Shown piece after piece: positions 1-64,000 of a DNA stretch of 64,000 nt; position 1 is the first letter of the stretch, and each line of letters opens with the position of its first letter. The stretch is from positions 1-64,000 of the forward strand of contig NZ_CP016313.1 in NCBI RefSeq assembly GCF_001880325.1. The letters are read 5' to 3'. Position numbers and translations under genes: made by a program. Under the pieces are notes generated by a model. It was not told the DNA's origin. It did no database searches and was given only the letters and a program-made list of their open reading frames with translations. Origin of the DNA: Thermus brockianus (lineage in GTDB: Bacteria > Deinococcota > Deinococci > Deinococcales > Thermaceae).

Positions 1-693
1 GACCTGATTCGGCAACGGAAAAACCCCACCCACCAGATGACGGAAAAGGGAAGGGCCATAGAGGAGGAAAGCTTCCGCCTGGTGGACCTCGAGGCAGGCC
101 CCCACGGCTTTTCCCCTTTGGAGTGGCCCCTCGTGCGCCGGATGATCCACGCCACCGCCGACTTTGAGTACAAGGAGATCACCCGCTTCAGCCCCGGGTC
201 CGTGGAAGCAGGCCTCCGCGCCCTCCAGGGAGGGGCCCGAATCTTGGTGGATGCCCGCATGATCGCCTGCGGTTTGAACCCCGAGCGCCTCAGGCTTTTC
301 GGGAATGAGGTGGTGGAGCTTCTTTCCCATCCCGAGGTGGTGGCGAGGGCCAAGGCCACGGGGGGCACCCGGGCGGAGGCGGCGGTGCGCTACGCCGAGG
401 AGAAAGGGCTTTTGGAAGGGGCCATCGTGGGCGTGGGCAACGCCCCCACCTTCCTCCTCGCCCTGGTGGAGGCGGTGAGGCGGGGAGCAAGGCCCGCCCT
501 GGTGCTCGGCATGCCCGTGGGCTTCGTAAACGTCCTGGAGGCCAAGCAGGCCCTGATGGAGGCCCCCGTCCCCTGGATCGTCACCGAGGGGCGGAAGGGT
601 GGGTCCACCCTGGTGGTGGCCGCCCTCCACGCCCTCCTGCGCCTGGCAGCGGACGGGGGCGTGGACACCTCGAGGGCTTACCGGGAGGGCTAG
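1..693 (+). CDS. cbiC: Precorrin-8X methylmutase CbiC (5' end outside window)
   Basis: Moves the methyl group from C-11 to C-12 of precorrin-8X (cobalt-precorrin-8 in the anaerobic route) to give hydrogenobyrinate or cobyrinate. The motif IHATADFEY around base 145 carries the catalytic histidine of the family, and the Gly-rich VGVGNAPTFL segment (about 430-460) is also typical. The frame is open from base 1 with no stop. The first internal ATG (37) has no Shine-Dalgarno sequence before it, and the residues upstream (ending NPTHQ) look like a natural N-terminus, so the true start is probably outside the window. The stop codon directly precedes the ATG of the next gene, so the two are translationally coupled. 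Confidence 0.93.
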   Translation, partial: DLIRQRKNPTHQMTEKGRAIEEESFRLVDLEAGPHGFSPLEWPLVRRMIHATADFEYKEITRFSPGSVEAGLRALQGGARILVDARMIACGLNPERLRLFGNEVVELLSHPEVVARAKATGGTRAEAAVRYAEEKGLLEGAIVGVGNAPTFLLALVEAVRRGARPALVLGMPVGFVNVLEAKQALMEAPVPWIVTEGRKGGSTLVVAALHALLRLAADGGVDTSRAYREG

Positions 694-1908
694 ATGGTCT
701 ACCTCATCGGCATGGGCGCCCGGGGACGAGAAGGGCTTAGCCTCCTTGCCCTGAAGCGGGTGGAGGAGGCCGAGGTCCTCATTGGGGGAACGAGGCACCT
801 CGCCCACTTCCCCGAGCACGGAGGGGAGAGGATCCCGGTGAAGGGCCCCCTGGAGGCCCTTTTGGACCTGGCAGAGGAGCGGGTCAGGGCGGGCAGGCGG
901 GTGGCCTTCCTGGCCTCGGGGGACCCCCTTTTCCACGGCATTGGCAGGCGGGTCCTGGAACGCTTCCCCGAGGCGGAGGTCCACCCCGCCCCCACCGCCT
1001 TCCAGGAGGCCTTCGCCCGCCTGAGGCGGCCGTGGGACGAGGCCCGCTTCTTCTCCCTCCACGGGAGGCCCCTGGGGGGCGTGCTCCTGGAGGTGGCCCT
1101 CTCCCCCCTCTCCGTGGTCTACACCGACCCCGAGAACACCCCCAACAAGGTGGCGGAGTCCCTCCTCGCCATGGGGGCAGGCCCCTTCCGGGCCCACGTG
1201 GCGGAAAGGCTCGGGGAGGCGGACGAGCGGGTGCGGAGCTTCCCAAGCCTGGAAGCCGTGGTCCAGGAGCGCTTCTTGGACCCCAATGTGCTTGTCCTCG
1301 AGGCCCAAGGCCCCCTCCCCCCCCGTCTAGGCTTCTTCCCCGATGAAACCTTTGAGCAGCGGATCCCCAAGCGGGGCCTCATCACCAAGCGAGAGGTGCG
1401 GCTTCTGGCCTTAGGCCTCCTCGCCCTTCCCCCAGACGGCGTCCTCTGGGACATCGGGGCAGGCACGGGGAGCGTGGGGATTGAGGCGGCAAGGCTCGCC
1501 CCGTGGGGACAGGTCTACGCCGTGGAGAAAAACCCCGAGTCCTGGCCCCACATAGAGGAGAACGCCCGCCGCTTCGGCGCCCACAACCTGGTCCTGGTGC
1601 GGGGAGAAGCTCCCGAGGCCCTCAAGGGTCTTCCCGCCCCCCATGCCGTCTTCGTGGGGGGAAGCGGGGGGGAGATGCGGGGAATCCTATCGGAAAGCCT
1701 GAAGGCCCTCCGGCCCGGCGGGAGGCTGGTGGTGGCGGCCATCACCCTAGAAAACCTCCTGGAGGCCTACGGCTTCTTCCGGGAGATGGGCCTGAAGGTG
1801 GAGGGCATACAGGTGCAGGCGAGCCGGGTGGTGCCCCTCGGACCCTACCGCCGCTTGGAGGCGCAGAACCCCACCACGTTGCTCGCGGCCACGAAGGAGG
1901 GCGCATGA
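694..1908 (+). CDS. cbiET: Fused precorrin-6Y methyltransferase CbiE-CbiT
   Basis: A 404-residue fusion. The N-terminal half (about 1-205) is a tetrapyrrole methylase (CbiE, C-5 methylation), opening with VYLIGMGARGREGLSLLALK and holding the SGDPLFHGIG motif. The C-terminal half (about 215-400) is a Rossmann methyltransferase (CbiT, C-15 methylation and C-12 decarboxylation) with the SAM-binding motif LWDIGAGTGSVGIEAA. This fused form corresponds to CobL of aerobic organisms; here it sits in a set with cbiG, cbiH and cbiX, which indicates the anaerobic, early-cobalt pathway. It starts at ATG directly after the cbiC stop and overlaps cbiL by four bases (ATGA). Confidence 0.95.
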   Translation: MVYLIGMGARGREGLSLLALKRVEEAEVLIGGTRHLAHFPEHGGERIPVKGPLEALLDLAEERVRAGRRVAFLASGDPLFHGIGRRVLERFPEAEVHPAPTAFQEAFARLRRPWDEARFFSLHGRPLGGVLLEVALSPLSVVYTDPENTPNKVAESLLAMGAGPFRAHVAERLGEADERVRSFPSLEAVVQERFLDPNVLVLEAQGPLPPRLGFFPDETFEQRIPKRGLITKREVRLLALGLLALPPDGVLWDIGAGTGSVGIEAARLAPWGQVYAVEKNPESWPHIEENARRFGAHNLVLVRGEAPEALKGLPAPHAVFVGGSGGEMRGILSESLKALRPGGRLVVAAITLENLLEAYGFFREMGLKVEGIQVQASRVVPLGPYRRLEAQNPTTLLAATKEGA

Positions 1909-2570
1909 AGCTCTACCTTCTCGGCGTGGGCCCTGGGGACCCCGAGCTCCTCACCCTAAAGGCCCTTCGGCTCATCCAGGGGCTTCCCGTCCTCTTCTAC
2001 CCCGAGGAGGAGGGGCGGGAGTCCCTGGCCCTGCGAGCGGCGAAGCCCCACATCCCCCCCGGCAAGCCCCTCCTGCCCCTACCCCTCTTCACGGGCCACG
2101 ATCCCCAAGCCCGGGAGAGGGCACGTAGGCAGGCGGCGGAGACCATCCGGGAAGCCCTCGCCCGCTATGGGGAAGGGGGCTACCTGGTCCTGGGGGACAG
2201 CCTCCTTTACGCCTCCCCTCTCAACCTCCTCCCCCACCTGTCGGGAGTAGAGGTGGAGGCTGTCCCGGGCATCAGTGCCCACCAGCTGGCGGCCTCCCGC
2301 GTCCTCCGGCCCATCGCCTTGGGGGAAGGAGGGTTTGCCGCGGTGACGGGGCTCAAGGGAGTGGACCCTAGCGGATTAGACCGCTTCCAAAGCGTCTTCG
2401 TCTACAAGGCCAAGGACCTGGTTGGCCTAAGGGAAGCCTTTCCCGAAAGGAAGGGCTTCGCCTTCCTGCGGCTTGGGATGGAAGGGGAAAGGATCTTGCC
2501 CCTGGAGAGGGCCTGCGAGGTGGAGAGGGACTACTGGACGCTGGTGGGCCTATGGCGGGAGGAAACATGA
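1905..2570 (+). CDS. cbiL: Precorrin-2 C20-methyltransferase CbiL
   Basis: A 221-residue SAM-dependent tetrapyrrole methylase that methylates C-20 of (cobalt-)precorrin-2. It begins LYLLGVGPGDPELLTLKA, the usual N-terminal loop of the family, followed by a GDSLLYASP motif and the VPGISAHQLAA segment. The frame is open far upstream, but the ATG at 1905, four bases inside the end of cbiET, gives the normal family length. Its own stop overlaps the cbiF start in the same way. CbiL is distinguished from CbiF and CbiH by the GxDSLxYA form of the motif; the assignment among paralogues is by similarity, not experiment. Confidence 0.9.
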   Translation: MKLYLLGVGPGDPELLTLKALRLIQGLPVLFYPEEEGRESLALRAAKPHIPPGKPLLPLPLFTGHDPQARERARRQAAETIREALARYGEGGYLVLGDSLLYASPLNLLPHLSGVEVEAVPGISAHQLAASRVLRPIALGEGGFAAVTGLKGVDPSGLDRFQSVFVYKAKDLVGLREAFPERKGFAFLRLGMEGERILPLERACEVERDYWTLVGLWREET

Positions 2571-3310
2571 GACCCGTGGTGCACGTGGTGGGCGGGGGGC
2601 CGGGGGACCCCGAGCTCCTCACGGTGAAGGGGGCCCGGCTCCTCCAGAAGGCCCGCCTCGTCCTTTTCACGGGAAGCCTCTTCCCCGAGGCGGTGCTTGG
2701 GGAGCTGGCACCCAAGGCCATCCTCCGGGACTCCAAGGGGATGGTCTTGGAGGAGATCGTCGCCCTCCTCGCCGAGGAAGCGCAGCGAGGCCCTGGGGTG
2801 GTACGGCTCCACTCGGGGGACCCAGGGCTTTACGGAACGCTTCTGGAGGAGAAGGAGGCCCTCGAGGGCCTGGGCGTGGAGGTGGAAGTGGTGCCGGGGG
2901 TCACCGCCGCCTTCGCCCTCGCCGCCCGGGCGGGCCTCGCCCTCACCGCCCCCGAGGTGGCCCAGGCGGTGGCCTTCACCCGGCTTGGGGTGCGCACCCC
3001 CATGCCGCCCGGCCAGGATCCCAAAGCCCTCGCCCGCCCCGGCCTCACCCTAGCGGTCTACCTCTCCGGCATGCACCCCAAAAGGCTCGCCCGGGACTTG
3101 CAGGAGGCGGGCCTGCCCGCGGACACCCCCGTCCTCTTTGGGCACAGGGTGGGGCAAGCGGGGGAGGAGGTAGGGCTCACGGACCTGTCGGGCCTCGCCC
3201 ACCTTCCCGCCCGGGACACCACCGTCTTCCTGGTGGGGGAGGCCCTGCGGGCGAGGGGGGTGCGGAGCCGGCTTTACGACCCGGACTTCCGGCACCGGTA
3301 CAGGAGGTGA
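2567..3310 (+). CDS. cbiF: Precorrin-4 C11-methyltransferase CbiF
   Basis: A 247-residue tetrapyrrole methylase that methylates C-11 of (cobalt-)precorrin-4. Motifs seen: VHVVGGGPGDPELLTVKGA at the N-terminus, RLHSGDPGLYG, and VPGVTAAFALAA; the TFxGSL-like TGSLFPEAVL segment is characteristic of CbiF/CobM. An in-frame ATG at 2552 is possible, but 2567 overlaps the cbiL stop as ATGA and fits the family N-terminus, so it is preferred. A two-base gap separates it from cbiH. Confidence 0.92.
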   Translation: MRPVVHVVGGGPGDPELLTVKGARLLQKARLVLFTGSLFPEAVLGELAPKAILRDSKGMVLEEIVALLAEEAQRGPGVVRLHSGDPGLYGTLLEEKEALEGLGVEVEVVPGVTAAFALAARAGLALTAPEVAQAVAFTRLGVRTPMPPGQDPKALARPGLTLAVYLSGMHPKRLARDLQEAGLPADTPVLFGHRVGQAGEEVGLTDLSGLAHLPARDTTVFLVGEALRARGVRSRLYDPDFRHRYRR

Positions 3311-3312
3311 AG

Positions 3313-4176
3313 ATGGGGGAACTCTACCTGGTGGGCATGGGTCCAGGCGACCTCCCCGGCCTCACCCTGAGGGCCAGGGAGGCCCTGGAAAAAGCAGAAG
3401 TGGTCATCGGCTACAGCACCTATATCAAGCTCCTGGAGGAGATGGGGCTCCTTGGGGGCAAGGAAGTGATGCGCAAGGGGATGACGGAGGAGCTGGACCG
3501 GGCGGAGGAGGCGCTGGAACGGGCCCTCGCCGGGCAACGGGTGGCCCTGGTCTCGGGAGGGGACCCCGGGATCTACGGCATGGCCGCCCCCGTGCTGGAG
3601 CTCATGGAGGAGCAAGGCTTCCGCCGCGCGGACGGGGGCATGGGGCTCCCGGGGCGCTTCGCCCTTGGGGAAAAGAGCCTGGTCCTCGAGGTCATCCCCG
3701 GGGTCACGGCGGCCAACGCCGTGGCGAGCCTCTTGGGAAGCCCCCTAAGCCACGACACCTGCCTCATCAGCCTCTCCGACCTCCTCACACCCTGGCCCCT
3801 CATTGAGCGGAGGCTCCACGCAGCAGGCATGGGGGATTTCGTGGTGGTCCTCTACAACCCCCAAAGCAAAAGGCGAGACTGGCAACTGCGGCGGAGCGCC
3901 GAGATCCTCCTCGCCTTCCGCCCCAAGGAAACCCCCGCCGCCCTGGTGAAGAGCGCCTACCGCAAGCGGCAGGAAGTGACCCTCACCACCCTGGAGGGCC
4001 TCCTCTCCGCCGAGGCGGGGATGCTCACCACGGTGGTCATCGGCAACCAACAGAGCCGCTTTTTTGAGGGAACCTTCCTCACCCCGAGGGGCTACGGGCT
4101 CAAGTACCACCTGGAAACAGGCGAGCCCTTTCCCGGGGAAACCCCGGGCCTCTCCCTAAGGAGGCGGGATGCCTGA
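3313..4176 (+). CDS. cbiH: Precorrin-3B C17-methyltransferase CbiH
   Basis: A 287-residue tetrapyrrole methylase that performs C-17 methylation and ring contraction. Motifs: LYLVGMGPGDLPGLTLRA, VVIGYSTYIKLL, LVSGGDPGIYGMA and VIPGVTAANAVASLLG. The YxxY and GGDPGIYGMA forms are typical of CbiH/CobJ. The start at 3313 follows a GGAGGTGA ribosome site formed at the end of cbiF. A loop near residues 100-120 (rich in Gly/Arg) is longer than in many relatives. It overlaps cbiG by eight bases. Confidence 0.92.
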   Translation: MGELYLVGMGPGDLPGLTLRAREALEKAEVVIGYSTYIKLLEEMGLLGGKEVMRKGMTEELDRAEEALERALAGQRVALVSGGDPGIYGMAAPVLELMEEQGFRRADGGMGLPGRFALGEKSLVLEVIPGVTAANAVASLLGSPLSHDTCLISLSDLLTPWPLIERRLHAAGMGDFVVVLYNPQSKRRDWQLRRSAEILLAFRPKETPAALVKSAYRKRQEVTLTTLEGLLSAEAGMLTTVVIGNQQSRFFEGTFLTPRGYGLKYHLETGEPFPGETPGLSLRRRDA

Positions 4177-5245
4177 GCTTGGCCCCTTAAGGCCCGAAAG
4201 GGTGGCGGTCTACACCCTGACCCTACCGGGGCTTAAGGTGGCGGAGGCCATCCACCGGGCCCTTCCCGGGAGCACCCTCTACGTGGCGGGGAAGTACCGG
4301 GGGCTCTTGGAGGCCCACTTCTTTGACGAGCCCATCCGCCAGCTCCTGGAACGCACCTGGCCCCTCCATGACGGACATGTTTTCGTCATGGCAGCGGGCA
4401 TCGTGCTGAGGGCCATCGCACCCCGCATCCTGGACAAGCGGGTGGACCCGGCGGTCCTAGTGGTGGACCTTAAGGGGCGCTACTTCATCCCCCTCCTCGC
4501 CGGCCACCTAGGCGGGGCCAACCCACTCGCCCGCTACCTGGCGGAGGCCCTAGGAGGAGAGGCCGTCCTCACCACGGGCACGGATAGCCTGGCCCTCCCC
4601 GCCCCCGATCTCCTGGCCAAGGCCCTTTCCGCCCGGGTTCCGGACTGGGAACCCCTTAAGGAGGTGTCTGCCCTTTTGGTGGACGGGAGGCCCGTGGGCT
4701 TTTACTCGGACTGCGTGGACCTAAGTCCCCTTGCCCGCTACCCCTCCTTGCGCATCCTCCCAAGCCCCCACCCCGAGGGGGTGGAGGCCATGGTCCTCTT
4801 CACGGTGAACAAACCCTTCCCCCTCCTCGTGCCTGCCCTCTTCGCCCATCCCCCGGCCCTGGTCCTGGGCCTCGGGTGCAACCGGGGAACCCCCTTGGAG
4901 GAGATCCGGCGGGAGGTCTTCCGCTTCCTCGAGGAGGGCGGGTTCGCCCGGGAGGCCCTGGCCCGGATTGCCACCGCTACCCTCAAGCAGGACGAGGCGG
5001 GGCTTCTGGCCTTTGCCGAGGAGATGGGGCTTCCCCTGGGCTTCCACCCCCCTGAGGTGCTCAACGCAAAGCCCATCCCCAACCCCTCGGAGGTGGTCTT
5101 CCGGCACACGGGGCTCTACGGGGTGGCGGAGGCGGCCGTCCTTGCGGAAGGGGCAAGGCTGATCGTGGAGAAGACCAAGCGGGGCAACCTCACCCTAGCC
5201 CTCGGAGTCCTGACCCTGGCCCTTCCGGAGGAGGCCTTGCCGTGA
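4169..5245 (+). CDS. cbiG: Cobalt-precorrin-5A hydrolase CbiG
   Basis: A 358-residue protein that opens the delta-lactone of cobalt-precorrin-5A and releases acetaldehyde, a step specific to the anaerobic route. The N-terminal part contains HVFVMAAGIVLRAIAP and VVDLKGRYFIPLLAGHLGGAN, and the C-terminal part LVLGLGCNRGTPLEEI with the GVAEAAVLAEGARLIVEK ending, all typical of CbiG. Its presence supports early cobalt insertion by the neighbouring cbiX. Translationally coupled at both ends (8 bp overlap with cbiH, 4 bp with cbiX). Confidence 0.93.
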   Translation: MPELGPLRPERVAVYTLTLPGLKVAEAIHRALPGSTLYVAGKYRGLLEAHFFDEPIRQLLERTWPLHDGHVFVMAAGIVLRAIAPRILDKRVDPAVLVVDLKGRYFIPLLAGHLGGANPLARYLAEALGGEAVLTTGTDSLALPAPDLLAKALSARVPDWEPLKEVSALLVDGRPVGFYSDCVDLSPLARYPSLRILPSPHPEGVEAMVLFTVNKPFPLLVPALFAHPPALVLGLGCNRGTPLEEIRREVFRFLEEGGFAREALARIATATLKQDEAGLLAFAEEMGLPLGFHPPEVLNAKPIPNPSEVVFRHTGLYGVAEAAVLAEGARLIVEKTKRGNLTLALGVLTLALPEEALP

Positions 5246-6345
5246 TCCTCCTCGTGGCCCATGGCTCCCCCGACCCCCGGGCCCAAGCCCTGGCCCAGGG
5301 CCTTCGCAAGGGGCTCGCCCGGCGGCTCGGGGTGGAGGTACTTTTGGGCTTCATTGAGCACCAGCGGCCTACCCTCCTTGAGAGCGCCCTGGCCTTGGGG
5401 GAGAGAGGGGGCGGGGTAGTCCTCCCCCTCCTCCTCCTTGGGGCGGGGCACCTCAAGGCCGACCTCCCCTTAGCCCTGGAGGCGGCCCAGGTCCGCTACC
5501 CAGAAGCCCGCTTCCTCCTGGCCCGCCCCTTGGGGACCCATCCCGCCCTGGTGGGGTTGTGGGCAGAGCGCTTGCGGCGGCGGGGAGCTGGGGCGGAGGA
5601 TGGGGCCATCCTGGTCCTCCGGGGGGGCACGGATCCCGGGGCCAACGCGGAAGGGGCCGCCCTGGCACGGCTTCTGGAGGAACGTGCCGGTCTTCCCGTG
5701 GTCCCCGCCTACGCCACCAAGGCCCGCCCCACCCCCAAGGAGGCGCTCCTGCGCCTCGCCGGGCTTAGGCCGAAGCGGGTCTTCCTTCTCCCCCACCTTT
5801 TCTTCCGCGGGGTGGTGGAGGAGAGGCTCCTTGGCCGGGTCCAGGGGCTTTCCCTGGAAGTCCTACCCCCCCTTATGGGCCATCCCGCTCTCCTCGAGGC
5901 CCTGGCGGACCGCTACCGGGAGGCCTTGGAAGGGGGCCACGCCCCCTGCGACACCTGCCGGTTCCGCTTCCCCATAGGCCGCTTTGCCCCCCGGCGGGAA
6001 GCCCAGATTGCGGGCCTTCGTGCCCTTCGCCATGCCCTCTTCGCCCCGGGACGCCACCCCCACGGACCTTTCACCCACCTCCTCCTCTGCACGGGGGAAG
6101 CCTGCCGGGAGGGCGGGGCTTTGGCCTTCCTCCGCGCCCTAGAGGAGGGGCTAAGGGACCTGGCCCCCCTGGTCCAGCTCACCCCCACCCCCTGCCTCGG
6201 GCGGTGCGGGAAGGGGCCCATCCTCGTGGCCTATCCCGAAGGGGTCGTCTACGGAGGGCTCGGGCCAGGGGACGTACTCCCCCTACGGAGGACCCACCTG
6301 GAAGGGGGGGAGGTTTTCGCTCCCAGACTCTTGGAGGTGATCTAG
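5242..6345 (+). CDS. cbiX: Sirohydrochlorin cobaltochelatase CbiX with C-terminal 2Fe-2S ferredoxin domain
   Basis: Inserts cobalt into sirohydrochlorin. Two CbiX repeats fill residues 1 to about 225: the first has LLVAHGSPD and GAGHLKADLPLAL, the second LRGGTDPGANAEG and LLPHLFFRGVVEERL, so this is the long duplicated form. A Cys pair (CDTC) follows at about 233, and residues about 265-367 form a thioredoxin-like 2Fe-2S ferredoxin domain with CTGEAC and TPCLGRCGKGP. Such C-terminal ferredoxin domains are known in some long CbiX proteins; its role may be redox. Starts GTG at 5242 overlapping the cbiG stop. Confidence 0.93.
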   Translation: MILLVAHGSPDPRAQALAQGLRKGLARRLGVEVLLGFIEHQRPTLLESALALGERGGGVVLPLLLLGAGHLKADLPLALEAAQVRYPEARFLLARPLGTHPALVGLWAERLRRRGAGAEDGAILVLRGGTDPGANAEGAALARLLEERAGLPVVPAYATKARPTPKEALLRLAGLRPKRVFLLPHLFFRGVVEERLLGRVQGLSLEVLPPLMGHPALLEALADRYREALEGGHAPCDTCRFRFPIGRFAPRREAQIAGLRALRHALFAPGRHPHGPFTHLLLCTGEACREGGALAFLRALEEGLRDLAPLVQLTPTPCLGRCGKGPILVAYPEGVVYGGLGPGDVLPLRRTHLEGGEVFAPRLLEVI

Positions 6346-6711
6346 ATGGCATGCCATGAGCTCTCGGCCCTTAGGATTGCTTTGGGAGAACTTTTGGAGA
6401 AGGATGCGCATGACCTCGCCCACGAACGGGAGGAGCTCGCCCCCGTCCTAGAGGGGCGGCCCGAAATCCGGCGCCTCTCCGAGGCCAAGACCCTCCCCGC
6501 CATGGAGGCGGCCCTCCGGGAGGCCCTCCTCCACCTGGAGGAGCAGGCCGCCCGGGCGCCCGAAGAACCCTACTGGCGCGGCCTCCTCCTCACGGCAGAG
6601 GCCGCCCTAAGCCGCCTCCAGGCCATGAGGCGGGAGATGGAGGCCCTTTACGGGGACCTGGACGCCCTCCACCACCGCCTCCATCGCCTCTTCCCGAGAA
6701 AGCGAGGATGA
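6346..6711 (+). CDS. Small helical protein of the cobalamin cluster, DUF3209-like
   Basis: A 121-residue protein, mostly charged and helical, beginning ACHELSALRIALGELL. The start and the MxCxEL opening recall the DUF3209 family that is found beside cbiX in cobalamin clusters of other prokaryotes; that assignment is from memory and needs a profile search. The single N-terminal Cys-His pair (C3, H4) could bind a metal or a cluster. It lies between cbiX and cobA with no gap upstream and a four-base overlap downstream, so it is almost certainly part of the pathway. Function unknown. Confidence 0.75.
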   Translation: MACHELSALRIALGELLEKDAHDLAHEREELAPVLEGRPEIRRLSEAKTLPAMEAALREALLHLEEQAARAPEEPYWRGLLLTAEAALSRLQAMRREMEALYGDLDALHHRLHRLFPRKRG

Positions 6712-7397
6712 GGGGCAAGGTCTACCTAGTGGGAGCGGGGTTTGGGGGGCCCGAGCACCTCACCCTGAAAGCGCTCAGGGTCCTGGAGGCGGCGGAGGTG
6801 GTCCTTCACGACCGCCTAGTCCACCCCGGGGTCCTGGCCTTGGCCAAGGGGGAGAAGGTCTTCGTGGGCAAGGAGGGTTATGGGGAAAGGACCTCCCAGG
6901 AAGCCATCACCGAAAGGCTCGTCGCCCTGGCGCGGGAGGGGAAGGTGGTGGCGCGGCTCAAGGGAGGGGACCCCATGGTCTTCGGTCGGGGCGGGGAGGA
7001 GGCCCTGGCCCTGAAGCGGGCGGGTATCCCCTTTGAGGTGGTCCCCGGCGTCACGAGCGCCGTGGGGGCCCTGAGCGCCCTGGGCTTTCCCCTCACCTTC
7101 CGTGGCCTTTCCCGAAGCTTCGCCGTGGCCACGGGACACGACCCCCGCCTGCCCCTCCCCCTGGCGGATACCCTGGTCCTCCTCATGCCCCTCCATGCCC
7201 TTGAAGGCCTAAAGGCAAGGCTCTTGGAGCGGTATCCCCCCGACACGCCCCTCGCCCTCCTGGCCCGGGTAGGTTGGCCGGGCGAAGAGGTGCGGCTCGG
7301 CCGGGTCCGGGACCTGCCGGGCCTTGGAGCGGGCCTCCCCTCGCCGGTCCTCCTGGTGGTGGGGGAGGTGGTGGGGCTTTACGAGGAGTTGCGGTGA
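6708..7397 (+). CDS. cobA: Uroporphyrinogen-III C-methyltransferase CobA
   Basis: A 229-residue SUMT that methylates uroporphyrinogen III at C-2 and C-7 to give precorrin-2, the entry step to cobalamin and siroheme. Motifs: [50 protein letters not shown] and [12 protein letters not shown]. The common GPGDP loop is GFGGPE here, a conservative departure. It lacks a fused CysG or HemD domain. It overlaps both the upstream small gene and cbiB by four bases. Confidence 0.94.
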
Positions 7398-8248
7398 GCC
7401 TCCTCCTCGCCCTCCTCCTGGACGCCCTCCTGGGCGAGCCCCCCGCCCGGCTCCACCCCGTGGTCTGGATGGGGCGGTACCTGGCGTGGGCCTGGGGGCG
7501 GGTGCGGGGGTTCGGGTCCGGTGCCTTCTACTGGACCTTGGGCGCCCTCCTCTTCACCCTCCCCGCCCTCCTCCTGGACCTCCTCCTCCGCCCCCTGGCC
7601 TGGGGAGGGCTCCTCCTTGGCCTCCTCCTCAAACCCCTTTTCAGCCTGCGCATGCTCCTCGCCGAGGTGGCGGGGGTGGAGAGGGCCCTAGGGGAGGGCC
7701 TAGGGGAAGCGCGGAAGCGGCTATCCGGGCTGGTGAGCCGAAGGACGGGGGACCTTTCCGAGGAGGAGGTGCGGGAGGCGGCCCTGGAAACCCTGGCGGA
7801 AAACCTCTCCGATAGCCTCGTCGCCCCCCTCCTCTACTACGCCCTCTTCGGGCTTGGCGGGGCCGCCCTCTACCGCTACGCCAACACCGCCGACGCCATG
7901 TGGGGCTACCCCGAGCACGGGGCGCGGGGCGCCTTCGCCGCCCGGGCGGACGACCTCCTCAACCTCCTCCCCGCCCGCCTCACGGGCCTCCTCCTCTGCC
8001 CCCCGAGGCTTTGGGGAAGGCTTTGGGAAGAGGCCCGCAAAACCCCCTCCCCCAACGCCGGCTTCCCCATGGCCGCCTTAGCCCTCGCCCTGGGGGTCCG
8101 CCTCAGGAAGCGCGGAGCCTACGCCCTGAACCCCGACGCCCCCTCCCCAACCCCCCGCCACCTCTCCGCGGGGCTTCGCCGCGTGGGGCTTCTCGGGTAT
8201 GGGGTGGGGGTGGCCCTGGGGGTGGCGCTCCACCTCCTCGGCCGGTAG
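7394..8248 (+). CDS. cbiB: Adenosylcobinamide-phosphate synthase CbiB
   Basis: A 284-residue integral membrane protein that attaches (R)-1-aminopropan-2-ol O-phosphate to adenosylcobyric acid. Seen: [24 protein letters not shown] at the N-terminus, several hydrophobic segments (about 50-85 and near the C-terminus), the [37 protein letters not shown] block split over residues 130-175, and [15 protein letters not shown]. All are family hallmarks. The GTG at 7394 overlaps the cobA stop and gives the usual N-terminus. Confidence 0.93.
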
Positions 8249-8283
8249 GCTGGGCCAAGGTCTTGGGAGGGAGGATACCTATC

Positions 8284-9309
8284 ATGGAGGGCATGCTGGA
8301 CGATGTGCTAAGGCCCATCCACGGCGGGCCCGACGGGGGGCCTGAGCCCCTCTACGACTTCTCCACCAACGCCAACGCCCTGGGGCCCAACCCCGTGATA
8401 CTCGCCTACCTCAGGCGGGCCGACCCGAGCCGCTACCCCGACCCCCTCTACCGGAGGCTCCGCCGGGCCCTGGCGGAGGCCCACGGGGTGGCCCCGGAGC
8501 AGGTGGCGGTGGGCACGGGGACGAGCGAGCTCATCCACCGCCTGGCCCGCTGGAGCTACCTTAGGGGCCCCATCCTCCTCCTGCCCCCCACCTTCAGCGA
8601 GTACGCCCGGGCGGCGAGGGCCCTGGAGCTTCCCCTGTGGGAGGCGGGAAGCCCCGAGGAGTTCCTGGACCTCCTCCCCAAAAGCTCCCTGGCCTTCCTC
8701 TGCGTGCCCAACAATCCCACGGGAGAGGTCTACCCCTTCCTGGAGGAGGCGGCGGGGCGGGCCGGGGGCGCCTTGGTCCTGGACCTGGCCTACTACCCCC
8801 TCCTGGAAGCCCCGCCTCCCCTCCCTCGGAAGGCCTTCTGGCTCGTGGGCCCTAACAAGGCCCATGGCCTCACGGGGGTGCGGGCGGGGTACCTGGTGGC
8901 CCCCCTGGATCTCACCCGTTTCCAGCACCTCGCCCCTTCCTGGCCCGTTTCCGTCTACGGGGAGGCCCTCCTCCTGGGCCACCTGGACCCGGAGGCCCAG
9001 GCCTGGCTGGAGAGGGTCAAGGGGGAGCTCTTCCGCCTCCGCCGCCGCCTGGCGGAGGGGCTAAGAGGGTTGGGCCTCGAGGTGCGGGAAAGCCCCGCCA
9101 ACTTCCTCCTCGTCCGGGTGGGCCGGGCCACGGAGGTGGCCCTGGCCCTGAGGGAAAGGGGCATCCGGGTGCGGGACGGCACGAGCTTCGGCCTTCCCGA
9201 GTGGCTTAGGCTCTCGGCCCAAAGGGAGGAGGCCATCGCGGCCCTCCTGAAGGCCCTGGAGGAGGTCCTCGCCGGGGCGCCGGTGGACCAGGGCGCCCCA
9301 GGCCCCTAG
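8284..9309 (+). CDS. cobD: L-threonine-O-3-phosphate decarboxylase-like aminotransferase (CobD/CobC)
   Basis: A 341-residue PLP-dependent fold-type I protein. It resembles histidinol-phosphate aminotransferases and shows YDFSTNANALGPNP at the N-terminus, VGTGTSELIHRL, CVPNNPTGEVYP and the PLP lysine in VGPNKAHGLTGVRAGY. In a cobalamin cluster beside cbiB this type of protein makes the aminopropanol phosphate linker. A histidinol-phosphate aminotransferase role cannot be excluded from sequence alone. The ATG at 8284 is chosen because the family N-terminus begins there; a 35-base gap follows cbiB. Confidence 0.85.
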   Translation: MEGMLDDVLRPIHGGPDGGPEPLYDFSTNANALGPNPVILAYLRRADPSRYPDPLYRRLRRALAEAHGVAPEQVAVGTGTSELIHRLARWSYLRGPILLLPPTFSEYARAARALELPLWEAGSPEEFLDLLPKSSLAFLCVPNNPTGEVYPFLEEAAGRAGGALVLDLAYYPLLEAPPPLPRKAFWLVGPNKAHGLTGVRAGYLVAPLDLTRFQHLAPSWPVSVYGEALLLGHLDPEAQAWLERVKGELFRLRRRLAEGLRGLGLEVRESPANFLLVRVGRATEVALALRERGIRVRDGTSFGLPEWLRLSAQREEAIAALLKALEEVLAGAPVDQGAPGP

Positions 9310-9323
9310 GGGGGAGGTGCGGG

Positions 9324-11288
9324 TTGCGGGCCAAGGCCCTTGCGGTCTGGGGCACGGGGAGCGGGGTGGGAAAAAGCCTCTTCGTGGCGGGGCTTCTTCG
9401 CCACTTCCGGAGGCTTGGCCTCAAGGCCGCCCCCTTCAAGGCCCAGAACATGGCCAACCACGCCCGGGTGGTGGCGGGTGGGGAGATGGCCACGGCCCAG
9501 TGGCTCCAGGCCCGGGCGGCGGGGGTGGCGCCCGAGGTGCGCATGAACCCCGTGCTGGTGAAGCCCTTCGGGGAGCGGGGGGCCCAGGTGGTGGTCCTGG
9601 GGAGGGTGGACCCCTTCCTCTCCTCCCTCCCCTGGAGGGAACGGAAGCCCCACCTGGAAGCCCCCGTCCGGGAGGCCCTGGAGGGGCTTCTGGCAGAGTA
9701 CGAGCTCGTGGTCCTGGAGGGGGCGGGAAGCCCGGTGGAGCGCAACCTCTGGCCCGACCTCCCCAACCTCCAGGTGGCGGCGTGGGCGGGGGCCAGGGCC
9801 CTCCTGGTGGCGGACGTGGACCAAGGGGGGGCCTTGGGGGCCCTCTACGGCACCTGGGCCCTCCTGGGAGAGCACCGGGAGCGGCTTTTAGGCTTCGCCT
9901 TCAACAAGTTCCGGGGGGACCTTTCCCTCCTTAAGCCCGCCTACGGCCTCCTGGAGGCGTGGACGGGGGTGCCCGTCCTGGGCACCCTGCCCATGCTCCC
10001 CCTGGAGCTTCCCGAGGAGGACGGCTTCCGCCACCGCCTTCGGGGGGGAGAGGGGCCCAAGGTGGCCATCCTCCGCTACCCCCACGCCGCCAACCTGGAC
10101 GAGTTCTGGCCCCTCGCCGAGCTGGCCCGCGCGGTCTACGCCGAAACCCCCGAGGAGGCGGAAGGGGCCGAGCTCCTCATCCTCCCGGGAAGCCGGCTTC
10201 CCGCCCGGGACCTCCCCTGGCTTAAGGCCTTCCTCCCCCTCCTCCGGCGCCACGTGGAGGCGGGAAAGCCCCTCCTCGCCGTCTGCGGCGGGGCGGAGAT
10301 GCTCTCGGAGGTCATCGCGGACGAGGAGGGGGTGGAGGAGCAGGGGGTCTTCCCCGGCCTCGGCCTCCTCCCCTACCGGGTGCGCATGCGCCGGGAGAAG
10401 CGGGTGAAGGCGAGGCGGGTGCCCCTTTCGGGGTTGGCGGGCTACTGGGGGAGGCTGAACGGCCTCGAGGCGGAGGGCTACGAGATCCACCACGGGGAGG
10501 GGCTTCCCCTCATCCACCAGGAAGGAAGCCTCCTCGCCACCTGGCTCCACGGCCTCCTGGAAAACCCCGGGGTGCAACGGGCCCTCTTCGGCCGGGAGGC
10601 CCGGGCCCTGGACGAGGCCCTGGATAGCCTGGCGGACGCCCTGGAGCGCCACCTGGACCTCCCCCGCCTCCACCGGGCCCTGGGCCTTACGGGGAGGCTC
10701 TGGCAAGGGGTAGCCCCCCAAAGCCCCGACCCGCCCCCCAGGCCCGGCCTCGTCCTCCTCCTGGGCGGGGCGAGAAGCGGCAAGAGCCGCCACGCCCAGC
10801 GCCTCGCCGGTCCCCAGGCCACCCTCATCGCCACGGCGGAGGCCCGGGACGAGGAGATGGCAGACCGCATCCGGCGCCACCGGGCGGAGCGCCCCCCCAC
10901 CTGGGAAACCCTGGAGGAACCCCTGGACCTGGCGGGGGCCCTGGGGCGGGCCCGCCACCCCGTGGTGGTGGTGGACTGCCTCACCGTGTGGGTTTCCAAC
11001 CTCCTGGAGAGGAACCTGGACCCCTTGGCCGAGGTGGAGCGTTTCCTGAAGGCGGTGGCGGAAAGCGGCAAACGGGTCATCGCCATCTCCAACGAGGTGG
11101 GGATGGGCATCGTCCCCGCCAACGCCCTGGCCCGCCGCTACCGGGACCTCCTGGGCGGGGTGAACGCCCGGCTGGCGGAGGAGGCCGAGGCGGTCTACCT
11201 CCTGGTGGCGGGCCAACCCCTCCTCCTAAAGGGCGGGGAACCTGTGGCCCAGGCTACACCGGAGGGGCACCCTGGCCCGGAGATGTAG
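9324..11288 (+). CDS. cobQU: Cobyric acid synthase CobQ fused to adenosylcobinamide kinase/guanylyltransferase CobU
   Basis: A 654-residue fusion. Residues 1 to about 470 are CobQ/CbiP: P-loop-like WGTGSGVGKSLFVAGLL, KAQNMANHARVV, VLEGAGSPVERNL, then a class I glutamine amidotransferase domain with the catalytic Cys in VCGGAEML and the His motifs EIHHGEG and WLHGLLENPG. It amidates the corrin side chains. Residues about 475-654 are CobU: P-loop LLLGGARSGKSRHAQRLAG, RIRRHRAERPPTWETLEEP with the guanylylated-His region, VDCLTVWVSNLL and ISNEVGMGIVPANALAR. CobU phosphorylates and GMP-activates cobinamide. The start is TTG at 9324 after a GGGGAGGTG ribosome site. Confidence 0.92.
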   Translation: MRAKALAVWGTGSGVGKSLFVAGLLRHFRRLGLKAAPFKAQNMANHARVVAGGEMATAQWLQARAAGVAPEVRMNPVLVKPFGERGAQVVVLGRVDPFLSSLPWRERKPHLEAPVREALEGLLAEYELVVLEGAGSPVERNLWPDLPNLQVAAWAGARALLVADVDQGGALGALYGTWALLGEHRERLLGFAFNKFRGDLSLLKPAYGLLEAWTGVPVLGTLPMLPLELPEEDGFRHRLRGGEGPKVAILRYPHAANLDEFWPLAELARAVYAETPEEAEGAELLILPGSRLPARDLPWLKAFLPLLRRHVEAGKPLLAVCGGAEMLSEVIADEEGVEEQGVFPGLGLLPYRVRMRREKRVKARRVPLSGLAGYWGRLNGLEAEGYEIHHGEGLPLIHQEGSLLATWLHGLLENPGVQRALFGREARALDEALDSLADALERHLDLPRLHRALGLTGRLWQGVAPQSPDPPPRPGLVLLLGGARSGKSRHAQRLAGPQATLIATAEARDEEMADRIRRHRAERPPTWETLEEPLDLAGALGRARHPVVVVDCLTVWVSNLLERNLDPLAEVERFLKAVAESGKRVIAISNEVGMGIVPANALARRYRDLLGGVNARLAEEAEAVYLLVAGQPLLLKGGEPVAQATPEGHPGPEM

Positions 11289-11289
11289 T

Positions 11290-11356
11290 TTAGACAAAAG
11301 TTAGACAAAGCACCCGCTGCTAGGCTAAGCGTGCCCGATAGGGCAAGGAGGTCCTT
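11290..11356 (+). promoter_or_regulatory. Promoter region with direct repeats and strong ribosome site
   Basis: The 68-base gap between cobQU and the DUF4397 gene is AT-richer than its surroundings. It holds a direct repeat TTAGACAAA at 11290-11298 and 11301-11309, 11 bases apart, a TAGGCT box at 11321-11326, and a very strong Shine-Dalgarno sequence AAGGAGGT (11345-11352) four bases before the ATG. The -35/-10 spacing is not ideal for either repeat copy, so the repeat may instead be an operator. Inference only. Confidence 0.4.
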
Positions 11357-12019
11357 ATGCGCAGGTGGTTTCCCCTTCTCCTGACGGTTTTGGCCGGGCT
11401 TTCCCTAGCCCAAGGGGCCATGGTGCGGGTGGCCCACCTCTCCCCCGACGCCCCCGCCGTGGACGTTTTGGTAAACGGCCAGCGGGCCATCCAAAACCTG
11501 GCCTTTAAGGAAGTGACCCCCTACATCCCCCTCCCCGCCGCCCGGGTGCGGGTCCAGGTGGTGCCCGCCGGGCAGGAGGGCCCCGTGGTCATTGACGCGG
11601 AGCTGGACCTGCGGGACGGCGTCTACTATACCGTGGCCGCCACGGGCTTCCTGGCCCAGATCCGGCCCCAGGTGTACACGGACGCCCTGGCGGGCCTCTT
11701 CCCCCGGGCGGGCTACGCCCGCATCCGGGTGGTCCACACCTCCCCCGACGCCCCCGCCGTGGACGTGGCGGTGAAGGGCGGGACTGTGCTCTTCCCGAAC
11801 CTCCCCTTCCCCCGGGCCGGCCAGTACCTGGTGGTCCCGGCGGGGCGGTACGACCTGGAGGTGCGGGTGGCGGGCACGGCCACCGTGGCCCTGGAGCTCC
11901 CCGGGGTGGTGCTGGAAAGCGGCAAGACCTACACCGTCTTCGCCGTGGGAAGCGTCCAGGCGGGTACCCTCACCGTTGTGCCCGTGGTGGACGCCGCCGC
12001 CTTGGGCGGAAACCGCTAG
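11357..12019 (+). CDS. Secreted DUF4397-domain protein
   Basis: A 220-residue exported protein. Residues 1-19 are a signal peptide (basic start, hydrophobic core LLTVLAGLSLA, cleavage near AQG). The mature part is two copies of a beta-rich DUF4397-like unit, each opening with (V/I)RVxHxSPDAPAVDV (about residues 24 and 125), so it arose by internal duplication. The exact substrate is unknown; proteins of this type are usually cell-surface or periplasmic. It has its own promoter region and is followed by an intrinsic terminator, so it is probably a single-gene unit. Confidence 0.8.
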   Translation: MRRWFPLLLTVLAGLSLAQGAMVRVAHLSPDAPAVDVLVNGQRAIQNLAFKEVTPYIPLPAARVRVQVVPAGQEGPVVIDAELDLRDGVYYTVAATGFLAQIRPQVYTDALAGLFPRAGYARIRVVHTSPDAPAVDVAVKGGTVLFPNLPFPRAGQYLVVPAGRYDLEVRVAGTATVALELPGVVLESGKTYTVFAVGSVQAGTLTVVPVVDAAALGGNR

Positions 12020-12033
12020 AAGGGGTCTTTGGC

Positions 12034-12059
12034 GCCCCCAGGGCTTCCTGGGGGCTTTT
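12034..12059 (+). terminator. Intrinsic terminator after the DUF4397 gene
   Basis: A perfect 9-bp stem (GCCCCCAGG, loop GCTT, CCTGGGGGC) is followed by TTTT at 12056-12059. It ends 15 bases after the stop codon of the DUF4397 gene and only four bases before the next ATG (12063), so it occupies the whole leader of the following gene and may also act on it. Confidence 0.75.
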
Positions 12060-12062
12060 CCC

Positions 12063-12764
12063 ATGGCCCTTCCCCCCTGGCTCCTCCCCCTCCTCGCCTG
12101 CCCCCGGTGCGGGGCTCCCCTCGAGGGCTTCCGCTGCGCCCCGTGCGGGGTGGGCTACCCCTTAAGGGGTCCCTTTCCTGACCTGCGGGCCGGGAAGGAG
12201 CGTCTCCCCCTGGCCCTAGTCAACCGCTTCCCCCCCACCGCCTGGCTCTACGATGCCTGGCGGGGGCGGTCCACGGGCCTCCTCTCGGGAGGGGCCCTCA
12301 CCTTCGCCGAGGAGATCGCCCACCTCCGGGCGTGGCTCCTCCCCACGGGGGGGCCCTTCCTGGACGTGGGCACGGGAACGGGGGTTTACCGGGAGGCCCT
12401 GGGGGAAAGGGCCGTGGGCATAGACCCCTCCCCCGCCTTCCTCCGGGTGGCCGCCCGGCGCCGGCCCGGCCCCTACCTCCTCGCCCACGGGGAGGCCCTC
12501 CCCTTCGGCGCGGGGGTGTTTTCCGGGGTGGCCATCGGGCCCACCTGGAACGAGTTCCAAGACCCTAGGCGGGCGGCCCTCGAGGCCAGGCGGGTGCTCC
12601 GGAAGGGAGGAAGGCTTTTTGGGATGCTCCTCCTGGGCCCGGGGCCCTCCTTTGGGCTTTTCCGGCCGGGTGGGGAAAAGGTCCTTTCCCTTCTCCAGGA
12701 AGCGGGCTTCCGGGCCGAACTCCTCCGCTTTGGGCGGCTTGGCCTGGTGCTGGCGGAGGCGTAA
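12063..12764 (+). CDS. SAM-dependent methyltransferase with N-terminal zinc-ribbon (Trm112-like) segment
   Basis: A 233-residue protein. The N-terminal 40 residues hold two Cys pairs (CPRCG and CAPCG) and resemble the Trm112/YcaR-type zinc segment that precedes some class I methyltransferases. The SAM motif FLDVGTGTGVYREALG is at about residue 98, followed by GIDPSPAFL, and then a typical Rossmann C-terminal half. The methyl acceptor is unknown; similar architecture is seen in methyltransferases for RNA, quinones and sugars. An unusual feature is the terminator hairpin immediately before the ATG. Confidence 0.75.
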   Translation: MALPPWLLPLLACPRCGAPLEGFRCAPCGVGYPLRGPFPDLRAGKERLPLALVNRFPPTAWLYDAWRGRSTGLLSGGALTFAEEIAHLRAWLLPTGGPFLDVGTGTGVYREALGERAVGIDPSPAFLRVAARRRPGPYLLAHGEALPFGAGVFSGVAIGPTWNEFQDPRRAALEARRVLRKGGRLFGMLLLGPGPSFGLFRPGGEKVLSLLQEAGFRAELLRFGRLGLVLAEA

Positions 12765-12908
12765 ACCCTTCGCCTTTGGAAGGGCGTCCCCACAAGGGGA
12801 AAGGACGGCCGAGGGGGTCATGACCACCCGGGGGGCTCTTCCCGGGAAGTGGGCGCGAAGGTGGCCCCGCACCCAAAGCCCGGCCATCCCTCGGGCCACC
12901 ATGGGGGC

Positions 12909-14186
12909 ATGCGCCCCCTCGCCCTTGGCCTCCTCCTGGGCTCGGCCTTGGCGGCCTCCTACCTGGGCCTCCCCGGCGCCGACACCGGGCGCCCGGCCCT
13001 GGACCGGAGCTACGCCCTGGTCTACCGGGCGGAAAATCCACGGGCGGTGCTCCTCCTCGTCCGGGGCCTCCTTGGGGGGAGCACCAACTTCGCCCTCCTG
13101 GCGGAGCACCTACGGCGGGAAGCCCCTTGGCTGGAGGTGTGGGCCTGGGAGCGGCGGGCCAACGGCCTGGAGGACCGCAGGGGCTTCCTGGGGGAAGACC
13201 CCTTGGCCTACTACCAAGCCCTCCCCGAGCCCGACCTCTCCCCCCTGCGGGACTTCGGCCTAGAGGTCCACCTGAAGGACCTGGACCTGGCGGTGGCGGA
13301 GGCGAGCAAACGGGCCCCCGTGGTCCTGGCCGGCCACTCCCTGGGGGCGAGCCTGGCCACCCTCTACGCCTGGGCCCACGGAGAGAAGCTCCTGGGCCTC
13401 GTCCTCCTGGACGGCACCTTGGGGCTTGTGACCCTTTCCCGGGAGGCCTTCCTGCGGGGCCAGGAAACCCCTTTGGGCCCCCTCCCCGGCCTGGAGGACC
13501 TCCTCTCGGGGCGGGCAAGCCCCGTCTTCCGGCTCCCAGGACTCTCCCCAAGGGACCTCGCCCTGGCGGAGGCGGAGGCCTTCCTGGCGGGGAAGCGCCC
13601 CGAGGAGCCCGTGCCCTTTGGGCCCTACCGGGCCACCCGGGAGGCCAAGGCCCTCCTCCGGGTGGACGACCACTACAGCCCCTTCCCCCTCTTCAGCGTG
13701 AGCGCCGGCCGGGCCTGGGCCCGGGAGGGGTTGAGCCTCCTCGGCCTCCTCCAGGGCAGGCTCACCCTCACGGTGCGGGGCCCTAGGGCCGGGCCCATCC
13801 GCTGGCGGGACACGGGGGAGGCCACGGACCCGAGGGCCTTCCTCAAGGCCTTCGCCCGGGAGGAGACGGGGTTTTCCGAGTGGTACTTCCCCTACCGCCT
13901 CCTCCTGGAGGTGGCGGGCTACCCCTACGTGCGGCCGGACCTGAAGCCTAGACCCCTGCCCTACCCCGTCCTGGCCCTGGGGGCGGGCCGGGGCCTCGTG
14001 GACCGGCCCGAGGCCTTCCGCCTCCCCGAGCTCTTCCCCGAAACCCCTAGCAAGGCCCAGGTTCTCCCCGGCCTCACCCACCTGGACCTCCTCACGGAGC
14101 GGGAGGGTAGGACGGCCCGGGCGCTAAGGGATTACCTAGAACTCCTCCTAGGCCCAAGTAGGCCAGGGCCAGCCGGGCCGCCCTGA
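12909..14186 (+). CDS. Exported alpha/beta hydrolase
   Basis: A 425-residue protein with a signal peptide at 1-16 (PLALGLLLGSALAAS) and an alpha/beta-hydrolase core. The nucleophile elbow GHSLGAS lies at about residues 141-147, after VVLA, and the C-terminal LTHLDLLT could carry the catalytic His. The substrate is not predictable. The last 95 bases overlap the end of the convergent oxidoreductase gene. The upstream gap (12765-12908) contains short inverted repeats (GTCATGAC and CCCGGG units) but no clear promoter. Confidence 0.75.
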   Translation: MRPLALGLLLGSALAASYLGLPGADTGRPALDRSYALVYRAENPRAVLLLVRGLLGGSTNFALLAEHLRREAPWLEVWAWERRANGLEDRRGFLGEDPLAYYQALPEPDLSPLRDFGLEVHLKDLDLAVAEASKRAPVVLAGHSLGASLATLYAWAHGEKLLGLVLLDGTLGLVTLSREAFLRGQETPLGPLPGLEDLLSGRASPVFRLPGLSPRDLALAEAEAFLAGKRPEEPVPFGPYRATREAKALLRVDDHYSPFPLFSVSAGRAWAREGLSLLGLLQGRLTLTVRGPRAGPIRWRDTGEATDPRAFLKAFAREETGFSEWYFPYRLLLEVAGYPYVRPDLKPRPLPYPVLALGAGRGLVDRPEAFRLPELFPETPSKAQVLPGLTHLDLLTEREGRTARALRDYLELLLGPSRPGPAGPP

Positions 14187-15495
14187 GCCCGGAAAGGGCG
14201 GCGGCGGGGATGCCCTGCCCGGGGAAAACCCCCTCCCCCACCCGGAAGGCGTTCCGCAGGAGGCGCACCCGGGGGAAGCGGAAGGGGTGGGTCTGGGGGA
14301 TGCCCCCCACCCAGGCCCGGCCGGCGAAGCGCCGGTAGGTGAGGGGGGTGGCGGCGAAGAGGAGGATGGCCTCCCGAAGCCCGGGGAGGAGGGCCTCCCC
14401 TAGCGCCAGGGCCTTGGCCTGCCAGCGGGCCTTGGCCCTCCGGTAGTCCTCCCCCTCCAGCCCCGCCCACAGGGCCAAGGGGGTGTGGAGGGAGAGGCTG
14501 AAGAGGGTCCTTTCCCCTTCGGGCCGCAAGGAGAGGAAGGCGAAGGGCCTTTCCCGGGCGTTTTGCCGGTAGTAGGGAGGGCTAGCCCGGAAGGGCAGGA
14601 CCCCGTAGACCACGAAGGCCCCCCAACCGTCCCCGGGAACCCGCTCCGGGAGGCCCAGAAGGGGCTCGGGGGGGACGTTGAGGACGAAGACCTCCCCCGC
14701 CACCACCTCCCGCTCCCCCCGGCGCCGGCCCCCGTAGACCACCTCCACCCCGTGGGCCCGGCCCTCCCGGTGGAGGAGGCGCACCGCCCTGGCCTTGTAG
14801 CGCACCTCGAGGCCCCCCGCCAAGGCCTCGGCCAGAAGGCCCACGTAGGGGGGAAGGGCCGCCCCCAGGTGGGGCAGGTCCAGGCCCAGGGCGGCGTAGA
14901 GGGCGTAGGGGTCCTTCGTTTGGGCGCTGATGAGGAGTTGCGCCTCGAGGAAAAGGCGGAAGGCCGGGTCCTCCGGGGCCCGCCTCGAGGCCCGCGCGAG
15001 GAGGTCCGGCAGGAGGGGGAGAAGCCCGGGGAGGGTGCGGAGGAGGAGGGGCGCCTCCTCGGGTTCGGGGGGCCAGGGGAGGCGGGGCGCTAGGGCGAGG
15101 AGGCGCTCCGCCCGGTCCCGCTGCCAGGCCCAAAAGGGGAGAACCCCCTTCCCGAAAAAGTCCACCTGGGCCTCCCGCTCCGCCTCCCGCCCCACGGGCC
15201 GGACGAGGGGGCCCCGGGGGAGGAGGACCTGGAGGAGGGGAAAGCCCTCGGGAAGGGGCCTGACGGGGGGCTCCACCCCCGCCGCCTCCAGGGCCAAGGC
15301 CAGGGGAGCGCCGGGGGCGAGGCCCGTGAGGAGGGTGGCCCCCGCCTCAAAGCGGAAGCCCCGGTGATGGAAGCTTCCCGCAAGCCCCCCCGGGTAGGTG
15401 TGGGCCTCCAGCACCACCACCTCGAGGCCCGCCCGCTTAAGGACCTGGGCCGCCACCAAGCCCCCGATCCCGGCCCCCACCACCACCGCCCGCAC
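14092..15495 (-). CDS. CrtI-like FAD-dependent oxidoreductase (phytoene desaturase/carotenoid isomerase superfamily)
   Basis: A 467-residue flavoprotein. It starts VVVGAGIGGLVAAQVLKRAG, the Rossmann FAD motif, followed by the second-strand acidic residue and the HTYPGGLAGSF motif of the superfamily; the C-terminal region ends with a GEGVFPGQGIPAAALSG flavin-binding motif. Such enzymes desaturate or isomerise carotenoids or related polyenes. Thermus plasmids carry carotenoid genes, but no other crt gene is seen next to this one, so the substrate is open. It overlaps the convergent hydrolase gene by 95 bp. Confidence 0.8.
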   Translation of the reverse strand: MRAVVVGAGIGGLVAAQVLKRAGLEVVVLEAHTYPGGLAGSFHHRGFRFEAGATLLTGLAPGAPLALALEAAGVEPPVRPLPEGFPLLQVLLPRGPLVRPVGREAEREAQVDFFGKGVLPFWAWQRDRAERLLALAPRLPWPPEPEEAPLLLRTLPGLLPLLPDLLARASRRAPEDPAFRLFLEAQLLISAQTKDPYALYAALGLDLPHLGAALPPYVGLLAEALAGGLEVRYKARAVRLLHREGRAHGVEVVYGGRRRGEREVVAGEVFVLNVPPEPLLGLPERVPGDGWGAFVVYGVLPFRASPPYYRQNARERPFAFLSLRPEGERTLFSLSLHTPLALWAGLEGEDYRRAKARWQAKALALGEALLPGLREAILLFAATPLTYRRFAGRAWVGGIPQTHPFRFPRVRLLRNAFRVGEGVFPGQGIPAAALSGLRAARLALAYLGLGGVLGNPLAPGPSYPPAP

Positions 15496-15541
15496 GTGCC
15501 CCAGACTAGGAGCCCAGGGAGGGAAAAACCTTTGCCCAGGC

Positions 15542-15547
15542 TATACT
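15542..15547 (+). promoter_or_regulatory. -10 box TATACT, leaderless start of HEPN gene
   Basis: TATACT lies seven bases before the GTG of the HEPN gene, a spacing typical of leaderless Thermus transcripts. No convincing -35 box is visible. The gene on the other strand starts at 15495, so the short gap is divergent. Confidence 0.5.
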
Positions 15548-15554
15548 GGAAGCG

Positions 15555-15907
15555 GTGCGGCCCGAGGCGGCAAACCTCCTCGCCCAAGCCCGGGAGGATC
15601 GGGTCACGGCGGAAACCCTCCAGGGAACGGGTACTCCGCCGCCGTCTTCGCCCAGCAGGCGGGGGAGAAAGCCCTAGGGGTGGAGCGCCTGCGCACCTAT
15701 CCCCGGTCCCACGATCTCCTGGCCCTCGCGGAGGGCCTGGGGGCTCCCGAGGGGGTGCGGGAGGCAAGCCGCCCCTTCACCCTGAGCCGCTACCCCGACG
15801 TGGCGGGCACCCTCCCCGCCCGGCTCTATGGGAAGGCCCAAGGGGAGGCGCGCCTCGAGGCGGCCAAGGAGGTGCTCTCATGGGTGGAGGCGAGCTTGCG
15901 CCCCTGA
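15555..15907 (+). pseudogene. HEPN-domain protein, frameshifted
   Basis: The first 25 codons (VRPEAANLLAQAREDRVTAE, then TLQGTG) match the start of small HEPN-domain proteins, but the continuation YSAAVFAQQAGEKAL is in the -1 frame from about 15632. An intact relative would read GTGRYSAAVF, so roughly four bases are missing near 15627-15632. The rest runs to a stop at 15905-15907 with RSHDLLAL, as in the family. HEPN proteins of this type pair with the nucleotidyltransferase encoded next, forming a toxin-antitoxin-like module. The lesion could be real decay or a sequence error. Start GTG follows a TATACT box. Confidence 0.75.
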
Positions 15908-16212
15908 AGGAAGCCCTGCGCCAAGCCCCCTTCCCCATCGCCCTGGCCCTCCTCTTCGGCTCCCGCGCCCGCGGGGACGCCCTTTTGGAAAGCGACTACG
16001 ACCTCCTGGTGGTCTCCCCCGCCTTCCGGGGGATGAACTATCTGGACCGGCTCCTCCTCCTCCACCGGACCCTTCCCTTGCGGCACGTGGACTACGTGGC
16101 CCTAACCCCCGAGGAGTGGGCCGCCCGAAGGGAGGAGCTCGGGGTAGTGGGGGAGGCGGCCCGGGAGGGGATCGTCCTCCTGGAAAACCCTTCCCCGCCA
16201 CCATCCCGGTAG
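15880..16212 (+). CDS. MNT-type nucleotidyltransferase (partner of HEPN gene)
   Basis: A 110-residue minimal nucleotidyltransferase. It shows the LLFGSRARGDALLESDYDLL motif, with the GSxARG loop and the two catalytic acidic residues of DYD. In HEPN/MNT modules the nucleotidyltransferase modifies and neutralises the HEPN RNase. It overlaps the end of the frameshifted HEPN gene by 28 bases, so the two were co-translated. If the HEPN partner is dead, this may be a relic. Confidence 0.8.
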   Translation: MGGGELAPLKEALRQAPFPIALALLFGSRARGDALLESDYDLLVVSPAFRGMNYLDRLLLLHRTLPLRHVDYVALTPEEWAARREELGVVGEAAREGIVLLENPSPPPSR

Positions 16213-16223
16213 ACGGGCGGGGC

Positions 16224-16229
16224 TAGGCT
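16224..16229 (+). promoter_or_regulatory. -10 box TAGGCT, leaderless start
   Basis: TAGGCT ends six bases before the ATG at 16236; a second partly overlapping copy (CTAGGC) adjoins it. This matches the leaderless promoter pattern seen repeatedly in the window. No clear -35 element. Confidence 0.45.
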
Positions 16230-16235
16230 AGGCCC

Positions 16236-17663
16236 ATGCGGGTCTTGGTCACCGGCGCCACGGGCTACGTGGGGGGAAGGCTGGTGCCCCGGCTTCTGGA
16301 GAGGGGCCACCGGGTGCGCGTCCTCGTCCGCGACGCCCGCCGCCTTGGGGGCCGCCCCTGGGCGGAGCGGGTGGAGGTGGTGGAGGGGAGCCTCGAGGAC
16401 GAAGGGGCCCTCCTCCGGGCCCTGGAGGGGGTGGAGGCCGCCTACTACCTGGTGCACGCCATGCTCTCGGAGGCCCGCTTCCAGGAGGCGGAGGAGCGCC
16501 AGGCTACGGCCTTCGTCCGGGTGGCCCAAAGGGTAGGGCTCCCCCACGCCATCTACCTGGGGGGGCTCCTGCCCCGGAAGGGGCGGCCTTCCCCCCACCT
16601 GGCGAGCCGGGCCCGGGTGGGGGAGATCCTGCGGAGAGGGGTGCCCACCACGGAGTTCCGCGCCGGGCCCATCGTGGGCTCGGGCTCGGCCAGCTTTGAG
16701 ATGGTCCGCTACCTCACGGAACGCCTCCCCGTGATGGTGGCCCCCCGCTGGGTCCTGAACCCCGTCTCCCCCATCGCCATCCGCGACGTCCTGGCCTACC
16801 TCCTCCAGGCCCTGGAGAAGGGGCCCTCGGGGGTGGTGGAGGTGGGGGCCCCGCCCCTTTCCTTCAAGGCCATGATGGAGACCTACGCCGAGGTGCGGGG
16901 GCTCAAGCGCCTCATCCTCCCCGTGCCCGTCCTGGCCCCCAGGCTTGCGGCCCTTTGGGTGGGCCTCGTCACCCCCATCCCCAACCGCCTGGCCCTGCCC
17001 CTGGTGGAGGGCATCCTCCACCCCCTGGTGGCGGACACCGCCCGGGCCAAGGCCCTCTTCCCCGAGGTGGACCCCATCCCCTACCGGGAGGCGGTGGCCC
17101 TGGCCCTGGAGCGCACCGCCCTGGGCGAGGTGGAAACCCGCTGGTCGGGGGCCCTCCAGGGGCGGAGCTACTTCCTGGAGGACCGGGAGGGGGTTATCCG
17201 CGAGGTGCGCACCCTCCCCGTCCAGGCACCCCCCGAGGCCGTCTACCGGGTCTTCGCCTCCTTGGGGGGCGAGCGGGGGTGGCTCGTCTGGGGCTGGGCC
17301 TGGGCCTTGCGGGGGCTCGTGGACCGGCTCCTGGGGGGCCCGGGCTTACGGCGGGGCCGGCGCCACCCCACCCTCCTCCTCCCCGGGGAGGCCGTGGACT
17401 TCTGGCGCGTGGAGGCGGTGGAGCCGGGCCGCCTCCTCCGCCTCAGGGCGGAGATGCGCCTGCCCGGGAAGGCGTGGCTGGAGTGGCAGGCCCTTCCCGA
17501 GGGGGAAGGTTGCCGCCTGGTCCAGACCGCCTACTTCGCCCCCGTGGGCCTCACGGGCTTCCTCTACTGGTGGGCGCTCTACCCCATCCACGCCCGCATC
17601 TTCAGCGACCTGGCGCGGGCCATCGCCAAGGAGGCGGAACGGCAACGGGAAGCCCTCGCCTAG
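16236..17663 (+). CDS. NAD(P)-binding epimerase-like protein with DUF2867 domain
   Basis: A 475-residue two-domain protein. Residues 1 to about 290 are an atypical SDR/NmrA-type Rossmann domain (RVLVTGATGYVGGRLVPRLL, then VRVLVRDARRL). The C-terminal part (about 310-470) resembles the DUF2867/START-like domain often fused to such proteins, with DFWRVEAVEPGRLLRLRAEM and a YWWALYPIHARIF motif. The SDR catalytic Tyr motif is not evident, so it may sense or bind redox cofactors rather than catalyse. Function unknown. Confidence 0.75.
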   Translation: MRVLVTGATGYVGGRLVPRLLERGHRVRVLVRDARRLGGRPWAERVEVVEGSLEDEGALLRALEGVEAAYYLVHAMLSEARFQEAEERQATAFVRVAQRVGLPHAIYLGGLLPRKGRPSPHLASRARVGEILRRGVPTTEFRAGPIVGSGSASFEMVRYLTERLPVMVAPRWVLNPVSPIAIRDVLAYLLQALEKGPSGVVEVGAPPLSFKAMMETYAEVRGLKRLILPVPVLAPRLAALWVGLVTPIPNRLALPLVEGILHPLVADTARAKALFPEVDPIPYREAVALALERTALGEVETRWSGALQGRSYFLEDREGVIREVRTLPVQAPPEAVYRVFASLGGERGWLVWGWAWALRGLVDRLLGGPGLRRGRRHPTLLLPGEAVDFWRVEAVEPGRLLRLRAEMRLPGKAWLEWQALPEGEGCRLVQTAYFAPVGLTGFLYWWALYPIHARIFSDLARAIAKEAERQREALA

Positions 17664-17701
17664 CCTTGGCCCAGGCTACAAAGGGCTTCCTCCTCCTTCC
17701 C

Positions 17702-17707
17702 TAGGCT
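17702..17707 (+). promoter_or_regulatory. -10 box TAGGCT before SDR gene
   Basis: TAGGCT lies six bases before the ATG at 17714, again a leaderless arrangement. A separate promoter here suggests that the 17714-20218 genes form their own operon. Confidence 0.45.
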
Positions 17708-17713
17708 TGAGGC

Positions 17714-18337
17714 ATGCGCGTCCTGGTGCTTGGGTCCACGGGAGGCTTAGGGGGAGCCTTGGCCTGGGCCCTAAGGGGGCACGAGCTATTTCTCTCCGGC
17801 CGGCGCCCGGGGCCCCTGAGGGCGCTGGCGGAGGAGGTGGGGGGTAAACCCATCCCCGCCGACCTCTCCGACGAGCTGGAGGCCCAGGCCCTCCTGGAGG
17901 AGGCGGGGCCCTTGGACCTCCTCCTCCACGCCGTGGGCGTGGCGGGGCGGGCCCCGGTGCGGCAAACCCCAAGGGACCTCCTGGAGGGGATGCTCCAGGC
18001 CCACCTCCTCACCGCCCACCACGTCCTCAAGCACGCCCGCTTCCGGCCTGGGGCCCGCGCCGTGTTCTTCGGGGCCTATCCCGCCTACGTGCGGTTTCCT
18101 GCCTTCGCCGCCTACGCCGCCGCCAAGGGGGCTCTGGAAGCCTACCTGGAAGCGGCCCGCAAGGAGTTCCGCCGGGAAGGGGTCCATCTCGTCCTGGTAC
18201 GCCTTCCCGCCGTGGCCACGGCGCTTTGGAACCCCCTCGGGGGCCCGCCCAAGGGGGCCCTCGCCCCCGAGGAGGCGGCCCAAAGGGTCCTGCGAGGGGT
18301 CCTGGCCGAGCCCCCGCCCGAGGTCCTGGAGGTGTAG
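17714..18337 (+). CDS. Short-chain dehydrogenase/reductase
   Basis: A 207-residue SDR. It has the cofactor motif VLGSTGGLGGALAWAL (TGxxxGxG type) at the N-terminus, LLLHAVGVAGRAPV in place of the NAG motif, and a catalytic YAAAK at about residues 134-138 after the expected Ser region (FFGAYPAYV). It is shorter than classical 250-residue SDRs. The substrate is unknown. It is followed two bases later by the flavin reductase-like gene. Confidence 0.8.
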   Translation: MRVLVLGSTGGLGGALAWALRGHELFLSGRRPGPLRALAEEVGGKPIPADLSDELEAQALLEEAGPLDLLLHAVGVAGRAPVRQTPRDLLEGMLQAHLLTAHHVLKHARFRPGARAVFFGAYPAYVRFPAFAAYAAAKGALEAYLEAARKEFRREGVHLVLVRLPAVATALWNPLGGPPKGALAPEEAAQRVLRGVLAEPPPEVLEV

Positions 18338-18339
18338 CC

Positions 18340-18837
18340 GTGGGGGCCCGCTACACGGCCCACTTCTACCCCATGCGCCTCGCCCTCCTCGCCGTGGGGG
18401 ATAACTTCATGCCCATGGCCTGGTGGACCCCTGTGTCCAAAGACCCCTTCCGCTTCCTCCTGGCCGTGGACCGGAAGAACCACACCCTAGGCCTCCTCCG
18501 GGAGCTCGGCGAAGGGGCCCTCTGCTTCCTCCCCTGGGAGGCGCGGGCCTGGGTGGTGCGGGCGGGCTACCTCTCGGGGCGGCGCGTGCGCAAGGCGGAA
18601 CGGTTGGGCGTGGCCCTGAGGCCCGCCCAGGCCCTGGCCCGGACCCGGGTTCCCGAGGGGGCGCTCGCCGTCTTTGAACTCAAGGTGGCGGAGTGGCCCA
18701 CGGACGGGGACCACGCCCTCTTCCTGGGGGACGTGGTCCACACCGAGGGAAGCCCTGAGGCCAAAAGGCGGCCCATCCTCTTCCTGGGCTTCCGGGACTT
18801 CGCCACCTTGGGGGAAACCTGGAGGTTCCGGCCATGA
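18340..18837 (+). CDS. Flavin reductase-like FMN-binding protein
   Basis: A 165-residue protein resembling the flavin reductase-like (split-barrel FMN-binding) family: an N-terminal [34 protein letters not shown] segment in which the AWWTPVSxDPP-type pattern lies, and a C-terminal [22 protein letters not shown]. Start is GTG at 18340, two bases after the SDR stop. The role is probably reduction of flavin or a flavin-dependent step; the partner is unknown. It overlaps the next gene by four bases. Confidence 0.7.
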
Positions 18838-19340
18838 GAATGTGGACCGCTTTCCTCTTCCTCCTGGCCTTCGCCCAGGCCCCCTACGCCGTGGAGGGCG
18901 TGGCCCGCTACCGGGGCTACTACCCCCTGGGGAGCTGGGAGGGGGTGAACCCCACGGCCCGGGGGGAGGTCCAGTGGGACGGGGAGCGGGCCTCGGGAAA
19001 GGTCTGCCTGGAGCAGGCGGCTTGGGACTCGGGGATCGGGGAAAGGGACAAGAAGGCCCTGGAGATCCTCCGGGCAAAGGAGTACCCCGAGGCCTGCCTC
19101 TACCCCAAGCGGGCCTCCTTCGCCGGGGCCCGGTTCGTGGTGGAGGGGGAGCTCTCCCTGGCGGGCCGCACCCGCCCCGTGCGCCTGGAAGGGGAGCTCC
19201 GGCAAACCCTCGAGGGCTACCGCTTCCAGGGCCGCTTCACCACCCGCTTTTCCGAGTGGGGCCTGGAGCGGCCCCGCTTCCTCTTCCTGGAGGTGCGGGA
19301 CGAGGTGGAGGTCTTCCTCGAGGCGGAGGTCCGGCGGTGA
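18834..19340 (+). CDS. Exported YceI-like protein
   Basis: A 168-residue protein with a signal peptide ([14 protein letters not shown]). The remainder resembles the YceI-like lipocalin family (isoprenoid or amphipath binding): alternating beta strands, ASGKVCLEQ, and [18 protein letters not shown], which matches the G-x-Lx-xG-x-T-xPVxxxG pattern of the family. Operonic with flavin reductase-like and uvsE genes by four-base overlaps. Confidence 0.7.
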
Positions 19341-20218
19341 TCCGCCTGGGCTACCCCTGCGAAAACCTCACCCTAGGGGCGAGCACCAACCACACCCTGC
19401 GCCTCGCCTCCCTCACGGAGGAGAGGGTTCGGGCCAAGGTGGCGGAGAACCTCCGTGACCTGGAACGCATCCTCCGCTGGAACGCCTCCCATGGCTTCGG
19501 CCTCTTCCGCATCGGCCAGCACCTCATCCCCTTCGCCTCCCACCCCGCCTTCCCCTACCCCTGGGAGGGGGCCCACGGGGCCGAGCTCGGCCGCCTCGGG
19601 GGCCTGGCCCAGGCCTTGGGCATACGGCTTTCCTTCCACCCGGGGCAGTACGTGAACCCGGGAAGCCCCGACCCCCGGGTGGTGGAGCGCTCCCTGGCGG
19701 AACTCCGCTACTCCGCCCGCGCCCTCACGCTCCTCGGAGCGGAGGACGGGGTCCTGGTCCTCCACCTGGGCGGGGCCTACGGGGACCGGGGGCGGGCCCT
19801 CCGGCGCTTCGTGGAAAACCTGAGGGGGGAAGGGGAGGTCCTCCGCTACCTGGCCCTGGAGAACGACGAGCGGCTTTGGCCCGTGGAGGAGGTCCTTGAG
19901 GCGGCGGAGGCCTTGGGGGTGCCCGTGGTGGTGGACACCCTCCACCACGCCCTCAACCCCGGGCGGCTCACCCTGGAGGAGGCCCTCCGCCTCGCCTTCC
20001 CCACCTGGCGGGGAAGGCCCAAGGTCCACCTGGCAAGCCAGGACCCGTCCAAGCGCCCCGGGGCCCACGCCTTCCAGGTCTCCGAGGAGGATTGGGAAAG
20101 GCTCCTAAAGGCCCTCCCCGGCCCCGCCGACCTCATGGTGGAGGCCAAGGGGAAGGAAAAGAGGCTCCCCCAGGGCGCCCTGGCCCTAAGAGGGGCTAGG
20201 GGAGGAGGACGGGCCTAG
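19337..20218 (+). CDS. uvsE: UV damage endonuclease UvsE (UVDE)
   Basis: A 293-residue TIM-barrel endonuclease that nicks DNA 5' of UV photoproducts. Seen: [20 protein letters not shown] at the N-terminus, [62 protein letters not shown] and [16 protein letters not shown]. The many His, Glu and Asp residues in these motifs form the metal site. Start GTG at 19337 overlaps the yceI-like stop. An alternative excision route such as this suits an organism lacking some other repair routes. Confidence 0.93.
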
Positions 20219-20578
20219 TTCCCTCCCAAGAACGCCCGCGAGGGCCTTACCAACGCGAGCCTATGGGCGAAAAGGGGAAGCCAACAGCGCACCTCTGGCG
20301 GGAAGGGGACGGGTGGGGGGCGCCGAGGCACCCCCTCCCCTACCGGCAGGGGAAGGGGCTAAAGGGCCCTTGGCTCCTAGCCCTCTCCCCAAAGGGAAGC
20401 CCCGGGAGGTTTGGGAAGGGGAGGCTTGGGAGCCCGAGGGGGTAGGGGTGCCCCTCCCTAGGGAAACTGCCCCAGGCACCCCCCAAAGCCTCCCCCACCC
20501 TGGGCGTCCCGGGAAGGGGTTGAGGCGCCCGGGCCACGGCCCCACCGAGGAAAGCCCAAGAAGCCGCCACCCGGACCC
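20219..20578. other. Intergenic region between uvsE and parB
   Basis: 360 bases without a credible gene. The stretch is very G/C rich with many runs of G and C that can pair (for example CCCCTCCCCTACCGGCAGG with GGGAAGGGG nearby), so it could contain transcription stops for the two convergent units, but no hairpin with a T-run was found. Confidence 0.5.
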
Positions 20579-21454
20579 TCAGGGGAGCAAGGCCTCAAGC
20601 TCCCTGAGCAACCCTTCCACCAGGCGCCGCCTTTCGGAGGGAAGGGCCTCGAGGTCCAGGCGGCTGAGCCTGGCCACCACCTCCCGGTACCAGGGCCTCG
20701 GGGCCCCCTCCCGCTTCAGGGCCTCCCGCACCTTGGCCTTTAGGTCCCGGAGGGAAAGCCCCGCCTTCGCCTCCTCCAGGAGGGCCCTCCGGAGGGTGTC
20801 GTCCTTCACCTTCTTCAGTTCCAGGGCGGCGGTGTAGGGGATGGAACCGGCCTCGAGGGCCTCCTTTAGGTCCTCGGGGAGCCCTAGGAGAGGAAGCCGG
20901 TTTTGCACGAAGGACTCCCAGGTCATGCGCCCGAGGAGGCGGAAAACCTCCTCCACCTTCTGGGCCTCAGGGTTCCCCATAACGTTATGGGGAACTTTCC
21001 CCCTGGCTTCGTCACGCATCCGGTGGAGCAGGCTCACCACCTCTTCCCTGCTCTTCCCTAGCTCCAGGGCGAGGAGGTCCAGGATCCCCACCGTCTCCTC
21101 GTAGGGGTTCAGGTCCTCCCGCTGGAGGTTCTCCATGAGGGCGATGGCGGAGGCGGCCTTCTCGTCCACCTCCAGGACCACCACCGGCACCTCCGTGAGG
21201 CCCGCCATCTGGGCCGCCCGGTACCGCCTCTCGCCCGCCACGATCTCGTACTTGCCGCCCTCCAAGGGGCGGACCAGGAGGGGCTCCAGGACCCCGTGGG
21301 CCCGGATGGACTCCACCAGGGCCTGGAGGGAGGCCTCCTCAAAGCGGCGCCGGGGCTGGGGACGGGGTACGAGTTCGCCCAGGAGGGCCACGGAGGAGGC
21401 GGGGCGCTTGGCCTCCTCCACCAAGCCCTTGAGGTAAGCCCGGATGGCGCTCAC
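20579..21454 (-). CDS. parB: Plasmid partition protein ParB
   Basis: A 291-residue ParB/Spo0J-type CTPase and centromere-binding protein. N-terminal motif EIVAGERRYRAAQMAG (box II) and MENLQREDLNPYEE are clear; a helix-turn-helix region follows (residues about 125-190) and a leucine-rich C-terminal dimer segment. Unusually, the central linker contains RGKVPHNVMGNPEAQ, encoded by a perfect palindrome (see 20972). It overlaps the parA stop by four bases and is cotranscribed with parA. The gene serves segregation of this replicon, whose origin lies about 14 kb away. Confidence 0.93.
   Translation of the reverse strand: MSAIRAYLKGLVEEAKRPASSVALLGELVPRPQPRRRFEEASLQALVESIRAHGVLEPLLVRPLEGGKYEIVAGERRYRAAQMAGLTEVPVVVLEVDEKAASAIALMENLQREDLNPYEETVGILDLLALELGKSREEVVSLLHRMRDEARGKVPHNVMGNPEAQKVEEVFRLLGRMTWESFVQNRLPLLGLPEDLKEALEAGSIPYTAALELKKVKDDTLRRALLEEAKAGLSLRDLKAKVREALKREGAPRPWYREVVARLSRLDLEALPSERRRLVEGLLRELEALLP
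20972..20995. promoter_or_regulatory. Perfect 24-bp palindrome in parB, candidate parS
   Basis: The half-site GTTCCCCATAAC is followed directly by its exact inverse, giving a 24-bp perfect palindrome inside parB. Within GC-rich coding sequence its central ATAACGTTAT is strikingly AT-rich. ParB proteins bind palindromic parS sites, some of which lie within or beside parB in other bacteria. No second copy was noticed elsewhere in this window. That it is the parS is inference. Confidence 0.65.
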
Positions 21455-22413
21455 GCCACCACCTCCTCAAAGCGGAACACCTGTTCCAACAGGAAGTCAG
21501 CGAGCCGGGCGATCTCCTCCGCCGCCTCCTTGTCCCCCGTGAGCTGGATGGGTACCCCCTCCTCCGTGGCCCGGCGGTGGGGGCCCGGACGATAGGCGAT
21601 GCGGGGAGCCACGGGGGCGACCTCCTCCAACTCTTGGATGGTTTCCAGGACCCGGTTGTCCCCCGCGGTGCGGGCATCGTACTTGGTGGGGATGAAGGTG
21701 CGAATGATATGGCTCCGCCCAGCCACCGCCTCGGGGTCCACCTTGCGCAGGGCCTCCCGGTACTCCTTGGCCACCCCGATCACCGCCCTCAGGGCCTGCA
21801 CCCCCTTGGCCCCGGTTTCCACGGGGACCAGGAGGCCGTCCCCCGCCAAGGCGGCCATCACCGCCAAGGAACCCAAGGAGGGGAGGGAGTCCACCAAGAC
21901 CAGGTCGTAGCCCTCCACCCTCTCCAAAGCGGTGCGCAGGGCCAGGGCCCCCAGGGGCTTCCGGTCTAACTCCAGCTCCCCCACGGCCAGGTTCACGGAG
22001 GCGGGGATGAGGTGGAGGTTCCGGCCCACCTCCCTGGGCGCCGGCAACAGGTCCTGGCGGATGACCCGAAGGAGCGTCTCCTCGTCCTGGACGCCGCTCG
22101 GGTCCACGCCTAGCCAGGCGGTGAGGTTGGCCTGGGGGTCGGCGTCAATGAGGAGGACCCGGTACCCCCTCGAGGCCAGCTCAAAGCCCAGATCCCGGGC
22201 CAAAGAGGTCTTCCCGGCCCCGCCCGCATGGGTGAAGAGGGTGTAGACCTGCGTCCCCCGCTCGGGGCCCTCCACCTCCTCGGGAATGTACCAATAGTGC
22301 CCGAGGCGCATGGCCTCCACCCGGCCCTCCTTGATCCACTTCCGGGCCAGGCTCTCCGAAATCCCCTCCTTCCGGGCCCACTCCGTGAGGGGAACCAGCC
22401 TTTCCCGTTTCAT
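21451..22413 (-). CDS. parA: Plasmid partition ATPase ParA with N-terminal DNA-binding segment
   Basis: A 320-residue protein. Residues 1-48 look like a MerR/excisionase-type DNA-binding domain (LTEWARKEGISESLARKWI), as in ParA proteins that repress their own operon. The ATPase domain follows, with Walker A AGGAGKTS at about residues 63-70, a DADPQANLTAWLG motif and LVDSLPSLGS. The first Lys of the deviant Walker A (KGGxGKT) is Ala here. It is the first gene of the parAB operon; a TTGCGC-18-TAGCCT promoter lies immediately upstream. Confidence 0.92.
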   Translation of the reverse strand: MKRERLVPLTEWARKEGISESLARKWIKEGRVEAMRLGHYWYIPEEVEGPERGTQVYTLFTHAGGAGKTSLARDLGFELASRGYRVLLIDADPQANLTAWLGVDPSGVQDEETLLRVIRQDLLPAPREVGRNLHLIPASVNLAVGELELDRKPLGALALRTALERVEGYDLVLVDSLPSLGSLAVMAALAGDGLLVPVETGAKGVQALRAVIGVAKEYREALRKVDPEAVAGRSHIIRTFIPTKYDARTAGDNRVLETIQELEEVAPVAPRIAYRPGPHRRATEEGVPIQLTGDKEAAEEIARLADFLLEQVFRFEEVVA

Positions 22414-22419
22414 GAGGGA

Positions 22420-22449
22420 AGGCTACCAGGAAAGTGCGCGTTTGCGCAA
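22420..22449 (-). promoter_or_regulatory. Promoter of parAB
   Basis: On the minus strand TTGCGC (22444-22449), 18 bases, then TAGCCT (22420-22425), six bases before the parA ATG, so transcripts would be leaderless. The -35 element lies in a TTGCGCAA palindrome (22442-22449) that could be the ParA autorepression site. Confidence 0.5.
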
Positions 22450-22773
22450 GGGGCGGGTGCGGGCCGCCTCACCCGGCCGGGATGCCCCCCGGCACCGGCC
22501 AAGGGCGCACGGCCCCTAAAGCGTCCTTTCCGGGAAAGGCCCAAGGGGTAGGCCCGGCGAAGGGGCACCGTCTCCGTCCTCGGGGCGTGGACCCCGGATG
22601 GACTAGGTGGCCCCAGGCGCAGGAGCACGGCCTTTGCCGCTTTCCAAAGAGGCCTTTTGGGCCGAAGCCGCCACCTCCCAAAACCCGTATTCCACGGAAA
22701 AGCGGCCGCGGCCCAAGCCCCGCCGGGCATCGGGCCCCGGCTCCTCTCCCCGGCCTCCGGGGCACCCCGCCCC
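22450..22773. other. Intergenic region, no gene seen
   Basis: About 320 bases between the parAB promoter and the convergent-oriented gene ending at 22774. No ORF with plausible composition was found in either direction and no terminator is obvious. Confidence 0.4.
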
Positions 22774-23364
22774 CTAGCGCCGGGCAAAGGCGGTCACGAA
22801 GACGATCTCGCACGCCCCTGCCCCCGTGTCCTGGCGGGTGGTGGAGGTCCGCCAGAAAAACCCATCCGGCCCGTACACGTTCACCAGATAACCCGCAAAG
22901 CGCACCACCTGGCCCGGCCGTGCCCGGGCAAGGGCCCCTTCCACCCCTGGACTGGCGGGGATAAGGTGCATGTTGGCGCTGCTTTCCCCTATCTCCCCAA
23001 GGGGAATGGGGGGTTCTCCGGAACCTGCGTAGAAGTAGAAGCGGTCCGCCTGCCAGATGCGCATGCGGCTCAGGACGGCGGTGTCCGACATCCTGCCCCA
23101 GCCCAGGGCGAAGTCCCACGGGGCGATGGCCGCCCCCCGGTCAAAGCGGTAGCGGCGCTTGCTGAGAAGCCGGGCCTCCAGGGCAAACCGGGCCACGGGC
23201 TCCAGCCGGTAGGCGCCCTTCACCAGGACGCGGGGGTCCTCCGGCCCCAAGGGGCTTTGCGCCGGGGGGTGGGGCGCCAGGACCCCCGGGGGCGGGGGCT
23301 TGGGCCGCCCCCAAAGCCACCCCACCCCGAGGGCGAGGGCCAGGACCAGGAGGAGCCTACCCAT
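22774..23364 (-). CDS. Membrane-anchored protein of unknown function downstream of cas6
   Basis: A 196-residue protein. The N-terminus ([18 protein letters not shown]) is a signal peptide or anchor, followed by a Pro-rich linker. The body holds motifs shared with a broad family of unknown bacterial proteins: LSRMRIWQADRFYFY, ANMHLIPASPGVEGAL and TRQDTGAGACEIVFV. A large internal frame is open upstream, but the ATG at 23364 overlaps the cas6 stop by eight bases and gives a sensible signal sequence. Cotranscription with cas6 is the only hint of function; it may be unrelated to CRISPR. Confidence 0.7.
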   Translation of the reverse strand: MGRLLLVLALALGVGWLWGRPKPPPPGVLAPHPPAQSPLGPEDPRVLVKGAYRLEPVARFALEARLLSKRRYRFDRGAAIAPWDFALGWGRMSDTAVLSRMRIWQADRFYFYAGSGEPPIPLGEIGESSANMHLIPASPGVEGALARARPGQVVRFAGYLVNVYGPDGFFWRTSTTRQDTGAGACEIVFVTAFARR

Positions 23365-24091
23365 CCCCCTCCCCCAAGGGGAAGACCTTGGCCCGCCCAT
23401 AGCCCAAGGCTGTCTTGGCCCCCACCCCGGCGAAGAAGGCAAACCGGCCCAAGGCCCAAAGCCAAAGGCGTTCCTCCTCCGTGGCCCTGGGGAGGTGGTA
23501 GACCACCCGGCCCACAAAGCCCGCGGCGTCCACCTCCGTCTCCGCCTTAAGGGTGCGCCCCTCTAGCCAGCGCACCGTGGTCCTCTCCAAAAGGGCCTCC
23601 CGCACCCCCTCCGGGGCCTTGAGGGGCCCGAAGGCCTCGAGGCGCCTCAGGAGGCTCTCCATCACCAGCCTCGGCTCGGGCACGGGGTAGTGCACCCCCT
23701 TGCGCCGGAAGAAGGTGGGGGCGTGGAAACGCAGGGGAAGGTCTGGCCCCCCGGGGTTTTGGAAAAGCCTCGGGTAGGTGGTGATCCCTGCCCAGGGGTG
23801 CCCCTCCTGGAGCACCGCCTTCAGGCGGAAGGGGGAGCCCAGCCGCACCTCCTGGCCCTCGAGGGCGAAGAGGAGAGGGGAGAGCCGGGCGTAGAGCTCC
23901 TCCACGAGGAGGCTTATCCGCGCCCAGTAGGCCCCCTCCTTCCCCCCAAACCCCAAGGCGAAGGGGTTTTCCCCCTGGTCGTGTACCCCAGGGGCCACCT
24001 CCCGCAGGAGGCGGTAGAAAAACCCCCGTAGGCCCAGGGGCTCGGGAGGCGCCTCGCCCTCCAGGAGAAGGACCACCGCCGCCAAGACCAC
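23357..24091 (-). CDS. cas6: CRISPR RNA endonuclease Cas6
   Basis: A 244-residue RAMP protein. The C-terminal Gly-rich loop [16 protein letters not shown] is the hallmark of Cas6, and the hydrophobic beta start ([15 protein letters not shown]) and [12 protein letters not shown] helix fit the family. Cas6 cuts pre-crRNA within repeats. It is divergent from cas10/csm1, 77 bases apart, and is probably the processing enzyme for the III-A/III-B arrays; the catalytic residue cannot be named from sequence alone. A second Cas6 (50800) serves the I-B locus. Confidence 0.85.
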
Positions 24092-24115
24092 GGGCCGATT
24101 CTACCGGGCCCCCGC

Positions 24116-24135
24116 CCTGTGCATCCGTCACACGC
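24116..24135. promoter_or_regulatory. CRP-like operator before cas10/csm1
   Basis: The stretch reads TGTG at 24118-24121 and CACA at 24129-24132, within CCTGTGCATCCGTCACACGC. A similar site (with TCACA in the right arm) is known to be recognised by the cAMP receptor protein of T. thermophilus. Its centre, about 24125, lies near -41 from the start expected for the downstream TATACT box, as in class II activation. Confidence 0.5.
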
Positions 24136-24153
24136 GCGGGGAAGCCCCCCGGA

Positions 24154-24159
24154 TATACT
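24154..24159 (+). promoter_or_regulatory. -10 box TATACT of the csm operon
   Basis: TATACT ends nine bases before the ATG at 24169. There is no good -35 hexamer and no Shine-Dalgarno site, which fits a leaderless, activator-dependent promoter. Confidence 0.6.
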
Positions 24160-24168
24160 CCTCACAGC

Positions 24169-26592
24169 ATGCGCAACGCCCTTAGCGTGGCCCTGGCGGC
24201 CTTGGTCCACGATGTGGGCAAGCTCTACTCCCGGGCCCACTGGGGGGAGCATCCCGAAGGAATGCCCGACCGCACCCACACCGCCCACACCGCCCGCTTC
24301 GTCCTGCGCCATGCCCCTCTCTGGGAAAGGGCAGGGGTAGGGACCAGCTGGCTCGCCCAGACGGCGAGCCGCCACCACGAGGGCTGGCGGGACCGGCCCC
24401 TCTACCAGCCCAAGACCCCGGAGGAGTGGTGCGTGGCCCTGGCGGACACCTACGCCTCCCAGGAGCGGGAAGGGGAGGGGAGCGGCACCCCCTCGGAGGT
24501 GGCGCTAAAGCCCATCTTCTCCCGGCTCCGCCTGCAGGGGAAGGAAGGGGAAGAGGACCTCGGCCTAAGCCCCGTCCACGGCCAGGGGACCGGCCTCACC
24601 CCGGGAAGCCCTTACCCAAGCCGCACCCCCAACACGGGCAAGGACGTCTACCGCCGGCTGGTGGAGCGCCTGGAGGAGCGGCTCAAAGGGCTGGTGCAAG
24701 CCCCCGCCCTAAGCCCGGAAGGCCTCCTCCTGGGCCTGGCGGCGGCCCTCCAGGAAACCCTCTCCCTGGTCCCCGCCGACACGCAAAGCGAGCCCGACGT
24801 CTCCCTTTACGATCACCTCCGCCTCACCGCCGCCATCGCCCACGCCCTCTGGCTTTACCATGGGGGGAACCCCTCCGTGGAAGCCCTCCGGCAGGACGGG
24901 GAGAAGTTCCTGCTGGCGGTGGGGGACATGGGGGGGATCCAGGGCCACATCTACCGCATCGCCGGGGCGGAGACCGGGGTGGGGGGCATCGCCAAACGGC
25001 TTAGGGCGCGGAGCCTCGAGGTGAGCCTGGCGGGGGAGGCCATGGCCCTGGGCCTCCTCTTCAGGGTAGGTCTCACCCCCCTAAACCGCATCCTGGGGGC
25101 GGGGGGCAAGTTCTACCTCCTCCTCCCCAACACCCCTGAAGCCCAAAAGGCGCTGGCGGAGGCCCGGGGGGCCTGGGAAAAGTGGGCCTTGGAGAACGGG
25201 GCAAGCCTCCTCCCCTACCTGGCCTGGGTGCCCCTAAAGGGCGAGGACTTCCGCCGCTTCCCCGCCGCCCTCCAACGGGCCCACCGCGCCCTGGCGGAGG
25301 CCAAGCTCAGGCCCCTTTCCGCCCTCACTCCCACGGAAGCGGTAAGGGAAGCCCTTAGGCCTTGCGCCGCCTGCGGCCTAAGGCCCGCCCGGAAGGACGA
25401 GCCCGGAAGCCTCTGCTTGGGGTGCGAAAGGGAGCGGGAACTGGGCGGGCTCCTTCCGCGAAGCGACCGGGTGGGCTTCTTCCCCGATGGGGCACCGAAG
25501 CCCTTCCTCCCCTTCCCCCCCCTGAAGGCGGCCCTGGGCCAAGGGGGTTTTGGGGCCCCGCCGCACCACACCTACCGGGCCCGGGCGGACTTCGCCCCGG
25601 ACGGCGCCCCCTTTGAGGTGAAGCCCCTTCTGGGCCACCTCCCCACGGTGGGCCACGCCCTCAGGGCCAAGGGGTGGAACCTGGAGGAGTACGGGAAATG
25701 GGCCAGGGAGGAAGGCCTTTGGGACGAAGAGGAAGGCCTCACCAAGGACCGCCCCCTCACCTTCTCCGAGCTCGCCCACCTCTCCCAAGGGGTTCCCTAC
25801 CTGGGCGGCCTCCTCCTGGACGCCGACCGCATGGGGGAGGCCTTCGCCACGGGGTTTCGCAGGGAGGAAAAGGACCTCGCCACCCCAAGCCGCATCGCCG
25901 CCCTCTCCCGGGCCCTGGAGTGGTTCTTCAGCGTGGAGGTCCTGGAGCTCATCCAAAACCCCTCCCGGTACGGAGGCCTCCTCGGGTGGAACGACTTGGA
26001 GGCCCAACGCAAGGCCGAGCGCTACCCCCTCCTCTACAGCGTCTACTCGGGCGGGGACGACCTCTTCCTCCTGGGGCCTTGGGACGCCCTTTTGGACTTC
26101 GCCCTGGACCTGGAGAGGCTTTACCGCCTCTACACCCGCCACCCCGCCCTCACCCTCTCGGGGGCCTTCCTCCTCTTTCCCCCCAAGACCCCCGTGCCCC
26201 AGATGGCCCAGGCCCTGCAGGCGGCGGAGAAGCGGGCCAAAGGGGAGGGGCGGGGGAGGCTTTTCCTCTTCGGCCTGGCGGTGCCGTGGGAGGAATTCCC
26301 CGCCCTCCGCGCCTGGCAGGAGGGCCTACGGCGCTACCTCCAGGGGGAAAGGGTGAGCAAGGCCCAGGCCTACCGGTGGCTTTCCCTGTGGCAACGCTTC
26401 ATGGCGGCGGACCTGGACGAGGGGGAGCGCATGGCCTACAAGCCCCTCCTGGCCTACGCCTTGAGGCGGGTACGGGAGAAGGACGAGGAAACCTGGAAGG
26501 GCTACTTAAAACTCCTGGACCATATGGACCCCGCCTGGCGCTACCTGCCGGTCTGGGTCCAGTGGGCGCTATACCTGGAAAGGAGGGCGTGA
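24169..26592 (+). CDS. csm1: Type III-A effector Cas10 (Csm1), HD nuclease and cyclic oligoadenylate synthase
   Basis: An 807-residue Cas10. The HD nuclease motif is VHDVGKLY with His14-Asp15 at the start, and a second metal site lies in ASRHHEGW. Two zinc Cys pairs sit at 399/402 and 416/419 (CAAC and CLGC). The palm cyclase GGDD is at 628-631 ([13 protein letters not shown]). It therefore should both cut ssDNA and make cyclic oligoadenylates, which activate the CARF proteins found nearby. First gene of the III-A operon, directly followed by csm2 (start one base after the stop). Confidence 0.96.
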
Positions 26593-27006
26593 ATGCCGGC
26601 GTTGGAGTTCTATCGGGATCGGGAAAAGGGCATCCTGGACCCCACCATCTTCGCGCGAGCGCAGGAGGTGGCCAAGGAACTGGTAGAGGAAGGAAAGGTA
26701 AAGTCTAGCCAGTTCCGCAACTACTTTGCCGAGCTCAGGGCCCTGGAAAACCGCTTCCAGAAGGAGCGGAAAGAAGAGGACGAAGCCCTGGCCTTCGCCC
26801 GTCTGGTGCCCCAGCTGGAGCTCTTGAAGGCCAAACTCGCCTACAACACCCGTTCCCAGGGGCCTCTAAGAGAAGCGCATCGTTTCGTTCGCTTCCTCAA
26901 CGAGGCCCTTGACAGCGGCAAACGGACCCCGAAGGACTTTGAAGCCATGATGAAGTACGTGGAGGCCGTGCTGGCCTATTTCTACGCCTTTGGCAAGAAA
27001 GACTGA
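26593..27006 (+). CDS. csm2: Type III-A small subunit Csm2
   Basis: A 137-residue, mostly alpha-helical protein of the Csm2/Cas11 family (SSQFRNYFAELRALENRFQ and KAKLAYNTRSQGPLREAH). It forms part of the inner filament of the Csm complex. The end KKD and its TGA lie inside the 15-base direct repeat flanking the insertion sequence, so the gene remains intact. The gap to csm3 was originally about 40 bases and is now 1055 because of the insertion. Confidence 0.93.
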   Translation: MPALEFYRDREKGILDPTIFARAQEVAKELVEEGKVKSSQFRNYFAELRALENRFQKERKEEDEALAFARLVPQLELLKAKLAYNTRSQGPLREAHRFVRFLNEALDSGKRTPKDFEAMMKYVEAVLAYFYAFGKKD

Positions 27007-27009
27007 GAG
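26995..27009 (+). repeat. 15-bp target duplication, left copy
   Basis: AAGAAAGACTGAGAG at the csm2 end; the same 15 bases recur at 28040-28054 just right of the insertion sequence. Confidence 0.8.
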
Positions 27010-28039
27010 CCCCCTTTTCGGATATTCACCTGCGTACTCACCTCACGCCACCGCCCGCAACACCCGGGTGATGGGCAGACCCGCCTGCCCAAGAAGCTGG
27101 GCCACCACGCTCCAGGCCATCACCCAAGCTTCCACTTGCAGGGCCACCGCCTTCAGCCCCCGTACCCTCCCCACCGCCCCCACCAGCCCCATCGGCCCCT
27201 TCAGCAGACCAAAGACCGTCTCCAGCTCCCACCGCCGCCCCAAAAGCCTCCGGTACGCACCTCTCCCCCGCCGCCGCAGGTTCAAAAGCCGCCCCCTCCC
27301 CTTTGGCCTTCCCCGTCTCCGGTTATGCCCCGTCACCAGAAGCATCCCTCGCCTCCTCGTCAACCGAAAGTTGGCTTCCCCCTCGTAGGCCGCGTCCGCC
27401 ACCACCACGGGGGGCTTCTCCCCAGGAAACCTCTCCACCCCCCAGAGCATCCCCCGCCCCACCGGGGAGTCGTGCCATGAGGCCGGGGTCACCCGTAGGG
27501 CCAGCACCTCCCCCGTGTCCAGGTCCACGAGGAGGTGGAGCTTGTACCCATAAACCCAGCCCCCATCCGAGCCCACGCCCCAAGCCGCCTCCCCATCCGA
27601 CCTCTGGGCGGGGAGAAGGGTGGCGTCCATGGCCAGCACCCGCCTCCCCCGGCCCACCCGCTTCCCTCCCCGCAGGAGGGGCCAGGGTAGCTTCCGGCTC
27701 CGCTCGCTGAGGGTGGCAGAGGAGGGAACGCGCTCTAGACCGAGGCGCTTGCGGAGCCTAGGGTTGCGGGCCAGTTCCCGGCGCATGCGTTCGCTGGAGA
27801 AGCCCAGGAGGGCGCGGACCAGGTGGAAGAGAAAGAGGCTGAGGTCGGAGAAGGTCCTGGGCCTGCCGGGTTTTCTCTCCCCTTCTGGCAAGCGGGCTTG
27901 GAGCCATGCCTGGAGCAGGGGGACCAGTTCCTCCAGGGGCAGGGGTAGGATGGAAGGGGGCGTCTGGTGTTCTTCCACAGCTCACCAAGCGCCCCCTTTT
28001 CCTTTGCTGTCAAGGGTATGCATGAATATCGAAAGGGGG
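27010..28039 (-). mobile_element. Insertion sequence (IS4/IS5-like DDE) between csm2 and csm3
   Basis: A 1030-bp element. Its imperfect terminal inverted repeats start CCCCCTTTTCGGATATTCA at the left and CCCCCTTTCGATATTCATG (read inward, minus strand) at the right. It is bounded by the 15-bp direct repeat AAGAAAGACTGAGAG (26995-27009 and 28040-28054), one of which completes the csm2 stop region. The transposase runs against the csm operon. The insertion is recent-looking: the flanks are perfect and both ends are present. Confidence 0.85.
27043..27978 (-). CDS. Transposase (DDE family)
   Basis: A 311-residue transposase. The catalytic triad is visible as MDATLL (Asp), VADAAYEG (Asp) and WELETVFG (Glu), with the usual spacing of IS4/IS5-type DDE enzymes and a basic Arg-rich stretch (GRPKGRGRLL) before the last acidic block. 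The N-terminal part has a helical DNA-binding segment with LLGFSSERMRREL. It is full length with no internal stop, so the element may be active. The exact IS family needs an ISfinder search. Confidence 0.9.
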   Translation of the reverse strand: MEEHQTPPSILPLPLEELVPLLQAWLQARLPEGERKPGRPRTFSDLSLFLFHLVRALLGFSSERMRRELARNPRLRKRLGLERVPSSATLSERSRKLPWPLLRGGKRVGRGRRVLAMDATLLPAQRSDGEAAWGVGSDGGWVYGYKLHLLVDLDTGEVLALRVTPASWHDSPVGRGMLWGVERFPGEKPPVVVADAAYEGEANFRLTRRRGMLLVTGHNRRRGRPKGRGRLLNLRRRGRGAYRRLLGRRWELETVFGLLKGPMGLVGAVGRVRGLKAVALQVEAWVMAWSVVAQLLGQAGLPITRVLRAVA

Positions 28040-28054
28040 AAGAAAGACTGAGAG
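28040..28054 (+). repeat. 15-bp target duplication, right copy
   Basis: AAGAAAGACTGAGAG, the second copy of the target repeat. Its final bases join GTGCGAA to rebuild the GAGAGGTG ribosome site of csm3 (ATG at 28062). Confidence 0.8.
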
Positions 28055-28061
28055 GTGCGAA

Positions 28062-28775
28062 ATGAGGTTGCAAAAGCTCCTCCGCATCCAGGCCATCCTT
28101 CTCGCCAAGACGGGCCTTCGCATCGGGATGAGCCGGGACCAGATGGCCATCGGCGACCTGGACAACCCCGTGATCCGCAACCCCCTCACGGACGAGCCCT
28201 ATATCCCGGGCTCTAGCCTTAAGGGCAAGCTTCGCTACCTCCTGGAGTGGAGCCTGGGCGGGGACTACATCCTCAAGGCCAAGGACAAGCACGTCTACGC
28301 CTCCCCCGACCCCAAGGACCCCGTGGCCCGCATCTTCGGCCTCGCCCCGGAAAACGACGAGGAGTCCATGCAAGTCGCAAGGGAACGGGGCCCCACGCGG
28401 CTTCTCGTGCGGGACGCCTACCTCACCCGGGATTCCAAAGAGGAGCTGGAGAGGACCATCTCCCGTGGCGGCTACCTCACGGAGATCAAGCAGGAGGTCT
28501 TCATCCCCCGCCTTGGGGGCTTCGCTAACCCCCGCACCACGGAAAGGGTGCCCGCGGGGGCGCGGTTCCACGTGGAAATGGTCTACCGGGTCCTGGATCC
28601 CCTGGACGAGGAGCACTTCCACCGCTATGTCCTCCGAGCCCTGGAGCTCCTGGAGCTGGACGGCCTCGGGGGGCACATCAGCCGGGGTTACGGCCAGGTG
28701 TACTTCCTCCACCCGGACAAGCCTTTGGAGGACCAGGAAGGCCAGCCCCTAAGGGAGCGGCTCAAGATCACCTAA
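28062..28775 (+). CDS. csm3: Type III-A Cas7 backbone Csm3
   Basis: A 237-residue RAMP protein that forms the Csm backbone and cleaves target RNA. The segment AIGDLDNPVIRNPLTDEPYI holds Asp34, the equivalent of the catalytic Asp of Csm3, followed by IPGSSLKGKLRYLLEW. The C-terminal GGHISRGYGQVYF is the G-loop. It is preceded by a good ribosome site rebuilt at the IS junction. Confidence 0.95.
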   Translation: MRLQKLLRIQAILLAKTGLRIGMSRDQMAIGDLDNPVIRNPLTDEPYIPGSSLKGKLRYLLEWSLGGDYILKAKDKHVYASPDPKDPVARIFGLAPENDEESMQVARERGPTRLLVRDAYLTRDSKEELERTISRGGYLTEIKQEVFIPRLGGFANPRTTERVPAGARFHVEMVYRVLDPLDEEHFHRYVLRALELLELDGLGGHISRGYGQVYFLHPDKPLEDQEGQPLRERLKIT

Positions 28776-28786
28776 GTGAGCCTGGC

Positions 28787-29653
28787 ATGAGGGCCACCGC
28801 CTACTACCTCCGCTTTAGGGGGCCGGTGAAGGCCCTGCCCCGGGCCCCCACCCTCCTAGGGCACCTCTTCTGGTGGTACCGCTACACCCACGGCAAGGAA
28901 GCCCTGGAGGAGCTCTTGGAGCGGCTACCCAGCCTCCCTTTCCGCCTTTCCAGCGCCTTCCCCGAGGGCTTCTTACCCCGGCCCAAGCTGCCCCCGGTGC
29001 TGGTGGAGGAGACCGAGCTCCGCAAGCGCCTCAAAAACCTGGCCTTCCTGAGCTTCGCCACCTTCCAACAGGTGGCGGAAAGGGGAGAGGAGGCCCTCCT
29101 GGACGCCCCTGAGGTGCGGGAAAACATGGGCCCTAGGCTTGGCCGCCCCCTCCGGCGCCTCCGGGTGGGGATTGACCGGGCCACGGGTGGGGCCAGGAAG
29201 GGGGTGCTCTTCGCCCAAGACCTCTTCTTCCCCGAGGGGCGGTACGCCGTCTACGCCGTGGGCACGCCCCCCTTTGACCTCCTGGAAGGGCTTCGCTTCG
29301 TGGGGGAGATGGGGTATGGGGGGCTTGCCAGCGTGGGGGCGGGGTGGTTCCACGTGGAAGGGCAGGAGCAGGTGGACCTCCCCGAGGCGGGAAATCCCAC
29401 CGCCTACGCCACCCTGGCTCCAGGACCCCTGCAGGGGGCCCTCTACTACGAGCTGGAGCCCTACTGGGGCCGCCTGGGCGGGGGGTACGTGGGGGCCAAG
29501 CCCTTCAAGCGGCCCCATGTGCGCACCAAGGAGGGCAGCGTTTACCGGGAACCCACCCTAACGCTTCTGGACGTGACCCCGGGCGAATCGCCAGAGAACG
29601 GGGTGAAGGTCCTCGAGGTCCTGCAGGTCTTTCCCTTGGGGGTGCGGGTATGA
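28787..29653 (+). CDS. csm4: Type III-A Cas5 subunit Csm4
   Basis: A 288-residue RAMP protein that binds the crRNA 5' handle and contacts Cas10. It opens TAYYLRFRGPVKALPRAPT, and its C-terminal half contains FVGEMGYGGLASVGAGWFHV, the Gly-rich loop typical of Csm4. Gap of eleven bases after csm3, four-base overlap with csm5. Confidence 0.92.
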   Translation: MRATAYYLRFRGPVKALPRAPTLLGHLFWWYRYTHGKEALEELLERLPSLPFRLSSAFPEGFLPRPKLPPVLVEETELRKRLKNLAFLSFATFQQVAERGEEALLDAPEVRENMGPRLGRPLRRLRVGIDRATGGARKGVLFAQDLFFPEGRYAVYAVGTPPFDLLEGLRFVGEMGYGGLASVGAGWFHVEGQEQVDLPEAGNPTAYATLAPGPLQGALYYELEPYWGRLGGGYVGAKPFKRPHVRTKEGSVYREPTLTLLDVTPGESPENGVKVLEVLQVFPLGVRV

Positions 29654-30786
29654 GCTTCTTGGAAGCCTATAGCCTGGAGCTAGAGCTCCTCTCCCCCGTC
29701 CACGTGGGCACCGGGGAGACCTACCCCGCCTACGCCTACGTGCCCGACTTTGAAGGGAAGCGGGTCCACCTTTTGGACCCTTCGGCCCTCCTCCTCGCCC
29801 TCTCCCCGGAGCGCCGGGAGGCCTTCCTGCGCAGGGTGGCCGAGGGTCCCAAGGGGGCGCAGGACGTCCTCCGCCACCTCTACCGGGAGGGGCAGATCCC
29901 CCGCGAGGCCATCCTGCGCACCCTCCCCGCCAGCAAAGCCTTCCTGGACACCATCCAAGGGGCCACGGAGGAGGCCCTCCTGGAATACCGCCCCCTGCCC
30001 TATAGCCCCCGGGGGCCCTACCTCCCCGGCTCCAGCGTGAAGGGTGCCCTGCGCACCGCCTGGCTCTATTGGACTCTGGTAGAGCGGAAAGCGGTGCTGG
30101 AGTGGCGGCAGGGAGCCTGGCAGTGGCGGAAACCGGGCCCCGAGGAGGACGCCCTCATCCGGCCCCCGCGGGAGCTTAAGCTATCCCACAACCAGGACTT
30201 TGAAGGAGCCGTCTTGGGCTACCTCGTCCCCAAGAACGGGCGGACGAGCCGGGACCTCTACCGGGACCCCTTCCGCGCCGTGCGCCTCACGGACTCGGAT
30301 CCGGGGGAGGGCTTCCTGAACCGCATCGGCGTCTTCCATCCCAAGGGGGCCCTGGACCGGACCATCCTCCTGGCGGAAACCTTCCGCAAGGGAAGCCGCT
30401 TCCGCTTCCGGTTCCGCTATCAGGCGGGGCTTGCCCAGCACGGGGGGGTGGCGGGGCCTGTACCCCCCAAGGCCTTGGTACGGGCGCTGAGGGAGTACTA
30501 CGGCCACGTGGCGGAGTGGGAAAGGGGCTACGCCGAGGAGTACGGCCTTGGGCGGGCCCTCGAGGTCTACCAGGAGCTGGAGCGCCGCCTCAAGGACCCC
30601 GAAACCTTCCCCTTGCGCGTGGGCTTTGGCTCAGGGACGCTTTCCCTGCGCCTCGCCCTCCTCCTGCCCGAGGACTACCCCGAGGCCCAGGAACCCAAAA
30701 CCCGCAAGACGGCGGGGGCCCCAAGCCCCCGGGACGGCTACCCCTTAGGGTGGGCCGTGGGACGGTTGGTTCCCCATGGAACGTGA
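29650..30786 (+). CDS. csm5: Type III-A Cas7-like subunit Csm5
   Basis: A 378-residue RAMP protein at the 3' end of the crRNA. Motifs: LELLSPVHVGTGETYPAY, YLPGSSVKGALRTAW and, at the C-terminus, RVGFGSGTLSLRLALLLP. It overlaps csm4 by four bases and the following CARF gene by eleven bases. Confidence 0.92.
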   Translation: MSFLEAYSLELELLSPVHVGTGETYPAYAYVPDFEGKRVHLLDPSALLLALSPERREAFLRRVAEGPKGAQDVLRHLYREGQIPREAILRTLPASKAFLDTIQGATEEALLEYRPLPYSPRGPYLPGSSVKGALRTAWLYWTLVERKAVLEWRQGAWQWRKPGPEEDALIRPPRELKLSHNQDFEGAVLGYLVPKNGRTSRDLYRDPFRAVRLTDSDPGEGFLNRIGVFHPKGALDRTILLAETFRKGSRFRFRFRYQAGLAQHGGVAGPVPPKALVRALREYYGHVAEWERGYAEEYGLGRALEVYQELERRLKDPETFPLRVGFGSGTLSLRLALLLPEDYPEAQEPKTRKTAGAPSPRDGYPLGWAVGRLVPHGT

Positions 30787-31936
30787 CCCAAAGAAGCTCA
30801 TCCTCTCGTTTCTCGGCACGGGAAACTACCAAGAGGTTCCCTATACCCTGGACGGCAAAGCGTACCGCACGCCCTACACCCAAGAGGCCCTGGCCCTACA
30901 CTTCCCCGAGCACACCCTCAAGGTCCTCCTCACCCAGGCCGCTCGGGATAAACACGGGGAGGCCCTGGCCGCAAGGGTGCCCTATGAGCCCATCCCCATC
31001 CCCGACGGGCGTACCGCCGAAGAGCTTTGGGAAATCTTTCGCGCCATCGTGGAGGCTGTACCCCCGGGAGCAAGCCTCATTATGGACATCTCCCACGGCT
31101 TCCGCTCCCAACCCGTGCTGGCCTTGGCGGTGCTCCACTTCCTCGGCGTGGCGAAGGACGTGCGGGTGGAACGGGTGGTCTATGGGGCCCTTCGGGAGGA
31201 CGGCCTAGGGGAGTTTTTGGACCTCACCCCCTTCCTGGAGCTCCTCGCCTGGACCCAGGCGGTCTCTGACCTCAAGCGCTATGGCTTCGGAAAGCCCCTC
31301 GCAGAGCTCTTAAACTCCCTGCACCGGGCCACCTGGCAGGCGGAAGGGAAGGGGGCCAGGAAGCTCGCCCCTCTGGGGAATACCTTGGAAAACCTGAGCA
31401 CTTCCTTAGAGCTCCTCCGGTTGCAGGAGGCGAGCGAGCACGCCCGGCAACTCCTGAATACCTTAGGAGAGGTCCGGAAGGATCTGAAACGGTTTCCTTC
31501 CTCCTGGCCCCTGAAGGCCTTTTTGGAAAGTTTGCGTGAGCGTTACCAAGGCATCGCCACGAAGGACATCTTCACGCAAGGGGGCCTCGAGGCCCAAGCC
31601 AATATGGTAGAGCTCCTCCTTTCCACGGGAAGCCTCGCCCAAGCGCTGGCGCTCATGCGGGAAATGATGGTAACCTGGGTCTGCTTGCAACAAAACCTAG
31701 ACCCCTTGGAGGAGCGGCAAGTAGGCGAAGCGTTCCTCGGCTCGTGGCAAAAGCGGGCCCAGCGGGGCTCAACCGACCAGAAGGCCCACCTGGGTACCCT
31801 TTGGAACGAACTCACCAACGCCCGGAACGACGTGGCCCACGCCAGCATGCGGCCCAACCCCACGCCCGCAGAAACGCTGGCCAGCAACATCCACGGGTTG
31901 TGGCGGGAGCTTAAAGAGCTACTCCTTAAGACCTAG
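30776..31936 (+). CDS. csx1: CARF-HEPN ancillary RNase (Csx1/TM1812-like)
   Basis: A 386-residue protein. The N-terminal CARF domain shows SFLGTGNYQEVPYTL and MDISHGFRSQPVLALAVLHF, which resembles the TM1812/Csx2-type CARF. The C-terminal HEPN RNase motif is RNDVAH (R350-H355). It should be activated by cyclic oligoadenylate made by Cas10 and degrade RNA. Last gene of the III-A operon; it ends three bases before the convergent cas2. Confidence 0.88.
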   Translation: MERDPKKLILSFLGTGNYQEVPYTLDGKAYRTPYTQEALALHFPEHTLKVLLTQAARDKHGEALAARVPYEPIPIPDGRTAEELWEIFRAIVEAVPPGASLIMDISHGFRSQPVLALAVLHFLGVAKDVRVERVVYGALREDGLGEFLDLTPFLELLAWTQAVSDLKRYGFGKPLAELLNSLHRATWQAEGKGARKLAPLGNTLENLSTSLELLRLQEASEHARQLLNTLGEVRKDLKRFPSSWPLKAFLESLRERYQGIATKDIFTQGGLEAQANMVELLLSTGSLAQALALMREMMVTWVCLQQNLDPLEERQVGEAFLGSWQKRAQRGSTDQKAHLGTLWNELTNARNDVAHASMRPNPTPAETLASNIHGLWRELKELLLKT

Positions 31937-31939
31937 CCC

Positions 31940-32212
31940 TCAAACCACCGCATAAGCCTCGTCCCGCACCACGGGGCCTACCCCCAGGACCTGCACCTCC
32001 CCCTGTACCGGGTAAATCCGCAGTGCGTCCTGGGATAGGTCCAGGACCTTTCGTGCCCTGGTCTTAAGGTCGGACAGGAGACTGTCGTCCAAGTAGCACT
32101 CAAACACGGAAAGTTGGACCCTTTCCCCATAGCTTTTCAAGAGATTCGCCAATTTCACCCGGCGCGTGTCGTCAGGGATGTCGTAGGCAATGGCATAGAG
32201 GCGCTTGGGCAT
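31940..32212 (-). CDS. cas2: Cas2 adaptation protein
   Basis: A 90-residue Cas2: KRLYAIAYDIPDDTRRVKLANLL with the conserved Asp of AYDI, and VQLSVFECYLDDSLL. Start ATG at 32212, which lies 19 bases beyond the trailer end of array 1. A longer frame starting at 32281 runs into repeat sequence and is not used. Unlike most loci, cas2 is separated from cas1 by the array itself. Confidence 0.94.
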   Translation of the reverse strand: MPKRLYAIAYDIPDDTRRVKLANLLKSYGERVQLSVFECYLDDSLLSDLKTRARKVLDLSQDALRIYPVQGEVQVLGVGPVVRDEAYAVV

Positions 32213-32231
32213 AGAATCAAGAATACAACAA

Positions 32232-32792
32232 AACGCAATCCCCTTACGGGGAAGCATCTCTTGCAACATGGTGGTTGGCAAAAAGACATATCAGGGTTCT
32301 ATAGCCGTATCAATCCCCTTACGGGGAAGCATCTCTTGCAACCGGTTTTGGCGGTTAGGCGTTCTAGTTGGGAAGAGCTGTATCAATCCCCTTACGGGGA
32401 AGCATCTCTTGCAACGGGTCCTGTTCGCTAGCGGTATCGGTTTGCTTATGGTTGGTATCAATCCCCTTACGGGGAAGCATCTCTTGCAACAAGTGATAGA
32501 CGCCTTCCTACAAGGAAAGATGGGTGAAAAGAGTATCAATCCCCTTACGGGGAAGCATCTCTTGCAACTAGCTTTTTGGAAAAAGGTGGATTTACCATCC
32601 TGGACAGTATCAATCCCCTTACGGGGAAGCATCTCTTGCAACATAGCAAAAGCGGGGCGGCTTCTATCGCCCTTTCGGTGTATCAATCCCCTTACGGGGA
32701 AGCATCTCTTGCAACTCGTTCCCGGAACCCCCTTGGGCGGGCGAAAGACGGCGGGGGTATCAATCCCCTTACGGGGAAGCATCTCTTGCAAC
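32232..32792 (-). CRISPR. CRISPR array 1, 8 repeats of 36 bases
   Basis: Repeats start at 32232, 32307, 32380, 32455, 32533, 32607, 32680 and 32757. On the minus strand each reads GTTGCAAGAGATGCTTCCCC, then GTAAGGGGATTGATAC. Stem CCCC-GTAA-GGGG has a GNRA tetraloop; the last eight bases ATTGATAC would be the crRNA 5' handle. Spacers are 37-42 bases and less GC-rich than the genome. The copy at 32232 is degenerate at the handle end (CGTT for ATAC), so it is the trailer end and the leader lies at 32793 and above. Transcription is on the minus strand, towards cas2. Confidence 0.97.
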
Positions 32793-33137
32793 GGCAACCC
32801 CTTAGGAATAGCGTCCTGGAGGGCACGCTTTGGAGGGGGTTTTCTGAGAAAGATGAAGTCTGGAATATGCACACGCCGTATAAGGGCCATTTTTGGAGGT
32901 TTATGCCGTTAGGAAGGCGCATGGGAAAGGGGCGATGAGAAGGCAAAAGCGCATAAAGCCCTTCTGCAAGGGGAAAACTGCTTGTCAAGATGCCCCCCGG
33001 CGGGTGCCGGTACCCCCATTCTAGCACTTCACCGTAACGCTTGACGCGGTCCAAAAAAGGTGGAAGAAGGCCCTCCAAGGGCTAGCTATACCATGAGAAA
33101 GCGAAAAACGTGCGCTTTCCATCGTGTCAAGTACCCT
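32793..33137 (-). promoter_or_regulatory. Leader of CRISPR array 1
   Basis: 345 bases between array 1 and cas1 hold no gene. The end beside the array is richer in A and T than the surroundings and contains TTGACA-like sequence on the minus strand (33123 region and 32980 region) and a TATTCC box about 18 bases from the first repeat. The degenerate repeat at the far end of the array supports this side as the leader. Confidence 0.6.
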
Positions 33138-34085
33138 CTAGCTTCGGAGGTAGAAGGGGGTGTACGTTCCCCGCCCCAAGATGGCCCCCTTAAGCCGGCT
33201 TGCCTGGACCTCTATGAGGTCGGCGTAGCTCTTGCGGAAGCCTAAGGGGTGGGTAGCCTCCTCCAGAAACCGCTCCTCCAAAAGCCCCAGGAGGACCCTC
33301 CGCCCTTCGGAGTTCAGGTAGACCCCGCCCTCCCGCGCTTCCCCATGAGCGGGTGTGAGAAGGCCTTGGCGAAAGGCGCGAAGCACCACGTGGTCCACCA
33401 CCGGCACCCTGAACTCCTCCATCAAGTCCAGAGCTAGGGCTGGGCTCCGGCGGCCCTCCGCATGGAGATACCCCACCTCAGGATGCAACCCTGCCAAGCG
33501 CACCGCCAACTGGACCCGGGCCAGGAGCACGGCGTACCCGTACGAGAGGGCGGCGTTCACCGGGTCCTGTGGGGGCCTCCGGGTGCGCCCTCGTAGCCCA
33601 TAAGCCCCTAAAAGCCTCTCTAGCCCGGCAAAGTAGACCCGTGTAGCCTGGCCCTCCGCCCCCAACAGGGCCTCTTTGGAAGCCGCTTCCGCCACGTCTT
33701 CCAAGACCGCAGCCAGCCTGTCCGCCTCTTCAAGTCCGTACCGTTTCAAAAGCGCCCTGGCCGAGCGGAGCTTGCCTGTGACGAAGGCCCGGGCCAGAGG
33801 CAACGGCGAGGCGGCGAACTGTGCCCGAAGGTGGGTGGGGTCTGGCTCGGGGAAGGCCCCCGCCACGCCGTGGAGAAACCCCTCCAGGCTCAGAAAAAGG
33901 ATGGGCACCCCCTGGCGTAGGAGGAAGACCAGGGCAGGGGTAGAAAGCCGCACGTTGCCCCACACCGCCACCCGCCGCACCTTGCGGGCCGGGAAGTCCG
34001 CAAGCACAAGGCCGCCCTCTTCCAGGACAAGCCGCCCCTCCCGAAGGCGCAAGGTGGTCCCTTGCTGGGCGAGGTGCAGGGTCAT
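33138..34085 (-). CDS. cas1: Cas1 integrase
   Basis: A 315-residue Cas1. Metal-ligand region: GAEGQATRVYFAGLERL (Glu), EVGYLHAEGRRSPALALDLMEE (His and Glu). The N-terminal beta part begins LHLAQQGTTLRLREGRLVL. It starts one base before the stop of the upstream CARF-HEPN gene, so both are cotranscribed. It is separated from its cas2 by the leader and array 1. Confidence 0.94.
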   Translation of the reverse strand: MTLHLAQQGTTLRLREGRLVLEEGGLVLADFPARKVRRVAVWGNVRLSTPALVFLLRQGVPILFLSLEGFLHGVAGAFPEPDPTHLRAQFAASPLPLARAFVTGKLRSARALLKRYGLEEADRLAAVLEDVAEAASKEALLGAEGQATRVYFAGLERLLGAYGLRGRTRRPPQDPVNAALSYGYAVLLARVQLAVRLAGLHPEVGYLHAEGRRSPALALDLMEEFRVPVVDHVVLRAFRQGLLTPAHGEAREGGVYLNSEGRRVLLGLLEERFLEEATHPLGFRKSYADLIEVQASRLKGAILGRGTYTPFYLRS

Positions 34086-35290
34086 CAGAACCTGGGCCAG
34101 GGAGGTAAGGGGGTAAGCCTGGGGTCTAGGGACGAGAGGAACTCCAAGAGGCGCCGGTAATCCTCCTCGCCCACGGGCTTTGTGCCGTGGGCCAGGATGC
34201 TCTCGTGCCGCCGGTTCAGAAGGGCCTGGAGGCGGTTTTTCTCCCCAAAGAGCCGTTGCGTCAGGGTTCCCTGCTGGCCGAAGGCGAGATCCAGCTCAAA
34301 ACCCGCTTCCAGGAGCTCCATGAGGCCCCTAGGCCGCAGGATGCGGTCCCGCAAGGAAGGGGGAAACCCCTGGGGCCAGGTCCTTGGGTCCTTAAGGAGA
34401 AACCCCAAACGCTCGTGCACGTCCGCCTCCACCGCCAGCTCCAAGGCGCGGTAAAGCCGGGCCAAGGCGTCATCGTAGCGGCCCAGGGCTGCCCGGCGTT
34501 CGGCGTTGGCCAAAAGGTCCTGAAGGAGGGGAAAGGTGGGCCTGCCCTCCGCCTCCACAATGGCCCTCAAGTGGGGAAGGAGGCTTTCCAACCCCTTTAA
34601 GACCCGTACCTTCGCCCCATGCCCCCAGGCCTCGGCCACCGCCAGGGCCACGGGCAAGCTAGGGGAGAGGTGGCCCCAGGCCTGGGCGTGGCGGAAGCGG
34701 TCCCACTCCATAAGCCCCAGGACCACCTCCCTTAGGGCGCTATAAAAGCGCGTTTCCGAAGGGCTCAAGGGGCGTTGCAGGAGCGCCTCCAGCTCGGTGA
34801 GGGCCATGCCCAGGTTCAGGGCGTTCCAAGCCCGGGTGAAACCCGCCCACTCCCTCAGGCCCAAACGGGCTGTGGGGTCCTCCAGGAGGCGCACCCGCTC
34901 CGCCCCCGGTAAGACCCGGCCCGTCTCCCGGTCCCGCCTCTCCCCGCCCACGTAGCTGAAGACCACCCCCCGCCCCGTGAGGGCCAAGACAAGCCCCGCC
35001 GCCATGGGCTTGGTGCCCCCCGTGAGGTCGGCCACGATGGCCGTGGCCTCCCACTCCAGGGCCTTGGCCAAAGCCTTGAGAGCCACCTGGTAGGCCTTTA
35101 GGAGGCTTTCCGTATCCTCCACGAGGAGGGTGTGGTGCCGGAAAGACCCCCCGTAGTCCCGCACCAGCTCCGCCGCCACGGGGTGGGAGTCCTGGCTTGC
35201 CAGGAAGACCACCCCCTCCGGGGCGTGGTGGGCCAAGGCCTCCTCCAGGGGCGCCCGGGTGGTACCCACCGTAAGGATGAGGACCCGCAT
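34085..35290 (-). CDS. csm6: Csm6-like CARF-HEPN ribonuclease
   Basis: A 401-residue protein. CARF domain: RVLILTVGTTRAPLEEAL and VADLTGGTKPMAAGLVLALT. The HEPN motif is RHESILAH, R361 with H368 (R-x6-H), then G. This is the Csm6 arrangement, so it is probably a non-specific RNase triggered by cyclic oligoadenylate. It starts with ATG at 35290, six bases after a GATAAT box (35297-35302), and is upstream of cas1. It is one of four CARF proteins in the window. Confidence 0.9.
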   Translation of the reverse strand: MRVLILTVGTTRAPLEEALAHHAPEGVVFLASQDSHPVAAELVRDYGGSFRHHTLLVEDTESLLKAYQVALKALAKALEWEATAIVADLTGGTKPMAAGLVLALTGRGVVFSYVGGERRDRETGRVLPGAERVRLLEDPTARLGLREWAGFTRAWNALNLGMALTELEALLQRPLSPSETRFYSALREVVLGLMEWDRFRHAQAWGHLSPSLPVALAVAEAWGHGAKVRVLKGLESLLPHLRAIVEAEGRPTFPLLQDLLANAERRAALGRYDDALARLYRALELAVEADVHERLGFLLKDPRTWPQGFPPSLRDRILRPRGLMELLEAGFELDLAFGQQGTLTQRLFGEKNRLQALLNRRHESILAHGTKPVGEEDYRRLLEFLSSLDPRLTPLPPWPRF

Positions 35291-35296
35291 GGGTCC

Positions 35297-35302
35297 ATTA
35301 TC
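35297..35302 (-). promoter_or_regulatory. -10 box GATAAT of csm6
   Basis: On the minus strand GATAAT ends six bases before the ATG at 35290; leaderless arrangement. Confidence 0.45.
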
Positions 35303-35573
35303 CCAAGACCACGGGGCGATGCCGCATGGAACCTATTCCCAGGGGGAAGACAAGCCCCAAACCTTTCCCTCCCCGCTTTTTGTCTACATTCCACGATAGC
35401 CCCGGAACGGGGGCTTCGTGCGCCGTTATATAAACCTACTCCAATCAGGCCGGCGCTGATGTTGTTCTCTTTAAAAGTCTGGAAAAAAATAACTATTGAT
35501 TTATTGATGATCAACAACAGGGGCGGGGGGTGGCGGGGCGAAAACCCCCTCCAGCACGCAAGTGGGGGTCCAA
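35303..35573. other. Origin region upstream of the iterons, with AT-rich unwinding segment
   Basis: No gene. About 35456-35519 is the most AT-rich stretch seen in the window (TTTAAAAG, GGAAAAAAATAACTATTG and TTTATTGATGATCAA), a likely DNA-unwinding element beside the iterons. A hairpin GCCCCGGAACGGGGGC lies near 35399-35414. The palindromic TTGATGATCAA occurs at the right end of the AT-rich block. Confidence 0.7.
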
Positions 35574-35875
35574 AACTCCCCAAGTCTTCCGATAGAACTC
35601 CCCAAGTCTTCCGATACCAACTCCCCAAGTCTTCCGATAGTGCACCCCCCAAACTCCCCAAGTCTTCCGATAGCAATTCCCCAAGTCTTCCGATACCAAC
35701 TCCCCAAGTCTTCCGATAGTTCACCCCGCCAAACTCCCCAAGTCTTCCGATACCGGGCGGGGCAAACTCCCCAAGTCTTCCGATACCCGGGCGATGCGGG
35801 AATTGGGCCTTAGGTAGGGGAAAAGGGCGGGGTTTGGCCCCCCGCCGCCTCGCCAACTCCCCAAGTCTTCCGATA
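35574..35875 (-). repeat. Nine 21-bp iterons of the replication origin
   Basis: The unit ACTCCCCAAGTCTTCCGATA, preceded by A, occurs nine times, starting at 35574, 35596, 35619, 35652, 35675, 35698, 35732, 35765 and 35855. Only the fifth has a mismatch (T for C at the third position). Start intervals are 22, 23, 33, 23, 23, 34, 33 and 90 bases, so most copies fall on the same helical face. The last copy ends three bases before the repA stop codon. Confidence 0.93.
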
Positions 35876-35878
35876 CCT

Positions 35879-37258
35879 CTATTTGTCCAGCCCCATCCGG
35901 AAACTTTGGACCCATTCCTCCAAAGTCCCCTGGGCTGCCGCTTCCTTGAGCTCCTCCACCACCCGCTTGGGCTCCAGAACCCCCGTCTCCATCAGGCGGG
36001 TGAGGTCCTCGAGGTCGCCCACGGAAAGCCGGGAGCGGAGGAGGAGCTGGGCCACCTGGAGGGCCCGGCGCACCTGGGCCTCCTTGGGCATGCTCTGCCA
36101 CTCCCGCTCCGCTTCTTCCTCTATCCGGCGCGCCTCCTCTTCCTCCACCTTGGCCTGGACCCTGCGGGTGCTCGGGGGAAGGGCTCGAGCGTACTTGCCG
36201 CTTTCGTCGCGGATCACGTCCACCAGGAAGCCCTGCTTGTTCTTGGGCTTGTACCCGGAGGCCAGGATGCTCCGGTACCGTTCCAGGCGGTCTTTGATGT
36301 GGGCTAGGGAATAGCGGCGGGCCAAGGAGTAGGCGCTGGTGAAGGAGAGGCCTTCCGCCATGAGGAGCTCCACCGCCTCCATGTCGGGGACGCCGCCCGC
36401 CTCCTCGCCGAAGACGTAGACGATGGTCTGGTTCTGGCCCCGGCCGATGTATTCCACGGACTGGAGGTAGCGCCGCTCCATCAGCTCTTCGTGGGCGGGC
36501 TCGAGGGTCCGCCGCACCTTGTCGGGGCGCTTGTGGACGATCTTGCAGGCGGCGGCCCACTCCATGAGGTTCACCTCAAACCGGGTGAGGGGGGTTGGGT
36601 TTTCGGGGGAGAAGCGCTGGGCGTCCAGAAGCCGGTAGAGGGCCCGGCTCAAGGGGCGGCGGAGGCTCGCCATGAACTCAATGTCAATGGGCTTCACGTA
36701 GTTTTGCTTCAGGGAGCGCACGATCTCCTTGGCCAGGGTGATGCGGAGGACGCTTGCCCGGTCCAGCTTGCCCTCCGCCGAGGAGGTGTACTCCAGCTTT
36801 TCTATGTAGCGGAAGGTGACGCTCTGCCACCGCCCATCCGCCCGCCAGGCCTCCGAGAGGACGTAGGTGGCGGTGGTGAGGCGCATGAGGCTCTCCTTGA
36901 GGGCCTGGTAGTAGTAGCCCGAGGTGTCCAGGCCCATGAGCTTCAGGATCTGGTAGGGGGTGGCGGTGAAGGTCCCGTCCTCGGGGCTTCCAGCGTTGAA
37001 GTAGAGGGCGATAAGGGCGAGGGAAACCTCGTTGTCCAGGCCGTGGGGCACGCCGCCCACCTTCTCGCTGGCGTAGCAGGCGAGCTTCACCGGCTTGCCC
37101 AGAAACTCAAACTCCTCCTCCCAGGAGGCGTACCCTTCCGGAATCCGTTCCTGGATGGAGATAAGCCCCAGGCGGGCCACGTTGGCCTCGTCCAGGTGTT
37201 GCGCCCGGGCCAGGACCTCCTTCTTGGAAGGGCGGCTTGCGGCCATGTTCCGGTTCAT
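35879..37258 (-). CDS. repA: Replication initiator protein RepA
   Basis: A 459-residue initiator of the plasmid RepA family (winged-helix). The central part resembles such initiators: LDNEVSLALIALYF, TFTATPYQILKLMGLDT, and RRPLSRALYRLLDAQRFS. It is transcribed towards the iterons, which begin three bases after its stop. The C-terminal part is charged and helical (EEEARRIEEEAEREWQ). It should bind the iterons and open the AT-rich segment at 35456-35519. The gene is divergent from the next CARF gene, 35 bases apart. Confidence 0.92.
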   Translation of the reverse strand: MNRNMAASRPSKKEVLARAQHLDEANVARLGLISIQERIPEGYASWEEEFEFLGKPVKLACYASEKVGGVPHGLDNEVSLALIALYFNAGSPEDGTFTATPYQILKLMGLDTSGYYYQALKESLMRLTTATYVLSEAWRADGRWQSVTFRYIEKLEYTSSAEGKLDRASVLRITLAKEIVRSLKQNYVKPIDIEFMASLRRPLSRALYRLLDAQRFSPENPTPLTRFEVNLMEWAAACKIVHKRPDKVRRTLEPAHEELMERRYLQSVEYIGRGQNQTIVYVFGEEAGGVPDMEAVELLMAEGLSFTSAYSLARRYSLAHIKDRLERYRSILASGYKPKNKQGFLVDVIRDESGKYARALPPSTRRVQAKVEEEEARRIEEEAEREWQSMPKEAQVRRALQVAQLLLRSRLSVGDLEDLTRLMETGVLEPKRVVEELKEAAAQGTLEEWVQSFRMGLDK

Positions 37259-37281
37259 TCTACCGGAGGGCAGGGTTATGG

Positions 37282-37287
37282 TATAAG
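37282..37287 (+). promoter_or_regulatory. -10 box TATAAG before the CARF-HEPN gene
   Basis: TATAAG ends six bases before the ATG at 37294. An overlapping TATGGT is also possible. The same 35 bases must hold the divergent repA promoter. Confidence 0.45.
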
Positions 37288-37293
37288 GCTTCC

Positions 37294-38705
37294 ATGCTTC
37301 AGGAGCACGAAGGGTGGAAGCAGGTACAAGCGGCGTGGGCCCAGTACAAGGAGGCCGTGGCGGCGGGGGGAAACCCCCAGGCCCTGTACCAGGAGATGGT
37401 CTGGCCGCACCTTCTGGCCCTTTGGCGGGTGGCGCCCCCGGTCGTTCCGGAGCGGATGCCCTTTCGCGCCTCCCTCCACACCTTGGGCACGAGCCCCGAG
37501 GCCACGGCCTTGGCCATCCTGGGCACGGGGGCGCGGGAGGTCTACGTCCTCCACACCGAGGAAAGCCGCCGCTTCCTGGAACGCCTGCGCCAGGATACGG
37601 GGGTGGACATCTACCCCATAGAGATTGGCAAGAGCGACGTGGCCGCCATCTACCGGGAGGTGCGGAGGCTTTTGGAGCGCTACCCGGAAGACCCCGTGGC
37701 CCTGGACGTGACGAGCGGCACCAAGGCCATGAGCGCTGGGCTTGCGGCGGCGGGGTTTTTCTTCCGTCGCTTCTTCCCCGAGGTCAAGGTGGTCTACGTG
37801 GACAACGAGGACTACGACGTGGCCCTGCGACGGCCCCGGGCGGGCTCGGAGCGGCTTATCGTCCTGCCCGATCCCCACGAGGTGGGGGGAGAGGTGGACT
37901 GGCTCTTCGCCTCCGAGCTCTATGGAAAGGAGGACTTCGTGGGGGCGGCCGCCTACTTCCAGCGTCTCGTGGGGAATACGGGCAACCAGGCCTATACCCT
38001 TTACGGCATGCTTGCCGAGCTGTACCGGGCCTGGCGGGCCCTGGACTTTAAAGAGGCGGCCAGGAAGGCGGAAAGCCTCCTGGAGGCCCTAAGCAGGAAC
38101 GTGTGGCTCCAACACCCCCTAAACCGGCACTTCCAGCGCCTAAGGCGCCAGGCGGAGCTTCTCCAGGCGGCGCGGGATCTGTTGGTCACCGCTGACCTGG
38201 GCAACCGGCAAGGGGTGCTGGCGGTGGCGGCCACCCTCCTTTACCTGAGCGAGCGGTACGGGAAGCGGGGCCAGACCACCCTGGCGGCCCTCCACGCCTA
38301 CCGGGCCCTGGAGCTTCTCCTGCAGGAGCGGCTTAGGCGGTTTGGCCGCCTTGCCGAGGCTCCCGGGCTTTCCCCCGAGGAGGCGGAGGCTTTGGCGGCG
38401 GAGCTAGGGCGCATCCTCCCCGGGGACGAGCCCCCGAGGGTCCGGGAAAGGCTTGGGCTTCTTGAGGTCTTGGCCTTCCTGCGGGTGTTGGGGGACCCCT
38501 TCTCGCCTCCCTGGAGGTCCGGGCCCTTCAGGGCCTTGCGGGGGTGCTCAAGGCGAGGAACCAGGCCCTTCTCGTCCACGGCCTCCAGGTGCCCACGGAG
38601 AAGCAGGTGGAGCAGGTGGCGGCCCTGGCCCGGAGGCTCCTACAGGACCTGCAGGGGGAGGTGGGGGTCCAGCCGGACCTCGAGGCCATCCCCCTTCCCC
38701 GGTGA
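37294..38705 (+). pseudogene. CARF-HEPN (Csm6-family) protein with frameshift
   Basis: A protein of about 470 residues. The first part holds a CARF domain: ILGTGAREVYVLHTEESRR and LDVTSGTKAMSAGLAAAGFF. At about 38499-38502, after LRVLGDP, the frame breaks; in the -1 frame the sequence continues ASLEVRALQGLAGVLKARNQ, then ALLVHGLQVPTEK, to a stop at 38703-38705. That piece carries the HEPN RNase motif RNQALLVH. A single base is missing from a CCCCTTCTC stretch. Without it the protein would lose its nuclease. Real decay, sequence error or slippage are all possible. Confidence 0.85.
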
Positions 38706-38708
38706 GCC

Positions 38709-39272
38709 GTGGCGGTCTACGTTTCCCTTCTGGGCAACGAGCCTGGCCCCGCCTACATGGGGCTCAAGTTCGTGCGGAGCCGGGCGGGGGAGGTGGAGGA
38801 GGCGGTCTTCTACGCCGAAAGGCCCTGGCCGGGCTACGAGCGAAAGCGGGAGGCCCTTTTTGGGCTCCTGGAGGAAGAGGGAATCCGGTACCGGGTGGTG
38901 GAGGCGGAGGCCTTGGAGGGGGATGCGGCGGGGCCAGGGGGGGAGGTCTGGGTCAACCTCACCGGGGGCTCCAAGCTCCTTGCCCTCCGCTCCCTTCGGC
39001 GTTGGCAGGGGACGGGGGCGAAGGTCTTCCTCCTGGACGCCTACCGGGACCTCGAGGCCCCCCGGGCCCTCTTCCTCCTCCCGGAGGAGGGGGAGGAGGT
39101 GCTGGCGGGGGATGCGGCCCTGACGCTAGCAGACTATTGCCGCCTCTACCTGCAGCCAGAGGGGGAGGAGACGGCGCCCGCAGAACCCCCAAGGGGCGGA
39201 GGCCGTGCGCCTTCCCGGGCGCCAGGGAGGCATCTTTGCGTACTGGGGCCGGCCTTGCCCGAGCCCGGGTGA
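38709..39272 (+). CDS. Truncated Can2/Card1-like CARF protein (nuclease domain lost)
   Basis: A 187-residue protein starting at GTG 38709. Residues 1 to about 150 form a CARF domain with YVSLLGNEPGPAYMGLKF and VNLTGGSKLLALRSLRRW, typical of DUF1887/Can2-Card1. Intact relatives have roughly 350-400 residues and a PD-(D/E)xK nuclease domain after ADYxRLY; here the sequence turns into a low-complexity tail (APAEPPRGGGRAPSRAPG) and stops. A convergent gene starts 310 bases later. A deletion near 39180-39270 probably removed the nuclease domain. Confidence 0.7.
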   Translation: MAVYVSLLGNEPGPAYMGLKFVRSRAGEVEEAVFYAERPWPGYERKREALFGLLEEEGIRYRVVEAEALEGDAAGPGGEVWVNLTGGSKLLALRSLRRWQGTGAKVFLLDAYRDLEAPRALFLLPEEGEEVLAGDAALTLADYCRLYLQPEGEETAPAEPPRGGGRAPSRAPGRHLCVLGPALPEPG

Positions 39273-39582
39273 GGACCTTGGCTACCTGGCGGCGGTGGGC
39301 TTCCTCGAGGCGGGCAAGCTCCCCCTTAACGTAGGCGACCCGGAGCTCCTCCCTCGCCAGGGCCGCCCGGAGGGCTCCTTCCGGGTAGCGCCCTTCCGTC
39401 CGAAGCTTTTCCAGATGGGCCAGCACGCCCTGGTACTCCTCCAAGGCCTTTAGGAGAGGGGCCTTGCGTTGGGAAAGGCGTTCCTCTAGAACCACAAGCG
39501 GCCTTCCCACCCGTTCCTTGAGGGCGAGGAGCGCCGCCTTCGCCTCTTCGGGGCTTTTCTTCCGGAAGAACATGGCCGCCAA
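38959..39582 (-). CDS. Charged coiled-coil protein of unknown function (3' part doubtful)
   Basis: The first 105 residues (39268-39582) look like a real protein: FFRKKSPEEAKAALLALKER, long Leu- and Glu-rich heptads (KALEEYQGVLAHLEKLRTE, REELRVAYVKGELARLEE) that suggest a coiled coil. From about residue 106 the frame reads antisense to the truncated Can2-like gene and turns low-complexity, so the natural C-terminus is probably missing. It lies before the cmr operon in divergent orientation. Function unknown. Confidence 0.45.
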   Translation of the reverse strand: MAAMFFRKKSPEEAKAALLALKERVGRPLVVLEERLSQRKAPLLKALEEYQGVLAHLEKLRTEGRYPEGALRAALAREELRVAYVKGELARLEEAHRRQVAKVLTRARARPAPVRKDASLAPGKAHGLRPLGVLRAPSPPPLAAGRGGNSLLASGPHPPPAPPPPPPGGGRGPGGPRGPGRRPGGRPSPPSPANAEGSGGQGAWSPR

Positions 39583-39718
39583 CAGTTTTACAGAGCGCCA
39601 CGGAAATGGTGGTGACGTGTGACCATGGGGGTTGTATACACGTTGCCGTGCACCTGCCCCACCTCCCCCTTGGGGAAGGGGTATACTTCCCCTTCAAAGA
39701 AGGGGAGGCCAGTGCGGT
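39583..39718. promoter_or_regulatory. Promoter region of the cmr operon
   Basis: The 136-base gap holds TATACT at 39682-39687, 31 bases before the cmr2 ATG, inside an inverted repeat GGGGAAGG-GGTATACTT-CCCCTTC, and a purine-rich ribosome site (AAGAAGGGGAGG, about 39698-39709). TGTGA at 39619 is half of a CRP-type site without a partner. A -35 box is not clear. Confidence 0.5.
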
Positions 39719-41470
39719 ATGGAATATCTCCTCGCCATCGCCTTGGGGCCGGTGCAGGAATTTATCGCCACTGCCCGGCGCACCCGGGACCTCTATGCGG
39801 GAAGCCGCCTGCTTTCGGAGGCGGCGGGGGCGGCGGCTTCCGCCTTGGTGGGGGAGGTGAAGCCCCAAGGGCTCATCTTCCCCGCACCGGAAAGCCAGGA
39901 GGACCTGAAAGTCTTGGGAAAGGCCGGCATCCCCAACGTCCTCCTGGTGAGGGTTCCGCCCGGTAAGGACCCCGCTTCGCTGGGAGAAAAGGCCCTGGAG
40001 GCGGCGCGGGACCACCTGCGGCGGCGGGCCGAGGCGGTCTTTTCCAAGGAACCCTTGCGGCGCCGCGTGAAGCAGGAGGTGGCCCTGGCCCAGGTGGAGG
40101 ACCTCCTGGAAGGCTATTACGCCTACGTTCCCCTAGAGGGCGGCTACCGCCAGGCGCGGGAGCGGGTGATGGCCCTCCTGGCGGCCCGCAAGAACACCCG
40201 GGACTTCGCCCCCGTCGCTTGGGGTGGGCCGGAGTACAAGAGCTCCTTGGACGGGGCCCGGGAGAGCGTCTTGGTGGGGCTGGAAGACGCCCTACGCCTG
40301 CGCTTGGGCCTTCGGGAAGGGGAGTACCTTTCGGGGCCCGACCTCCTGAAGCGCGGGTGGGGTTCGGAAACGGGGTTTGTGAGCACCCTCCACATGGCGG
40401 CCATGCCCTTCTTGGAGGGGGTCCGCCGGGCGGGGAAGGAGGAGGTGCTCCGCCAGGGGCTGCGGGAGCTCGCCGGGCTGGCAGGGGAGGGGGCGAGGGC
40501 GAGGGTGGACCATCCGGCCCTTCGGGACACCCCCTTCCGGGACTGGGACGTGCGGCTCCTCTACGAGAGCCGCTTGGAGGAGTTCCCCGACCTCGCCGGG
40601 AGCAGGGAGCGCCTCGAGGCCGCCCAAAGGCGCCTGCGGGCCCTCCTCCAGGAGCTTGGCGTGGGCACCCCTTTCCCCTACTACGCCCTCCTCCACGCCG
40701 ACGGGGACCGGATGGGGGAGGCCATAAACTGCCAGGAAACCCCCGAGGCGCACCGGGCGCTTTCCCGCAAGCTGGCCTTGGAGTTCGCCCAGGAGGTGGG
40801 GCCCTTGGTGGAGGGCCGAGGGGGTGGGCTCGTCTATTCCGGTGGGGACGACGTCTTGGCCCTCCTTCCCCTCCACAACGCTCTCAGGGCGGCCTGGGCC
40901 TTGGCGGAGCGGTTTCGCCAGGTTATGGCGGCGTTTGGCGCCCCCGGCTCGGCCCCAAGCCTCTCCGTGGGCCTGGCGGTGGTGCACCAGTTGGAGCCCT
41001 TGCAGGATGCCTTGGAACTGGTGCGGCGGGCGGAAAAGCTGGCCAAGGAGGGCTGGAAGGGGGAGGCGAAGCGGAACGCCCTGGGTGTCGTCTATAGCCC
41101 CCGCTCGGGGGCGGAGGTCTGGGCTCGAGGCCGCTGGGACGAGACGCCCCGCCTGACCCAGCGCCTCCTGCGCTACGCCGACCTCCTGCGGGCCGGGGAG
41201 GTGCCCTCCAGGGCCGCCTACGAGCTCCGGCAACTGGTGCAGGAGGCCAAGGGCTTCCTTAGCGACGAGGCCCTGGTGGCGGAGGCCCTGCGCCTCCTGG
41301 GGCGGAAGGAGATGCGCCCCCAGTACCGCGAGGAGCTTAAAAGCTGGCTCCGCACGGGCCGGGATGTGGAGCGCTTGGCCACCGAGCTCATCCTGGCTCG
41401 CCCCTTCGCCGAGGCCATGGAGCTTGCTGGCCTACCCGTGGAAAGCCGGGAGGTGTGGGATGCTCATTGA
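39719..41470 (+). CDS. cmr2: Type III-B effector Cas10 (Cmr2)
   Basis: A 583-residue Cas10. It starts YLLAIALGPVQEFIATARRT, the usual Cmr2 start, so it lacks an N-terminal HD nuclease domain. The first palm motif is HADGDRMGEAI and the cyclase GGDD is at 375-378 (YSGGDDVLALLPL). It should make cyclic oligoadenylate but not cut DNA with an HD domain. A longer frame begins upstream at 39632, but the ATG at 39719 gives the family N-terminus and has a ribosome site. First gene of the cmr operon. Confidence 0.95.
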   Translation: MEYLLAIALGPVQEFIATARRTRDLYAGSRLLSEAAGAAASALVGEVKPQGLIFPAPESQEDLKVLGKAGIPNVLLVRVPPGKDPASLGEKALEAARDHLRRRAEAVFSKEPLRRRVKQEVALAQVEDLLEGYYAYVPLEGGYRQARERVMALLAARKNTRDFAPVAWGGPEYKSSLDGARESVLVGLEDALRLRLGLREGEYLSGPDLLKRGWGSETGFVSTLHMAAMPFLEGVRRAGKEEVLRQGLRELAGLAGEGARARVDHPALRDTPFRDWDVRLLYESRLEEFPDLAGSRERLEAAQRRLRALLQELGVGTPFPYYALLHADGDRMGEAINCQETPEAHRALSRKLALEFAQEVGPLVEGRGGGLVYSGGDDVLALLPLHNALRAAWALAERFRQVMAAFGAPGSAPSLSVGLAVVHQLEPLQDALELVRRAEKLAKEGWKGEAKRNALGVVYSPRSGAEVWARGRWDETPRLTQRLLRYADLLRAGEVPSRAAYELRQLVQEAKGFLSDEALVAEALRLLGRKEMRPQYREELKSWLRTGRDVERLATELILARPFAEAMELAGLPVESREVWDAH

Positions 41471-42557
41471 ACCCAGGGACCCCCTTATCGTCCGCGATGG
41501 CCGCCCCTTCACCAATAGTCCCGGGGCGCGGGCGCGAAGCCTTCCCTTCCCCGTACCCCAGACCTTGGCCGGGGCCTACCGCGCCCGCCGGGGCCTAGTG
41601 GAGGGGCTCACCTTTCCCCAGGACGCTCCCAAGGTGCGGGCTTGGGGTATCCGGGGCCCCCTCCTCGCCGAGGAGGTGGGAGGGAGGTGGCGGCTCCTCG
41701 TGCCCCGCCCCTTGGACGCGCTAAGGCTTGGGGAAAGGGTCTACCCTTTGAGGCCTTTGGAGGTGCCGGAGGGGGTGGGGTGCAACCTACCCCAAGGCCT
41801 CGTCCCCGTGGGCCTGGAAAGCCCTGGGCTTAAGGAAAAGCCCGGAAGCCTTCCCGCCTTCTGGTATTGGGAAAGCTTCCTGGAATGGCTTCTGCAGGAT
41901 GCCCCGGGGGGCTTCGCGCCCGAGGGGCATGACGGCCCCACCCCGGAGGTGCGCACCCACGTGAGCCTCGAGGCCTCGGGCACGGCCAAGGAGGGGGCGC
42001 TTTTCCAGACCTCGGGGCTGGAGTTCGTGCGCCGGGAGGGGGAGGCTTACCGGCGCCTCGCCCTGGCCCTTTGGCCCGAGGACGGCCAGGAAGTGGAGGG
42101 GGTTCATCCCCTGGGCGGGGAGAGGCGGCTGGCCTACTGGCACAAAGGAGGCCCTTCCCTTCCCCCCTTGCCTGAGGCCCTATTGGGGGCGCTTCTTCAG
42201 GAAAGGGCCGCCCGGGTGGTCCTCCTCACCCCTGGCTTCTTCCGGGGGGCTTACCTGCCGGAAGGCGGGGCCTTCTTTGGGGCCCAGGTGGTGGGGGCGG
42301 TGGTGGGCCGCCCCCTGGTGGTGTCCGGCTTTGACCTGGAAAAGAGGAGGCCCAAGCCCACCCGCCGGGCGGTGCCCGCGGGGAGCGTCTACTTCGTCCG
42401 CCTGCCCACGGGATGGGGGGAAGGGGAGGTGCGGGCCTTCGCCGAACGGGTGTGGATGCAGAACCTTTCCGAGGAAGAGCAGGACCGCAAGGATGGGTAC
42501 GGGTTAGCGGCCCTTGGGGCGTGGTCGGGGAGGAGCTTGCGCTGGGAGGGAGCATGA
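41460..42557 (+). CDS. cmr3: Type III-B Cas5 subunit Cmr3
   Basis: A 365-residue RAMP protein that starts LIEPRDPLIVRDGRPFTNS, the classic Cmr3 N-terminus, and contains SLPFPVPQTLAGAYRARRG. It binds the crRNA handle with Cmr2. It overlaps cmr2 by eleven bases and cmr1 by four. Confidence 0.95.
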   Translation: MLIEPRDPLIVRDGRPFTNSPGARARSLPFPVPQTLAGAYRARRGLVEGLTFPQDAPKVRAWGIRGPLLAEEVGGRWRLLVPRPLDALRLGERVYPLRPLEVPEGVGCNLPQGLVPVGLESPGLKEKPGSLPAFWYWESFLEWLLQDAPGGFAPEGHDGPTPEVRTHVSLEASGTAKEGALFQTSGLEFVRREGEAYRRLALALWPEDGQEVEGVHPLGGERRLAYWHKGGPSLPPLPEALLGALLQERAARVVLLTPGFFRGAYLPEGGAFFGAQVVGAVVGRPLVVSGFDLEKRRPKPTRRAVPAGSVYFVRLPTGWGEGEVRAFAERVWMQNLSEEEQDRKDGYGLAALGAWSGRSLRWEGA

Positions 42558-43786
42558 AGGCGTTTCGCCCGGAGTTTGGGCCCAGGCGGCGGGTGGAGGG
42601 TGGGAACCTCCTTCGGCGGGATGGGGTGCCCGTCCTGGTGTGGGAGCGCACCTATAGCCTCCTTACCCCCCTCTTTGGCGGCGGGGTGGAGCCTAGGGAG
42701 GCCGATCCCATCACCGTGGTGCGGGCCACGGAGGTGCGGGGCCAGCTCCGCTTCTGGTGGCGGGCCCTGAGGGGGTGGCAGGCGAAGGGGAAGCTAGAGG
42801 AGCTTTGGCGGCTGGAATCCCTTCTTTTCGGGTGCGCTGGGGAGGGAGGAGCTTCGCCCCTATCCCTGGAGGTGGAGGCGCTGGAGCGGGGAGAGGAGGT
42901 CTACCCCTTTGAGGACCGCCCTGGAAGGGGCTTCCCGCAACCTAGGCCCGAGGTGGCCCACCCCTACCTGGCCTTTCCCCTCCGTCGGACGAAAGAGGAC
43001 CCCCGCAACTATCCCGTCCGCCAAGGGGTTCGCTTCCGCCTTCGCCTCCGCTTTCCCGAAAGGCTTGAGGGCATCAACCTCGCCGAGGAGCTGGAGGCCG
43101 CCCTGTGGGCCTGGGAAACCTTTGGGGGGATTGGGGCGAGGACCAGGAGGGGCTTCGGCGCCCTGGTGCGGGAAGGGGCGGAGCTTCCTACGGAGGAGGC
43201 GATCCGACAAGGGCTCAGGCAATATAGCCGCACGGAGGGGTGGCCCGAGGGGGTGCCCCACCTCACGCCGGAAAGCCTCCTGCGGGTGGTGCCCAGGTCC
43301 TGGCGTGAGGTGGCCGAGGCGTACCAGAGCTTCCGCCAAAGGCGGAAGCCGGGGGGAGGGGGAAGGCCAGGGCGGTCCCTTTGGCCCGAGCCCGACGCCG
43401 TGCGCCGCCGGGTGAAGGGGTGGAGCCCCGGCCACGAGCCCCGCCATCCCGTGGACAAGTTTCCCCGGGGGCAGTTCGGCCTTCCCATCATCTTCCATTT
43501 CAAGGACAAGGGCGATCCGCCGGATACCACCCTGAAGCCCGCCCTCGAGGGCACCGACCGGCGGGCAAGCCCCCTTCTCATCCGCCCCCTGGCCCAGAAC
43601 CGCACGGTGGTGGCCGTGTTGGAGGGGCGTAGGGTACCCCCCGGCGGTGTGGTCCTCGCCGGCGGGAAAGGGGCGGCCACCCAGGTGCCCGTGGACGTGA
43701 CCCTGACGCCCGCGGAAGCGGAAAAAATCCCCCCTCTAGCGGGGGAGACGGACCCCATACGGGCCTTTGTGAAGACGCTCAAGTGA
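42554..43786 (+). CDS. cmr1: Type III-B Cas7-like subunit Cmr1
   Basis: A 410-residue RAMP protein. Seen: ERTYSLLTPLFGGGVEPREA, VRATEVRGQLRFWWRALRGW, FGCAGEGGASPLSLEV and AWETFGGIGARTRRGFGAL, the G-loop. It caps the 3' end of the crRNA. The ATG at 42554 overlaps the cmr3 stop. Confidence 0.95.
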   Translation: MKAFRPEFGPRRRVEGGNLLRRDGVPVLVWERTYSLLTPLFGGGVEPREADPITVVRATEVRGQLRFWWRALRGWQAKGKLEELWRLESLLFGCAGEGGASPLSLEVEALERGEEVYPFEDRPGRGFPQPRPEVAHPYLAFPLRRTKEDPRNYPVRQGVRFRLRLRFPERLEGINLAEELEAALWAWETFGGIGARTRRGFGALVREGAELPTEEAIRQGLRQYSRTEGWPEGVPHLTPESLLRVVPRSWREVAEAYQSFRQRRKPGGGGRPGRSLWPEPDAVRRRVKGWSPGHEPRHPVDKFPRGQFGLPIIFHFKDKGDPPDTTLKPALEGTDRRASPLLIRPLAQNRTVVAVLEGRRVPPGGVVLAGGKGAATQVPVDVTLTPAEAEKIPPLAGETDPIRAFVKTLK

Positions 43787-43796
43787 GGTGAGAGGG

Positions 43797-44657
43797 ATGA
43801 CCGAGACGGGACTCTTTTTCGTCCACGCCCTATCCCCCCTGCATGCGGGGACGGGGCAAGGAATCGGCGCCATAGACCTGCCCATCGCCCGGGAGAAGGC
43901 CACGGGCATCCCCTACCTTCCGGGAAGCTCCCTGAAAGGCGTGCTCCGGGACCGGGCCCGCGGGAAGGGTTGGGATGCGGACACCCTTGCCGCCGTCTTC
44001 GGCCCAGAGACGGAAGGCGCCGCGGAGCATGCGGGGGCGGTTCAGGTGGGGGATGCCAAGCTGCTTCTCCTCCCGGTGCGGAGCGTTTACGGGGTGTTCG
44101 CCCACGTGACAAGCCCCTACCTCCTGGAGCGCTTCCGCAGGGAGGCCCTCCTGGCGGGGCTTACTCCTCCTGAGGCGGTGGCGACTCCGGAGCGGGAAAG
44201 CGTGGGGGTGGCCCCGGGGTCTAAGCTCGTGGACGCCAAGCTGAACGGGGTTTACTTGGAAGATCTGGACCTAAAGCCTAGGGAAGATCCGGCCCTTGGG
44301 GTTTGGGAGGAATGGCTTGCGGCCTTGACCGAGGCGCCGGTCCGGGGGCGGCTAGCCGTGGTGCACGACGATCTCATGGCCTTTCTGTTGGAGACCGCCA
44401 CGGAGGTGGTGGCCCGCATCCGCCTGGACGACGAGACCAAAACCGTGGCCCGGGGCGCCCTTTGGTACGAGGAAAGCCTGCCGGCGGAAAGCGTCTTGTA
44501 TAGCCTGGTTCGGGCGGAAAACTCCCATCGGAAGCAAAAGCCCCTGTCGGCGGGCGAAGTGCACTCCCTCTTCAACGGGCTCTTGGACGGCGCCCTACAG
44601 CTTGGCGGCAAGGCCACGGTGGGCCGGGGGCTTTGCCGGGTGCGTGCGGGGAGGTAG
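43797..44657 (+). CDS. cmr4: Type III-B Cas7 backbone and RNase Cmr4
   Basis: A 286-residue RAMP protein, the target-RNA nuclease of the Cmr complex. The segment GIGAIDLPIAREKATGIPYL holds Asp27, equivalent to the catalytic Asp of Cmr4, followed by PGSSLKGVLRDRAR. The C-terminal Gly-rich loop is QLGGKATVGRGLCRV. GTG 43788 is in frame, but ATG 43797 after GAGGTGAGAGG is preferred. Confidence 0.95.
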   Translation: MTETGLFFVHALSPLHAGTGQGIGAIDLPIAREKATGIPYLPGSSLKGVLRDRARGKGWDADTLAAVFGPETEGAAEHAGAVQVGDAKLLLLPVRSVYGVFAHVTSPYLLERFRREALLAGLTPPEAVATPERESVGVAPGSKLVDAKLNGVYLEDLDLKPREDPALGVWEEWLAALTEAPVRGRLAVVHDDLMAFLLETATEVVARIRLDDETKTVARGALWYEESLPAESVLYSLVRAENSHRKQKPLSAGEVHSLFNGLLDGALQLGGKATVGRGLCRVRAGR

Positions 44658-44660
44658 CCC

Positions 44661-45005
44661 GTGAGGACCCGTTCGCAGGAGTGGGCCCAGAAGGCATACG
44701 AGAGGGTTAGGCTTCGGGCGGGGGACGAGGGAGCTGGGGAGTACAAGGACATGGCCTTGAAGTTCCCCGTTCTGGTGCGCCAGGCGGGTTTGGCCCAGGC
44801 CTTGGCCTTCGTCCAGTCCCGGGGGAAGGGGCCCCACCGCCTTTTCGCTGAGGACCTGGCCCAGGTTCTGGGCTATGAGGGGCTTTCCCGCCTCGTGGAA
44901 GAGGCGCATGGGGCGGAGCTCCTCGCCTACATGCGCCTAACGCGCGAGGTGCTCCAGGCGGCGGAGTGGTTCAAGCGCTTTGCTCAGGCCCTGGTGGAGG
45001 ACTAG
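44661..45005 (+). CDS. cmr5: Type III-B small subunit Cmr5
   Basis: A 114-residue alpha-helical Cas11-type subunit: RSQEWAQKAYERVRL, KDMALKFPVLVRQAGLAQAL and AEWFKRFAQALVE. GTG start three bases after cmr4; two bases separate it from cmr6. Confidence 0.94.
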   Translation: MRTRSQEWAQKAYERVRLRAGDEGAGEYKDMALKFPVLVRQAGLAQALAFVQSRGKGPHRLFAEDLAQVLGYEGLSRLVEEAHGAELLAYMRLTREVLQAAEWFKRFAQALVED

Positions 45006-45007
45006 CC

Positions 45008-46045
45008 GTGAGCCGGAGGGATTGCCTAAAGGGCGTGGCCTCTGTCCCGGGTAGGACCCATGCCGGCTTGTGGCTGGACAAGTACCTTACGGACACGAGC
45101 CGGGAGGACACGGAGGCCAAGTGGGGACTCGTCCGGGAGGTGGCGGGGCTTGGAGAGCCCCAGGAGTACAAGGCCTTTTTCCAGCGGTATCGTGAGGCCC
45201 TGCAGGAATTGGGGGCCGAGATGCGCGAGGCCCGTACCCGGGGCCGGCTGGCGGTGGGCCTGGGTGGGGAAGGGGTGGTGGAAACCACCTTCACCCTGCA
45301 CCGGGTGTATGGCGTGCCGTATATTCCGGGTTCGGCCCTCAAGGGGCTTGCGAGCCGCTATGCCCACCTCTACCTGGAAGGGGACCCATGGCGGCGGGAC
45401 CTGGGCCGCTTCTCCCGGGGGGAGGCGCAGGCGGGGCTTTTCGGAACCACGGAGGAGCAGGGCGCCGTGGTCTTTTTTGACGCCCTGCCCATACCGGGCG
45501 CTTGGCGGCTTCACCCGGACATCCTGAACCCCCACCACCGCGCGTACTACAGCCAGGAGGGGAAGCCCCCCGCGGACTGGGATAGCCCTGTGCCCGTGCC
45601 CTTCTTGAGCGCCACGGGGCGTTTCTTGGTGGCCCTGGCCCCGGCGCCAGGGGTGGGCCTCGAGGCCGCCCAGCCTTGGCTTAACGCTGCCTGGCAAATC
45701 CTCTCCTGGGCCCTTGCCGAGGAAGGGGTGGGGGCAAAGACCTCCTCCGGTTATGGTCGGCTGGACCTGGAGGGTCCTGAGCCGCCCCAAGAGGCGGATG
45801 CCAAGTCTCTGCGGCCTGAGTACGAGGCCCTGCGCGTGCGCCTTCAGGCCACTTCCTACCGTGAACTGGAGGCCTTCCTACGGCGAGAAGCACCAACTAT
45901 CCTGGCCCTTTCGCCGGAGGAGGTGGCCCTATTCAAGGGAGCGTTGGAATCTAAGGGCTTTCTGAAGAACCGCCAGGATTGGAAGGAATGGGCTAAGCGC
46001 AACCCGGATTTGCGACTGGTTTTGGAAAAGCTCGGACTCGGGTAA
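45008..46045 (+). CDS. cmr6: Type III-B Cas7-like subunit Cmr6
   Basis: A 345-residue RAMP protein. Motifs: HAGLWLDKYLTD, RVYGVPYIPGSALKGLASRY, and EEGVGAKTSSGYGRLDL, the typical Cmr6 G-loop. Start GTG 45008. Last gene of the cmr operon; array 2 begins 88 bases after its stop. Confidence 0.94.
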   Translation: MSRRDCLKGVASVPGRTHAGLWLDKYLTDTSREDTEAKWGLVREVAGLGEPQEYKAFFQRYREALQELGAEMREARTRGRLAVGLGGEGVVETTFTLHRVYGVPYIPGSALKGLASRYAHLYLEGDPWRRDLGRFSRGEAQAGLFGTTEEQGAVVFFDALPIPGAWRLHPDILNPHHRAYYSQEGKPPADWDSPVPVPFLSATGRFLVALAPAPGVGLEAAQPWLNAAWQILSWALAEEGVGAKTSSGYGRLDLEGPEPPQEADAKSLRPEYEALRVRLQATSYRELEAFLRREAPTILALSPEEVALFKGALESKGFLKNRQDWKEWAKRNPDLRLVLEKLGLG

Positions 46046-46107
46046 GCCCTCCCTTTTTCTGACCGGGCTTGAGGGTGAGGCGTAAGTACCGCCGACTGTA
46101 GGCGTTA

Positions 46108-46135
46108 CGTTTTCCTCGGCGGTTTTAGGAAAACG
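46108..46135. terminator. Stem-loop between cmr6 and array 2
   Basis: CGTTTTCCT (46108-46116), ten-base loop, AGGAAAACG (46127-46135): a perfect 9-bp stem that touches the degenerate last repeat of array 2. It could end transcription of both the array (minus strand) and cmr operon (plus strand). There is no run of T after it. Confidence 0.45.
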
Positions 46136-46848
46136 TTCAAACCCTCATAGGTACGGTACGAACGTTGAGGTGATCGACGAAGAAGGCGATGTCTATGTGG
46201 AGTTTCAAACCCTCATAGGTACGGTACGAACACTAGTACCAGTTTCCCGCCGAAGATAGTTATAGAAGGTTTCAAACGCTCATAGGTACGGTACGAACCC
46301 GGTTTCCTTATGCCACGCTAGCTTTCCCACATGAACATGTTTCAAACCCTCATAGGTACGGTACGAACGCCGATTTCCATGCCAAGGACATTGAAGGTTT
46401 GGTGTCGTTTCAAACCCTCATAGGTACGGTACGAACACGCTCATCCAAAACGGGGCAGGACGCGCCCAGTAAACGTTTCAAACCCTCATAGGTACGGTAC
46501 GAACGGGGCCACTCCATGAGGGCGGGCGCGGGGAAAATGGCGGTTTCAAACCCTCATAGGTACGGTACGAACTCCTCACCCGCAAGTAGTGGTAGACGTT
46601 TTCGCGAAGTTTCAAACCCTCATAGGTACGGTACGAACACCCTGGACTATCTCGGGGAAAAAGAAGGGTACCACTTCCTTCGTTTCAAACCCTCATAGGT
46701 ACGGTACGAACCTAGGGTCTTCACCCTCTACGAGCTGGTGGACTTCTTCCTGTTTCAAACCCTCATAGGTACGGTACGAACGGAGTTGCCTTCCCCGCCG
46801 CCTTCGTGGCTGAGCCATGTTTCAAACCCTCATAGGTACGGTACGAAC
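46134..46848 (-). CRISPR. CRISPR array 2, 11 repeats of 30 bases (I-B type)
   Basis: Repeats start at 46134, 46202, 46269, 46339, 46407, 46475, 46543, 46609, 46682, 46752 and 46819. On the minus strand each is GTTCGTACCGTACCTATGAG then GGTTTGAAAC. The repeat at 46269 has one mismatch and the copy at 46134 has two at its end, so the trailer is on the left and the leader at 46849-47014. Spacers are 36-43 bases. Handle TTTGAAAC resembles that of other I-B systems. The spacer at 46573-46608 is also present in array 3. Confidence 0.97.
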
Positions 46849-47014
46849 AGCCACAACATCGTCAGGAACGCGAGGCGCTCATGAAGCTCTAATCTTAGTT
46901 TTCAAGAACCACTACGGCCGAGGTGGGAAAGTTTGGCCGTCTGAGGTCAGACTAGCAGGGTGGGGGGTAGTGCGTCAACCCCCCCGGGTTTTGGGGGGGA
47001 TTGGGGGTTGGCGC
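46849..47014 (-). repeat. Leader of CRISPR array 2
   Basis: A 166-bp sequence that is nearly identical, in reverse orientation, to 55365-55530. On the minus strand it has TTGACG and, 18 bases later, TAGTCT, a likely promoter; G-runs and C-runs in front could form a strong hairpin. Confidence 0.9.
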
Positions 47015-47033
47015 AATCTTGGACTAAGTCCAA

Positions 47034-48017
47034 TTATCGTAGCCGATAAGGAGTATAGGATTGCTCTCCGATAAGGTGCTTTTCTAGCTTGTAGAGCTCT
47101 AGCCGTATGGTGGTCCGGTAGGATACAGAACGCTTGAGGACGAGGTGCCTGTAGGTGGTCTGGAGAGTTTTTTCCCATTCCTCCACCACCAACCTGCGGC
47201 CCGCCTCGGAGAGGAATACCCCGTTCCCCTCCCGTAGGAAATGTCCGATTTTGAGCTGGTCCCGGCGTATGAGGCGGAAGATTAGGCGGTCCACCAGGGC
47301 CGGCTTAAACACCTCGGCCACGTCCAGGTTTAGGGAGTGGCGCCGGTAGTTGGCTTCGTGCAAGAAGCCGATCCGGGGGTCCAGGTGCGTTTGGTAAATC
47401 TGCGCCAAGATGGCGGTGTAAAGGAGGGAATTGGTAAAGCTCAAAAGGGCGTTGATGGGGTCCCGTGGCGGGCGGCGGCTTCGGGCCAGGGCCCACCTTT
47501 CCCCGAGAAGCTCGTCCCATACCCCGTAATAGGCCTCGCGGGCCCGACCTTCCAGGGCCATGAGCTCCCCCACGGTACGCGCCTCCCCCACCTGGGCGGA
47601 CAGGTTCTCCAATAAGGCGAGGGTGCTCTCCACCCCTTTGCCTTTGGCCTCCTCCTTGCACAGGAGCCGCCGGATGTTTTCCAGCCCCCCCTCCACGAAG
47701 CGGCGGGCTAAAGCCAGGCGGCGTTCCGGGTCCAGGTAGTGTTCCGCCTGCTTGAGGGTGAGGTAGCCGCTCAAAAGGTGCTCCCGGGGGTAAAAGGAGC
47801 CGGCGTAATAGCCATAACGGTTGAAGAAGTGGAGAAGAACCCCTTTTTGTGCGCAGAACTCCAGGAAGCGCTTGTTCAGATCCACTTCGCCGAAGAGGTA
47901 GAGCTCGGAAACTTGTTCCACGGGTAGGTGCCGCTTGCGCTCCTCCGTTTCCAAGATGATGGTGTTGGACATCCGGCTGAGCCTTCCGGAGGAAAAAACA
48001 TAGACGGGCTTAGGCAT
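47034..48017 (-). CDS. cas1: Cas1 (type I-B)
   Basis: A 327-residue Cas1. It begins PVYVFSSGRLSRMSNTIIL; metal-ligand regions are EGRAREAYYGVWDELL (Glu) and RIGFLHEANYRRHSLNLDVAEVFKP (His and Glu/Asp). It ends 20 bases before the leader of array 2 and overlaps cas4 by eight bases. The long upstream frame extension is discarded because the ATG at 48017 gives the family N-terminus. Confidence 0.95.
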   Translation of the reverse strand: MPKPVYVFSSGRLSRMSNTIILETEERKRHLPVEQVSELYLFGEVDLNKRFLEFCAQKGVLLHFFNRYGYYAGSFYPREHLLSGYLTLKQAEHYLDPERRLALARRFVEGGLENIRRLLCKEEAKGKGVESTLALLENLSAQVGEARTVGELMALEGRAREAYYGVWDELLGERWALARSRRPPRDPINALLSFTNSLLYTAILAQIYQTHLDPRIGFLHEANYRRHSLNLDVAEVFKPALVDRLIFRLIRRDQLKIGHFLREGNGVFLSEAGRRLVVEEWEKTLQTTYRHLVLKRSVSYRTTIRLELYKLEKHLIGEQSYTPYRLR

Positions 48018-48537
48018 CGTCTTCCTCCCCGATGAAACAGAACTCGTAGTATGCGCAGGTGGGGCAAGGAGGGATGCGCTTTGGGGGTGGGGGGATGGGG
48101 CTACGGAGGAGCTCCAAGAGCGCCTTTTCGGCGGCCCGCACCTTGGCCTCCAGGTCGGGGGTGAGGGCCACCCGCTCCACCCGGCGCTCCTCGGGGTAGC
48201 GCAGCTCGCCCATGGCCGGAATGCCCTCCTCCTTGAGCCGCACAAGGTAGTAGCCCAGCTGGAGGAGGTGGGCTTCCCGGTAGCCGGAACTCCGTTTGAC
48301 CTCGGCCACCACCAGCGTTCCCTCCGGGCCGTGGGCCACCAGGTCCAAGCGCATCCCGGGCAGGGTGATTTCCTTTCGCCCCTCGGGGTAGGCGGTTTCC
48401 TGGAGGAGGCGGCCCAGGGCCAGGAGTTCGTGATCGGGATAGGGCTCTAGCCCGTGCCCCATCAGCCAGGCTTCCCGAGGGCAGACGCCGAAGTACCAGA
48501 AAAGGGTGCCCGTCAGAGGAACTGTTCCATTTCCCAC
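48010..48537 (-). CDS. cas4: Cas4 exonuclease (type I-B)
   Basis: A 175-residue Cas4 with RecB-like nuclease core VVAEVKRSSGYREAHLLQLGYYL and the iron-sulfur cysteines CPREAW near the N-terminus and CPTCAYYEFCF at the C-terminus. The start is GTG 48537, which lies inside the end of cas3 (frames overlap by 25 bases) and gives the N-terminus before TGTLFWYFGVCPREAW. Cas4 selects PAM-proximal ends during spacer acquisition. Confidence 0.92.
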   Translation of the reverse strand: MGNGTVPLTGTLFWYFGVCPREAWLMGHGLEPYPDHELLALGRLLQETAYPEGRKEITLPGMRLDLVAHGPEGTLVVAEVKRSSGYREAHLLQLGYYLVRLKEEGIPAMGELRYPEERRVERVALTPDLEAKVRAAEKALLELLRSPIPPPPKRIPPCPTCAYYEFCFIGEEDDA

Positions 48538-50099
48538 TTGAAGCCCACCTCCTCGTCGTAGAAGTCCCCTAAAGCCTCCCGGGGCACGTGCCGCCACTCC
48601 TCCCGGCCCAAGAGGGGTGGCGGGAGGTTCTTTAGGGCGCGGCGGAGGAGAGGGGAAACGGTGTAGGCCTGAAGCCTGGGGAAGAGGAGGCGGAGGCTTT
48701 TTCGCCTCTCCTGGGGGTCCCGGAGGGCCAGGGCTTCCTCGAGGGCCCCAAGGAGGCGGGTCGCCTCCTCATCCCACTCCACGAAGATGGGCAGGCTGGG
48801 TGCCTCGTCCAGGAGGTCCAGCCCGAAGCGGTCGTAATCCAAAACCTCTAGCCGCTTGAGGAGGGTTCTTCCCTCCTCCTGGCTGATGCCCTCTTCCACC
48901 AGGCGGTAGTACTCCTGCAAAAGGGGGTAGGCGTCCCGGTCCCAGACGCCCTGGTCCAAAAGGGGGGCCAGGATCCTCCGGGTGCGGTCAAGGAGAATGG
49001 TCCCATAGACCCATTTCCCCGAGTCCCCCTCCAGGTCCAACACCCAAAGCTTCCCCTCCTCCTGTTGGGCGTTGCGGTTCACCCGTCCCGCCGTCTGCAG
49101 GAGGCTTTCCATGGGCGCCAGGGCCCGGTAGCCCTCCGGGAAGTCCAGGTCCACCCCCGCCTCCACCACCTGGGTGGCCACCAGCGTGATGGGCCTTCCA
49201 TCGGCCAGGGCCTTCTGGATCTGCCTCAGCCGGGCCTTCCGGTGCAGGGGGATGAGGTGGCTGGTGAGGAGGAAGAGCCCTTCCAGCCTCCCCTGGAGGA
49301 GCCGGTAGAGCGCCACCGCCTCCCGCACGGTGTTGAGCACCACCAGGCGGCTCCTTGGGCCTTCCTGGAGGAAGCGCTCGGCGAGGGCCTCGAGGGTCCG
49401 CTCCTCCCCCCAAACCAGGCGTACCCGCCTGGGGTAGCCCGGCAGGGGCGGGGCCAACTCCTTTCCCTTGACGAGGCCGGGCTGGGTGGCGGTCATGCTC
49501 ACCACGGTCACCCGGCCCGGCAGGGCCTCCAGAAGGGCCCGAAGGAGGGGCCAGAGCTCCGCCCGCAGGGTTTGCACCTCATCCAGGATGAGGATGGCCC
49601 CCCCCGCCAAGGCGTGGAGGGGTCGTAGGTTGCTTCCCGGGCCCGTCAGGGCAGCGAAGACCTGGTGGAAGGTGGTCACCACCACGTCCCGGTCCCACGT
49701 CTCTTGGAGGAGAAGGGCCTCCTCCACGGCCCTGTCCTCCTGGAGCCGGGCGAGGGCTTGGTGGTGGTGGACGAGGAGATGGGCCTCGGGGTCCAGGCCC
49801 GCCTCCCGCAGGACCTCCCTGGCCACCTCCTCCACCTGGTCGGCGATGGCGATGTAGGGCAGGGCGTAGACCACCTTGGGCCGGAAGCCCCACCTTTGCC
49901 AGACCCGCTCCCTCAAGGTTAGGGCGAAGCGGAAGGCGGCCAGGGTTTTCCCCGCCCCCGTGGGGGCGCTTAGGGTGAGGCGGGCGGGGAAGAGGTCGCT
50001 TAGGGGCCCCATTGCGGCCCGGGCCACCCCTGCTAGGAGGGCGTGGCGGAAGGGGGAGAGGGGCGAGGGGTGGCGCCTTTTGGCGAGGTAGCGGGCCAC
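48513..50099 (-). CDS. cas3: Cas3 helicase, separated from its HD domain
   Basis: A 528-residue superfamily 2 helicase: Walker A LSAPTGAGKTLAAF, DEVQ box in ILILDEVQTLRAELW, SMTATQPG, VATQVVEAGVDLDF and QTAGRVNRN. The HD nuclease is a separate ORF overlapping by 66 bases in another frame. The sequence upstream of the GTG at 50099 in the helicase frame still reads like cas3 (SLPHAHPPGAVARYL) back to about base 50150, which suggests one ancestral gene broken by a -1 frameshift. A genuine split gene pair is also possible. Confidence 0.9.
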   Translation of the reverse strand: MARYLAKRRHPSPLSPFRHALLAGVARAAMGPLSDLFPARLTLSAPTGAGKTLAAFRFALTLRERVWQRWGFRPKVVYALPYIAIADQVEEVAREVLREAGLDPEAHLLVHHHQALARLQEDRAVEEALLLQETWDRDVVVTTFHQVFAALTGPGSNLRPLHALAGGAILILDEVQTLRAELWPLLRALLEALPGRVTVVSMTATQPGLVKGKELAPPLPGYPRRVRLVWGEERTLEALAERFLQEGPRSRLVVLNTVREAVALYRLLQGRLEGLFLLTSHLIPLHRKARLRQIQKALADGRPITLVATQVVEAGVDLDFPEGYRALAPMESLLQTAGRVNRNAQQEEGKLWVLDLEGDSGKWVYGTILLDRTRRILAPLLDQGVWDRDAYPLLQEYYRLVEEGISQEEGRTLLKRLEVLDYDRFGLDLLDEAPSLPIFVEWDEEATRLLGALEEALALRDPQERRKSLRLLFPRLQAYTVSPLLRRALKNLPPPLLGREEWRHVPREALGDFYDEEVGFKWEMEQFL

Positions 50100-50755
50100 C
50101 GCCCCTGGGGGATGGGCATGGGGGAGGGAGGGGAAGGGCGCTGCCCCGCAAGCCTACGGTCGGCGTCCAGGAGGGCGGAATAGAGGAGGGCGAGGCGGTA
50201 GTGGAGTTCCACGCCCCCCCCTTCCCATAGCAGCCGGTTGGCCTCCCGGGCCAAGGCCTCGGCCACCCTCCAAGCCTCCCTCTGGAGGAAGGGCCCGGGG
50301 TCGGGGAGGTCCAGCCCCTTCACCAGTTCGGCGAAGGCCGGCGTGTGCAGGGCCTTGAGTTGTTCGGGGAGCACCCTCCAGGCGTCCCTTCGCCCCCGGG
50401 GCGTTTGTACCCCATTGGGGGGTGGTACCCGCTCCCAGGGGCTTCGTAGCCGCCCGTGGTGCTCCAGGATGGCGAGGAAGAGGGGAAGTGCCAGCTCCCC
50501 AAGGGCCCACTTCTCGGCCACCCAGGCGGCGAACAGGGCCCCGGGAAGGGCGTGCCAGGTGAGGGGGTCCCCTTTAGGGCGTTTTCCCTGGAGCATCTCC
50601 TGGAAGTAGGGGGTGGCCTTGCCGAGGTCATGGGCCAGGCCCGCAAGCCGCCCCGCCTTCCCAAGGCCCAGGGGCTCTAGGTGCCCCTCCGCCAAGGCCG
50701 CCACGCCCAGGAGGTGTTCCTGGAGGGGTTCTTCAGGACGGGCGAGAAGTTCCAT
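50033..50755 (-). CDS. Cas3 HD nuclease ORF
   Basis: A 240-residue HD-domain protein: EHLLGVAALAEGHLEPLG, GLAHDLGKATPYFQ (HD), HALPGALFAAWVAEKW and LEHHGRLRSPWERV, with all His and Asp ligands of Cas3 HD domains. The last 40 residues (RPSPPSPMPIPQGRWPATSP) are low complexity because the frame differs from the helicase frame after about 50150. The gene starts ATG at 50755, in a divergent promoter gap of 44 bases with cas6. Confidence 0.88.
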   Translation of the reverse strand: MELLARPEEPLQEHLLGVAALAEGHLEPLGLGKAGRLAGLAHDLGKATPYFQEMLQGKRPKGDPLTWHALPGALFAAWVAEKWALGELALPLFLAILEHHGRLRSPWERVPPPNGVQTPRGRRDAWRVLPEQLKALHTPAFAELVKGLDLPDPGPFLQREAWRVAEALAREANRLLWEGGGVELHYRLALLYSALLDADRRLAGQRPSPPSPMPIPQGRWPATSPKGATPRPSPPSATPS

Positions 50756-50763
50756 GCCCTTGA

Positions 50764-50789
50764 TTCTAGAATAGACCCAGTGCTAGACT
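50764..50789. promoter_or_regulatory. Divergent promoter between cas3 and cas6 (I-B)
   Basis: The 44-base gap has a 10-bp palindrome ATTCTAGAAT (50763-50772 region). On the plus strand TAGACT (50784-50789) lies ten bases before the cas6 ATG. On the minus strand TATTCT lies about 12 bases before the HD gene ATG. Both look like leaderless -10 boxes, so the two arms of the I-B locus could be co-regulated. Confidence 0.5.
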
Positions 50790-50799
50790 GGCAGCAAGG

Positions 50800-51519
50800 A
50801 TGTCCACGGGCGGCAGGTTGAAGCTCCGATTTTTTGCCCAAGGCCGCCTCCCCGTGACCTATCGGGAAGGCTTGCAGGCCGCCATCTACGGCGCCTTGCC
50901 CCCACCCTTAGGGCCCAAGCTCCACGACGAGGGCTTGCTGGGGAGGGAAAGGCCCCTGAAGCTCTTCGTGTATAGCCGCATCCTGGGCCTGGACTATGTG
51001 CCGGAGGAAAAAGGCTTCCGTGCCTCGGGGGAGCTTACCCTCTACTTCGCCTCGGCCCTGGAGGAGGTGGTCCAGGCCTTTGGCGAGGGTATCTGGGCCA
51101 AGGGGGGCCTCGAGGTCCATGGCCTCTTCCTGAGGCTCATCGGCCTAGAGGTGGAGCCCATCGCGCCCCAAAGCCCCGTAACGGTGGAGGCCCTCGCCCC
51201 CATCACCGTCTACCGGACGGAGGGGAAGCGGACCCTCTTCTTCAACCCCCTCAACCGGGAGTTCTCCCTCCTCTTGGAGGCCAACCTCAACCGGAAGGCG
51301 GAGGCCCTGGGCCTGGAGAAGGGGAGCCTGAGGGTCCAACCCCTTGGCTTCCACCCCCGACGCAAGCGCTTGGAGCGCTACAAAGGGACCTGGGTGGAGG
51401 GCTGGATGGGCTGCTACCGTTTGGAAGGGGATGCCCACCTCCTGCGCCTGGCCCTGGTCTCGGGCCTGGGCTCCAAGAACAGCCAGGGCTTCGGTTTCGT
51501 GCGGGAGGTGGGAGGATGA
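50800..51519 (+). CDS. cas6: Cas6 (type I-B)
   Basis: A 239-residue Cas6: it begins LKLRFFAQGRLPVTYREGLQ and ends with the G-loop LVSGLGSKNSQGFGFV. It should process the 30-base repeats of arrays 2 and 3. First gene of the right arm of the I-B locus; overlaps cas8b by four bases. Confidence 0.92.
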   Translation: MSTGGRLKLRFFAQGRLPVTYREGLQAAIYGALPPPLGPKLHDEGLLGRERPLKLFVYSRILGLDYVPEEKGFRASGELTLYFASALEEVVQAFGEGIWAKGGLEVHGLFLRLIGLEVEPIAPQSPVTVEALAPITVYRTEGKRTLFFNPLNREFSLLLEANLNRKAEALGLEKGSLRVQPLGFHPRRKRLERYKGTWVEGWMGCYRLEGDAHLLRLALVSGLGSKNSQGFGFVREVGG

Positions 51520-53420
51520 TCCGGCAACTTCTCCACCTGGGCCTAGGGCAGGAGGGGGATTTCCTGGAGAGCCTGGCGAGGGAGGAGAAGGGCCGCCTTT
51601 ACGTCTTGGACTGCCATCCTGAGGAGGGGGTGGCCTACCTGGTTCCCCACGAGCTGGACGGGGAGAAGTGCCGCCGGTTCCTGTGGGTGGGGGACCCCCC
51701 AGCGAGCAACGCCCCCCGGGACCGGGCGACCACTTCGGGCCTCCACTACCTCCTGGGCCAGGCGGTCACCCAGATGGCGGAGGATTCCCTCCTGCAGGAG
51801 GTCCTAAGGCCCCTCCTTTGCGAGCTGGGCGGGCCGGGGGACAGGGTGCGCTTCGTGCTGAACCTCAGCGCCCTGCGCCTAGAGGGCGCCCAGGATGCGG
51901 AGGTGGGCCCCTTCCGGGTGCAGGGGGGTCGCCTCCAAGCGGACTGCGAGGCCCTACGGCGCCTTGTGAAGGAGGGGACGGGCGCCGAGGGCCCGGGGGG
52001 CAAGCGGGCGAAGACGCTGGCGGATTTGGTGGAGAAGCTAGCCGAAACCCTCCTGAAGGCCTGGGGGGTGGAAAAGCCCAGGGAAGGGCGCCTCCTCTTC
52101 ACCCTGGCCCTCAACGGGAAGCCCCTCGTGGACCTTCCCGCCTACCGCCAATACCTTTCCCAGCGTTTGGTGGGGCGTTACTTCAAGGATGCGGAGCCTG
52201 GGTGTTGCCACGGGTGCGGTACGGAGGGAAAGGTGGTGGGGGACTTCGCCGGCTTCCGCCTCAAGTTCTACATCACGGACAAGAAGAGCTTCGCCCCAGG
52301 GCTACTGGAGAAGGCCTTTCCCAAGGCTTATGGCCTGTGCGAGGACTGCTTCCGAGCCCTCCTTGTGGGGGAAAACTTCGTCCTTAACAAGCTCCTCCTG
52401 CGCTTCCTGGAAAGCGACGCCCTGGTCCTGCCCGAGGCCGAGCTTAACCGGGAAGGCCTCCAGCGCATGGTGGATGTGCTCCTCGCCGAGGTGCGGGGGC
52501 TGGAGCGGGTCGGCGCTTGGAAGGAGTTCCTGGAGCGGGCCTCCTTGGCGTGGAAGGAGGTGGGCTACCTAGGGTTTTCCCTCCTCTTCTTCCGGCGCAC
52601 CAACGCCGCCACCAAGGCGGAGGAGCTGGTGCTGGAGGTACCTCCCTCCCGGGTGGAAGCCCTCTTTAGGGCCCTGGGGGAGGCGGGCGATGGCGGGTTT
52701 CCCGTGGAGGGGTTGCGGGACTGGCTCTACCTCCTGCCCCTTAGCCGAAGGGAGGGCCGGGTGGAGGCCGGGCCCGCCCTCAAGGTGGCTTCCCGCATCT
52801 TCATGGGGCTTCCCCTGGCGCCCAGGGACATCCTTCCCCTGTGGCTGAAGGCGGCGGAACGGGCCTACCGCGAAGACGCCTCCTTCTTTGGGATTGACCG
52901 GTACCGGGGCCCCCAGGGGGCCTTGGACCTGGCGGCGTTGGGGGCGGGGTGGGTGTGGGTTTTGCGAAGGTTAGGGATTTGGGGAGGCTATATGGAAGGC
53001 AAGCCGTTACCTTTGGGTGAAGAGGCGCTCCGGGAGGCCTATGGCTTCGGCCCCCTCGAGGCGGGGCTATACCTCCTGGGGCAGGCCATGGAGGCGGTGG
53101 GCCAGGCCCAGGCCAAGCTCTACGAGTACAAAAAGGAGCCCCTTCTGGAGGCCCTGGGTTGGCAGGGCATGAGCTTGGTACGGGTACGCCACCTGGTGCC
53201 GGAGGTGATGGCCAAGGCCAGCTACTACCTAAGCGGCAACGAGCTCGCGGCTGTCCTGGATCTCTTGGGCCGGGCCACGGACCTCTTGGAACGGGGAAGG
53301 AGCCAGGGCCCCCTTTCGGAGAAGGAGGTGCCCTACTACATCCTCATGGGCTATGCCCAGGCACGGAGCCGCAGGCTTCGGGCGGGGAAAAAGGAGGAGG
53401 TGCAGGATGGAGCTGCATAA
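51516..53420 (+). CDS. cas8b: Cas8b large subunit (type I-B)
   Basis: A 634-residue protein of the TM1802/Cas8b family. A zinc site is seen in CCHGCGTEGKVVGDF together with LCEDCFRALLVGENF (about residues 228-285). The long helical C-terminal half is as in other Cas8b proteins. It recognises the PAM in Cascade. It is followed by cas7 with a 14-base overlap. Confidence 0.87.
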   Translation: MIRQLLHLGLGQEGDFLESLAREEKGRLYVLDCHPEEGVAYLVPHELDGEKCRRFLWVGDPPASNAPRDRATTSGLHYLLGQAVTQMAEDSLLQEVLRPLLCELGGPGDRVRFVLNLSALRLEGAQDAEVGPFRVQGGRLQADCEALRRLVKEGTGAEGPGGKRAKTLADLVEKLAETLLKAWGVEKPREGRLLFTLALNGKPLVDLPAYRQYLSQRLVGRYFKDAEPGCCHGCGTEGKVVGDFAGFRLKFYITDKKSFAPGLLEKAFPKAYGLCEDCFRALLVGENFVLNKLLLRFLESDALVLPEAELNREGLQRMVDVLLAEVRGLERVGAWKEFLERASLAWKEVGYLGFSLLFFRRTNAATKAEELVLEVPPSRVEALFRALGEAGDGGFPVEGLRDWLYLLPLSRREGRVEAGPALKVASRIFMGLPLAPRDILPLWLKAAERAYREDASFFGIDRYRGPQGALDLAALGAGWVWVLRRLGIWGGYMEGKPLPLGEEALREAYGFGPLEAGLYLLGQAMEAVGQAQAKLYEYKKEPLLEALGWQGMSLVRVRHLVPEVMAKASYYLSGNELAAVLDLLGRATDLLERGRSQGPLSEKEVPYYILMGYAQARSRRLRAGKKEEVQDGAA

Positions 53421-54369
53421 CGGGGAGATTCTCTACCTTTACGACGCCAAGGACACCAACCCCAACGGCGACCCGGATGCGGAAAACCGGCCCCGCATGG
53501 ACTATGTGGGGAGGAGGCTTCTGGTGAGCGACGTGCGCTTGAAGCGCTACGTCCGCGACTACCTCCTCGCCCAGGGGGAGGATGTCTGGGTAAGGATGCG
53601 CGAGGATGGGTCCCGCACCGACGCCGATGGGCGGCTGGATGAGCTCAAGAGTCTCTACGAGAAGGAAACCGGAAAGGCGGTTGGGAAGAAGAAGGAGCTG
53701 GACGCTGGCTTTATCGCCTGGTACCTGAGGCGCTTGCGGGACGTGCGCCTCTTTGGCGCGGTGCTGCCCATCAAGGCGGAGGAGGGTGAGGCCAAGGGAG
53801 GCACGGGGCAGTTCGTGGGGCCTGTCCAGCTGGACTGGGGCTACTCCTTGCACCCCGTGGAGGTCTACACCGCCACCATCTCCAGCCAGTTCGCCGGGCG
53901 GACCGAAGGGGGCAAGGGGGAGCACGGCACCTTCGGTAAGGACCACCGGGTGTACCACGCCCTTATCGCCTTCTGGGGACGGATTTCAAGGAGGCGGGGC
54001 GAGGCGGTGGGCCTTCTGCCCGAGGACCTGGAGGTGCTAGAAAAGGGGCTTCTGGAAGGCCTTTTGGAAGGGGCCACCACCCGGAGCAAGGTGGGGCAGA
54101 CTCCTAGGCTTTACCTGCGGGTGGACTGGAAGGAGGGGTTCCGGCCCCTTGGGGACCCGCGGGATGGCCTTAAGGTGCGGCCCGTGGAGGGCAAAGCCTT
54201 GGAAGGGATCCGGGGGGTTGGGGACTATGTCCTCGAGGCCCACGACCTGAGCAAAAATCTGGGCCGATTCCGGGATAGCATCGCCCGCGTGCGGCTTTGG
54301 CGGCACCCCGACCTTCGCCTGGAGGGGCTTGCGCTGGAGGGGCTTCCCGTGGAGGAGGTGAAGTTCTGA
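53407..54369 (+). CDS. cas7: Cas7 (Csh2-type) backbone subunit
   Basis: A 320-residue protein with EILYLYDAKDTNPNGDPDAEN at the start, the signature of the Cas7/Csh2 family, and RDVRLFGAVLPI and SLHPVEVYTATISSQFAG. It forms the crRNA-binding backbone of Cascade. The ATG at 53407 is inside the end of cas8b and follows GGAGGTGCAGG. Confidence 0.93.
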   Translation: MELHNGEILYLYDAKDTNPNGDPDAENRPRMDYVGRRLLVSDVRLKRYVRDYLLAQGEDVWVRMREDGSRTDADGRLDELKSLYEKETGKAVGKKKELDAGFIAWYLRRLRDVRLFGAVLPIKAEEGEAKGGTGQFVGPVQLDWGYSLHPVEVYTATISSQFAGRTEGGKGEHGTFGKDHRVYHALIAFWGRISRRRGEAVGLLPEDLEVLEKGLLEGLLEGATTRSKVGQTPRLYLRVDWKEGFRPLGDPRDGLKVRPVEGKALEGIRGVGDYVLEAHDLSKNLGRFRDSIARVRLWRHPDLRLEGLALEGLPVEEVKF

Positions 54370-55076
54370 GGGTTGTCCGGTTCCTCTTGAAGGGCAAGCG
54401 GGCCCACTTTCGCCGCTTCTACACCAACTCTTCCGCCCTCACCTATCCCGTGCCTCCCCCGGCCACGCTCCAGGGCCTTTTGGGGGCGGCTTTGGGGCTG
54501 GGCCGGGAGTATAGGGAAAAGCTCACGGGGCTTTTCCTGGCCGCCCGGCCCCGCGCCCCCATGCGTACCCTTTTCCAAACGGTCAACCACCTCTTTTTGA
54601 AGTCGGGCACCTTGGAGGAAATCCGCGGTCTTTACAAGGAAGGGCGTACCCAAATCCCCGTGCAGTACCTCGTGGGCGAGGGGGAAGGGCCCGTGGCCTT
54701 TGAGGTCTTCGTGGGCGCCGAGGGGAGGTTGGTGGAGGATATCGCCAAGGCCTTGGAGAACCCGGTTTTTCCCCTGGCCCTCGGCCCGGCCTACGCCTTG
54801 GCTTGGGTGGAGGGGGTGGAGTTCCTCGAGGCGGAGCTCAAGCCCTCTTGGGACGGGGAGGGCATAGGCTGGTGGGAGGCGGAAAAGCTGGAGCTTTACC
54901 CCTCGCAGGATGTCCGGCTTTACCGCGACCGTTTCCCCATCGCCTTGGAACCGGACCGCAGGCCCAAGGCCGTGAAGGAAATAGCCTTGGAGCTCCGGGG
55001 TGAGCCGCTTAAGGTGCGGTACAGGGGCGAGGTCCTGGTCTGCCCGGGGCTGGCCATAGGCGTCCTGAGGGTGTAG
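54366..55076 (+). CDS. cas5: Cas5 (type I-B), probable CTG start
   Basis: A 236-residue Cas5: RVVRFLLKGKRAHFRRFYTN with ALTYPVPPPATLQGLLGAALG is the family N-terminus. No ATG, GTG or TTG fits: the next TTG is 21 bases further in, past the family's conserved start, while the upstream ATG at 54297 lies in cas7. The CTG at 54366 overlaps the cas7 stop as CTGA and follows GGAGGTG at 54354-54360, a well placed ribosome site. Hence a non-standard start is proposed. Confidence 0.85.
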   Translation: MRVVRFLLKGKRAHFRRFYTNSSALTYPVPPPATLQGLLGAALGLGREYREKLTGLFLAARPRAPMRTLFQTVNHLFLKSGTLEEIRGLYKEGRTQIPVQYLVGEGEGPVAFEVFVGAEGRLVEDIAKALENPVFPLALGPAYALAWVEGVEFLEAELKPSWDGEGIGWWEAEKLELYPSQDVRLYRDRFPIALEPDRRPKAVKEIALELRGEPLKVRYRGEVLVCPGLAIGVLRV

Positions 55077-55080
55077 GGGC

Positions 55081-55341
55081 ATGTACGTGGTCATGGTGTA
55101 CGACGTCTCCGTAGACCGGGTGGCCAAGGTGCTCCAAATCGGACGCCGCTATTTGACGTGGGTGCAAAATTCTGTGCTGGAAGGCGAGCTTTCCCCAGCC
55201 CAGCTTGCCAGGTTGAAGGCCGAGGTGGCCAAGGCCATTGAGCCCACGGATGCCGTTCGCTTCTACGTGCTGCCAAGCCGCGCCGTCCTGAGGATAGACA
55301 CCCTGGGCCAGCAGAAGAACGAACCCGGCCAGATACTCTGA
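55081..55341 (+). CDS. cas2: Cas2 (type I-B)
   Basis: An 86-residue Cas2: YVVMVYDVSVDRVAKVLQI with the catalytic Asp of YDV, WVQNSVLEGEL and FYVLPSRAVLRIDTLG. It ends 23 bases before the leader of array 3. It is far from its cas1 (about 8 kb), which lies at the other end of the locus beside the leader of array 2. Confidence 0.93.
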   Translation: MYVVMVYDVSVDRVAKVLQIGRRYLTWVQNSVLEGELSPAQLARLKAEVAKAIEPTDAVRFYVLPSRAVLRIDTLGQQKNEPGQIL

Positions 55342-55364
55342 ATTACTTGGCATAGACCCAATTT

Positions 55365-55530
55365 GCGCCAACCCCCAATCCCCCCCAAAATCCGGGGGGG
55401 TTGACGCACTACCCCCCACCCTGCTAGTCTGACCTCAGACGGCCAAACTTTCCCACCTCGGCCGTAGTGGTTCTTGAAAACTAAGATTAGAGCTTCATGA
55501 GCACCTCGCGTTCCCAACGATGTTTTGGCT
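55365..55530 (+). repeat. Leader of CRISPR array 3
   Basis: 166 bp, near-identical in reverse to 46849-47014. It has TTGACG at 55401-55406 and TAGTCT at 55425-55430 (18-base spacer), plus GTCTGAcctcAGAC-type palindrome overlapping the -10 and a CCCCCC/GGGGGGG hairpin in front. Confidence 0.9.
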
Positions 55531-56441
55531 GTTCGTACCGTACCTATGAGGGTTTGAAACCCCGCTCCAAGGCATCCACCACGGCGTGGTAGGGGTCTTG
55601 TTCGTACCGTACCTATGAGGGTTTGAAACTGGCGAGGTCGGCCCGCCAGTAGAGGGGGAGCTCCATGGTTCGTACCGTACCTATGAGGGTTTGAAACCGC
55701 GCAAAGGGCTGCGGGCTCTCCAGGTCAAAGAGGGTTCGTACCGTACCTATGAGGGTTTGAAACGGGGTGATGGTGAGCTGGACCCCGCCCCCCGAAACCA
55801 CGGGTTCGTACCGTACCTATGAGGGTTTGAAACTTCCAGTAGGCGGCTTCCCAGATGGCCTCGAGGGCCTTGTTCGTACCGTACCTATGAGGGTTTGAAA
55901 CCTTCCGCATGGACCAACTACTCCAATACTTGGTCCACTATGTTCGTACCGTACCTATGAGGGTTTGAAACTCGCGCTCAGGGGCCGGCCCCTCGGGAGC
56001 ATCCTGCTGGGTTCGTACCGTACCTATGAGGGTTTGAAACTTCGCGAAAACGTCTACCACTACTTGCGGGTGAGGAGTTCGTACCGTACCTATGAGGGTT
56101 TGAAACTGGGGCATAGGGTCCGGGGACGGAGAAGCCTCCCTAGGTTCGTACCGTACCTATGAGGGTTTGAAACTCGGTCCACTGATTTGGATTAGGGGCA
56201 GGGAGAAGCCGCGTTCGTACCGTACCTATGAGGGTTTGAAACGGAGGATGACCCCACGGTGTTCCAGATACCCGATGAACGGGTTCGTACCGTACCTATG
56301 AGGGTTTGAAACGCGGGGAGGACGATCTTCACGCTCCGGGAGGGCGGGTAGTTCGTACCGTGCCTATGAGGGTTTGAAAGGTGAGGACAGGGGCCCCCGG
56401 GCTGGGAGCCCGGAGGTTCGTACCGTACCAGGGTTTGAAAC
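55531..56441 (+). CRISPR. CRISPR array 3, 14 repeats of 30 bases (I-B type)
   Basis: Repeats start at 55531, 55600, 55668, 55734, 55804, 55872, 55942, 56011, 56077, 56144, 56213, 56283, 56351 and 56416. The unit is GTTCGTACCGTACCTATGAG then GGTTTGAAAC. The 56351 copy has two mismatches and the 56416 copy has lost TATG and is only 26 bases, so decay is at the right, leader-distal end. Spacers are 35-40 bases. The spacer 56041-56076 is the exact reverse complement of the array 2 spacer 46573-46608. Confidence 0.97.
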
Positions 56442-56451
56442 AAGTTTGTCC

Positions 56452-56783
56452 CTACGCAAAGAAGAGGTGGGTTTCGTCTACCAGGAGCAAGACATCCCTT
56501 AGCGGCATTAAGGCCTAGCCCCGGGCGTCCAGGAAGGGACGGGGCTTGTAGCCTGTCACGTGGAAGATCACCTGCCAGTAGCCTGCAAGGGCAGCGGTGG
56601 GGTTACGCTCCTCCTCCGCCGTGTAGCGGTGTTGGGCGAACTCAGCGAACTTCCTTTTCCGCTTCACGATGAGGAGATGCCGGTAGCGGCCATCCATGAG
56701 GCGGATGATGTGCCAGGCTAGGGTGGACTTCCCCAGCCCGTTTTCCTCGCAATGAGGATGCGAAACTCCTGCCTACTGGCCAT
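56452..56783 (-). pseudogene. Decayed P-loop ATPase, truncated at the CRISPR array
   Basis: The sequence begins ASRQEFRILI; in a shifted frame it continues EENGLGKSTLAWHIIRLMDG (Walker A GLGKST), then RYRHLLIVKRKRKFAEF, and after an in-frame TAG (56515-56517) it goes on MPLRDVLLLVDETHLFFA, a Walker B motif, to a TAG at 56452-56454. So the gene has one frameshift, one internal stop and no 3' end, since array 3 begins to its left. It resembles an ATP-binding protein of plasmid or phage type. Confidence 0.65.
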
Positions 56784-56859
56784 AGGTAGAGAGACGGAAG
56801 GCTTTGCCCTTTGTGAGGAGCGCGGTTACCAAGATGTTCGTATCAAGTACGACCTTCAA
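56773..56859 (-). pseudogene. vapC remnant (PIN toxin)
   Basis: A 28-residue remnant that starts KVVLDTNILVTALLTKGKAF, the opening of a PIN-domain VapC toxin, then ends at a stop as the sequence turns into the ATPase remnant. It overlaps the end of the vapB-like gene, as normal vapBC pairs do. Over 100 residues are missing, so it cannot be functional. Confidence 0.7.
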
Positions 56860-57052
56860 GGCGAGCGAAAATCTCTTCTTCTGTCAACGAGGAACGCCCA
56901 CTGACCCTTCGCATAAAATCAGCCAGTTTTTTCTTGGCCTCTTTGCGGCGGATTTCCTCGCGGAGCAGTCTCCGCAAATAGCGGTCCCACCCAGGCCCAA
57001 AGCTTTTTTTGGAGCGCTCCAGCTCCTTTTCCAGGTCAGTGGGTAAAGCCAT
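56843..57052 (-). CDS. VapB-like antitoxin
   Basis: A 69-residue, highly charged protein: LERSKKSFGPGWDRYLRRLL and KKKLADFMRRVSG. It overlaps the vapC remnant by 17 bases, so it is the antitoxin of a broken pair. The start has a TAGAAT box six bases upstream (57059-57064), leaderless. Confidence 0.65.
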   Translation of the reverse strand: MALPTDLEKELERSKKSFGPGWDRYLRRLLREEIRRKEAKKKLADFMRRVSGRSSLTEEEIFARLEGRT

Positions 57053-57064
57053 GACCCCATTCTA

Positions 57065-57396
57065 TGCGTTCCTTTGCTCTTGCCACAACGCCCATCCGGG
57101 CCAGGCAGCCAGCCCGAAGGCCACCAAGGCCTGTGCCGTCTTGCGCTTTGGGCACCCTTAGCCCTCCCGCGGGTTTTGGATACTACCTAGACCCCAACAA
57201 ATGCTGCCCGCTGACCCTGTTAATCCAAAAGGCCTTTCCCTGGGCTTGCCCGGTTAGCCGCCTTGCTCTTTGGAGGTGAGCGCTGGCGGTAGGGTTTCGC
57301 CGAGGTAGGGGAGGTGGGAGAGAGCGCTTCGGGAGGGGATTCCCCTCAGATCTCTGGCCGCATGGCCGAACGTAGGCGTTCACACACGACCCAGGC
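57065..57396. other. Region without recognisable gene
   Basis: 330 bases between the vapB-like gene and the metallo-hydrolase gene; no ORF with typical codon use was found on either strand. It may hold decayed sequence from the CRISPR-side remnants. Confidence 0.4.
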
Positions 57397-58095
57397 TCAG
57401 AGGGCGAGGTGCACTTCCGTGGCGTTGGCCAGACGGATGCCCAGCGCCGCTTGTCCCTCGGGGACAAAAGAGTTCCCTTCCCGGCGCAGGGGAACGTCGT
57501 GGCCAGGAAAGAGCCTGGGGTAGGAAAGGAGCCGTTCGCGCGTCTTCTTGGCCGCGATCGGGTCCCAAGAGGGGGGTGCGGGTTCCCCCTCCAGGTCAAA
57601 CCGGCTCTTGATGGCGTCGCTGACCAGCGCGCCCACGCCTTCTACCCATACGCCTAAAAGCCCAGGGGTGTGCCCGGGCAGATGGAGGAGCCTTGCCCCT
57701 GGCATGAGCGCTTCCCCTTCACCTTCCACCACCTTGGTGCGACGGGCCTGGAGGAGGGGCAGGTAGGCGTAGAGGCAGGCGGGGTCCCGGTGGGGGGATT
57801 GGGCCACGGCCTCAGCGTGCTCCAACTCTAGGCGGTGGACCACCACCTGCGCCCAAGGGAAAAGGTCTAGGTTGGCTGCGTGGTCAAAGTGCAAGTGGCT
57901 AAGCACCAGTAGCTCCACCCTTTCCGGCGCCACCCCCAGGGCACGCATGCGCTCTAGGAGGCCTTCCCGTTCGCCAAAGCCAAGGGTATCGTACAGGAGC
58001 ACGCGCTCCCCCAAAACCAGGTAGGCGCTGGAAAGGCCCAGGTAGCCCCGGTGCGTCCGCGCGGGAAAGCCTGTGTGGAGGGGCAGGATCTTCAC
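57397..58095 (-). CDS. MBL-fold metallo-hydrolase
   Basis: A 232-residue metallo-beta-lactamase-fold protein: LSHLHFDHAANLDLFP carries the HxHxDH zinc motif; LLHLPGHTPGLLGVW and LFPGHDVPLR supply the other His ligands, and VSDAIKSRFDL the bridging Asp. It is like lactonase or hydroxyacylglutathione hydrolase-type enzymes; the substrate is unknown. Two bases after the TRAP permease stop, last gene of the operon. Confidence 0.85.
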   Translation of the reverse strand: MKILPLHTGFPARTHRGYLGLSSAYLVLGERVLLYDTLGFGEREGLLERMRALGVAPERVELLVLSHLHFDHAANLDLFPWAQVVVHRLELEHAEAVAQSPHRDPACLYAYLPLLQARRTKVVEGEGEALMPGARLLHLPGHTPGLLGVWVEGVGALVSDAIKSRFDLEGEPAPPSWDPIAAKKTRERLLSYPRLFPGHDVPLRREGNSFVPEGQAALGIRLANATEVHLAL

Positions 58096-58097
58096 CC

Positions 58098-59399
58098 TTA
58101 TCCCCCCGTCATGGTGCGGGGAAGCCAGGTGGCCAGTTCCGGGAAGGCCACCAGGAGGGCCACCATGAGGAGCAGAACCCCCATGAAGGGCAGGCTATAC
58201 CGGGCGATGCGGATGAGGTCCTCCCCGGTTAGGGACTGGAGGACGAAGAGGTTAAAGCCCACGGGGGGCGTAATCTGGGCCAATTCCACCATGATCACCA
58301 GATAGACCCCAAACCACAAGGGGTCCACCCCGATGGCCTTCACCACGGGCAGGATGACGCTGATGGTGAGGACCACGATGGAGATGCCGTCCAGGAACCA
58401 GCCCAGGACGATGTAGACCAGGCTGAGGGCGAGGATGAGGGCCAGGGGCGTAATCCCCGCCTCCACCGCCCAGGCGGCCAGGGCCCGGGGGATACCCGTG
58501 AAGCCCATGGCCAGGGTGAGCACCCCGGCCCCCGCCAGGATGAGGCCGATCATGCTGGTGGTGCGCACGGCCCCAAGGAGGCTCTCCCACAGGAGGGAAG
58601 GGGAGAGCTCCCGGCCGAGGGCGGCGAGAAGGAGGGCCCCCACCACCCCGATGGCCGCCGCCTCCGTGGGGGTGGCCACGCCCAGGTAGATGGAGCCCAA
58701 GACCATGAGGATGAGGAGGAGGACGGGGGCCACCTTCAGGAGGCCCAGGAGGGTTTCCCCGAGGGGCCTCGAGGGCTCCTTGGGAAGGCTCCCCCGGTGC
58801 CTTAGGGCGAGGAGGGCCACCATGAGCATGAAGAGCAGGGTGAGGACAACCCCCGGCACCACCCCCGCCATGAAGAGGCGGGCCACGGACACCTCGGCCA
58901 TGACCCCGTAGACGATCATGATGACGCTAGGGGGGATGAGGAAGCCCAGGGTGCCCGCCCCCGCCAGCGAGCCCAGGGCGAGGGGCTTGGGGTAGCCCCG
59001 CCTTAGGAGTTCGGGCAGGGTGAACCGCCCCACGGTGGCCGTGGTGGCGGCGGAGGAGCCGATGACGGCGGCGAAGAGGGCGCTCGCCACCACGTTCACG
59101 TGGAGAAGACCCCCAGGGAGCCGGGAGAGCAAGGGCGCAAGCCCTTGGAAAAGCCCCTGGGCCAGGCGGGAGCGGTAGAGGATCTCCCCCATCCAGACGA
59201 AAAGGGGGAGGGCCGCCAGGCTCCAGCCCGAGGTGGCGGTCCAAAGGGCCGTGGCCAGGTTGGGCCCGAGGGGGGCCGTGGTGTAGAGGGCGAGGGCGAG
59301 GAGGCCCACCAGGAGGAGGGCGAGCCCCACGTACACCCCAAGCCCCAGGAGGGCGAAGAGGGCGAGGATGAGGACGAGGCTGGCCTCGAGGAGGTTCAC
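58098..59399 (-). CDS. dctM: TRAP transporter large permease DctM
   Basis: A 433-residue protein with about eleven to twelve hydrophobic segments. Motifs: SLVLILALFALLGLGVYVGLAL at the N-terminus, VIGSSAATTATVGRFTLPEL and GVATPTEAAAIGVVGALLLA, typical of the DctM subunit. It couples solute import to sodium or proton flow, working with DctQ and DctP encoded just upstream. Confidence 0.92.
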   Translation of the reverse strand: MNLLEASLVLILALFALLGLGVYVGLALLLVGLLALALYTTAPLGPNLATALWTATSGWSLAALPLFVWMGEILYRSRLAQGLFQGLAPLLSRLPGGLLHVNVVASALFAAVIGSSAATTATVGRFTLPELLRRGYPKPLALGSLAGAGTLGFLIPPSVIMIVYGVMAEVSVARLFMAGVVPGVVLTLLFMLMVALLALRHRGSLPKEPSRPLGETLLGLLKVAPVLLLILMVLGSIYLGVATPTEAAAIGVVGALLLAALGRELSPSLLWESLLGAVRTTSMIGLILAGAGVLTLAMGFTGIPRALAAWAVEAGITPLALILALSLVYIVLGWFLDGISIVVLTISVILPVVKAIGVDPLWFGVYLVIMVELAQITPPVGFNLFVLQSLTGEDLIRIARYSLPFMGVLLLMVALLVAFPELATWLPRTMTGG

Positions 59400-59857
59400 C
59401 TTGCCCCCCTCGCTAGCTTCCAGAGGGCTTCCCCAAGGGCCAGGGCGAAAACGCTAAGCCCGAGGGCCAGGAAGCTTTGCGGAAGCCATAGGGGCAACGG
59501 GAGGAGCCCCGGGGCCAGGTCCCCGTAGCGGTAGCTCTCCGCCACTTTGGCCCAGGCGTGGTAGGCGGCGAAGAGGCCCGCCCCTAGGCCCAGGAGGAGG
59601 GCCCCCGCCTCCACGGCCCGCCTGGGCCCCGGGGGAAGCCGCTCCAGGAGAAGCCCCACCCGGATATGCCCCCCGGCCCGCAAGGTGGGGGCGAGGCCCA
59701 GGAAGATGAGCCCGGCGGTGGCGTAGCCGGCGAGCTCCAGGGCCGAGGGAACCACGAAGCCCAGGAAGCGCCCCACCACCTGGGCCAGGATGACCAGGAG
59801 GACGAAGAGGCCCATGAGGGCCGCCAGCACCTCGGCCAGGCGGAAGAGGAGGTTCAT
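59396..59857 (-). CDS. dctQ: TRAP transporter small permease DctQ
   Basis: A 153-residue membrane protein with four hydrophobic segments: ALMGLFVLLVILAQVVGRF, ELAGYATAGLIFLGLAPTLR and GGHIRVGLL fit the DctQ family. The ATG at 59857 is preferred because it matches the family start. It overlaps dctM by four bases and dctP by four. Confidence 0.88.
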   Translation of the reverse strand: MNLLFRLAEVLAALMGLFVLLVILAQVVGRFLGFVVPSALELAGYATAGLIFLGLAPTLRAGGHIRVGLLLERLPPGPRRAVEAGALLLGLGAGLFAAYHAWAKVAESYRYGDLAPGLLPLPLWLPQSFLALGLSVFALALGEALWKLARGAR

Positions 59858-60810
59858 CGCCCGAGGTACTGCCGGTAGACCTTCACCCCCGTGGCCCCCA
59901 CCTGGCGTTGCCACTCCACGATCATCGTCCCGCCCACCCGCTTGAGGTCGGCGAGGAGCTGGGGCGAGGGCTTCACCACCTGCATGCCCCGGGCCGCCAG
60001 GGTCTGGAGGGCCTTTTCCTCCTGTTCCTGGCTAAGGCGCCAGCCCCGTTCCTCCGCCCGCCTGGCCGCCTGCAGGAGGGCCTCCCGGTCCTGGGGGGAG
60101 AGGCTCTCAAAGGCCCGGCGGCCTATGACCACCATGTTCTTGGGGATCCACGCCTTCACGTCGTAGAAGTATCGGGCGAAGTCCCAGGCCTGGCTGTCCA
60201 CCCCGGTGACGGGGGAGGTGATCATGGCCTCCACGATGCCCGTGGCGAAGGCCTGGGGGATGTCCGCCGCCTCCACCTGCACCGGGGCCATGCCGAGGAG
60301 TTCGGCGAGGCGGGCGGTGGCGGGGTTGTAGGCGCGGAAGCGGATCCCCTTGAGGTCCTGGGCGGACTGGACAGGCTTCTTGGTGTAAAGCCCTTGGGGC
60401 GGCCAGGGCACGGCGTAGAGGAAGACCACCCCCCGCTGGGCGAGCCACCTCTCCACCTCGGGCCGCTGGGCCTGGTAGAGGCGCCGCGCCTCCTCGTAGC
60501 TCGTGGCCACGAAGGGGATGGAATCCAGGTTGAAAAGGGGGTTCTCGTTGGCGAGGAGGGACATGAGCACCTCCCCCATCTGGATCTGCCCGTTGCGCAC
60601 GGCGGGGAGGATCTGGGGGTGGGGGAAGAGGGACCCGCCCGGGTGGACGGTGATCCTCACCCGCCCCGCCGTGGCCTCCTCCACCTCCTTGGCGAACTGG
60701 AGGATGTTCTGGGTGTGGAAGTTGGCCGGAGGGTAAGGGGTGGCCATGTTCCAGGTCTGGGCCTGGGCCACCAGGGAGAGGGCCAAGAGGGCTACTAAGG
60801 CTTTCCGCAT
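59854..60810 (-). CDS. dctP: TRAP transporter substrate-binding protein DctP
   Basis: A 318-residue exported binding protein. Signal peptide RKALVALLALSLVAQAQT; ILPAVRNGQIQMGEVL and QDLKGIRFRAYNPATARLAELL with the Arg that binds the carboxylate in the DctP family. The ribosome site GGAGGTG stands nine bases before the ATG at 60810 and only two before an earlier ATG (60816), so 60810 is chosen. Probable ligand: an organic acid. Confidence 0.88.
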   Translation of the reverse strand: MRKALVALLALSLVAQAQTWNMATPYPPANFHTQNILQFAKEVEEATAGRVRITVHPGGSLFPHPQILPAVRNGQIQMGEVLMSLLANENPLFNLDSIPFVATSYEEARRLYQAQRPEVERWLAQRGVVFLYAVPWPPQGLYTKKPVQSAQDLKGIRFRAYNPATARLAELLGMAPVQVEAADIPQAFATGIVEAMITSPVTGVDSQAWDFARYFYDVKAWIPKNMVVIGRRAFESLSPQDREALLQAARRAEERGWRLSQEQEEKALQTLAARGMQVVKPSPQLLADLKRVGGTMIVEWQRQVGATGVKVYRQYLGR

Positions 60811-60833
60811 AAACATTCACCTCCAACGCAATT

Positions 60834-61823
60834 TTACCGCTTGGGTACCTGGTCCACAAAGGCGTTGGTGTAGGTGCGCTTCAGGTCAATCTGCGCCCGG
60901 GCCACGTTGGGGTCAAAGGCGGAGAGGACGGTGAGGGGCCTCAAGGGAGCGGTGTCGCTGAAGCGCCCCGTGGGGGAGAAGCTCTCCAAGGAGTTCTTGA
61001 GGACCTTTAGGTAGAGGGCCTTGTCCCCCAGGAAGTACTCCTCGGGCAGGACGGCGGCGATCTCCTCGGGGGACTTGCCCTGCATCCAGCGCAGGCCCCG
61101 CACCATGGCGTTCACCAGGCGCTGGGCCGTGTCCGGGTTCCGCTCCAGCCAGGCCCGGGTGGTGTAGAGGACGGCGGCGGGGTATTCCCCTCCCAGGACC
61201 TCCCGGGTCCCCTTGGTGGAGCGGGTGTCCGCCAGGACCTTGATGAGGCCCCGCTCCTCCAGGAGGGTGATGGCGGGCTCCACGTTGGAGATGGCCTCCA
61301 CCTGCCGGTTCTGCACGGCGGCCACCGCCTGGGCCCCCACGGAAACCCCCACCACGGCCACGTCCGTGGGCTTGAGGCCGTTTTTCACCAGGAGGTAGTT
61401 GAGGAAGAAGTGGGTGGAGGAGCCGGGGGCCGTCACCCCCACCCGGCGCCCCTTGAGGTCGGGGATGGACCGCACCTGGTCCGCCAGGTCCGAGCGCACC
61501 CCGAGGACGATGGCCGGGTAGCGCCCCACCTGCACGAAGGCCACGATGTCCCGGCCCTGGGCCTGCATCTGGATGGTGTGGTCGTAGTAGCCCATGACCA
61601 CCTCCACGCTCCCCCCGATGAGGGCCTGGAGGGCCCGGCTTCCCGCCTGGAGGTCCTGGATCACCACGTCCAGGCCCTCCTCCTTGAAGTAGCCGAGGCG
61701 CTCCACCACCGTGAGGGGGAGGTAGACGACGGCGGTCTTCCCCCCCACGCCCAGGACCACCCGCTTCTGGGCGAAACCGAAGGCCAAAAGAACCACCAGG
61801 AACCAGACCGCAACCCGCTTCAC
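60834..61823 (-). CDS. ABC transporter substrate-binding protein (NMT1/SsuA-like)
   Basis: A 329-residue exported protein. Signal peptide WFLVVLLAFGFAQ; LPLTVVERLGYFKEEGLDVVIQ and DLQAGSRALQALIGGSVEVVM are typical of the SsuA/THI5-like family, as are VRSIPDLKGRRVGVTAPGSS and TRSTKGTREVLGGEYPAAVL. Ligand not predictable (nitrate, sulfonate or aromatic compounds are common in the family). It overlaps the permease gene by four bases. Confidence 0.88.
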   Translation of the reverse strand: MKRVAVWFLVVLLAFGFAQKRVVLGVGGKTAVVYLPLTVVERLGYFKEEGLDVVIQDLQAGSRALQALIGGSVEVVMGYYDHTIQMQAQGRDIVAFVQVGRYPAIVLGVRSDLADQVRSIPDLKGRRVGVTAPGSSTHFFLNYLLVKNGLKPTDVAVVGVSVGAQAVAAVQNRQVEAISNVEPAITLLEERGLIKVLADTRSTKGTREVLGGEYPAAVLYTTRAWLERNPDTAQRLVNAMVRGLRWMQGKSPEEIAAVLPEEYFLGDKALYLKVLKNSLESFSPTGRFSDTAPLRPLTVLSAFDPNVARAQIDLKRTYTNAFVDQVPKR

Positions 61824-62587
61824 GTTTCCCCTCCTTTGGGCCGCCAGACGAGAAGCCTCCGTTCCGCGGCCCCCACCAGGGCGTCCAGCACCAGGACGAA
61901 GGCCATGAGGACCACCATCCCGGCGAAGACCCCCGTGGTGTCAAAGACCCCTTCCGCCTGGGCGATGAGGTAGCCGAGCCCGGCGGCGCTCCCCAAATAC
62001 TCCCCCACCACGGCCCCGATGACGGCGAAGCCGATGGAGGTCCTTAAGGAGCTGAAGATCCAGCTGGCGGCCGCCGGCAGGTAGACGTGGCGGAGGAGGT
62101 GGCCCCGCTTTGCCCCGAGGAGGCGGGCGTTGTGCAGGACGATGGGGCTCACCTCCTTCACCCCTTGGTAGGTGTTGAAGAAGGCCACGAAGAAGACCAG
62201 GGTGACCCCGAGGGCCACCTTGGAGAGGATGCCGAGGCCGAACCAGAGGGTGAAGATGGGGGCGAGGACCACCCGGGGGATGGCGTTCAGGGCCTTCACG
62301 TAGGGGTCCAGCACCGCCGCCACGCCGGGGGAGAGGGCGAGCCAAAGCCCAAACACCACCCCGAGGAGGGTGCCGATGGCGAAGGCGAGGAGCATCTCCA
62401 CCGTGGTCACGTAGAGGTGGGGGTAGATCTCCCCCGTGCTGAACCAGCGCAGGATGCGCTTGAGGATTTCCGAGGGGAAGGAGAAGAAGAAAGGGTCTAT
62501 GCGGCCGGTCCTCGAGGCCCACTCCCAAACGAGGAGGAAGGCCACGAGGAGCCCCGCCTGCCAAAGCCGTACCTTAAGCCCCCGCAT
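61820..62587 (-). CDS. ABC transporter permease
   Basis: A 255-residue binding-protein-dependent permease with six hydrophobic segments and the EAA-like signature LLGAKRGHLLRHVYLPAAA. It belongs to the SsuC/TauC-type family, matching its binding protein and ATPase neighbours. It overlaps the ATPase by 14 bases. Confidence 0.9.
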   Translation of the reverse strand: MRGLKVRLWQAGLLVAFLLVWEWASRTGRIDPFFFSFPSEILKRILRWFSTGEIYPHLYVTTVEMLLAFAIGTLLGVVFGLWLALSPGVAAVLDPYVKALNAIPRVVLAPIFTLWFGLGILSKVALGVTLVFFVAFFNTYQGVKEVSPIVLHNARLLGAKRGHLLRHVYLPAAASWIFSSLRTSIGFAVIGAVVGEYLGSAAGLGYLIAQAEGVFDTTGVFAGMVVLMAFVLVLDALVGAAERRLLVWRPKGGET

Positions 62588-63347
62588 GGGCCCGCATCAC
62601 CTCCCCTCTCAGGAGCTCCCATATCTCCCGGTGGAGCCGCAGGAACTCGGGGGTGAGCCGGATCTCCGCCACGTCCCGGGGCCGGGGGAGAGGGATGGGG
62701 AACTCCCCGATGGGCCGGGAGCGGGGCCCGGCGCTGAGGACCACCACCCGGTCGGAGAGGGCGATGGCCTCCTCCAGGTCGTGGGTGACGAAGAGCACGG
62801 TCTTCCGGTCCTCCTGCCAAAGCCTTAGGAGCTCGTTTTCCATGAGTTGCCGCGTCTGCACGTCCAGGGCGGAGAAGGGCTCGTCCATGAGGAGGAGCCT
62901 GGGGCCGGCGATGAGGACCTGGGCCAGGCCCACCCGCTTGCGCATCCCGCCGGAGAGCTGGTGGGGGAAGTGGCGGGGAAAACGCCCAAGCCCCACCTTC
63001 TCCAGCCAGGCCAGGGCTTCCCTCCGGGCCTCGGTCCAGGGGCGCCCCCGGAAGACCAGTGGAAGGGCCACGTTGTCCAGGGCGGTCTTCCAGGGGAGGA
63101 TAGCGTCTTGCTGGAAGAGGTAGCCCGCCAGGGGGTTTAGGCCCTTGAGGGGCCTTCCCTCCACGAGGACCTCCCCCTGGCTTGGGGCGAGGAGGCCCGC
63201 CGCCACGTTGAGGAGGGTGCTCTTGCCGCACCCCGTGGGCCCCACCAGGCCCACGAACTCCCCCGGCTTCAGGGCGAGGCTAACCTCTTCCACGGCCACG
63301 TAGTCCCCGAAGGCCACGGTGACCTGGCGGAACTCCAGGAGGTTCAT
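62574..63347 (-). CDS. ABC transporter ATPase
   Basis: A 257-residue nucleotide-binding subunit: Walker A LVGPTGCGKSTLLNVAAG, Q-loop LFQQDAILPWKTALDNV, signature LSGGMRKRVGLAQVLI and Walker B LLLMDEPFSALDVQTRQ, then the His switch FVTHDLEEA. It is of the SsuB/TauB class and powers the import system encoded here. Overlaps the AhpD-like gene by four bases. Confidence 0.93.
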   Translation of the reverse strand: MNLLEFRQVTVAFGDYVAVEEVSLALKPGEFVGLVGPTGCGKSTLLNVAAGLLAPSQGEVLVEGRPLKGLNPLAGYLFQQDAILPWKTALDNVALPLVFRGRPWTEARREALAWLEKVGLGRFPRHFPHQLSGGMRKRVGLAQVLIAGPRLLLMDEPFSALDVQTRQLMENELLRLWQEDRKTVLFVTHDLEEAIALSDRVVVLSAGPRSRPIGEFPIPLPRPRDVAEIRLTPEFLRLHREIWELLRGEVMRAHAGA

Positions 63348-63892
63348 AGGTAGTACTCGGGGTTGGGCCGGATCCCCAGGGCGTTCAGGAAGCGGTTGGT
63401 GAAGTGGAACATGGCCGCCACCTCGGCGGCCTCCAGGATGGCCTCGTCGGAAAGCCCCGCCTCCCTAAGGGGCCTCAGGTCCTCCTCCGTCATCTCGTGG
63501 TGCCGGTGGGTTACCTTGAGGGCGAAGTCCACCAGGGCCCGCATCCTCCTCGTGAGCTCCGCCCGCCGGGGGTTGGTGGCCAGGACCTCGGGGAGGCGGG
63601 GGTCCCCGGTGAGCTCCCTCAGGTAGCGCTTGTGGCTCGCCACGCAGTACTCGCACCGGTTCTCCCCGCTTATGGCGATGGCCATGGCCTCCTTTTCCTC
63701 CCGGCTGAGGAGGCCTTCCTCCCGCCTGAGGGCGTGGTAGTAGCGGAACCAGAGGAGGAAGCGGGGGCTTAGGGCGAAGGCCCGGGCCACGTTGGGGACG
63801 AACCCCATCCGCTCCCGGAACTCCCCGAAGAGGGCCCGCACCTCCTCGGAAAGCTCCGCCTCCTTCGGGACCCGGAGCCAGGAGATCACCAT
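63344..63892 (-). CDS. AhpD-like carboxymuconolactone decarboxylase-family protein
   Basis: A 182-residue helical protein of the CMD/AhpD family. The motif is AISGENRCEYCVASHKRYLRE with the redox pair CEYC and the downstream His, as in peroxidase-related members. It could protect the pathway from peroxides or act as a decarboxylase-like enzyme; the CxxC supports a peroxidase-type activity. It is a member of the operon, between the cyclase-family gene and the ABC genes. Confidence 0.85.
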   Translation of the reverse strand: MVISWLRVPKEAELSEEVRALFGEFRERMGFVPNVARAFALSPRFLLWFRYYHALRREEGLLSREEKEAMAIAISGENRCEYCVASHKRYLRELTGDPRLPEVLATNPRRAELTRRMRALVDFALKVTHRHHEMTEEDLRPLREAGLSDEAILEAAEVAAMFHFTNRFLNALGIRPNPEYYL

Positions 63893-64000
63893 ACCGCCAC
63901 CGCCCGCACGGGGCCGCCCGAGGCTCCCCGGTGCTTGGGCCCGCCCACGAAGAGAAGGGCCCCGGCGGGGGGTACCTGGGCCAGGTTGGCCAGGTTCTCT
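63886..64000 (-). CDS. Cyclase-family protein, C-terminal end (partial)
   Basis: The last 37 codons of a minus-strand gene that continues beyond the window. It reads LANLAQVPPAGALLFVGGPK, then HRGASGGPVRAVAVW and TGA. This ending is like that of cyclase-family (kynurenine formamidase-like) hydrolases, which have the His/Asp/Glu metal site upstream. The stop overlaps the next ATG, so it is the upstream member of the operon. Confidence 0.5.
   Translation of the reverse strand, partial: ENLANLAQVPPAGALLFVGGPKHRGASGGPVRAVAVW

Follow-up and report, generated by a model that had tools for sequence, protein, structure and literature searches.

The window analysed here is a 64-kb stretch of DNA (bases 1-64000) from contig 2 (342,792 bp) of the genome of the hot-spring bacterium Thermus brockianus, which comprises 3 contigs and 2,388,273 bp, and it is taken to be the start of megaplasmid pTB1 of T. 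brockianus GE-1 (PMC5292009). Between two sets of CRISPR-associated genes it holds a replication initiator gene, repA, an array of direct repeats and an AT-rich block, arranged as follows.

20585-21388, minus strand: parB of the replicon, ~14 kb from the origin region, without the embedded iteron of T. thermophilus parB
34085-35290, minus strand: Csm6-like CARF/HEPN gene (TIGR02710, profile match), a neighbour outside the origin
35457-35519: putative AT-rich DNA unwinding element, 63 bp, 75% AT, its edges being imperfect inverted 11-12-mers, TGATGTTGTT ... TGATCAACAACA (plus strand)
35520-35573: GC-rich stretch separating the unwinding element from the array
35574-35785, plus strand: iterons 1-8, 21-bp direct repeats with core CCCCAAGTCTTCCGATA, which reads TATCGGAAGACTTGGGG on the minus strand; the copy at 35675-35695 has 1 mismatch
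35786-35854, minus strand: 69-bp gap between iterons 8 and 9, with a GC stem and then TTTT
35855-35875, plus strand: iteron 9, the copy nearest to repA, which starts 90 bp after the start of iteron 8 (other Thermus plasmids: 79-92 bp)
35879-37258, minus strand: repA, encoding a 459-aa replication initiator that matches Pfam RPA (PF10134, E 1.3e-51) and, weakly, the Rep3_N winged helix
36162-36165: global minimum of cumulative GC skew in the 342,792-bp replicon (36,162 raw, 36,165 detrended), ~300 bp from the array
37291-39123, plus strand: divergent CARF gene(s), ~30 bp from the repA start, neighbours outside the origin

The repeat array and the AT-rich element

The array consists of nine direct copies of the 21-bp sequence AACTCCCCAAGTCTTCCGATA at 35574-35875, all on the plus strand, with starts at 35574, 35596, 35619, 35652, 35675, 35698, 35732, 35765 and 35855; eight are exact and only the copy at 35675 departs from the consensus. 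The distances from start to start are 22, 23, 33, 23, 23, 34, 33 and 90 bp. These values reproduce both the repeat count and the spacings (22-23 or 33-34, the last 90) given in the original prediction, which had been made from the letters of the window. Shuffled sequence is expected to contain 0 copies, and a search of the 2.39-Mb genome for further copies with up to 3 mismatches found none besides the array. The same prediction had the array ending three bases before repA. The interval is correct in coordinates, but repA lies on the minus strand, so that these bases follow its stop codon and the array is downstream of the gene. The AT-rich segment predicted beside the repeats, then put at 64 bases, was recovered as the 63-bp block at 35457-35519; upstream of repA no such element was found, the AT content there reaching at most 50% over 50 bp.

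Moreover, the GC stem and TTTT in the gap between iterons 8 and 9 are at most suggestive of a possible repA transcription terminator, as the candidate hairpin is predicted to fold no better than shuffled sequences and does not appear in the output of the terminator scan. An Rfam search of the region returned no match.

The original prediction further held that the spacing keeps the copies on one face of the helix. The array is indeed in phase, with a coherence (R) of 0.95-0.97 at a pitch of ~11.2-11.3 bp, but it is incoherent at 10.5 bp per turn (R 0.20), and one face of B-DNA in the literal sense is not right. Across all loci the mean R is 0.88 at a period of ~11.2 bp and 0.21 at 10.5 bp. Heat adaptation is an unlikely reason for this period, because the phasing set included arrays of mesophilic Deinococcus. 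Since cooperative binding is lost in known iteron plasmids when iterons are displaced by half a turn (review, PMC4980987), the quantised ~11.2-bp spacing points to cooperative binding.

RepA and the GC skew of the replicon

RepA scores 175.8 bits against PF10134 (RPA), for which the curated cut-off is 27. It narrowly misses the cut-off of Rep_3 (PF01051; Rep3_N winged helix) with 21.8 versus 22.4 bits (E 2.7e-4), and a Rep3_N match is seen in 9 of 12 RepA relatives at E values up to 0.1. We regard RepA as likely to be related to the Rep_3 initiators, while not claiming membership, and as a probable winged-helix initiator; the fold is judged from the weak Rep3_N match, as the AlphaFold prediction from a 7-sequence alignment was poor (pLDDT 51) and left the N-terminal domain unmodelled. 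Searches of PDB sequences, with RepA alone and as a profile, found no relative, and none was found in viral contigs.

Two accessory elements of iteron-type theta origins were also sought. No DnaA box (TTATCCACA, up to 1 mismatch) occurs in the whole 64-kb window, and in front of repA at 19 Thermus loci the best matches to an iteron-like operator are no better than those in shuffles. DnaA boxes are common yet optional at iteron origins, and DnaA is dispensable for some iteron plasmids; an iteron-like operator at the rep promoter is likewise a common, optional trait. On its promoter side, repA is divergent from the CARF gene with only ~30 bp between the start codons (window positions 37259-37290), for which reason the two promoters must overlap; the transcripts are probably leaderless.

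A switch in GC skew within the complete replicon had been named in the original prediction as a check on the origin, and skew pointing elsewhere as grounds for refuting it; the proposed origin passes this test. The global minimum of cumulative skew, at 36,162, does lie beside the array, and the maximum falls near 175-183 kb, roughly opposite. The skew range of 4993 compares with a shuffled maximum of 2431-2535 (block shuffles of the complete replicon), and by position alone the chance of a minimum so near the array is ~0.001. The plasmid of T. brockianus SNM4-1 agrees, its minimum and its array being 488 bp apart. The corresponding distances are 6.7 kb in T. oshimai pTHEOS01 and 16.6 kb in the M. 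taiwanensis plasmid, where the range does not exceed that of shuffles in either case, and it is only in T. brockianus plasmids that skew provides strong evidence.

Distribution of the module, its neighbours and alternative readings

Every Thermus genome with RepA carries the iteron core beside repA (14 of 14, with the arrays of G013 and G020 on short or split contigs), as against 0 of 13 genomes without RepA, which have either no core or isolated copies; we infer from this co-occurrence that RepA binds the iterons. In Thermus the core TATCGGAAGACTTGGGG sits directly behind repA, most genomes having 8-9 copies and G022 as many as 15, and the repA-proximal iteron is always set off by 79-92 bp. 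Meiothermus and Allomeiothermus have a related core, TATCGGAATACTTGG, beside repA, and that of D. peraridilitoris is TATCGGAAGACTTGGGCC. The PF10134 replicons of these genera and of Deinococcus resemble those of Thermus in a RepA that is 46-48% identical, in a related core, TATCGGAA[GT]ACTTGG, and in the order of iterons followed by AT-rich element. They differ in that the array lies upstream of repA in Meiothermus, Allomeiothermus, D. peraridilitoris and D. deserti; in D. deserti (plasmid 2, L035) the iterons are more diverged and in reverse, the origin module being inverted relative to repA. Almost every RepA replicon that was read from Thermus, Meiothermus and Deinococcus has an AT-rich element of 52-66 bp with 69-78% AT, bordered by imperfect inverted motifs (e.g., TGTTGTTGATC...GATCAACAACA) and at a conserved position relative to the array. 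The order within the module is constant and only the side on which repA lies varies, a pattern suggesting at least two rearrangements of the module with respect to repA. The comparison shows one predicted origin type serving plasmids across Thermus, Meiothermus and Deinococcus.

Two further observations concern the placement of these elements. A complete repA-iteron-AT module is present in a chromosome-sized contig of 2,243,772 bp (G019:C2, L126), with repA near 131.8-133.2 kb, as if a megaplasmid had been integrated. In addition, T. arciformis and several plasmids of the T. brockianus-like group have a lone iteron-like copy on the far side of the AT-rich element, 220-270 bp away from the array (L065:505, L066:1480, L067:1269).

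One question is whether the array marks the origin itself. The array follows repA just as incA of P1 and incC of F follow their rep genes, and it could by analogy be a copy-control (incompatibility) locus with the true origin elsewhere. However, the replicon contains no second array, the AT-rich element adjoins this array and has no counterpart upstream of repA, and the skew minimum is at the array, which together make a separate origin very improbable. A single array probably serves both functions.

Alternatively, the repeats could form a centromere (parS array) whose binding protein is ParB and not RepA. Direct repeats are centromeres in some plasmids, ParB2 and ParB3 of D. radiodurans bind their iteron arrays (PMC7671480), and a single exact core lies within some Thermus parB genes. 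Nevertheless, the arrays track RepA: some ParB is present in every Thermus genome, and plasmid-type ParB occurs in genomes that have neither RepA nor arrays. Moreover, parB is 14 kb from the array in the T. brockianus plasmid, and parS of HB27 is a different, 14-bp palindrome (PMC4409726), which was not found in the 64-kb window at up to 2 mismatches. We consider it very improbable, to much the same degree, that ParB is the protein for which this array exists.

The core within parB deserves description in its own right. In other Thermus genomes, exact isolated cores fall within plasmid-type parB, where L-S-E-D-L-G is encoded as CTA TCG GAA GAC TTG GGG. Among the 15 parB genes with the core these six codons are nearly invariant, even though Thermus makes little use of four of them (5-23% usage). 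Conserved uncommon codons number 9 across 291 columns of parB, and 4 of the 9 are in these six, a count that is not a formal test as the 15 rows share descent. The parB genes of the T. brockianus plasmid and its nearest relatives encode L-A-L-E-L-G in ordinary codons and have no core. In HB27 and HB8 the parB core is close to the origin (L029:10422; L030:10396), and the embedded core is possibly a RepA site. However, it is also present in genomes in which RepA was not found (G002, G005, G009, G017 and G025), which counts against a simple obligatory role. Exact or one-mismatch cores in parB were seen at L050-L064, L091-L101 and L118-L120. Further lone cores, some in parB remnants, lie a few kb from the origin in HB27 pTT27 (L029:7067 and 7142) and in HB8 (L030:9227 and 8038).

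How, then, should the CRISPR genes around the origin be read? The flanking genes themselves are as originally described, with cas1 and the Csm6-like CARF gene on one side and CARF genes, together with a Cmr module, on the other. It had also been suggested that replication and CRISPR immunity share this locus, and in a meaningful sense this would make the origin and the type III CRISPR/CARF genes a functional unit. In such a unit CARF signalling might, for example, act on replication. The close divergence of repA and the CARF gene, the second CARF gene adjoining the unwinding element, and the retention of the arrangement in SNM4-1, G021 and G024 are in keeping with this idea. However, those flanks are kept in the T. 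brockianus-like group only, and the same repA, iteron and AT-rich layout occurs without cas/CARF homologues beside it in T. oshimai, HB8, HB27, T. aquaticus, G008, G015, G016, G018, G019 and G022. Where the csm6-like gene is down to a 94-residue remnant (G010 and G011; L121 and L122), the CRISPR block appears decayed and the origin is intact. Finally, the spacers of the plasmid's CRISPR arrays have no convincing match to the origin or repA, the longest exact match being 16 bp; apparent matches of s7 and s8 were rejected, as these are the iteron array itself, caught by a simple array detector. A functional unit is for these reasons very unlikely, and we conclude that the CRISPR genes are probably chance neighbours with no function in the origin. 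The idea that the repeats are a CRISPR array in degenerate or miniature form, which their position among cas/CARF genes and a flag from the same detector might suggest, is ruled out by anatomy and distribution, given gaps of 1-13 bp plus one of 69 bp in place of uniform 30-45-bp spacers, a 21-bp repeat unlike the 29-37-bp CRISPR repeats of the plasmid, and iterons in plasmids without cas genes nearby.

A proposed model for replication initiation and copy control

In line with the original prediction of an iteron-type origin, we favour the reading that the megaplasmid has a single theta replication origin of the iteron type and that this region is it, and we consider this very probable. The rationale is based on the unique array, the unwinding-type AT-rich element, the adjoining PF10134 initiator, the skew reversal at the array and the conservation that tracks RepA, all of which are features of the sequence itself. 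RepA binding, melting, helicase loading and copy control at this origin would then proceed as follows. RepA monomers would bind the nine in-phase iterons cooperatively, and the bound protein would strain the adjacent 63-bp AT-rich element until it melts, allowing the host helicase to be loaded there and two forks to be established. Excess RepA would pair the iterons of sister plasmids (handcuffing), the iterons would titrate RepA, and these two effects would limit copy number. Because the iterons follow repA and no iteron-like operator precedes it, copy control is probably exerted by titration and handcuffing, or through a different operator; the classic mode of control, in which a partial iteron mediates repression of rep, is not evident.

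The proposed origin resembles those of the iteron theta plasmids RK2, R6K, F, P1 and pPS10 in its combination of 17-22-bp direct repeats at whole helical turns, an AT-rich element and an adjacent plasmid-coded initiator gene. It differs from them in having nine copies, an array placed after rep, no DnaA box, no iteron-like rep operator and an initiator of family PF10134 that is weakly Rep_3-like. Closer at hand, the pTT27 origins of T. thermophilus HB27 and HB8 share an orthologous RepA (~80% identical), the iteron core, the downstream layout and the position of the unwinding element; they differ in having no adjacent cas/CARF genes, parAB directly beside the origin and one more iteron within parB. 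An earlier study used GC skew to place the HB27 megaplasmid origin near TT_P0079, in the vicinity of repA and parAB (PMC4409726), and the word 'iteron' is absent from that paper and from its 2023 follow-up (PMC10085754). In D. radiodurans, iteron arrays of chromosome II and the megaplasmid keep a non-replicating (suicide) plasmid alive (PMC7671480). In those cis elements, too, 18-bp direct repeats form arrays accompanied by AT-rich sequence, but they have another repeat sequence, lie beside parAB and were attributed to DnaA and ParB binding, the initiator not being identified there. Origin databases such as DoriC may already list predictions.

We hypothesize, as a possible but on balance doubtful extension, that Thermus relocated a phylum-wide iteron origin to a position behind repA, which would have freed RepA synthesis from iteron repression and left copy number to titration and handcuffing alone, including a RepA site within parB of T. 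thermophilus-type plasmids that would couple replication control with partition. The core embedded in parB of these related plasmids makes such a link directly testable. Moreover, the 1.8-kb replicon (35450-37300) could yield new compatible vectors. For Thermus, a genus used both as a model and in biotechnology, the analysis provides a precise, testable megaplasmid origin, where the open literature searched holds an earlier placement by GC skew only.
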